Shown: positions 1-37,090 of the stretch, one piece after another
Position numbering within the stretch: the first letter of the stretch is position 1
Layout of the letters: the number at the start of each line of letters is the position of its first letter
Assembly (NCBI GenBank): GCA_028287975.1
Contig: JAQBOP010000386.1
Span: 1 to 37,090 of the forward strand
Reading direction: 5' to 3'
DNA: 37,090 nucleotides
Origin: Mucilaginibacter sp.
Lineage (GTDB): Bacteria; Bacteroidota; Bacteroidia; Sphingobacteriales; Sphingobacteriaceae
Notes under the pieces: model-generated
The model's input: the letters and a program-made list of their open reading frames with translations, nothing else
Told to the model about the DNA's origin: nothing
The model's database searches: none
Translations under genes and position numbers: made by a program

Positions 1-2
1 AA

Positions 3-41
3 AGTCCGTCAGGTAAGATCAGGCGGACCAAGGTTTCGTAG
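3..41 (+). CDS. 3' end of a CDS truncated by the window edge; possibly C-terminus of an AMP-binding (ANL superfamily) acyl-CoA ligase
   Basis: Frame 3 reads SPSGKIRRTKVS-stop; SGKIRR resembles the C-terminal catalytic-lysine motif of acyl/acetyl-CoA synthetases. Only 12 residues are visible. Confidence 0.4.
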   Translation, partial: SPSGKIRRTKVS

Positions 42-53
42 GCATTGCTCAAG

Positions 54-96
54 TGAAAAAGTATTTATTTGCTATCGCAAAACAAATACTTTTTTC
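54..96. terminator. Intrinsic terminator-like hairpin (possibly bidirectional)
   Basis: aaaaagtatttatttgc-tatc-gcaaaacaaatacttttttc stem-loop with A tract before and T tract after, just downstream of the truncated CDS. Confidence 0.6.
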
Positions 97-171
97 TATC
101 CCCCACAAGAATTCGGATTGATCCTAAATTTCGTCTTCGCGTATATGGCTCATTTAAAGCAGGTTCTTCTG

Positions 172-219
172 AAAAACAAAAGAGGCATACCCGAATTGAA
201 TCTCGAATATGCCTCTTTG
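172..219 (-). terminator. Rho-independent terminator downstream of the tRNA
   Basis: Stem agaggcata (181-189)/tatgcctct (208-216); on the minus strand it is followed by TTTGTTTTT. Confidence 0.7.
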
Positions 220-229
220 TCTCGTTGGG

Positions 230-302
<73 letters not shown>

Positions 303-386
303 CTATTTTTGTTGGTATTGCATAACGGACATAAACCCGAAATGTTTGTTGCAATTAGCAAAAAAGCGTTTTGTGCCTCCTTTTAA

Positions 387-425
387 TTGGACTGCAAAGA
401 TATAATTCGTTTCTTTGCAGTCCAA
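387..425. promoter_or_regulatory. Symmetric divergent promoter for initiator tRNA (-) and era (+)
   Basis: 13-bp perfect inverted repeat TTGGACTGCAAAG-N13-CTTTGCAGTCCAA. Plus: TTG (387-389)-N20-TTTCTTTG (410-417). Minus: TTG (425-423)-N20-TATCTTTG (402-395). Confidence 0.65.
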
Positions 426-447
426 ATATTATTTTAATTATTTTTCA

Positions 448-1323
448 ATGGGTCATAAGGCGGGTTTTGTAAGCATAATTGGTAAGCCAAACGCGGGTAA
501 GTCAACCCTGATGAACGCGCTTGTTGGCGAAAAAATGTCTATCATCACCCCAAAAGCCCAAACCACCCGTCACCGTATTTTGGGTATTGTTAATACGGAC
601 GACTACCAAATCGTTTTTTCTGACACCCCCGGGATCATCAAACCACATTATGAGCTGCATGAGCGCATGATGCACCAGGTAGAGGGTTCTATAGAAGATG
701 CCGACCTGATCTTGCTGGTTACAGATATCTACGAGGAGTATGACGAGGAGGATGTAATTAAAAAGCTGGCCGGATCACAAGCGCCATTATTAGTGCTGAT
801 CAACAAGATCGATCAAAGCGATGAAGAGGCCGTAAAGAAGAAGATCGATTACTGGCAGGAAAAGCTGAACCCTAAAGCTATTTTCGCGATATCTGCCCTG
901 CATGGCCATAACGTTATCGCTGTAATGAATTTTGTGATAGAGCATTTGCCCGAGCATCCAGCTTATTACGAGAAAGACGCTTTAACAGACCGTAACGACA
1001 GGTTCTTCGCTTCAGAAATGATCCGTGCGCAGATCCTGAAACAATATAAAAAAGAGATCCCATACAGTGCCGAGGTAATTGTGACCGCTTTTGTTGAGGG
1101 CGAGAAACTGCACCGCATCAGCGCCGAAATTATTGTAGAGCGCGATAGCCAAAAGAATATCATTATTGGCGAGGGCGGTAAAATGCTTAAGATAGTAGGC
1201 ACTTATGCCCGTCGTGATATGGAAGACTTTTTCCAAAAGAAGGTCTTCCTGGAGATGTTTGTAAAAGTAATACCCGACTGGCGCAGCAAAAAAAATTACC
1301 TCAAAAAATTTGGGTACGAATAA
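448..1323 (+). CDS. era: GTPase Era
   Basis: GKPNAGKST P-loop, DTPG, NKID, C-terminal KH-like GEGGKMLKIVG. ATG at 448 preferred over the TTG at 415, which lies inside the promoter. Confidence 0.96.
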   Translation: MGHKAGFVSIIGKPNAGKSTLMNALVGEKMSIITPKAQTTRHRILGIVNTDDYQIVFSDTPGIIKPHYELHERMMHQVEGSIEDADLILLVTDIYEEYDEEDVIKKLAGSQAPLLVLINKIDQSDEEAVKKKIDYWQEKLNPKAIFAISALHGHNVIAVMNFVIEHLPEHPAYYEKDALTDRNDRFFASEMIRAQILKQYKKEIPYSAEVIVTAFVEGEKLHRISAEIIVERDSQKNIIIGEGGKMLKIVGTYARRDMEDFFQKKVFLEMFVKVIPDWRSKKNYLKKFGYE

Positions 1324-1328
1324 CGTTT

Positions 1329-1446
1329 AGAATCAAGATGTAAGAATCAAGATTCAAGACACAATAATTTATAATAACTGTATATTAGAATTGAGGAATA
1401 TCGGGGCGACAAATGTCTTGATTCTTGTCTCTTGATTCTTGAATCT
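1329..1446. repeat. Inverted-repeat element with arms of tandem agaatcaag-like units
   Basis: agaatcaagatgtaagaatcaagattcaagaca (1329-1361) versus the reverse complement of tgtcttgattcttgtctcttgattcttgaatct (1414-1446): 26/33 identical. Confidence 0.8.
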
Positions 1447-1453
1447 ATAAAAC

Positions 1454-2755
1454 ATGAGTAACATAGTAGCCATAGTTGGCCGCCCGAATGTAGGCAAATC
1501 AACTTTATATAACCGTTTAACCGAAACCCGCAAAGCTATTGTGGACGATTTTAGCGGCGTAACCCGCGACCGTCATTACGGTACTTCTGAATGGACGCAC
1601 CACGAGTTTACCGTTATTGATACCGGTGGCTATGTAGCAAACTCTAACGATGTGTTTGAGGCAGCTATCCGCGAGCAGGTGGTTATCGCTATTGAAGAAG
1701 CTTCAGTCATTTTGTTTTTAGTAGATGTCACCACTGGTATTACCGACCTTGACGACGAGATTGCAACCATACTGCGTAAAGGCAACAAACCTGTATTTGT
1801 AGTGGTGAATAAAGTTGACAACAACAGCCAGCAATCAGACGCTACAGTGTTTTACAGCTTAGGTTTAGGGGAGATCTATAATATCTCATCCATGACAGGC
1901 TCGGGCACAGGCGAACTGCTAGACGAAATGGTTAAACATTTTGATGAAGAAAAACTGGAAGAAAACACCCGCCCAAAATATGCCATTGTAGGCCGGCCTA
2001 ATGTGGGTAAATCATCCATCATCAATTCGTTAATTGGCAAGGACCGTAACATTGTAACCCCTATTGCCGGCACCACGCGCGATTCTATCCATATCCATTA
2101 TAACCAGTATGGTCATGATTTTATGCTGATTGACACTGCCGGGATGCGTAAAAAAACCAAGGTTAAAGAGAACATAGAGTTTTACTCGGTGATGCGTACC
2201 ATTAAGGCCCTGGAAGAGGCCGACGTAGTTATCCTGATGATAGATGCCGTTGAAGGTATTGAGTCGCAGGATATCAATATTTTCCACCTGGCCGAAAAGA
2301 ATAAGAAGGGCGTAATGATCGTGGTAAACAAGTGGGACCTGATAGAAAAGAATAATAAAACCACCAAGGTTTTTGAAGAAATGATCCGCGAGAAGCTACA
2401 GCCATTTACAGATGTCCCTATCGTTTTTACATCAGTGACCGAAAAACAGCGTGTGCTAAAAGTGATCGATGTGGCCAACCAGGTTTATCAAAACCGCGCC
2501 CGCAAGATCTCCACCTCTAAATTAAACGAGATCATGCTGCCAATTATAGAGCACTATCCCCCGCCATCGTTAAAAGGCAAATACGTTAAAATAAAATACA
2601 TCACCCAAATAGCAGGCACATCGCCCATGTTCGCATTTTTTTGCAACCTGCCGCAATATGTTAAAGAGCCTTACTATCGCTTTATCGAGAATAAGCTAAG
2701 AGAGAATTTTGAATTTAGCGGCGCGCCTATACAGGTTTGGTTCAGGCAGAAGTAG
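1454..2755 (+). CDS. der: Ribosome biogenesis GTPase Der (EngA)
   Basis: Two tandem G domains ([12 protein letters not shown] and [12 protein letters not shown]), NKVD, NKWD, C-terminal KH-like domain. Confidence 0.96.
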
Positions 2756-2758
2756 TTT

Positions 2759-2868
2759 GAGATATGCAGATGTGCAGATGATGAATTGCCGGCCAATCTT
2801 GTAAGGCTATTTGCTCATCTATTTTACATCTCATCTGCACATTTGCACATCAGCATATTTGCACATCT
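2759..2868. repeat. Inverted-repeat element with arms of tandem gcagatgt-like units between convergent genes
   Basis: gcagatgtgcagatga on the left versus gcaaatgtgcagatga in the reverse complement of the right arm (tcatctgcacatttgcacatcagcatatttgcacatct). Confidence 0.7.
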
Positions 2869-4447
2869 AATTAACCGCTTCCACCGCTTTTTTTAACGCA
2901 GGGTCATTGGCGTTTACGGTTTTAAAGTAGGCTTCGTCGCCCCATTTAAAACGTGCGGCGTAGGCTTTAAGCAGGGTTTTGATATTTTCTTTGGCCACAA
3001 ATACCTCACGCGCGTCCAGATCTTTTACCGTGTGGGATGAGTACAGGATAAAGTTGCCAAAGTCGGCATCGGTAACCGTATAATGGTTACAAAAACTATC
3101 GGCAGTATATTTGCCCAGCATGGGTTGCATATGGTCAATTACATAAGCAGAAAAAAGCTGCTTGTTGTTTAACACACGCGCTACGTAGGTGTTTTGTGCG
3201 GTATCTTCAGGAACGAAGATATCCGGCATAATGCCACCGCCGCTAAACACCTTGCGGCCCAATGCGGTATGGAAGTTGCCCGGTTTACGAAAAGCACTGT
3301 CCTTTAGATTACTTTCTTCAGAAAACAGCTCGCCTTTTTGCATCCGCTGTGCAAGTTCATTACGATAGCTCTCTACACCTTGACTGTAAGATTTCTGAAT
3401 GGAGCGTCCCGAAGGGGTGTAATACCTGGCCACGGTTAAATTTATTGCAGAGCCATCGCCAAACGGAAACTGTTCCTGCACCAGCCCCTTGCCAAACGAC
3501 CGGCGGCCAACTATCACAGCACGGTCCAGATCCTGCAACGCGCCTGCCAGGATCTCGCTTGCAGATGCTGAGTACTCATCGATCAGCAAAGCCAGCTTTC
3601 CCTGTTGGAAATTGCCGGAATCGGTAGCAAAATAATCGGTGCGGGGTTCGTGTACGCCCTTGGTATAAACAATCAGTTGTTTTTTGGTCAAAAACTCGTC
3701 AGCAAGGGCGGTCGCTGTATTTAAGTAACCGCCGCCATTGCCGCGGATATCCAACACCAGTTTTTGCAAACCATTGGTTTTTAACTTCCCTAATGATTTA
3801 CGAAAATCAGCATCGGTAGTCGAGGCAAATTTGCTTATTTTAATATAACCTGTAGTCGGGTTAAGCATATAAGCCGCATCAAGGCTGCTCAGGTCAACAT
3901 GGTCGCGCTTTACATTATAAAACCTGGTGGTTTTGCTACCTGACGGGATAATAGCCATAAGCAATTGTGAGTCTTTTGCGCCCCTGAAAGCCTTGCTGAC
4001 CTTTGCAATATTTAAACGTGTCCCGGCAAAATTCTGATGGTCAACCCCGATCACTTTATCACCGGGCCTGATGCCAGCTTTATAGGCCGGGCCGTTATAA
4101 TTAGCCTGGGTAATAACCAGCGTATCGCGCAGCAAAATATATTCGACACCTATGCCCGTAAAACCGCCCTCAAGGCGTTCATTGATAGATATAGCTTGTT
4201 GGGCAGGTAAATAAACAGAATGCGGGTCGAGATTTTGCAGCAGGTTATTTACGGTTGAGCCTTCAATGCTATCCACATTTACAGAGTCGACATAGTTATG
4301 CCTTACCAGGTCTAAAACCTTGGATACTTTGCTCTGGTCAAAATCGATGTGTTCGGCAAGGTGGTTATCGCTTATAAAAAGGCCGATAGTAACGCCTGCC
4401 AAAACAAGAATAACAGACCTGAAAATTATAGCCGCCGCTTTTTTCAT
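2867..4447 (-). CDS. S41 family carboxy-terminal processing peptidase (PDZ domain)
   Basis: N-terminal TM segment, PDZ GIRPGDKVIGVD, catalytic region EYSASASEILAGALQDLDRAVIVGRRSFGKGLVQ. Confidence 0.93.
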   Translation of the reverse strand: MKKAAAIIFRSVILVLAGVTIGLFISDNHLAEHIDFDQSKVSKVLDLVRHNYVDSVNVDSIEGSTVNNLLQNLDPHSVYLPAQQAISINERLEGGFTGIGVEYILLRDTLVITQANYNGPAYKAGIRPGDKVIGVDHQNFAGTRLNIAKVSKAFRGAKDSQLLMAIIPSGSKTTRFYNVKRDHVDLSSLDAAYMLNPTTGYIKISKFASTTDADFRKSLGKLKTNGLQKLVLDIRGNGGGYLNTATALADEFLTKKQLIVYTKGVHEPRTDYFATDSGNFQQGKLALLIDEYSASASEILAGALQDLDRAVIVGRRSFGKGLVQEQFPFGDGSAINLTVARYYTPSGRSIQKSYSQGVESYRNELAQRMQKGELFSEESNLKDSAFRKPGNFHTALGRKVFSGGGIMPDIFVPEDTAQNTYVARVLNNKQLFSAYVIDHMQPMLGKYTADSFCNHYTVTDADFGNFILYSSHTVKDLDAREVFVAKENIKTLLKAYAARFKWGDEAYFKTVNANDPALKKAVEAVN

Positions 4448-4583
4448 AAACTAATGATCATACAAAGTTACTGATTTGGCACGATAGCGCTAAGCGATTT
4501 TATAACTTGTTGAATTAAGAGTAATCGCCAATAATTAACCACTTTCAAATATTTTACCGATTTTTGACGAAAATTGACGGAAA

Positions 4584-5396
4584 ATGCAAATTAGTACCGA
4601 AAAAGAGTCGCATTATAACCACCTGGAACAGATGAGCGTGACCGAGATCCTTCAAAATATAAACAAAGAAGATCAGACGGTCGCGGTGTCGGTTAACAAG
4701 GCTTTGCCGCAGATAGAAAAGCTGGCCACGGTAGTTGCCGAACGGATGAAAGCGGGTGGACGTTTGTTTTACATAGGCGCCGGTACCAGCGGACGGTTGG
4801 GTGTGGTTGATGCTTCAGAATGCCCGCCGACTTTCGGTGTACCGTTTGACTGGGTGGTAGGGATCATAGCCGGTGGCGACGGCGCTATCCGTAAGGCAGT
4901 CGAGTTTGCAGAGGATGATACCGAACAAGCCTGGAAGGACCTGCTGGCATTTGATATTAATGACAAAGATGTGGTGGTGGGTATAGCGGCATCGGGCACT
5001 ACGCCGTATGTTATCGGCGGATTAAAAGCCGCCAATCAAAATAAAATAGTTACCGGTTGCGTTGTGTGTAATAGTGGCAGCCCTGTGGCAGCCGAAGCCA
5101 ATTATCCCGTAGAAGTTGTTACCGGCCCCGAGTTTTTAACAGGTAGTACCCGTATGAAGGCGGGCACCGCGCAAAAGCTGGTATTGAATATGTTAACCAC
5201 CGCGGTCATGATAAAACTGGGCCGGGTTAAGGGGAATAAAATGGTAGATATGCAACTGTCGAATAATAAACTGGTAGACCGCGGCATCAAAATGGTAATG
5301 GCCGAAATTGGAGTTGACGAGACAACCGCCGCAGACCTACTGAAGAAAAACGGAAGCGTAAGAAAAGCAGTAGATTTTTACAATCAAAATAAATAA
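4584..5396 (+). CDS. murQ: N-acetylmuramic acid 6-phosphate etherase
   Basis: SIS-domain motifs LFYIGAGTSGRLGVVDASECPPTFG and TGSTRMKAGTAQKLVLNMLTT. Confidence 0.95.
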   Translation: MQISTEKESHYNHLEQMSVTEILQNINKEDQTVAVSVNKALPQIEKLATVVAERMKAGGRLFYIGAGTSGRLGVVDASECPPTFGVPFDWVVGIIAGGDGAIRKAVEFAEDDTEQAWKDLLAFDINDKDVVVGIAASGTTPYVIGGLKAANQNKIVTGCVVCNSGSPVAAEANYPVEVVTGPEFLTGSTRMKAGTAQKLVLNMLTTAVMIKLGRVKGNKMVDMQLSNNKLVDRGIKMVMAEIGVDETTAADLLKKNGSVRKAVDFYNQNK

Positions 5397-5397
5397 A

Positions 5398-5494
5398 GCC
5401 CCACCCAACCCTCCCCGGTAGGGAGGGCTTGAATGAGGGAAAGTAATATTAACAAAAGAAAGTCTCCCCTACCGGGGGAGATTTAGAGGGGGCC
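5398..5494. repeat. REP-like inverted-repeat element, each arm itself palindromic (ctccccggtagggag)
   Basis: gccccacccaaccctccccggtagggagggctt versus the reverse complement of aaagtctcccctaccgggggagatttagagggggcc; ends 2 nt before ATG 5497. Confidence 0.75.
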
Positions 5495-5496
5495 AA

Positions 5497-6063
5497 ATGC
5501 ACGAAATAGAACCATATTATAAGTGGCGGGATGACTACATAGCAGCAGAGGACGAGTATTCGCCTTTTTATGCTACGCAGTATAGCGAGTTTGAATTTGA
5601 TAAACAGGTTTATAATTTTCTGCTGCACCCGCAATGGGATTCGTTCGGCTCAAATACTTTGTACATGAAGGTATTGTATGCCGACTATGATCGCTCATAC
5701 GCCATTATTGAATTTATCGGCGAGTGGAACGACGCGATCAACAACGATATCATGCTGTTAAAGCGCGAGATCATCGAACTAATGGTTGACAATGGTATAA
5801 CGCAATTTATCCTGATAGGTGAAAACGTGTTGAACTTTCACTCATCCGACGATTGTTATTACGAAGAGTGGTTTCAAGATGTAGAGGACGGCTGGATTGC
5901 AGGCATCAACTTCAGGCCGCATGTTGTTGATGAGTTTAAGCGCAATAACATCGATTATTACATCAACTTCGGCGGTGAGTTGGACGATCTGAACTGGCGC
6001 GCCTTAAAGCCGGTGCAGCTATTTAAAAAAGTTGAGGAGCAGCTAACCAAAAGGCTGGGTTAA
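5497..6063 (+). CDS. Conserved hypothetical protein
   Basis: 188-aa intact ORF, acidic and aromatic-rich, no recognised motif; fits the intergenic spacing. Confidence 0.8.
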   Translation: MHEIEPYYKWRDDYIAAEDEYSPFYATQYSEFEFDKQVYNFLLHPQWDSFGSNTLYMKVLYADYDRSYAIIEFIGEWNDAINNDIMLLKREIIELMVDNGITQFILIGENVLNFHSSDDCYYEEWFQDVEDGWIAGINFRPHVVDEFKRNNIDYYINFGGELDDLNWRALKPVQLFKKVEEQLTKRLG

Positions 6064-6064
6064 A

Positions 6065-6141
6065 TATAAGATTTGAAATATAGTATTGAGATTGTAACAT
6101 TTAAACTATTTCTCTCATCTCATGTCTCAAATCTCGTATCT
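6065..6141. repeat. Degenerate inverted-repeat element (gagatttga units)
   Basis: aagatttgaaatatagtattgagatt versus the reverse complement of tctcatctcatgtctcaaatctcgtatct. Confidence 0.55.
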
Positions 6142-6182
6142 ATAAAGTAAATTCGTATAATATTAAAATAGAATAAATAAAA

Positions 6183-6914
6183 ATGGAAAATAATAATCCA
6201 AATTACGTTTATGATAACGTAATACAAGTTAACGAGGCTGATGCATCTCGTAAATTTCTTGCAAATGTATTTTTATGGATGTTTGTGGCATTGGGCATAT
6301 CAGCGATCTGCGCCTATGTTTTTGCTAACGACCCATCACTATATGCAATGTTAAGAGACCCCGAAACAAATCGCAGTACCGGGTTAGGTACTATTGTAAT
6401 GTTTGCACCACTTGCTTTTATATTGCTGATCTCATTTGGGTTTAACCGATTATCATACGGTGTTTTAGCGCTACTGTTTATTGCTTATGCCGTTGTAATG
6501 GGGATTAGTTTAAGCTATATATTGTTTATTTACACAGCAGGATCTGTATTAAGTGTATTTATCACATCCTCGTTGCTATTTGGTGTAATGGCAGTTGCCG
6601 GCTACACCACCCACCAGGATCTTACCAAATTTGGTTCGTTAATGATCATGTTATTGATCGGTATAGTCATTGCCAGCCTGGTAAACATGTTTATGCATAG
6701 CAGTGGGTTAGATAAAATAATCTCTTATGTTGGCGTGGCCGTGTTTGTAGGCCTTACAGCTTATGATGTGCAAAAGCTAAAAAATATTGGCGCAGGCTTA
6801 GAGTATGGCGATGCATCTGCTAAAAAGATGGCGCTAATGGGTGGTTTAACGTTATACCTTGATTTTGTAAATCTTTTCATAATGCTACTGCGCGTTTTCG
6901 GCAGAAGAAGATAA
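6183..6914 (+). CDS. Bax inhibitor-1/YccA family membrane protein
   Basis: Seven hydrophobic segments, GLTAYDVQKLKNIG and LYLDFVNLFIMLLR typical of the BI-1 family. Confidence 0.9.
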   Translation: MENNNPNYVYDNVIQVNEADASRKFLANVFLWMFVALGISAICAYVFANDPSLYAMLRDPETNRSTGLGTIVMFAPLAFILLISFGFNRLSYGVLALLFIAYAVVMGISLSYILFIYTAGSVLSVFITSSLLFGVMAVAGYTTHQDLTKFGSLMIMLLIGIVIASLVNMFMHSSGLDKIISYVGVAVFVGLTAYDVQKLKNIGAGLEYGDASAKKMALMGGLTLYLDFVNLFIMLLRVFGRRR

Positions 6915-6946
6915 TCGCACAAAAATATAAACTTGCCGGTAAGAAG

Positions 6947-7549
6947 ATGTATAAGTTAATTTACAGATTGTTACCGGCATTTTTATGGGCAATAACTTTT
7001 ACCGCGACAGCCCGGCAGCTTGACCTTAAGCGCACCCAACAAAAAGCTAAACAAGCCCTTGCCTTTTGCAAAGCAAAAGGGTACAGCACTAACTATTGCA
7101 TTTTAATAGACATGAGTTTGCCATCAGGCATGAAACGCTTTATGGTTTGGGATTATCGCAAAAATGACGTTTTTATATCCGGGTTAATAAGTCATGGTTG
7201 CAGCAGATGGCCATGGTCGGCAACGTGGTCAAAAGATAAACCGGAGTTTAGCAATACCGATGGCAGTCATTGTACAGCGTTAGGCAAATACCAGGTAAAT
7301 GGCCGTGCTTATAGCAACTGGGGCATCCATGTAAAATATTTTTTAACCGGATTGGATGCGACTAACAACAAAGCTTTAGGCCGGCAAATAGTATTCCATT
7401 CATGGGAATCGGTACCCGAACATGAAGTTTATCCTGAAGGTACACCCGAAGGCTGGGGCTGCCCGGCTATATCAAACAATACCATGAAAGTGGTTGATCC
7501 GCTGCTGCGCAAGCAAAAAAAGCATACGCTTTTATGGGTCTATAATTGA
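6947..7549 (+). CDS. Murein L,D-transpeptidase catalytic domain family protein (secreted)
   Basis: Signal peptide; SHGCS...ALGKY...IVFHSWESVPEHEVYPEGTPEGWGCPAIS resembles the YkuD_2-type active site. Confidence 0.8.
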   Translation: MYKLIYRLLPAFLWAITFTATARQLDLKRTQQKAKQALAFCKAKGYSTNYCILIDMSLPSGMKRFMVWDYRKNDVFISGLISHGCSRWPWSATWSKDKPEFSNTDGSHCTALGKYQVNGRAYSNWGIHVKYFLTGLDATNNKALGRQIVFHSWESVPEHEVYPEGTPEGWGCPAISNNTMKVVDPLLRKQKKHTLLWVYN

Positions 7550-7559
7550 AGGGTTTGAT

Positions 7560-8984
7560 TTAATTCATTCCCACATGCCCTTTAACCGAACCAAAGATCT
7601 TTTGCGAATCAAACCCTATACCGCTCTTAAACACGATCTCGGTTTTGCGGATGTTTTTTATGTCGGTGGTAATATCGCCATTAACTAAAACCAGGTCGGC
7701 ATTTTTACCTGCTGCAATGGTTCCTATCTCATTTTGCCGGTTAAGGTAAATGGCGCCATTTAGTGTACAGATCTTTATGGCTTGCTCGGGTGTAAAACCC
7801 GCTTCGGCAAGCAATTCAATTTCGCGGTGGTTAGAATAACCGGCTATAACACGGCCTTCTCCGGTAGGGTCACTGCCGGCTAAAAGTACGCCGCCCATAT
7901 CATAAAATTGTTTTTCCCAAAACAATTCTTGTTTAAATGCCGCGATACCGTTGTCGTCTTTACCTTGTAATGCCTGGCAAAGTTTTTCAAGCGGTTCTCT
8001 TATTTCGGAGATCAATGCGCCGCCTGCATCGCCAGGAAAAGCCTCGCGCCCTGTAATCGGCTCAAATACCGGCAGGGTTGAAGTAATAGCCACGTGTTTA
8101 GTGATAAGATATTGCATCAGATCTTTCATTTTCTGGCTCTTTAAAGGCAGATCCAATAAAGATTGAAATTGGCGGCGGTCGTCTATCTTATCCGGCACTT
8201 TTAAGCTGTCAAAGTCCGAGCTAACAGCAAAGCCGTGCTCCAGATTATCTATGCCCATTTCTGCGGCCTCGTGGTAGGTTACCGCGCCGATATGCCCCGT
8301 CACTTTTAAATTTCTTTTATGCGCTTCGGCTATCACAGCAGCCATGTCTGCACGGGTAGCGTGAACATATATTTTAAATGAGGTGCAGCCGCGGTCAGCC
8401 CAATAGTTCGCGGTCACAGCGGCGTCCTTAGGGCCGTTTATTGTACTTAGCGAAGGAATATCGTAGCCGGGGCCTTCCTCAAAGTAAGGCGCGGTAACAT
8501 CCATATTGGGCCCTAACATCGTTCCTTCGCTTATCATTCTTTTTAAATTCAGATCTGTTTGCGGTTCAATACTGCCGCCGGTCCTGATGGTGGTTGCTCC
8601 TCCGGCCAGGTATAAACGCGGGAATGACCACGGCATTTCCGCGACATTAAAATGTTTGCCGGCCATAACTGTATAAAATAAATGTTCGTGCAGCATCACC
8701 AATCCAGGTATCAGGGTTTTAGCTGTGCCATCGATAATCTGGATCCCGGCAGGTATTTTGACTTTGTTGTAAGGCCCAACCTGCTCAATTTTACCATTAG
8801 CTACAATAACTGTTTCATCAGGCATAGCAGCATTTCCGGTTCCGTCAATAAGTTTGACATGCGTAATTGCAAAAGTCGGGGTATTGATCTTAATATACGC
8901 GGCCACATCAGGCGCGAATTTTTGAGGAAAGCATTTAAGCCCAAGGCATAAAAAAATAACGGCGGGCAGATAAGATTTTTTCAT
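7560..8984 (-). CDS. Amidohydrolase family protein (exported)
   Basis: Signal peptide, LIPGLVMLHEHLF, ITSTLPVF, LLAGSDPTGEG, GTIAAGKNADLVLVNGD. Confidence 0.88.
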   Translation of the reverse strand: MKKSYLPAVIFLCLGLKCFPQKFAPDVAAYIKINTPTFAITHVKLIDGTGNAAMPDETVIVANGKIEQVGPYNKVKIPAGIQIIDGTAKTLIPGLVMLHEHLFYTVMAGKHFNVAEMPWSFPRLYLAGGATTIRTGGSIEPQTDLNLKRMISEGTMLGPNMDVTAPYFEEGPGYDIPSLSTINGPKDAAVTANYWADRGCTSFKIYVHATRADMAAVIAEAHKRNLKVTGHIGAVTYHEAAEMGIDNLEHGFAVSSDFDSLKVPDKIDDRRQFQSLLDLPLKSQKMKDLMQYLITKHVAITSTLPVFEPITGREAFPGDAGGALISEIREPLEKLCQALQGKDDNGIAAFKQELFWEKQFYDMGGVLLAGSDPTGEGRVIAGYSNHREIELLAEAGFTPEQAIKICTLNGAIYLNRQNEIGTIAAGKNADLVLVNGDITTDIKNIRKTEIVFKSGIGFDSQKIFGSVKGHVGMN

Positions 8985-9073
8985 GCTTACAATTTAGTTA
9001 TTTATAAATAATATAATGATAATAACCTAAATGTCAATTTATTGAAAGCCGGTTTTTCATGATGCAACAACGC

Positions 9074-9104
9074 TTGCACTTTACAACTTTATTACGCACC
9101 TTTG
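9074..9104 (+). promoter_or_regulatory. Candidate Bacteroidota-type promoter for the metH leader
   Basis: TTG (9074-9076)-N20-CACCTTTG (9097-9104), one base from TAnnTTTG, ending just before the riboswitch. Confidence 0.5.
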
Positions 9105-9108
9105 CATT

Positions 9109-9218
9109 GCTTATAGAGAAAGACGGAGGGATTAGACCCTGCGATGTCTTAGCAACCTGTTACTTAACAAGGTGCTACATTCTACTCGGGCCGCTACAGC
9201 CACCCGGGACAGATAAGT
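9109..9218 (+). ncRNA. SAM-I (S-box) riboswitch
   Basis: cttatagagaaagacggagggattagaccctgcgatgtcttagcaacctg...cgggaCAGATAAG matches the S-box core (AGAGA..GGAGGGA..AGCAACC) with closing P1 cttat/ataag; upstream of metH. Confidence 0.9.
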
Positions 9219-9262
9219 GAAAGTCAATACAACACCCGACTTTTCGAAATAAGCTTTTTTTT

Positions 9263-9353
9263 GGGATTACACAGCTTAGATATTGATTGCACAGATTATA
9301 GGTGTAATCATAAAAACAATCAGTGAAATCATCTCAAAATCGGTGAAATCAAC
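9263..9353. repeat. Inverted-repeat element (gattacacag/ggtgtaatc units) in the metH 5' leader
   Basis: gggattacacagcttagatattgattgcacagatta then taggtgtaatcat...cagtgaaatcatctcaaaatcggtgaaatcaac; ends 1 nt before ATG 9355. Confidence 0.65.
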
Positions 9354-9354
9354 A

Positions 9355-12300
9355 ATGGATATAAAAGAAGAATTAAAAAAACGCATACTTATTATTGACG
9401 GGGCGATGGGTACCATGATACAACGGTACCAGCTAACCGAAAAGGATTTCCGCGGGGAGCGGTTTAAAGACCATCCGTCAGACCTGCAGGGAAATAATGA
9501 CCTGCTGAACCTGACACGCCCCGATGTGATCAAAGCTATTCATGCCGAATACCTTGATGCCGGCGCGGACATCATCGAAACCAATACATTCAGCACACAG
9601 GTAATTTCATTGGCCGATTACCACATGGAAGAGCTGGCCTATGAAATGAGCTATGAAGGCGCGCGCCTTGCCCGTGAAGTTGCCGACGAATACAATTTAA
9701 AAACACCTAATAAGCCACGTTTTGTAGCCGGCGCTGTCGGCCCTACAAACCGTACCGCGTCGTTATCGCCGGATGTAAACGACCCGGGCTATCGTGCTGT
9801 TACGTTTGATAATCTGGCCGACGCCTATTATGATCAGATCCGCGGTTTGGTTGATGGCGGATCGGACGTGTTGCTGATCGAAACTATTTTTGATACACTC
9901 AATGCCAAAGCAGCCTTATTTGCTGCCGATAGATACGCCAACGAAAGCGGCAAACACTTGCCGATAATGATCTCGGGCACTATTACAGACGCATCAGGTC
10001 GTACCCTTTCGGGACAAACGGTTGAAGCGTTCTGGAACTCGATCCGCCATGCTAATTTACTGTCGGTAGGTTTAAATTGTGCTTTGGGTGCAAGAGAAAT
10101 GCGCCCGCATATCCAGGAACTTTCTGAAAAAGCCAACGTATTTATTTCGGCATACCCTAACGCCGGTTTGCCGAACGAGTTTGGCCAGTATGACGAAACT
10201 GCGCACGAAACCGCGCACCAGGTTGATGATTTTATGAAAGCCGGGCTGGTAAACATTGTAGGCGGTTGTTGTGGCACTACGCCGGACCATATCCAATGTA
10301 TTGCCGAAAAAGCGGCTAAATACCCGGCGCGCCCGATCCCTGAAATTGAACCCTACATGCGTTTAAGCGGACTGGAAGCAGTTACCATTACCCCCGAAAG
10401 CATTTTTGTGAACGTGGGCGAACGTACAAACATTACCGGGTCGCCAAAGTTTTCTAAGCTGATATTGGCCGAGAATTATGAGGAAGCCTTAACCGTAGCA
10501 CGTCAGCAAGTAGAAGGCGGCGCCCAGGTGATTGACATTAACATGGACGAGGGCATGATCGACTCTGAAGCGGTGATGGTCAAGTTCCTGAACCTGGTAG
10601 CATCCGAGCCGGATATTTCAAAACTGCCCATCATGATCGATTCGTCAAAATGGACGGTTATCGAAGCGGGATTAAAATGTATCCAGGGCAAAGGTATCGT
10701 TAACTCCATATCGTTAAAAGAAGGCGAAGAGAAGTTTAAAGAATATGCCCGCAAGATATTAAGCTACGGCGCAGCAGCCGTGGTAATGGCTTTTGACGAA
10801 ACCGGCCAGGCCGATTCATTAGAACGCCGTAAAGAGATTTGCGGACGATCATATAATATCTTGGTTAATGAAGTTGGTTTTCCTCCGCAGGACATTATTT
10901 TCGACCCGAACATTTTAACTGTAGCAACCGGGCTTGAAGAGCATAATAATTACGCGGTTGATTTTATTGAGGCAACCCGCTGGATAAAACAAAACCTGCC
11001 TTATGCCAAGGTAAGCGGTGGCGTAAGTAATATTTCGTTCTCGTTTAGGGGGAATAATGTGGTGCGTGAGGCAATGCACTCGGCATTTTTATACCATGCT
11101 ATTAAGGCAGGTATGGATATGGGCATTGTAAACGCGGGCATGCTTGAAGTTTACCAGGAAATTGATAAGCAATTGCTTGAACTGGTTGAGGATGTATTGC
11201 TAAACCGTCGTGACGATGCCACCGAACGACTGGTTGAATATGCTGATACCGTAAAGAGCAAAGGCAAAGAGATAGTGCGCGACGAAGAATGGCGCAAAGG
11301 GCCGGTTGCCGAGCGTTTATCGCACGCGCTGGTAAAAGGTATCATTGAATATTTGGATGACGACGTAGAGGAAGCCAGGCAGCAATACGCCAAACCGCTT
11401 GAGGTAATTGAAGGCCCGTTAATGGACGGGATGAATATTGTGGGCGATCTGTTTGGCGCAGGAAAGATGTTTTTGCCGCAGGTTGTAAAATCGGCCCGTG
11501 TAATGAAAAAAGCGGTAGCCTATTTATTGCCGTTTATCGAGCTGGAAAAACAACGTGTTATTGATGCCGGCGAAGACTCGAGCGGAAGCCGCTCCAATGC
11601 AGGTAAGGTATTAATGGCAACCGTAAAAGGAGATGTGCATGATATCGGCAAAAATATAGTAGGTGTGGTGTTGGCCTGTAACAACTTCGAGGTGATAGAT
11701 CTTGGGGTGATGGTGCCTGCACAGCGCATTATTGAAGAAGCAAAGAAGCAGGAAGTAGATATCATTGGTTTAAGTGGGTTGATCACACCATCGTTAGACG
11801 AAATGGTGCATTTTGCAAAGGAGATGGAACGCGAAGGCTTTACTATCCCGCTGATTATTGGTGGCGCTACCACATCAAGGATCCATGCCGCGGTTAAGGT
11901 CGCGCCAAATTATTCAGGCGCGGCGATACATGTACTGGATGCTTCAAGAAGTGTTACCGTTTGCAGTAACCTTATGAACAGGGATACCCGCGACAGTTAT
12001 ATCCAGGGCATAAAAGCAGAATACGAAAAGGCCCGTGAAGCCCACGCCAATAAAAAATCAGACAAGCGGTTTGTAACTTTAGAACAAGCCCGTGCAGACA
12101 AGTTTAAGATAGACCTCAATAAGATCGCGCAAAAACCTGCGTTTACCGGTACTAAGGTTTTTGAAGCTTATCCACTGGCCGAGCTTGTTCCATATATCGA
12201 CTGGACACCTTTTTTTCACACCTGGGAACTGCGCGGCAGCTATCCAAAAATATTTGACGATAAGTTTGTGGGTGTTGAGGCTAAGAAATTATATGACGAT

Positions 12301-13041
12301 GCGCAGGTACTACTAAAAGAAATTGTAGACAATAACCTATTACAAGCAAACGGCGTTATCGGTTTCTGGCCGGCAAACGCTGTTGGCGATGATATCGAGT
12401 TGTACACTGATGAAAGCCGCACCCAATTATTATCCCGCATTCATACCTTGCGCCAGCAATCAGAAAAGGTAAAAGGCGAGCCTTATTATGCATTGTCTGA
12501 TTTTGTGGCCGATAAAGAAAGCGGAAAAGCCGATTATTTCGGCGGATTTGCTGTAACCACAGGTATTGGCTGTGATGAGTTGGTTGCCAAATTTGAAAAA
12601 GATTACGACGATTACAATAGCATTATGGCCAAAGCTTTAGCCGATAGGTTAGCCGAAGCCTTTGCCGAAAAAATGCATGAACTGGTGCGTAAAGAATATT
12701 GGGGATATTCAAGCAACGAAGAATTAACGGTTGAAGAACTTGTTAAGGAAGAATACCAGGGTATCCGCCCGGCACCGGGTTATCCGGCTTGCCCTGAGCA
12801 TACCGAGAAGATTACGTTATTTGACTTGCTGAAAGCTGAAGATAACGCGCACATGCACCTGACAGAAAGCCTGGCCATGACACCGGCAGCTTCTGTAAGC
12901 GGGTTCTATTTCGCGCATCCGCAGGCCAGATATTTTGGCTTGAACAAGATCAGCAAAGACCAGATAGAAGATTACGCGCACCGGAAAAACATGTCAGTTG
13001 AAACAGCGGAGCGCTGGTTAGGTCCAAACTTAAATTACTAA
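9355..13041 (+). CDS. metH: Cobalamin-dependent methionine synthase
   Basis: Hcy-binding, pterin-binding, B12-binding ([14 protein letters not shown]) and activation domains; start [23 protein letters not shown]. The upstream 24 codons in the ORF track are the repeat. Confidence 0.96.
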
Positions 13042-13074
13042 TCGGTACTGAAGAAGAATAATACAATAAAAAAG

Positions 13075-13172
13075 CGTCATTGCGAGGAACGAAGCAATCT
13101 CTAATGAGACAGGCGGCGAATTAGCAAGACCAAATAGCATGTGCAGAGATTGCTTCGTTCCTCGCAATGACG
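13075..13172. repeat. REP-like element: perfect 28-bp inverted repeat with 42-nt spacer
   Basis: cgtcattgcgaggaacgaagcaatctct (13075-13102) and its exact reverse complement agagattgcttcgttcctcgcaatgacg (13145-13172). Confidence 0.92.
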
Positions 13173-13211
13173 TGGCGGAGAAAGCTCGAAAAATAGTATA
13201 CTTGTCACAAC

Positions 13212-14165
13212 ATGAAGATCACCGAACATATAGCAAACGCCAAAGGTAAACCCCTTTTCTCGTTTGAGTTATTACCACCTATTAAAGGCCAGGGTATCCA
13301 GGGTATTTATAACGCCATTGATCCGTTGATGGAGTTTAAACCACCGTTTATTGACGTTACCTCGTCGCGCGAGGAGCCTGTTTATAAAGAGCATGCCAAC
13401 GGCTTGCTCGAGAAAGTAAGCTACCGCAAGCGCCCGGGCACTGTTGCCCTTTGCGCAGCAATTATGAACAAGTACGGTGTTGATGCCGTACCGCATTTAA
13501 TTTGTGGTGGGTTTACCAGGGAAGAAACAGAATACGCTTTAATAGACCTGCAATTTTTAGGTATCGAAAATGTGCTGGTCCTGCGTGGTGATGCCCGCAA
13601 AACAGAATCGTCTTTTGTGCCTACTCCCGGCGGCCATAACTATGCTACCGATCTGTTAGGACAAGTAACTGATATGAACAAAGGTAAATACCTGCATGAA
13701 GACCATGAGGCTGTAAAATCTGATTTTTGTATCGGCGTTGCCGGTTATCCCGAAAAACATTTTGAAGCCCCTAACCTGAAAACAGATTTTAAATACCTGA
13801 AACAGAAAATAGACAGCGGAGCGGACTTTATTGTTACTCAAATGTTTTACGATAACAGCAAGTATATCGAGTTTGTAAAGAACTGCCGCGATAATGGTAT
13901 TAACGTACCTATTATACCGGGACTTAAACCTATTACTTCATCAAAGCAACTGATCAATTTGCCAAAAATATTCCATATTGATATACCCGATGCCTTAAGT
14001 GATGCGGTGCATGCCTGTAAATCAGAAGCGGATGTAAAAGAAGTGGGTATTGAGTGGATGATCAGCCAGTGTAAAGAATTGATCCAGGCCGGTGCGCCGG
14101 TAATGCACTTTTATACCATGGGTAATCCCGGCCCAACCAAACGGATTGCCGAAGCAATATTTTAG
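13212..14165 (+). CDS. metF: Methylenetetrahydrofolate reductase
   Basis: SFELLPP, LVLRGD, FIVTQMFYDNSKY, PGLKPI; adjacent to metH. Confidence 0.95.
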   Translation: MKITEHIANAKGKPLFSFELLPPIKGQGIQGIYNAIDPLMEFKPPFIDVTSSREEPVYKEHANGLLEKVSYRKRPGTVALCAAIMNKYGVDAVPHLICGGFTREETEYALIDLQFLGIENVLVLRGDARKTESSFVPTPGGHNYATDLLGQVTDMNKGKYLHEDHEAVKSDFCIGVAGYPEKHFEAPNLKTDFKYLKQKIDSGADFIVTQMFYDNSKYIEFVKNCRDNGINVPIIPGLKPITSSKQLINLPKIFHIDIPDALSDAVHACKSEADVKEVGIEWMISQCKELIQAGAPVMHFYTMGNPGPTKRIAEAIF

Positions 14166-14180
14166 AAAATCAGTTATTGG

Positions 14181-14259
14181 GGGCTGTCACCCTGATGCCC
14201 TCGAAGGGTGAGCGTAAAGGCCTACGCACATACTTCGACGAGACTCAGTATGACAGCCC
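14181..14259. repeat. REP-like inverted-repeat element
   Basis: gggctgtca (14181-14189)/tgacagccc (14251-14259) with internal ttcga/tcgaa complementarity, 3' of metF. Confidence 0.65.
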
Positions 14260-14273
14260 TTGCGTTTGCGCCT

Positions 14274-14639
14274 TTACTTTTTATCTGTGTGTTCGTAAAT
14301 CTCAAATTTTACCACTACCGAGTCTTTATTAAAATGAACGATCAGGCTTTTCTTATGAGCCGGCTTTTTACGGTTAAAGTCAAAGCTATTATCCTGGATC
14401 TGGTAGGCAAACTGCAATGAATCGCGCCTTTGCGGGCTACCCAGCGAATCGATCACCTGCCTATAGGTAAGCCCCTTGATATGATGATTTTTCATCAGGT
14501 CGTCTACAATATCATTGCGTAACGGGTAATCAAGGCCATCGCCATAACTCCATTTTTGGCGGTCAAACTTACTGCCATTTAAATGACAGCTCGCTAAGGC
14601 TACCATCAACAACATTAATAAATACGGCTTTTTTATCAT
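14274..14639 (-). CDS. Small putative lipoprotein, BamE/SmpA-like
   Basis: Signal peptide with lipobox LASC; LTYRQVIDSLGSPQ motif. Confidence 0.7.
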   Translation of the reverse strand: MIKKPYLLMLLMVALASCHLNGSKFDRQKWSYGDGLDYPLRNDIVDDLMKNHHIKGLTYRQVIDSLGSPQRRDSLQFAYQIQDNSFDFNRKKPAHKKSLIVHFNKDSVVVKFEIYEHTDKK

Positions 14640-14702
14640 CGTGCTAATTTATGTCAAAACTAACAAAGCCTTTGCGATGCTTCGAAATAATTTTAACAAG
14701 CA

Positions 14703-15587
14703 TTATTTCTTATTGATACCCGCTATTACCATCTCCAATTCCTTATTAAATTCGTCAGGCGCTTCTATCATTCCGAAATGCCCTGTGCCTTTGGTATAAA
14801 ACACCTTAAACGGGATCTTTTTGGCTGCCATGTACTTGGTTTCAGTAGGATGCACATCGCTGTTAATAAGGTATAGCTTCTTTTTTGATTGCTGTAGTTT
14901 GGCTACTTCGTTAAAATCATTGCCTTGCTCCATCGCAGCTACGGCTATAGTAGTATCTGCTTTGGCAACATCATTCAATATTCGTTTCTTAATTACAGAT
15001 GATGTTGTCTTTGAGAAAAGCTGCTGGTTAAAATAGGGGATAGCCACGGCTTTAAAATTCTTTTTCATGGCGGCTATTGCTTCGGCAAAGCCTTTTTTAT
15101 CTGCAGGATTTTCAGGAGCGCCAACATTTTTAAAGTTATCAACTCCAACAATGCCAATTACCTTATCCGGGGTATCAATTGCTGCTTGCAATACAATATC
15201 GCCTGACATTGAATGGCCTATTAATATGACTTTGTTAAGATTTAACTCTTTGATAACAGAATCTACATCGCTTGCATATTCCGGCGTTCCCCACTTATCG
15301 CGGTTCTTGCCCGACTCGCCAAAACCCGGCAAATCAATAGCCACCACGCGGTAATGCTTTCCAAAATAAGTGACCTGGTTTGACCAATAACTTTTATTAA
15401 TTGCCCAGCCATGTACAAATAGCAAAGTGGTATCGTTTTTACCGGTATCGGTGTAGGCAATGTTTATGCCGTTGTTGTGTATAACTGTCACGCTATCTGC
15501 CTTGGTTGTTTCGATAGATTTTGAAGTTTGTTTGCATGCGGCAAATGCTAATAACAGGCCGCCTGCCAGGTAAACTATATGCTTCAT
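14703..15587 (-). CDS. Alpha/beta hydrolase (lipoprotein)
   Basis: Lipobox FAAC, LLFVHGWAINKSYW, VILIGHSMSGDIVL, GTGHFGMIEAPDEFN. Confidence 0.88.
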   Translation of the reverse strand: MKHIVYLAGGLLLAFAACKQTSKSIETTKADSVTVIHNNGINIAYTDTGKNDTTLLFVHGWAINKSYWSNQVTYFGKHYRVVAIDLPGFGESGKNRDKWGTPEYASDVDSVIKELNLNKVILIGHSMSGDIVLQAAIDTPDKVIGIVGVDNFKNVGAPENPADKKGFAEAIAAMKKNFKAVAIPYFNQQLFSKTTSSVIKKRILNDVAKADTTIAVAAMEQGNDFNEVAKLQQSKKKLYLINSDVHPTETKYMAAKKIPFKVFYTKGTGHFGMIEAPDEFNKELEMVIAGINKK

Positions 15588-15701
15588 AATTAACGGTTTT
15601 AAGAATTAACTATGGCAAATTAGTTTTGTTTGAACAGGTAGGCTAATTAGTATTAAGCTTTTAACTTTATTTAACAAACGCCGCAACCCGCTTAATGGGA
15701 A

Positions 15702-15715
15702 AGTAACATGTTACT
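15702..15715. promoter_or_regulatory. 14-bp perfect palindrome, candidate operator
   Basis: agtaacatgttact, upstream of the minus-strand hydrolase and downstream of mqnD. Confidence 0.3.
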
Positions 15716-15733
15716 CTAATTATTATTCCCCTT

Positions 15734-16612
15734 TCAGGGGGTTAGGGGGCTAAGAAATATTTCATGTTTCACTTCAGGTATTATTCCCTTCTCCAAAGCC
15801 GTATCAAACAACAATTGAATAGCTTTCCTGCCCTCTTCACCCAAATCGACAGAGTGTTTATTTACATAAAGCTCGATGTGTTTGTACATCACTTCTTCAC
15901 TCATTTCCTGCGCGTGCTGACGGATAAAGTCAAGGCCTGATTTTGGGTTGGCAAAAGCAAACTCGACTGATTTACGCAGTACCCGGTTGAGTTTATGTTG
16001 CACATCCAACGGTAAATTACGATTGGCGACAATACCACCCAGTGGAATAGCGCAGCCGGTTTCCTTTTCCCAGTAATCGCCCAGGTCGATGATCTTTTTC
16101 AGGCCTTTATCCTGGTAGGTAAAGCGGTTTTCATGGATGATGAGGCCCACATCTACCCTACCCTCTAAAACCGCATTCTCAATATCCGAGAATACAAGCT
16201 CTACCTTATTAGCAGCATTAGGGAATGCCAGGCCCAGTAAAAAATTAGCTGTGGTGTATTTACCGGGGATGCCGATTAAAGGATTTCGAATTTCGGATTT
16301 CGAATCTCGAATTTGGCCGCTTTGTAAATCCGAAATTGAAATTTCGAATTTCGAAATTAATAATGGTCCTACGCCAAAGCCAAGTGCACTGCCCGCATCC
16401 AGTAAAACGTATTTATCTACAATGTAGGCGAAAGCGTGGTAGCTTAGTTTGGTGACATCCAGTTCGCCGCGAAAAGCTTTTTGATTAAGCGTTTCCACAT
16501 CATCATAAAATACTTCAAACTCCAGGCCTTCGGTATCAATTTTATGGTGAATTAAGGCATCGAAAATAAAAGTATCATTAGGGCAGGGCGAAAAGCCGAG
16601 GGTTAGTTTCAT
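15734..16612 (-). CDS. mqnD: 1,4-dihydroxy-6-naphthoate synthase (futalosine pathway)
   Basis: MKLTLGFSPCPNDTFIFDALIH, DVETLN, GIPGKYTTANFLL, LIIHENRFTYQDKGL. Start placed at the internal ATG (16612) rather than the ORF start at 16675. Confidence 0.92.
   Translation of the reverse strand: MKLTLGFSPCPNDTFIFDALIHHKIDTEGLEFEVFYDDVETLNQKAFRGELDVTKLSYHAFAYIVDKYVLLDAGSALGFGVGPLLISKFEISISDLQSGQIRDSKSEIRNPLIGIPGKYTTANFLLGLAFPNAANKVELVFSDIENAVLEGRVDVGLIIHENRFTYQDKGLKKIIDLGDYWEKETGCAIPLGGIVANRNLPLDVQHKLNRVLRKSVEFAFANPKSGLDFIRQHAQEMSEEVMYKHIELYVNKHSVDLGEEGRKAIQLLFDTALEKGIIPEVKHEIFLSPLTP
16281..16358. repeat. In-frame inverted-repeat element inside mqnD (aatttcggattt units)
   Basis: ggatttcgaatttcggatttcgaatctcgaattt versus the reverse complement of aaatccgaaattgaaatttcgaatttcgaaatt; encodes FEISISDLQSGQIRDSKSEIRNP. 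Confidence 0.8.
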
Positions 16613-16636
16613 GGTATATGTGTAGCGCGTTTCGTG

Positions 16637-16700
16637 TGATGAGTGGCGGACCGCCCTAAGTAAAATCCTGGTCACCCGTCACCGGTAACTCGCCACTCGT
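16637..16700. repeat. Short inverted repeat (gagtggcg/cgccactc) between mqnB and mqnD
   Basis: tgagtggcg (left) and cgccactcg (right), with gtcacccgtcac tandem units. Confidence 0.5.
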
Positions 16701-17365
16701 TAAAATTCCTTAATTAAATCCTGCGCAAATGTATTCAGATTTTTAACAGCAAGCCCTATCTGCCAGTTGTCGCGGTTGCGTTTTTCTACGTAATTTGACA
16801 CTGCCCTGATCTGTACACATGGTACTTTTAATTCGCGGCAGGCATAAAAGAAAGCGGCGCCTTCCATACTTTCCAGTTGCGGGCTAAGCCGGTTTGCAAT
16901 GGAAGCAATATTCGCCTCGTTGCCATGCACTGTATTTACGGTAATGGCTGATACCTTTACCGGGCTTATCTTTTTGGTGAAATGCACAAGGCTGCTGGTT
17001 GGGTTAAAAATGCCTGCACCTAAACCTAATTGCTCAATATTGATAAAGCGGGTATCATCTTCGGCGCCTAACTCGGCAAAGGTATCTTTGGTGATCTCTA
17101 CCACATCTCCTAATTTGATATTACGGTCGAAACTACCAGCTATACCAAGGTTTATTACCAGGTTATACACATTATGCGGCAAATGCCTGCCCAGCGCGAA
17201 AGCCGTAGGCACCATACCTGCCCCGGTAATTAATACAGAACAATTAGCTACCGACGCGTGGCGAGGCACAAACAGGTTATCTTCTTCGTCAGACTTTTGC
17301 ATGCCCAGTGCATCCATTAAAGGTTGAACTTCGGGCTGGGTAGCGGCAACAATTAGTATGCGCAT
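16700..17365 (-). CDS. mqnB: Futalosine hydrolase
   Basis: Nucleosidase fold motifs NLGIAGSFD, ESMEGAAFFYACRELKVPCVQIRAVSNYVEKRNRDNW; adjacent to mqnD. Confidence 0.88.
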   Translation of the reverse strand: MRILIVAATQPEVQPLMDALGMQKSDEEDNLFVPRHASVANCSVLITGAGMVPTAFALGRHLPHNVYNLVINLGIAGSFDRNIKLGDVVEITKDTFAELGAEDDTRFINIEQLGLGAGIFNPTSSLVHFTKKISPVKVSAITVNTVHGNEANIASIANRLSPQLESMEGAAFFYACRELKVPCVQIRAVSNYVEKRNRDNWQIGLAVKNLNTFAQDLIKEF

Positions 17366-17402
17366 GTCATTTTTGTTTTATGCTAATATAGATAATTTTA
17401 GT

Positions 17403-17526
17403 TGGCAGTAAATAGCAGGCAGTTTGCAGAGAGCAGTTTGCGGATTAGACAATTTCTTTAAATGACAAACCGTTTACTGAAGACTGCCTACTGCAAACTG
17501 ATCCCTGCTAACTATTAACTGCAAAC
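17403..17526. repeat. Inverted-repeat element with tandem gcagtttgc-like units
   Basis: gttggcagtaaatag/gtttgcagttaatag and cagtttgcagagagcagt/cagtttgcagtaggcagt on comparing the left arm with the reverse complement of the right. Confidence 0.75.
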
Positions 17527-17536
17527 TTAAAATAAG

Positions 17537-17544
17537 TATATTTG
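17537..17544 (+). promoter_or_regulatory. Candidate -7 element TATATTTG for queD
   Basis: Exact TAnnTTTG match 16 nt upstream of ATG 17560; no clear -33 TTG at 19-20 nt. Confidence 0.4.
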
Positions 17545-17559
17545 CACCCATTAAATATT

Positions 17560-17979
17560 ATGATGATACACATTACGCGCAAGGAACATTTTAATGCAGC
17601 CCATAAAATGTACCGTGATGAATGGAGCGCAGAGAAAAACGCCGAAGTATTTGGTAAATGCGCCATTCCAAACTGGCATGGACATAACTATAACCTGTTT
17701 GTAACCGTAAAGGGCGAGGTTACACATGCCACCGGTTATTTAATTGATTTAAAAGAACTGAAAATTATCATAAACGATTATGTGATACAAAAGCTTGATC
17801 ATAAAAACATTAACCTGGATGTTGAATTTATGAAGGGCAAAATGGCGTCGACAGAATTGCTTTGTATTGAAATTTTCAACCAGCTAAAGGCACCTATCGA
17901 GGCCTATGAGGGCGTGTTTTTACACTCGATACGATTACATGAAACCGAAAACAACTCGGCAGAGTATTTTGGCGATTAA
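17560..17979 (+). CDS. queD: 6-carboxytetrahydropterin synthase / 6-pyruvoyl-tetrahydropterin synthase family
   Basis: EHFNAAHKM, NWHGHNYNLFVTVKG, YLIDLKELK, LDHKNIN. Confidence 0.88.
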   Translation: MMIHITRKEHFNAAHKMYRDEWSAEKNAEVFGKCAIPNWHGHNYNLFVTVKGEVTHATGYLIDLKELKIIINDYVIQKLDHKNINLDVEFMKGKMASTELLCIEIFNQLKAPIEAYEGVFLHSIRLHETENNSAEYFGD

Positions 17980-17988
17980 ACCTGCACA

Positions 17989-18636
17989 ATGATCTACGAC
18001 GACGACGACGATAACATTCCGGACAGGAATGAAGATATAAACGGCTACGAAAAGGTAGACCGTTACAACCCCGAACTTATTGAAAGCCTGTCGGGACATT
18101 ACAAAGAGGTATTGAAGCAGCTGGGCGAAAACCCCGAACGCGAAGGTTTACTAAAAACACCCGAGCGTATTGCCAAAGCCATGTTATACTTAACGCATGG
18201 TTATGACCTTAATCCGAAAGAAATATTAAACTCGGCTTTGTTTAAAGAAGAGTATAGCCAGATGGTGGTAGTTAAGGATATAGAGGTATACTCTATGTGC
18301 GAGCACCACATGCTACCATTTTTTGGCAAAGCACATATCGCTTACATCCCTAACGGGCACGTGGTTGGGTTAAGCAAGATCCCGCGCGTGGTTGATGCTT
18401 ATGCGCGCCGCCTTCAGGTACAGGAGCGCTTAACCAACGAGATCCGCGATTGTATCCAGGAAGCCTTGCAACCAATAGGTGTAGGTGTGGTTATTGAGTG
18501 CCGGCATCTTTGCATGTGCATGCGCGGTGTACAAAAACAAAACTCGGTAACCACCACCTCGGCGTTTTCGGGCGGTTTTTACCATGAAAAAACCAGGGCA
18601 GAGTTTTTACACTTAATTTCTTCGAAATTAAGTTAG
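17989..18636 (+). CDS. folE: GTP cyclohydrolase I
   Basis: [58 protein letters not shown]. Confidence 0.96.
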
Positions 18637-18770
18637 TGATTGGAGATTAGTTAATTAGAGATTAGGGCCTATTGCTCACACAAATTTCTAATTAAATCGT
18701 TATGAACTAATCAGCAATTAATAAATCTTTGCAAAGAACTAATCTCTAATCACCAATTAACTAATCACTA
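18634..18770. repeat. Inverted-repeat element with tandem gattagtta/agagattag units
   Basis: tagtgattggagattagttaattagagattag versus tagtgattagttaattggtgattagagattag (reverse complement of right arm); ends 2 nt before the fabD TTG start. Confidence 0.8.
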
Positions 18771-18772
18771 AA

Positions 18773-19657
18773 TTGAAAGCATACATTTTTCCAGGACAAG
18801 GCGCACAGTTTGTAGGTATGGGCAAGGACCTGTACGAGCAGGCTGATAAAGCTCGCGAATTATTTGAGCAGGCCAATGCTATTTTAGGCTTCCGCATTAC
18901 CGATATTATGTTTAACGGTACCGACGAAGACCTTAAGCAAACCAACGTAACCCAGCCGGCTATATTTTTACACTCAGTTATACTGGCTAAAGTACTGCCT
19001 GATTTCGCGCCGGACATGGCTGCCGGCCACTCCCTGGGTGAATTTTCGGCATTAACTGCCGCAGGCGCATTGTCTTTTGAGGATGGTTTACGCCTGGTTG
19101 CGGCACGTGCCAACGCTATGCAAAAGGCTTGCGAGATCCAGCCGTCAACCATGGCCGCTATTTTAGGTTTGGATGATTTTACTGTCGAAGATATCTGCCA
19201 ACGCATCAGCGATGTGGTAGTACCTGCAAATTATAATTGTCCCGGGCAACTGGTCATATCAGGTACCATAACAGGCATTGATAAAGCTTGCGAATTAATG
19301 ACCGCGGCGGGTGCAAAAAGAGCGTTAAAACTAAACGTTGGCGGTGCATTCCACTCGCCGTTAATGGAAGCTGCACGGGTTGAACTGGAGCATGCAATTG
19401 TGCATACCACTATTAACCAGCCTGTTTGCCGCATCTACCAAAATATTGATGCCAAACCATATACTGATCCGCAGCAAATAAAACACAACCTGATAGCACA
19501 GCTTACCGGCCCCGTTAGATGGACACAGACCGTAATGCATATGTTAGAAGATGGCGCTACATCATTTACCGAAGTTGGCCCCGGTAACGTTTTGCAGGGG
19601 CTGGTTAAAAAAGTAGACAGGGCAATGCCAACGGCGAGCGCCTCATTACAACAATAA
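18773..19657 (+). CDS. fabD: Malonyl-CoA:ACP transacylase
   Basis: FPGQGAQFVGMGKDLY, AGHSLGEFSAL, GGAFHSPLM; TTG start. Confidence 0.95.
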   Translation: MKAYIFPGQGAQFVGMGKDLYEQADKARELFEQANAILGFRITDIMFNGTDEDLKQTNVTQPAIFLHSVILAKVLPDFAPDMAAGHSLGEFSALTAAGALSFEDGLRLVAARANAMQKACEIQPSTMAAILGLDDFTVEDICQRISDVVVPANYNCPGQLVISGTITGIDKACELMTAAGAKRALKLNVGGAFHSPLMEAARVELEHAIVHTTINQPVCRIYQNIDAKPYTDPQQIKHNLIAQLTGPVRWTQTVMHMLEDGATSFTEVGPGNVLQGLVKKVDRAMPTASASLQQ

Positions 19658-19663
19658 TTTTAT

Positions 19664-19691
19664 AAGCCGCAAACTAAAGCGGCTTTTTTTT
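19664..19691 (+). terminator. Rho-independent terminator after fabD
   Basis: aagccgc-aaactaaa-gcggctt followed by an uninterrupted T run. Confidence 0.9.
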
Positions 19692-19723
19692 ATTGTAAGT
19701 TTACATAAGTCTATTATATACAT

Positions 19724-22700
19724 TTGAGTTACGCAGGAAAAATACGTTTAATGCTGGCGTTATTGGGCGCCAGTTTATTATTAACGGCAATTATTGTGCG
19801 TTCAACGTATACACCTGCTACCAATCTGTCTCAAACAGCCAAAATCCTCGAGGACAACCTTCAAAGAAAAGAAAGCTATATAGGCCGTGCAATAAGCACA
19901 CCTGAGGGCCTTTACCGGTTTAGAAATTTAGCGACCGATGACACAGACGCTTTAAAATGCATTGAGGAATTTACGGTAGAACGGAATATTAAGGTATTGA
20001 CTTTAAAAAAGGATACGCTTAAGTTCTGGAGTGATATATCATACATTCCCGATAACCTTGCGGCAATAAAACCCGGATACTCTTTTATTAAAGGCAGTAA
20101 CGGCTATTACGAGGCTATTAAACAGGTAAAAGATTATTTCTCTGTGATCTTTCTCATCCCGGTAAAAATTAATTATACCGTACAAAATCAATACCTGCAA
20201 AATAAATTTGACAAGGATCTGCTTGAGGATAATAATATAGAGATAGCCGATTTTACTGATAAAGGAACCTACGCTATCCATAGCGTCGCCGACACCTATC
20301 TTTTTTCCGTAAAGGTAAAACACAACGAGGTTAACTATCGATTTTTTTATTTTGAACTCGCTCTGTGGATATTGACGCTGATTGTAGCATGTACATTGAT
20401 ACAAAACATTTGTAACTACCTGGCTAATAAAGGGCAACTGTTTTTTTCATTCCTGCTGCTTACTGCTTTTATTATAAGTGTACGGTTTGTTAACCTGGAA
20501 TACAATTGGCCCAACTTCACCTACAAGCTTGACATTTTTGATCCGGGGTTATATACATCTAATAAAATCTTCCCGTCATTAGGCGATCTATGTATAAACA
20601 TCTTGATGCTGAGTTGGCTAACAGCACATTTTTACCGCCAGCGGTTTAAGCTGCTCAAATATTCACCCGGAAAATTTGCAAGCTATGCTATCGTTATTCT
20701 CTGTATAATATTGCTCATTGCTATTTCAACAGCGTTGTTAAATGTATTTTATGGATTGATCGTAAAATCACATATCAGCTTTGACGTAAATAATGTGCTT
20801 AATCTGTCAGGTTATAGCTTATGCGGCATTTTGATGCTGTGCTTCAGTTTCCTGATATTTTACTTACTGGACGAAGTTTTTTTAACCTTTTGCAGCAAAT
20901 TAGTTGTACCGGCAAAACATCAGTTTTTACTATTTGCGACAGGCATTTTACTGGCAACTGTCTATTATAGCTATTATCGTAACGAACTTATCTTGTTCTA
21001 TGTACTATGGTCGTTCATAGTTATCATCAGGGGGTATGCATATTTTTATACCAACGCCAGGATCAGCACATTTAAGTTTGCCGCCATACTTTTTATCTGC
21101 GCCATTATATCGTCAGTAAATCTTAATCATTTCGAGACCATTAAAGAGCAGAAGATCCGTAAGTCGTTGATAAAAAAGCTTGAAAACCCCAATGATAAAA
21201 CAGCAGATTACCTGTTTGGAAAGCTTGAAAAGCAAATTACTAAAGATCCGCTGATCATACGGTATTTTAACGATACCGTGCATAATAATGACTACCTGGA
21301 AAACCGTTTTCAAAAGCTTTACTTTGATGGCTACCTGTCAAAATATGATTTCAAGATCCATGAATTTAACGCCGCCGGAAAATCGATCTCGAGTGATAAA
21401 AATTACCAGTTGGATGTTTTTAAAGATATGGTACTTTACAGTTCTATTAAAGTATCTAACTATTTTTATCGTGAAAACGAGTCTTTTGGTTTTCAGAATT
21501 ATTTTGCCATCCTGCCCATTGTAAAAAACAATAAGTTTCTGGGTTCCATTGTAATCGAGCTAAAGTCAAAAACACTACAGACATCCAATTATTTCCCCGA
21601 ACTGTTAATTGATGGCGAGATTAAAAACGAGGATGATTTTAAAAAATATTCATACGCCTTTTATACCGATGATAAATTACTGGCGCAAAGCGGCGGCTTT
21701 GTTTATAAAGTGGTTAGGGATAAGATAAAGTATCCGCCTAAAACTTTTATTTTTAAAACATCAACTTTAAGCAATCCTGCCTGGTATCATCCTTTTTTAA
21801 CATATAGCCATTTAATATATAAGCCAACTGACCGTAACCTTATTGTTATCAGCAAAGAAGAAAACACAGTATTTTATAGCATAACTTCTGTTACCTTCTT
21901 TTTTGTTATACTGCTGGCCTTTAGTGTGCTTACCGTTGCAGCAAGCTGGGCATGGCTGCGCATTAAAATATTAACCATTACCAACAATAAAATTAAATGG
22001 GGTTTTAAAATTACGCTGGATAAAATTTTATATAAAACCCGGATACAGTTTTCGATGGTGTTTGCAGTGGTAATTACATTAATACTGGTAGGCATAATAA
22101 CCTATATATCCATAAGTACCCAATACCAGACCCAACAGGAAAAAGTGATCCGTGATAAGCTGATCAAGATCACAGATGCGTTTGAAAATGGCCTGTTTGA
22201 TAAATACATGACTCATATTAATGAGCAAAGCCAGATCACGTTTGATGCGTTAGCCACCTCTTACTCATCAGATCTGGTTTTATTTGATCGCGAAGGAAAT
22301 TTATTGATCACCACACAGCCCAGGATATATGAATATGGTCTTATTGCAAAGCGCATGAACCCAAACGCGTTTATTACTTTACATAGCCAGCAACGTTCTG
22401 AATTTGTTAATGACGAAACCATAGGCGGCCTTAACTACAAAACCGTTTATGCCCCGTTAAGAAATAATAAAGGCGAAACAATAGCATTTTTACAATTGCC
22501 CTATTTCTCGAACGAGGCTGATTACCGTGAGCGAATCGGGTCATTGCTTAACATCATGATCAATATTTACGCGCTGATATTTATCGCCATTGGCTTATTC
22601 GCGGTGGTTATTGCCCGGCAGATCACCTATCCTTTAAACTTTATTCAAGAAAGTTTAAGTAAGACCATTTATGGTAAAAAGAACGAGCCAATAACATGGG

Positions 22701-23470
22701 ATAGGGACGATGAAATTGGCTCTCTGGTAAAAGAGTATAATAACATGATAGCTGCGTTGGAAGATAGTGCAGCAAGACTTGCCCAATCAGAACGCGAAAG
22801 TGCCTGGCGCGAGATGGCCAAACAGGTAGCACACGAAATAAAAAATCCGCTGACTCCGTTAAAACTTGGTTTACAACTGTTAGAGAAATCGTGGCGTGAA
22901 AAGGATCCCAAATTTGATCAGAAATTTGAGCGTTTCAGCAAATCATTTGTCGAGCAGATTGAAAGCTTATCGTCTATAGCGTCAGAGTTTTCGGCCTTTG
23001 CCAAAATGCCGGATACCCGTATGGAACGTTTTAATATTTTTGATGTGATCAACCAGGCTGTGATCATTTTTAAACAAACAGATAATTTTAATATTATTTA
23101 CAAAGCACCCGGCCAGGCTTTCTTTGTCAATGCAGATAGGGACCAGTTATTGCGTTGCTTTAACAACCTCTTAAAAAATGCGATCGAAGCCACTCCGCCG
23201 GATAGATTTGGCTTATTAGAGATAAAAAGTGAGGCAACTTATAACAATATATTGCTTACTGTTAAGGATAACGGCAATGGCATACCCGAAAATATGCGCG
23301 AAAAGATATTCGAACCCAATTTTACCACCAAAAGTTCGGGTACAGGGCTTGGCCTGGCTTTTGTAAAAAACTCGATTGAAAATGCCGGTGGTAAAGTTTG
23401 GTTTGAAACCGAACAGGACAAAGGGACAACATTTTTTCTTAGCCTGCCTGCAGCCAACTATTCAGAATAA
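19724..23470 (+). CDS. NtrY-like membrane sensor histidine kinase (HAMP, HisKA, HATPase)
   Basis: Multiple TM segments, HAMP, H-box VAHEIKNPLTPLKLGLQLLEKSW, N-box NNLLKNAIEA, G-boxes DNGNGIPE/GTGLGLAFV. Start uncertain: ATG 19751 is an alternative because TACATTTG (19719-19726) overlaps the TTG. Confidence 0.9.
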   Translation: MSYAGKIRLMLALLGASLLLTAIIVRSTYTPATNLSQTAKILEDNLQRKESYIGRAISTPEGLYRFRNLATDDTDALKCIEEFTVERNIKVLTLKKDTLKFWSDISYIPDNLAAIKPGYSFIKGSNGYYEAIKQVKDYFSVIFLIPVKINYTVQNQYLQNKFDKDLLEDNNIEIADFTDKGTYAIHSVADTYLFSVKVKHNEVNYRFFYFELALWILTLIVACTLIQNICNYLANKGQLFFSFLLLTAFIISVRFVNLEYNWPNFTYKLDIFDPGLYTSNKIFPSLGDLCINILMLSWLTAHFYRQRFKLLKYSPGKFASYAIVILCIILLIAISTALLNVFYGLIVKSHISFDVNNVLNLSGYSLCGILMLCFSFLIFYLLDEVFLTFCSKLVVPAKHQFLLFATGILLATVYYSYYRNELILFYVLWSFIVIIRGYAYFYTNARISTFKFAAILFICAIISSVNLNHFETIKEQKIRKSLIKKLENPNDKTADYLFGKLEKQITKDPLIIRYFNDTVHNNDYLENRFQKLYFDGYLSKYDFKIHEFNAAGKSISSDKNYQLDVFKDMVLYSSIKVSNYFYRENESFGFQNYFAILPIVKNNKFLGSIVIELKSKTLQTSNYFPELLIDGEIKNEDDFKKYSYAFYTDDKLLAQSGGFVYKVVRDKIKYPPKTFIFKTSTLSNPAWYHPFLTYSHLIYKPTDRNLIVISKEENTVFYSITSVTFFFVILLAFSVLTVAASWAWLRIKILTITNNKIKWGFKITLDKILYKTRIQFSMVFAVVITLILVGIITYISISTQYQTQQEKVIRDKLIKITDAFENGLFDKYMTHINEQSQITFDALATSYSSDLVLFDREGNLLITTQPRIYEYGLIAKRMNPNAFITLHSQQRSEFVNDETIGGLNYKTVYAPLRNNKGETIAFLQLPYFSNEADYRERIGSLLNIMINIYALIFIAIGLFAVVIARQITYPLNFIQESLSKTIYGKKNEPITWDRDDEIGSLVKEYNNMIAALEDSAARLAQSERESAWREMAKQVAHEIKNPLTPLKLGLQLLEKSWREKDPKFDQKFERFSKSFVEQIESLSSIASEFSAFAKMPDTRMERFNIFDVINQAVIIFKQTDNFNIIYKAPGQAFFVNADRDQLLRCFNNLLKNAIEATPPDRFGLLEIKSEATYNNILLTVKDNGNGIPENMREKIFEPNFTTKSSGTGLGLAFVKNSIENAGGKVWFETEQDKGTTFFLSLPAANYSE

Positions 23471-23564
23471 TTTTTTAACTTGCAGATAATTGCCTAAGCA
23501 CTTTAATACTATTCGCTAAAATATATCGTTATATTTGACTTAATTAAAAACACAGCAAATCTTG

Positions 23565-24197
23565 ATGAGATTTACCCTAATTTTTATTTTGTGCTTCATA
23601 GGTCTAAATGCATCTGCGCAGCTACAATTACAATTCTGGAAACGCAAACCAAAGCCCCAACCCGTAGTTTTAACTGCTGTACAAGCCCTCCCCTCACAAA
23701 TAGATATGGCTACTACAAAGCTGCCTAACGGATTACCCGGCCAACGTTTAAATTATTCTGTTTTTTGCCTTGAGCTGGCTGAGGATGCAATACTAAAAGA
23801 AGCAAAACATAATATGCGTTTCAGGATCTACAATGTTGCCAGCTATAATTTTAGTGATCTGGCTGCCTTGTACCTGCAGCAAAACCGATTCTCTGAAGCT
23901 AAATGGTATTTATTACAAAGCAATACTATAGCACGCCAGGCCGAAAATACCAGGCATTTATTAGACAACCTGATGATCCTTGCTGATATTAAAAATAAGA
24001 TAGGCGAAGTACCATTAGCATTGATGGACTTGCAGGAAGCACATGATGTTGCTGTTGATAAAGGTATGCTGTCAGACTTGGCTATCATCAACAAAAAAAT
24101 AAAATATCTGCAAACCAATAAGATCCTGGCCGCTAAGGTCGAACTGCGTTATGCCGACGCGGTAGAAGTAGCTAATAGTAAAACCGCCGTAAATTAG
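23565..24197 (+). CDS. Secreted hypothetical protein, possibly TPR-like helical repeats
   Basis: Signal peptide (ILCFIGLNASAQ); ALYLQQNRFSEAKWYLLQSNTIARQ.. helical repeat-like. TATATTTG at 23530-23537 upstream. Confidence 0.7.
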   Translation: MRFTLIFILCFIGLNASAQLQLQFWKRKPKPQPVVLTAVQALPSQIDMATTKLPNGLPGQRLNYSVFCLELAEDAILKEAKHNMRFRIYNVASYNFSDLAALYLQQNRFSEAKWYLLQSNTIARQAENTRHLLDNLMILADIKNKIGEVPLALMDLQEAHDVAVDKGMLSDLAIINKKIKYLQTNKILAAKVELRYADAVEVANSKTAVN

Positions 24198-24293
24198 CCT
24201 CTGTTTATAACAATTACGTAAAATACTTAGTGTAATAACAAAACAGTAAAACATTATTGTAATATTGTTACTTGTTATTAGTCTTACAGTATA

Positions 24294-24330
24294 AGCGACA
24301 GATATTTTGCTGTCGCTGATTTTTTATTTT
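24294..24330 (+). terminator. Rho-independent terminator
   Basis: agcgacag-N8-ctgtcgct followed by gattttttatttt. Confidence 0.75.
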
Positions 24331-24400
24331 AGCAATTTATAATAAGGCACAAGTATTGATGTACCCAATAAGAACACCCGAATTAACGTTAGTAAAAGAT

Positions 24401-26554
24401 ATGTTTAAAAGATTTTATTTCGTGCTGGCAATTGGCGCCGCACTAGCTTGTAAAGCAGCCCCTTCAAAACCGGTAAAAGTACCCGGCTCAAATGATCTTC
24501 AGCCTACCGAGCAACAAAGCACGGTTTGTAAAACCGTAGCTAAGTTTATATCTCAATACAACTATAAAAAAGTTGATCTGAATGATTCTTTATCAGCAGT
24601 AATATATAACCGTTATATTAAAAGCTTAGACGAAGGACATAATTATTTACTGGCGACCGATATCCAGGATTTTGATAAATATAAAAACGCATTAAGCGAC
24701 GATATCAAAAATGGTAATCTGAACGATATCTATTACATGTTCAATGTGTTTCAAAAACGGTACGAAGAACGTGTAAAATACTCTATAGCTCAGTTGGATA
24801 AAAATTTTGATTTCACGCAAAAAGAGTCGTTTACTTATGATCGTTCGGATTTGCCATGGGTAGCCAATGAAACGGCAATGAATACTGAGTGGACCAAACG
24901 TGTAAAGTACGACCTGCTTAACTTAACCCTGGCCAGCAATGATATGGCTAAGAATAAAGAGAAGTTAAAAAAACGTTACGAAGACCTGTTGTCACAAAAC
25001 AGCAAATTAAACACCAACGATGTTTTCCAGATCTTCATGGATGACTTTACGGAGGCTATCGACCCGCATACAAACTATTTTGATCCGTTTCATGCGGCAC
25101 AATTCAATATGGAAATGTCAAGGTCATTACAAGGCATTGGCGCTACGCTTGAAACCAAGAACGAATATATTTCTATACAATCGCTTGTTGCAGGCGGACC
25201 GGCCGATAAAAGCCACCAGGTTAACAACGGCGACAGGATCCTGGCAGTAGCACAAGGTAAAGATGGCGAGTTTCAGGACATTATTGGCTGGCGGATTGAT
25301 AATGCTATTAAACTGATCCGGGGTACAAAAGGCACTGTGGTAAAGCTTAAAATATTGTCACAAGGCAAAGCGGTATCTGATCAGCCTAAAATAGTTGAAT
25401 TGGTGCGCGAAAAAATTGTGTTGAAAGACCAATTGGTTAAACAGGAAATAAAAACGTACAACAACAATGGCAAAACTTATAAAATAGGCGTTATAAATGT
25501 GCCTGCTTTTTATGCTGATTTTGCAGCTTACCGTGCCGGCGATGCTAACTATCAAAGTACTACGCGCGATATGAAACGATCTATCGATACCCTCAAACAA
25601 GCCAATGTTGATGGTATAGTGATCGATCTGCGCGAAAACGGCGGTGGTTCATTAAACGAAGCTATCTCGCTTACCGGGTTATTCATTAAAACCGGCCCGG
25701 TAGTACAGGTTAGAGACACACAGGACCAGATAGACGTAAATAAAGACGAAGATCCTTCGGTTGCTTATGCCGGGCCGCTTGCTGTATTGGTTGATCGCTT
25801 CAGTGCTTCGGCGTCAGAGATCTTTGCAGGTGCCATTCAGGATTATGGCCGAGGATTGATCATCGGTACACAAACTTATGGTAAGGGTACCGTACAAAGC
25901 GAGATTGACCTGGATAAGGTGATCACACCATCAATTGCAGAGAAATTAGGCATAACTACAGGCACTGATAAAACTAAGCCGGTGTCAACAGGCAGCGAAA
26001 ATCAGTTTGGCCAGCTAAACTTAACTATAGCCAAATTTTATCGCATTAGCGGCAATTCAACCCAACATAAAGGTGTAATTCCGGATATCGCATTCCCGTC
26101 GTTGATCCCATTGGATAAATATGGCGAGGATACAGACCCATCTGCATTACCGTTTGATATTATTGCTAAAAGTGATTACACAAAAGCGGGCGACTTTACA
26201 GCTGTTATCCCGCAGTTAACCAAATTGCATGAGCAACGCATGACCAGCAGCGCAAGCAACAAAGCGTATATGGAAACCATTGCCGATTACAAAAAGAGCG
26301 AAAAAGAGAAATCGGTAACGCTTAACGAGCAGCAACTTAAAAAACAACGCGATGATGATGAACAAAAAACGCTTAACCGTGATAACGAATTACGTGTTGC
26401 ATTAGGCTTTAAGCCGTTAAAGAAAGGCGAGGCGAAGCCTAAAAAAGAAGATCTCGATCCGTTAAAATTAGAAGCCGGCCAGATCCTGATAGATTATATC
26501 AACATGGATACCAAGGTTACTAAAAATGGTACACCGGCAAAAGCTTTTAATTAA
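24401..26554 (+). CDS. Tail-specific (Prc-like) S41 carboxy-terminal protease, lipoprotein
   Basis: Lipobox ALAC in MFKRFYFVLAIGAALAC, PDZ, RFSASASEIFAGAIQDYGRGLIIGTQTYGKGTVQ, C-terminal DUF3340-like region. Confidence 0.9.
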   Translation: MFKRFYFVLAIGAALACKAAPSKPVKVPGSNDLQPTEQQSTVCKTVAKFISQYNYKKVDLNDSLSAVIYNRYIKSLDEGHNYLLATDIQDFDKYKNALSDDIKNGNLNDIYYMFNVFQKRYEERVKYSIAQLDKNFDFTQKESFTYDRSDLPWVANETAMNTEWTKRVKYDLLNLTLASNDMAKNKEKLKKRYEDLLSQNSKLNTNDVFQIFMDDFTEAIDPHTNYFDPFHAAQFNMEMSRSLQGIGATLETKNEYISIQSLVAGGPADKSHQVNNGDRILAVAQGKDGEFQDIIGWRIDNAIKLIRGTKGTVVKLKILSQGKAVSDQPKIVELVREKIVLKDQLVKQEIKTYNNNGKTYKIGVINVPAFYADFAAYRAGDANYQSTTRDMKRSIDTLKQANVDGIVIDLRENGGGSLNEAISLTGLFIKTGPVVQVRDTQDQIDVNKDEDPSVAYAGPLAVLVDRFSASASEIFAGAIQDYGRGLIIGTQTYGKGTVQSEIDLDKVITPSIAEKLGITTGTDKTKPVSTGSENQFGQLNLTIAKFYRISGNSTQHKGVIPDIAFPSLIPLDKYGEDTDPSALPFDIIAKSDYTKAGDFTAVIPQLTKLHEQRMTSSASNKAYMETIADYKKSEKEKSVTLNEQQLKKQRDDDEQKTLNRDNELRVALGFKPLKKGEAKPKKEDLDPLKLEAGQILIDYINMDTKVTKNGTPAKAFN

Positions 26555-26575
26555 ATCGTATTATTATACAGTCTT

Positions 26576-26604
26576 AGATCCCGGCTAAACAACCGGGATC
26601 TTTT
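26576..26604 (+). terminator. Rho-independent terminator
   Basis: agatcccgg-N8-ccgggatct-ttt. Confidence 0.85.
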
Positions 26605-26642
26605 GGTTTAAAACCAATTGGGTTTGTAACGGTTTATCTATC

Positions 26643-27704
26643 ATGGCTAAGAAACCGTTGCTTGAATTTACCGACAAAGGCATCTATTGCGATAAAGGCA
26701 AGTTTTATATTGATCCCTGGAAACCTGTCGACGATGCCGTAATTACCCATGCCCATGCCGACCACGCTTACTGGGGCCATAAGCATTACCTTGCACACCA
26801 TTTATCGAAAGAGGTTTTATTATATCGTCTTGGCGAGATCCAACTGCAAACTGTTGAGTATGGCGAGACAGTAATGAAAAACGGCGTGGCTATCTCGCTT
26901 TATCCTGCCGGGCATGTTATTGGCTCGGCGCAGATCCGCGTCGCCTACCAGGGCGAGGTATGGGTGGTGTCAGGCGATTATAAAACCGAGGATGATGGTG
27001 TATGTACACCCTTTGAACCGGTAAAATGTCACCATTTTATATCTGAATGTACTTTTGGCATGCCGGTTTATCAATGGAAACCACAGGTGCAGATCTTTGA
27101 CGAAGTAAACAGTTGGTGGCGTAATAATGTAAACAACGGCCAGGCTACAGTAATTGTTGGCTATTCGTTGGGTAAGGCGCAACGCATCCTGCAAAATTTA
27201 GATCTGTCTATCGGTAACGTTTATACCCATGGGGTAATTGAAAACACCAATGAGGCGTTACGCCGCAACGGGGTTATACTTAATCCTACAGAACGAATTA
27301 CACCCGATAACCCGAAAGATGAAGTACGCAAAGGTATTATTATAGCCCCACCATCGTCTGTAGGTACACCCTGGATGCGCAAGTTTCAACCCTACAGTTT
27401 CGGGTATTGCTCGGGATGGATGGCTATCCGCGGAGCGAAAAGAAGACGTGCGGCCGACCGCGGTTTTGTTTTATCAGACCATGCCGACTGGGACGGACTG
27501 ATCAGCGCCATTGACGCTACGGGCTGCGAAAAAGTTTACCTTACCCACGGTTACACCGCCAGTTTTACCCGTTACTTAAATGAAATAGGCTTTGACGCGC
27601 ACGAAGTGCATACTTTATATGGGGATGATGAAGCATTGGAATCCGTTCCAGCCGAAGAGACCGAAGGACGGGCAGGTTTAGAGGGGGTGAGGGCTGTATC
27701 ATGA
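26643..27704 (+). CDS. Ligase-associated DNA exonuclease (metallo-beta-lactamase fold)
   Basis: THAHADHAYWGHKHY, SGDYKTEDDGVCTPFEPV, LSDHADWDGL; overlaps the ligase gene by ATGA. Confidence 0.9.
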   Translation: MAKKPLLEFTDKGIYCDKGKFYIDPWKPVDDAVITHAHADHAYWGHKHYLAHHLSKEVLLYRLGEIQLQTVEYGETVMKNGVAISLYPAGHVIGSAQIRVAYQGEVWVVSGDYKTEDDGVCTPFEPVKCHHFISECTFGMPVYQWKPQVQIFDEVNSWWRNNVNNGQATVIVGYSLGKAQRILQNLDLSIGNVYTHGVIENTNEALRRNGVILNPTERITPDNPKDEVRKGIIIAPPSSVGTPWMRKFQPYSFGYCSGWMAIRGAKRRRAADRGFVLSDHADWDGLISAIDATGCEKVYLTHGYTASFTRYLNEIGFDAHEVHTLYGDDEALESVPAEETEGRAGLEGVRAVS

Positions 27705-29320
27705 AAGCTTTCGCCCAACTTTTCCTCTCGCTCGATGAAACCAACAAGACAAACGAAAAGGTTAAGGTTTTAAAGGACTATTTTAATTGTGTGCCAGATA
27801 CCGATAAGATGCATATGCTGGCGCTGTTTACCGGGCGTAAGCCAAAAAGGGTGATCAATGCCACGCAGATCCGCACCTGGGCAACCGAGATTACCAATAT
27901 ACCGATATGGCTGTTTGAAGAAAGCTACCATGTGGTTGGCGACCTTGCCGAAACCATGGCCCTATTGATGCCGCAAAATACCGACGCCGCCAGCAATAAA
28001 ACGTTAACCGACTGGATAGGTGAGTTAAATAGCCTAAGTGCTAAAACCGAAGAAGAGCGCAAGCTCTGGTTGATAGAATCATGGGCGATGCTGGACACGC
28101 AGGAACGCTTCGTATTTAATAAACTGCTTACGGGTAGCTTCCGTGTGGGCGTATCACAAAGCCTGGTTATTAAGGCGCTTGCCGATATTACCAACCTGGA
28201 CGCGCCTACCCTAACCCACCGCATTATGGGTAACTGGATGCCCGAGACTTATACCTACGAGCAACTAATACAGGAACAGGGCGCGGCTGATGATATCTCT
28301 CGACCATATCCTTTCTTCCTGGCTTACCCGATCCAGGAAACTTCAGAAAAACAGAAATCGGCGGACGATTTGAAGTCCGCTTTGGGCGATGCCGGTGAAT
28401 GGCAGGCTGAATGGAAATGGGACGGGATCCGTGCGCAACTGATTAAGCGTGACGGTAAGATTTTTATCTGGAGCCGCGGCGAGGATCTGGCTACCGAAAA
28501 GTTCCCGGAGCTGCACCCGTTTTTAAATGCGTTGCCCGATGGTACGGTGCTGGATGGCGAGATACTCAGTTTCCAAAACGGTTTACCCATGCCTTTCAAT
28601 GTACTGCAAACCCGCATCGGCCGCAAAAACCTCAGCAAAAAGATTCTCGAAGAAAGCCCGGTTGCACTAATAGCATACGATTGCCTGGAATACGCCGGCG
28701 AGGACATCCGCACCAAAACACAAAGCGAAAGGAGATCGATCCTTGAACAGTTGCAGGCAACGACAGCAATACCTGAAATATTCCGGATCTCCGCATTGAT
28801 CAAGTTTGATAGCTGGGATGAACTGGCTACCATCCGCGAACAATCAAGAGCCATGGTGGCCGAGGGTATTATGCTGAAACGCAAAAGCGCTACTTACCAG
28901 GTGGGCCGCAAGCGCGGCGACTGGTGGAAATGGAAGATCGATCCCTTATCGGTTGACGCGGTGATGATCTACGCGCAAAAGGGCCACGGACGCCGTGCCG
29001 ACCTATACACCGACTACACCTTTGCCGTTTGGGACGGTGATAAACTGGTGCCATTTGCCAAAGCCTATTCAGGGCTTACGGATGCCGAGATCAATAAGGT
29101 GGACTATTTTGTAAAACGCAATACGCTCGAAAAATTTGGCCCGGTGCGCACTGTAAAGCCTGAGTTGGTTTTCGAAATAGGGTTTGAAGGTATTAACCGG
29201 TCGACACGCCACAAGTCGGGCATCGCGTTGCGGTTTCCGCGCATATTGCGCTGGCGGCATGATAAACCTAAGGAAGAAGCCGACACGCTTGATAATTTGA
29301 AGGCGCTGCTGGGCGATTAA
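27701..29320 (+). CDS. ATP-dependent DNA ligase
   Basis: Motif I EWKWDGIRAQL, DGEIL, EGIMLKRKSATYQVGRKRGDWWKWK. Confidence 0.94.
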   Translation: MKAFAQLFLSLDETNKTNEKVKVLKDYFNCVPDTDKMHMLALFTGRKPKRVINATQIRTWATEITNIPIWLFEESYHVVGDLAETMALLMPQNTDAASNKTLTDWIGELNSLSAKTEEERKLWLIESWAMLDTQERFVFNKLLTGSFRVGVSQSLVIKALADITNLDAPTLTHRIMGNWMPETYTYEQLIQEQGAADDISRPYPFFLAYPIQETSEKQKSADDLKSALGDAGEWQAEWKWDGIRAQLIKRDGKIFIWSRGEDLATEKFPELHPFLNALPDGTVLDGEILSFQNGLPMPFNVLQTRIGRKNLSKKILEESPVALIAYDCLEYAGEDIRTKTQSERRSILEQLQATTAIPEIFRISALIKFDSWDELATIREQSRAMVAEGIMLKRKSATYQVGRKRGDWWKWKIDPLSVDAVMIYAQKGHGRRADLYTDYTFAVWDGDKLVPFAKAYSGLTDAEINKVDYFVKRNTLEKFGPVRTVKPELVFEIGFEGINRSTRHKSGIALRFPRILRWRHDKPKEEADTLDNLKALLGD

Positions 29321-29336
29321 GAAATATGGAACTCTC

Positions 29337-29465
29337 GATTAGGCTATAATAAGCGGTTTTGTTTCACGCGAGTGTGAAACAAATGAAACAAGTGAAACAA
29401 GATTTTTGGCTAATCGACTGAAAATAAGACAACTATCAAAAACCGGTGAAACAAAATGAAACAAA
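29337..29465. repeat. Repeat element of tgaaacaa units with inverted copy
   Basis: ttttgtttcac (inverted), gtgaaacaaatgaaacaagtgaaacaag, gtgaaacaaaatgaaacaaag; flanking tcgattag/ctaatcga. Confidence 0.6.
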
Positions 29466-29546
29466 GGATAAGTCAGTAAGTTTAGCTGTAAAATTTATTT
29501 ATTATATTGATTTTCAATGTATTGTGAATTTGACCGCAAAAATGCT

Positions 29547-30536
29547 TTATTTCCATACAAACCGCTCCAGCCCAATATCTCCGTTAGCGCCACCGGCAAT
29601 ATAAATTTGATGGTTATAAACAGCCGCACCTACACCGTTCCGTGCTTTATTTAAACTTGGGGCGGTTTTCCATTCCTTGTCTGTTTCCGGGTCTATATAA
29701 AAAACATCTTTTTGCGGGCCGTTGGGTGTGGTGGCCGTAGCACGTTCGCCGCCAATATAGTATATTTTATCGTCAAGGTTTACGCAGTTGCCGCCGCCTG
29801 TACCCATGGGTAGTTTCGCGGCAAGGGTGCTCCATTTACCGGTTTTAAAATCATAGCAATCCACGTCCAGCACCACCTTATCAAAAAACGACATGAAATT
29901 ATTAGGATCGTGCAGGCTGGTATTGCGGCCGCCTATGGCATACAGTTTATCTTTCACTACCACCGCCATGCTATGGTCGCGGATATGCGGGGCGTCGGGC
30001 ATGCTTTTCCAGGCGTCAGTTTTTGGATCATATTCGTCAAATAAACCGTTGGTGCCGTCATGATGACCGTGTAAGATGCCGCACACCAAATACAACTTTC
30101 CGTTATAACCCGCGGCACCGGCGCCACCGCGACGGCGGTTTTCTGGCAAACCGGCTAATTGCTGCCAGCTGTCATTTTTGGTATCGTAAGCATAAGCATT
30201 GGCCAACGGCACCTGGTTAGGGTAATTCCGATCTGAAAAAGCATCCAGCACATAAACTCTGTCGCCAAGCCCCACCGCCTGGAAATGATGCATAATCGAA
30301 GGAGCGATTGCGCCCTGTTTCCATGCTGATGTAGCAGGGTCATAGATCTCGACAGGCTGTGCCGGGGCATCGCCGCCAACCAAATATATTTTTCCGTTAA
30401 CCGAGGCAAAACCGCACTCGTTACGCGACGGCGGTGTGTTTGTTGATGCCACTAACTCCCATTTGCCATCGGCCGGTTTATAAAAGGCAACAGTTACGAG
30501 AAACAATACCGGTAGAACAATAAGCCACTTTTTCAT
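29547..30536 (-). CDS. Exported kelch-repeat beta-propeller protein
   Basis: Signal peptide; repeated GKIYLVGG / NGKLYLVCG / DKLYAIGG / DKIYYIGG / HQIYIAGG kelch strands. Confidence 0.9.
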   Translation of the reverse strand: MKKWLIVLPVLFLVTVAFYKPADGKWELVASTNTPPSRNECGFASVNGKIYLVGGDAPAQPVEIYDPATSAWKQGAIAPSIMHHFQAVGLGDRVYVLDAFSDRNYPNQVPLANAYAYDTKNDSWQQLAGLPENRRRGGAGAAGYNGKLYLVCGILHGHHDGTNGLFDEYDPKTDAWKSMPDAPHIRDHSMAVVVKDKLYAIGGRNTSLHDPNNFMSFFDKVVLDVDCYDFKTGKWSTLAAKLPMGTGGGNCVNLDDKIYYIGGERATATTPNGPQKDVFYIDPETDKEWKTAPSLNKARNGVGAAVYNHQIYIAGGANGDIGLERFVWK

Positions 30537-30629
30537 ATTGCTGAGATTAATAATTTGTAAACCAATTATATAAGCCGGGAGTTTTACAAATCTTAATAAA
30601 TTATTACTAATGGCAAAAGCTTTTATTAA

Positions 30630-30658
30630 TTGATTTTGAGAACATGATATTATATTTG
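30630..30658 (+). promoter_or_regulatory. Bacteroidota-type promoter of the YWKNG lipoprotein pair
   Basis: TTG (30630-30632)-N18-TATATTTG (30651-30658), 24 nt before GTG 30683. Confidence 0.6.
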
Positions 30659-30682
30659 TAACTCCTTATCATAAAATTAATC

Positions 30683-31696
30683 GTGAAAATAAAACTTCTC
30701 TCTTCACTACTGATCGGCATTGTTGCAATAACCGCATGTAAAAAAAGCGGGCAAAATCCTGATCCGGGTAACACAGGCACAACAGGCGAAATGGATACCT
30801 ATATATGTGGAAATTTATTTTTAACACCATCTGTTCCGCAAGCCACTTATTGGAAAAATGGTTTACAAACCACCCTTAACAATGATTTTTCAGATGTCTG
30901 TTGTATGACATCGCAGGCTAAAGATGTTTATATACTTGGCGAAGATCATAATGGCGAATGTTACTGGAAAAATGGCATACGCTTTCAGGTAGAAAACAAA
31001 AAAACAAGCTATATCCCATTCGCTATAGCAGTGCAGGGTAATGATGTTTATACTGCAGGCCATTTTAGCGATACTGCCGCCTATTGTAAAAACGGCATTA
31101 CAACAAAGCTTTCAAGCCCTGGCTATAGCGTTGCCACCGGCATTGCCGTAAGTGGCAGCGATGTTTATGTATGCGGCGATTATGCGGCTTCGCCGGGCTT
31201 CTATCATGTACCTTGCTATTGGAAAAATGGCGTCTTAACCTTATTGAATAAAGACATACCAAAAAATGCTACGGCGATAGCTATTGTCGTAAACGGAGGT
31301 GATATACATGTTATAGTTAATGCAGCGTTGACTGATCAAAGTAATCAACAATTAGACCATATTTTTTATTGGAAAAATGGAGTGGTTACGCCTATAGATA
31401 AAGATGTTTCATCATCGGCAACCGGCCTGTGTGTAAGCGGAAATGACGTCTATATATCCGGCGGAGAAAATATTGCTCCCTTTAAAGCGGGCTATTGGAA
31501 AAACGGCACGTTTGTATCCTTTCCGGATATGAGATATTCGTTAGCTATTGCTGTACATGGCAATGATGTATATATAGCAGGTGCTTATTTGTCAGGTGGT
31601 GTTAGTTATGCTGGCTATTGGAAAAACGGAACTATTACTAAACTGAATCAAACTTTATCTTCTTACGCGTTAGGGATAACCCTTGTACCCCGGTAA
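30683..31696 (+). CDS. Putative lipoprotein with seven YWKNG repeats (paralog 1)
   Basis: Lipobox ITAC; repeats ATYWKNG, CYWKNG, AYCKNG, CYWKNG, FYWKNG, GYWKNG, GYWKNG alternating with GNDVYxAG strands. Confidence 0.85.
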   Translation: MKIKLLSSLLIGIVAITACKKSGQNPDPGNTGTTGEMDTYICGNLFLTPSVPQATYWKNGLQTTLNNDFSDVCCMTSQAKDVYILGEDHNGECYWKNGIRFQVENKKTSYIPFAIAVQGNDVYTAGHFSDTAAYCKNGITTKLSSPGYSVATGIAVSGSDVYVCGDYAASPGFYHVPCYWKNGVLTLLNKDIPKNATAIAIVVNGGDIHVIVNAALTDQSNQQLDHIFYWKNGVVTPIDKDVSSSATGLCVSGNDVYISGGENIAPFKAGYWKNGTFVSFPDMRYSLAIAVHGNDVYIAGAYLSGGVSYAGYWKNGTITKLNQTLSSYALGITLVPR

Positions 31697-31702
31697 ATAA
31701 TT

Positions 31703-32752
31703 ATGAAAATAAAATTTCTACCCATACTATTGATCGCCTTTTTGGCGATGACTGCATGTAAAAAAAGCGGACAAAATCCAGGCGCTACGGCATCAACTGG
31801 CGAAGTAGATGTTTATGTATGCGGAACTGTGCTTGTAGCACCATCCTTTACCCAGGCAACCGTTTGGAAAAATGGAATTCCAACTACTCTAAGTACGGAT
31901 CATTCAAGTGTCTTTGGTATAACTTCACAAGGTAAGGATGTCTACGCATTAGGTGAAGACCGCAATGGATCTTGTTATTGGAAAAATAACGTGCGTGTAC
32001 AAGTAGAGAATAATAAAACTAATTATTCAGCAGGCAAAATAGCTGTGCTGGGTAACGATGTTTATACTGCAGGTTTTGTTGATAGTACTGCCGCCTATTG
32101 TAAAAACGGAATTATTACAAAACTTACAAGCCCGAGCGGTTACGCTATCGCTAATGGCCTTGCAATCAAGGGCAACGACGTTTATGTATGCGGTGATTAT
32201 TATTATCATTCTCCCTTTTATAACCATATCCCCTGCTATTGGAAAAATGGTGCCTTAACTATCCTGGATAAGGATACAACAAAAAATTCGACAGCAATAG
32301 CTATTGCTGTAAATGGCAATGATATACATGTTGTTATTAATTCATTGATAAATGAACTTAGTGTACCACAATACCTTGTTTTTCTTTGGAAAAATGGAAC
32401 AATTACCCTTATAGATAAGGACGTTGATTCGCGTGCAACCGGTATATTTATTAATGGGAATGATGTATATATATCAGGAGTTGAAGATGTACCTGTACCT
32501 ATTTCCGGATTTACGGCTGACTACCGCCCGTTTCAGGGTGGCTATTGGAAAAATGGAGTGCTTACTAAGCTTCCGGACATATATAGTTCACAAGCTATTG
32601 CCGTACAAGCCGGCAACATATACGTTGCCGGTGATTATTTGTCAATCGGAGGGGCTAATCCTCAAGCTGCCTATTGGAAAAATGGGAAAATGGGAAAGTT
32701 AGACGAAAACCAAATATCTTATGTAACCGGAATTGCGCTGGTACCTAAATAA
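31703..32752 (+). CDS. Putative lipoprotein with seven YWKNG repeats (paralog 2, tandem duplicate)
   Basis: Same N-terminus (MKIKFLPILLIAFLAMTACKKSGQNP) and repeat order as the preceding gene, 6-nt spacer. Confidence 0.85.
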   Translation: MKIKFLPILLIAFLAMTACKKSGQNPGATASTGEVDVYVCGTVLVAPSFTQATVWKNGIPTTLSTDHSSVFGITSQGKDVYALGEDRNGSCYWKNNVRVQVENNKTNYSAGKIAVLGNDVYTAGFVDSTAAYCKNGIITKLTSPSGYAIANGLAIKGNDVYVCGDYYYHSPFYNHIPCYWKNGALTILDKDTTKNSTAIAIAVNGNDIHVVINSLINELSVPQYLVFLWKNGTITLIDKDVDSRATGIFINGNDVYISGVEDVPVPISGFTADYRPFQGGYWKNGVLTKLPDIYSSQAIAVQAGNIYVAGDYLSIGGANPQAAYWKNGKMGKLDENQISYVTGIALVPK

Positions 32753-32803
32753 TTGGGGCGTTTGCCTTCGACGAATAATGAACGCAATTATTAGTGTAAC
32801 TAA

Positions 32804-33724
32804 TCAAGCCCTTGTATCATTCCCGTTATAAATGCTCAGGTAGCTTTCATAGCGGGATAACTCGATCTCGCCGTTTTCAAGCGCGGCCAATACGGCGCAG
32901 CCAGGCTCATTAATATGCTGGCAGTTGTTAAACTTACAATCGTGCATGCGTTCGCGCATCTCGGGGAAAAAATGGCCCAGCACCTGCTTCTCAATATCGA
33001 TCACGCCTAATTCGCGGATGCCGGGGGTATCGATAATGAAACCGCCCTGCGGCAGCTCAAACATTTCGGCAAAGGTAGTAGTGTGTGTGCCTTTGTCGCT
33101 CCATTCGGAAACTTCGCTGGTGCGTAACGTCAGGTCGGGCAGTAAAGCGTTGATCAGGCTTGACTTGCCTACCCCCGAATGGCCCGAGAACAACGTTATC
33201 TTATCTTTTAAAAGCTCCTGTACCTGGTTGATATTGGTTCCGTCTAATGCAGAAACCGAATAGCAGGGGTAACCAATATTTTCGTAAACCGCTTTATATT
33301 CATCCAGTATTTCAAGCCCTTCTCTGCTAAACAGGTCAAGCTTATTATAAACCAATTTGGCGGGGATATCGTAGGCCTCGGCAGTAACCAAAAAACGATC
33401 GATAAAGCCTAACGAAGTACGCGGAGATGCCAATGTAACCAGCAATATAGCCTGGTCAAGGTTGGCAGCAATGATCTGCCCCTGTTTTGACAGGTTGATA
33501 GACTTACGGATAATATAATTTTTACGCTGCTGTAAATTGGTAATTACACCGGTTTGCTGTTCGGGTTCAAGGTCAAAATCAACTATATCGCCAACGGCCA
33601 ATGGATTTGTTGTAGTGATGCCCTTAATGCGGAACTTTCCTTTAATGCGGCAATCGTATCTTTCGCCTGCAGGTGTTTGCACCTGGTACCAGCTTCCGGT
33701 TGATTTTGTAATTAGTCCCTGCAT
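32804..33724 (-). CDS. rsgA: Ribosome small subunit-dependent GTPase A
   Basis: Circularly permuted GTPase motifs NKLD, SGHSGVGKSSLINAL, DTPGIRELG; Zn motif C-N-C-x-H-x5-C. Confidence 0.95.
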   Translation of the reverse strand: MQGLITKSTGSWYQVQTPAGERYDCRIKGKFRIKGITTTNPLAVGDIVDFDLEPEQQTGVITNLQQRKNYIIRKSINLSKQGQIIAANLDQAILLVTLASPRTSLGFIDRFLVTAEAYDIPAKLVYNKLDLFSREGLEILDEYKAVYENIGYPCYSVSALDGTNINQVQELLKDKITLFSGHSGVGKSSLINALLPDLTLRTSEVSEWSDKGTHTTTFAEMFELPQGGFIIDTPGIRELGVIDIEKQVLGHFFPEMRERMHDCKFNNCQHINEPGCAVLAALENGEIELSRYESYLSIYNGNDTRA

Positions 33725-33760
33725 GAATTATAAACTACAAAGGTAACAATTACAGGCTCA

Positions 33761-34348
33761 TTAATTTGCCATGGATTTATTTAGCGATGCGATAACCGAC
33801 TGTACTCCATTATTAACATTTGTAAGATACTCTGCTATCTTTTTTCGCCCAAAATCAACTGACGGTTCAAACCCCATATGATCTTTTCGATAAAGGTGAA
33901 GTAAATATTCAGGACTACGTTGATAAACGCCTATGGCTCTAAAGGTCCTATTTTCCGGCACGAAAAATATATCAAATACCTTATAGCTGTAATAGTTATT
34001 CCCACATGTAACCTTAATAGACATCAATAAATAAAACTTGTACTTAACCAAAGCCAATGATGTTGTGGTCATTTTAAATTCAAGTCCTGCCCGTACCAGT
34101 ATTAAAGCGTTTGGGTCTTTGTCTTTTGACAAAGTATCCGGCATGCAAAACTTACAATAACTTAAGCGCCATTTTTCCGCGACCGTATCCAACTGTGCCT
34201 TAGTATGCTGTTTTACAATTATGCTGTCTGCATATACTAATCTATCATCGACCATTGGCATATTAATTATCGCTGTGTCGATTTTCTTTTGGCCGAACCC
34301 TGTTTTCGCTATTATCAGGAGTAATATGATAATTATAGGTGTTTTCAT
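33761..34348 (-). CDS. Exported hypothetical protein, possibly DUF4468-like
   Basis: Signal peptide; intact 195-aa ORF; domain guess from overall pattern only. Confidence 0.55.
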   Translation of the reverse strand: MKTPIIIILLLIIAKTGFGQKKIDTAIINMPMVDDRLVYADSIIVKQHTKAQLDTVAEKWRLSYCKFCMPDTLSKDKDPNALILVRAGLEFKMTTTSLALVKYKFYLLMSIKVTCGNNYYSYKVFDIFFVPENRTFRAIGVYQRSPEYLLHLYRKDHMGFEPSVDFGRKKIAEYLTNVNNGVQSVIASLNKSMAN

Positions 34349-34481
34349 TTGACGAGTAATTTATTAAAAATATTAAACATCATTTCATAAAGACCCAACA
34401 AATAATTTTTACTTTAGCTTATAATCAAATAGTTAACAGATATTTGGTTATAATATATTATCACAATTTTATTTAATTGCC

Positions 34482-35531
34482 ATGCATTTTAAAAAGCCCC
34501 TGATTTTTATTATTGCTTTTGCCGCCTTCACGGCGTGCAAAAAAACCGATACCAAGCAAGATACAACCGTTACCCCGCCGGTTATTACACCACCCATTGT
34601 TAAACCAACGGGTACAGATATATATGTTACCGGCACCATCACTACTACCAAGAATATAACCGTAGCGGCTTATTGGAAAAATGGGGTGGCTCATTTACTG
34701 GCAGATAGTACACTATATTCGTTTACCAATGCTATTGCCGTTAAGGATACCGACGTTTATATTGTAGGCATGGTAGACAATGTTGCCACTTATTGGAAAA
34801 ATGGGATACCCAGCCATCTACCCAACTGTACAGAGGCAAATGCCATTACCATTAGCGGACAGGATGTTTATATCGGGGGTATGAGTTACGACGTCTCATT
34901 ATATCACCCTGCTTATTGGAAAAACGGAGCAGCTGTGATATTCACCGATCAATCATGTAACATGGTCAGCGGTATAGCTGTCGTTGGCTCGGATATTTAT
35001 CTGTCCGGTAATGTTGGTTCATCGGGAGGTTTCCAAACGGCGACTTACTGGAAAAATAAAGTACCGGTATCGGTGGCGTCGAATTTGCCGGGCAGCCCTG
35101 TCCCTTATTATCCAAGGAATGTTACCATTGGTGTGGCAGGCACTGACGTTTACATTAACGGGAATGTTCAAAACAAGGCCGGCGATCAGGTCATAGCAAC
35201 CTATTGGAAAAATGGGGTAAGCATCCCATTGATGACCGATCAAACCATGTCGTCCGAAGCGAATAACATAACCGTTAACGGTAGTGATGTATACGCCACC
35301 GGCTATTATGATTATTTTGCCATGTACTGGAAAAACGGCATCGCTAATAAAATTACTGACGGCACACAACAGTTTACGGCTACCGCCCTTATGGTTAACA
35401 ACAGCATCGTCTATATATCAGGTACAAAGGGGTATTCGGACACAAGAGCCGTATATTGGAAAAACAATACGCTTACCCAACTTTCATCGAAATCCTCGAC
35501 AGCCGCGGGGATAGCGGTTGTGCAGCATTAG
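34482..35531 (+). CDS. Putative lipoprotein with seven YWKNG repeats (paralog 3)
   Basis: Lipobox FTAC; AYWKNG, TYWKNG, AYWKNG, TYWKNK, TYWKNG, MYWKNG, VYWKNN. Confidence 0.85.
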   Translation: MHFKKPLIFIIAFAAFTACKKTDTKQDTTVTPPVITPPIVKPTGTDIYVTGTITTTKNITVAAYWKNGVAHLLADSTLYSFTNAIAVKDTDVYIVGMVDNVATYWKNGIPSHLPNCTEANAITISGQDVYIGGMSYDVSLYHPAYWKNGAAVIFTDQSCNMVSGIAVVGSDIYLSGNVGSSGGFQTATYWKNKVPVSVASNLPGSPVPYYPRNVTIGVAGTDVYINGNVQNKAGDQVIATYWKNGVSIPLMTDQTMSSEANNITVNGSDVYATGYYDYFAMYWKNGIANKITDGTQQFTATALMVNNSIVYISGTKGYSDTRAVYWKNNTLTQLSSKSSTAAGIAVVQH

Positions 35532-35621
35532 GCATTGATTATGTTATTTTTTGTTGAAAAGCACTTTTTTTATTTTATGCTTGCTTATTAAAAATATATC
35601 TACTTACTTTACAGACATTAT

Positions 35622-35687
35622 ATGAAACTGATTAACACAACAACCACATCGATTACAACCACCGGCAAAAGCCACGGAGGAAGATAA
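35622..35687 (+). CDS. thrL: Threonine-rich leader peptide MKLINTTTTSITTTGKSHGGR
   Basis: 21-codon ORF with 7 Thr and 2 Ile codons upstream of thrA, resembling the enterobacterial thrL layout; not in the ORF track because of its length. Confidence 0.85.
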   Translation: MKLINTTTTSITTTGKSHGGR

Positions 35688-35722
35688 TCGTATGGTATAA
35701 AACATAAAAAGAAAACCACATG

Positions 35723-35759
35723 AACGCCTTCCTCCACCAAGAGGAAGGCGTTTTGTTTT
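35723..35759 (+). terminator. Attenuator terminator of the thrA leader
   Basis: 12-bp perfect stem aacgccttcctc-caccaa-gaggaaggcgtt followed by TTGTTTT, 14 nt before the thrA ATG. Confidence 0.9.
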
Positions 35760-35772
35760 AAATAACCCTGTA

Positions 35773-37090
35773 ATGAAAATTCTAAAATTTGGCGGGACAT
35801 CCGTAGGTTCGGCTCAAAGTATTCAAACCCTGTTAAACATCTTAAAAGATGAAACAAAACAATCCGGCGCTGATAAACCCGTAGTGGTGCTATCCGCTAT
35901 GAGCGGCGTAACCAACCTGTTAATAGCGATGGCTGAAGAGGCTGCCAAAGGCAATGATTTTACCGCGCAACTGGCCGAATTGGAGAAACGGCACTTTGAC
36001 GCGGCTAAAAGCCTGCTCGGGATTCGCGATCAAAACCCGGCCCTGACCCGCCTGAAGATCAACTTTAATCACCTGGAAGAATTATTGCAGGGCATATTAA
36101 CCCTGCGCGAACTTACCCAAAAAACTCGCGACCTGGTGATCAGTTACGGCGAGCGCTGCTCTACCCTGATGATCAGCAAAATAGCGGCGCAATATTTTCC
36201 GGCTGTTTTTGTTGATGCGTCGGAAGTTATTAAAACCGATAGCTCGTTCGGCCAGGCTAAGGTTAATACCGAATTGACCGAGCAATTGATCCGTGGCCTT
36301 TACCGCGAGAATAAAGATCAGATATTATTTGTTACCGGCTTTATTGGCAGTAACGATGCGGGGCAGATAACCACACTGGGCCGTGGTGGGAGCGACTATA
36401 CCGCCGCCATATTTGGGGCGGCGCTTAACGCGTCAGAGATCCAGATCTGGACCGATGTTAACGGCATGATGACCGCCGACCCGCGCATGGTTAAAAAGGC
36501 ATTTTCGCTATCAGAGCTTACTTATACCGAGGCAATGGAGCTTTCTTACTTTGGCGCCAAGGTGATCTATCCGCCAACCATGATCCCGGCTTTTTTGAAG
36601 AAGATCCCTATCGTTATAAAAAATACTTTCGAGCCTGAATTTGCGGGCACTATCATACAGCATGATTGCAAACCATCAAACCTGGCTATCAAAGGCATTT
36701 CATCTATCAACAATATCAGCATCTTAAATGTTGAAGGCAGCGGCATGGTGGGTAAGTCGGGTTTTAGCGGCAGGCTGTTCTCTTTGCTGGCGCGCGAGCA
36801 GATCAACGTGATATTAATTACGCAATCATCGTCAGAGCATAGCATAACCTTTGCGGTGCAGCCCGGCGATACTGAGCGCGCCCGCCAGGTCATAGAACAC
36901 GAGTTTGAACTGGAACTACTGGCTAAAAAACTAGAGCATGTCGAAATAGAAAAAGATTTGGCCATACTTGCCGTAGTTGGCGAGAATATGAAGGAAACTC
37001 CGGGTGTATCCGGCAAGCTGTTCCATTCGCTGGGCCGTAATGGCGTAAATGTAAGGGCTATAGCGCAAGGATCGTCAGAGTATAATATTT
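35773..37090 (+). CDS. thrA: Aspartate kinase, probably bifunctional aspartokinase/homoserine dehydrogenase I (truncated by window end)
   Basis: MKILKFGGTSVGSAQSI, TLGRGGSDYTAAI, ACT domains (MVGKSGFSGRLFSLL, GVSGKLFHSLGRNGVNVRAIAQGSSEYNI). No stop in the window, so absent from the ORF track. Confidence 0.94.
   Translation, partial: MKILKFGGTSVGSAQSIQTLLNILKDETKQSGADKPVVVLSAMSGVTNLLIAMAEEAAKGNDFTAQLAELEKRHFDAAKSLLGIRDQNPALTRLKINFNHLEELLQGILTLRELTQKTRDLVISYGERCSTLMISKIAAQYFPAVFVDASEVIKTDSSFGQAKVNTELTEQLIRGLYRENKDQILFVTGFIGSNDAGQITTLGRGGSDYTAAIFGAALNASEIQIWTDVNGMMTADPRMVKKAFSLSELTYTEAMELSYFGAKVIYPPTMIPAFLKKIPIVIKNTFEPEFAGTIIQHDCKPSNLAIKGISSINNISILNVEGSGMVGKSGFSGRLFSLLAREQINVILITQSSSEHSITFAVQPGDTERARQVIEHEFELELLAKKLEHVEIEKDLAILAVVGENMKETPGVSGKLFHSLGRNGVNVRAIAQGSSEYNI

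Follow-up and report, generated by a model that had tools for sequence, protein, structure and literature searches.

The closest described system is the leader of the E. coli thr operon, thrL, upstream of thrABC (Rfam family RF00506). In E. coli K-12 GGTAACGGTGCGGGCTGA closes thrL and GCCCGCACC opens the terminator, with GGTGCGGGC:GCCCGCACC pairing; the Thr codons fold back on region 2, and regions 2 and 3 form a duplex with a predicted energy of -23.4 kcal/mol. The element described here lies in the window, by which we mean the whole 37,090-nucleotide stretch of Mucilaginibacter sp. DNA that was analysed. It resembles thrL in having a 21-codon Thr-rich leader, Thr codons in region 1, and a bifunctional thrA as the next gene. 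In both cases the last leader codons form region 2 and pair with the 5' arm of the terminator, using GGTGCGGGC in E. coli and GGAGGAAG in the window. These features suggest that the window element is very probably, like thrL, a ribosome-mediated attenuator of thr operon transcription. The sequence-only reading of this stretch had implied that the layout was novel, but the E. coli leader has the same layout, and the claim fails because thrL also uses its 3' codons as the antiterminator. The window differs from E. coli in the sequence of regions 2-4 and in its longer spacer, which carries conserved AUGGUGUAA and ACCA segments.

The likeness was also measured with covariance models. R1, built from 78 Bacteroidota leaders with no proteobacterial sequence in it, scored E. 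coli thrL at 42.1 bits and hisL at 13, and did not match ilvL. RF00506 (Thr_leader) scored the window at 23.5 bits, under its gathering cut-off of 55, and reached at best 46.1 bits in 20 relatives, most of whose leaders it matched at E<=1. The Rfam scan at the gathering threshold found nothing at the thr leader locus. The similarity of the E. coli and Bacteroidota elements may reflect either shared ancestry or convergence under the same constraints.

Vitreschak et al. in 2004 reportedly predicted some attenuators in the Bacteroidetes/Chlorobi, and literature searches turned up no account of thr attenuation for this Bacteroidota family. R1 also matches Bacteroidota His and Ile/Val leaders, which likewise have a leader peptide run and a terminator but differ from the window element in their regulatory codons and in the operons they precede. 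Among them are a leader with a His5 run ahead of hisG and Ile/Val-rich ones ahead of ilvD, ilvA and ilvE (L243, L233-L235, L197, L237 and L239), and in some of these attenuators the leader 3' codons, for example CGGGGAAG, stand opposite a terminator CUUCCC. Signs of attenuation by leader peptides upstream of amino-acid operons have also been reported in Flavobacterium psychrophilum (PMC9723704). The window element is thus one of a wider set. Bacteroid-trp RNA (RF01692) is listed among the cis-regulatory RNA motifs of Bacteroidetes (PMC2864571); to judge from its name it acts at trp genes, and it gave no match to the window at its gathering threshold.

The leader peptide ORF runs from an ATG at 35622 to a TAA at 35685-35687 on the plus strand and encodes MKLINTTTTSITTTGKSHGGR, 21 codons of which seven are Thr (35637-35648 and 35655-35663). 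The thrA gene starts with the ATG at 35773 on the same strand and runs off the window end at 37090. Its first 439 residues are the aspartokinase part of a bifunctional aspartokinase/homoserine dehydrogenase I; a full-length homologue was seen in a relative, and a relative of the same genus has the operon order thrA-thrB-thrC. Between leader and thrA lies an intrinsic terminator (35723-35759, plus strand) with a 12-bp stem and a 6-nt loop, its arms AACGCCTTCCTC (35723-35734) and GAGGAAGGCGTT (35741-35752) followed by TTGTTTT (35753-35759). Compensatory changes occur in seven of the ten consensus terminator pairs in the leader alignment. The T tract (TTTTGTTTT) is broken by a single G, which counts against the attenuator reading. 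The Thr-rich ORF and strong terminator that the sequence-only reading had placed before thrA are thus present. Upstream of the leader, on the same strand, a TTG (35581-35583) and TACTTTAC (35605-35612) probably form its promoter (35581-35612), a Bacteroidota -33/-7 type assigned by sequence, and similar TTTGC...TACTTTAC/G elements precede the leader in most of the relatives compared. Further upstream of thrA, on its strand, are three similar lipoprotein-like ORFs with YWKNG repeats (30683-31696, 31703-32752 and 34482-35531), apparently paralogues. The window also holds a SAM-I riboswitch at 9108-9219 on the plus strand (68.2 bits).

The 151-nt leader RNA folds to -40.2 kcal/mol (z -6.4 against dinucleotide shuffles), and three segments, all on the plus strand, compete for pairing. 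Region 1 (35643-35663), placed by the free-leader fold and the 1:2 co-variation, consists of the Thr codons and contributes ACCA (35643-35646), CGAUUA (35650-35655), and CC at 35659-35660 and 35662-35663. Region 2 (35676-35696), placed by folds and co-variation, has GGAGGAAG (35676-35683), UAAUCG (35685-35690) and UGGU (35693-35696). Region 3 (35715-35735), from the antiterminator fold without region 4 and the 2:3 co-variation, has ACCA (35715-35718), AUGA (35720-35723) and CUUCCUCC (35728-35735). GGAGGAAG is the exact complement of CTTCCTCC, as the sequence-only reading had said; it placed the leader strand correctly but set CTTCCTCC at 35729-35736, where the true position is 35728-35735. A search of the whole 4.64 Mb genome for the motif pair GGAGGAAG-N10-60-CTTCCTCC gave a single occurrence, and the backwards control gave none. 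In the 1:2 hairpin of the window, ACCA pairs with UGGU, CGAUUA with UAAUCG, and the CC...CC of the last Thr codons with the GG.GG of GGAGG, so that without a ribosome region 2 is held by the Thr codons themselves. Relatives carry a conserved AUGGUGUAA just past the leader, which supplies the 3' strand of this helix (UAAUCG..UGGU in the window) and, with the ACCA before the terminator, also lengthens the antiterminator.

The window leader was folded state by state. With no ribosome and the transcript ending at 35710, 1:2 forms at -15.8 kcal/mol. With the last Thr codons masked and the transcript extended to 35742, 2:3 forms at -19.3 kcal/mol and includes GGAGGAAG:CUUCCUCC, UCGU:AUGA and UGGU:ACCA. 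When the stop codon is masked 2:3 is absent, and with region 4 present only the terminator remains. These masked folds bear out the switch expected from the earlier reading, with stalling on Thr giving 2:3 before region 4 is made and a ribosome at the stop giving the terminator alone. Once the full leader is present, the terminator is favoured at equilibrium in every masked and unmasked state, so the choice between 2:3 and 3:4, and with it termination, would have to be kinetic.

Both alternative helices co-vary. We compared the duplex energy of each leader's own strands with that of swapped strands, using wide fixed segments and one representative per genus from 18 genera in five draws. Own strands matched better than swapped strands for 2:3, between the leader 3' codons and the terminator 5' arm (permutation p 0.0002-0.003), and for 1:2, between the Thr codons and the segment after the leader (p 0.0002-0.005), genus representatives lessening the shared ancestry in these tests, of which some remains. 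The negative control of region 1 with region 3a showed no co-variation across all 85 leaders (p 0.31). The proposal that the leader's Gly-Gly-Arg codons are the antiterminator strand is therefore supported across genera, and the 1:2 pairing appears to be under selection. Compensating replacements are clear: one genus (L054, L063) has GCGGGAC:GUCCCGA or GCGGGGC:GCCCCGA in place of GGAGGAAG:CUUCCUCC, and ACACCAU:AUGGUGU is replaced by AGCACCAU:AUGGUGCA in L028, by UUAUACCAU:AUGGUAUAA in L048 and, in another genus, by CUAUUACAACAU:AUGUUGUAAUAA in L062. RNAalifold on the whole alignment returned the terminator alone, probably because the alternative helices are mutually exclusive and region 1 shifts by codons.

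Of 151 genomes of the family, 150 have a thrA homologue, and a leader of this kind with its terminator lies upstream in 85 of the 90 homologues read. By script, 83 of these 85 leaders have a clear Thr-containing ORF (median 22 codons, with six Thr and four Ile) and two have no clear leader ORF. The design is absent from the remaining five homologues, four with a divergent ThrA and one with a broken leader. Run at E<=0.01 on 151 genomes sampled from the order, a set that overlaps the model's own source sequences, R1 detects the thr element in 150; relatives with the element include Mucilaginibacter, Pedobacter, Daejeonella, Sphingobacterium and Parapedobacter, and there are weaker matches in Pontibacter, Epilithonimonas and Empedobacter. 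Weak R1 matches in the window's own genome (at C374 and C284) were rejected, as they look like the ends of coding genes with terminators and not leaders. One relative (L003; G101:C1:1648605-1649560, minus strand) carries, some 640 nt ahead of its intact thr leader, a second and degraded copy, and the 187-aa ORF between the two has a weak match to RNA ligase 1 (PF17720); the duplication apparently came from an insertion.

The locus thus has a leader ORF with a run of Thr codons, a terminator before thrA, a mutually exclusive 2:3 antiterminator, a 1:2 pause or protector hairpin, and an operon that makes the amino acid sensed. In the mechanism that we infer from these parts, the leader peptide would be translated as it is transcribed. 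With ample charged tRNA-Thr the ribosome would reach the stop at 35685 and cover region 2, both GGAGGAAG and the segment downstream, allowing the 3:4 terminator to form ahead of thrA. With Thr-tRNA short it would stall at the Thr codons and break the 1:2 pairing, and region 2, free just past its leading edge, would pair with region 3 through GGAGGAAG:CUUCCUCC and UGGU:ACCA, giving read-through into thrA. With no ribosome, 1:2 would form and then the terminator. The gap between the last Thr codon and region 2 is 12 nt in the window (family median 11 nt, IQR 8.5-12), which roughly matches the reach of a ribosome's footprint to its leading edge, so that a ribosome stalled at the last Thr codon would just free region 2. 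The exact footprint at the stop would differ in some genera, as there the leader stop lies further downstream, past AUGGUGUAA.

The sequence-only reading saw no need for a separate 1:2 hairpin, and an attenuator in which ribosome masking of GGAGGAAG alone counts draws some support from the window sequence: without region 4 the best fold (-23.4 kcal/mol) contains 2:3 rather than 1:2, so 1:2 is not decisive at equilibrium. However, the free leader can fold its Thr codons onto region 2 before region 3 is synthesised, and this pairing co-varies across genera in the family. We consider an attenuator without the hairpin improbable, and the suggestion that none is needed does not stand. Still less credible is that the terminator closes an upstream transcription unit and that the Thr-rich ORF is incidental. 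A terminator just before a gene could serve the gene's neighbour, and the ORF at 34482-35531 is on the same strand, but throughout the family the terminator is kept before thrA together with the Thr run and region 2, with co-variation among them, and a promoter-like element separates the leader from the upstream gene. The preferred reading is the thrL-type attenuator with its 1:2 hairpin.

Flavobacterium, Cytophagales and other Bacteroidota have a different Thr leader upstream of thrA (L138 1849-1963, L163 1842-1956, L210-L227), in which a Thr/Ile run is followed by a small hairpin, a CAUAU motif and a second hairpin. A script found the small hairpin in 34 of 38 such leaders, mostly with the stop codon in or beside its loop, as in ACCCC-UUA-GGGGU, ACGGG-GUAA-CCCGU and ACAACCC-GUUA-GGGUUGU, and in 30 of the 34 a conserved CAUAU follows within about 17 nt. 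This second type has no U-tract terminator before thrA, and Rfam gave no match in the 15 loci tested. A model of it, R2, matches 18 of 149 genomes of the phylum, with every best match directly upstream of thrA. It is possible, if doubtful, that the Bacteroidota control thrA by threonine in two ways that follow the ThrA lineage, one the classical attenuator and the other the CAUAU leader without a U-tract terminator. If so, that leader would represent another type of ribosome-sensed switch.

The window's thr attenuator is genuine, well conserved and of the ordinary kind; its mechanism is the textbook one and not new. Amino-acid attenuators are little annotated in the Bacteroidota, and Rfam misses this thr leader at its own cut-off. 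The leader set provides a seed alignment for extending Rfam and sets apart the lineages with another device before thrA. The textbook layout, including the use of the leader codons, is employed family-wide in these Bacteroidota, with co-variation on both alternative helices.
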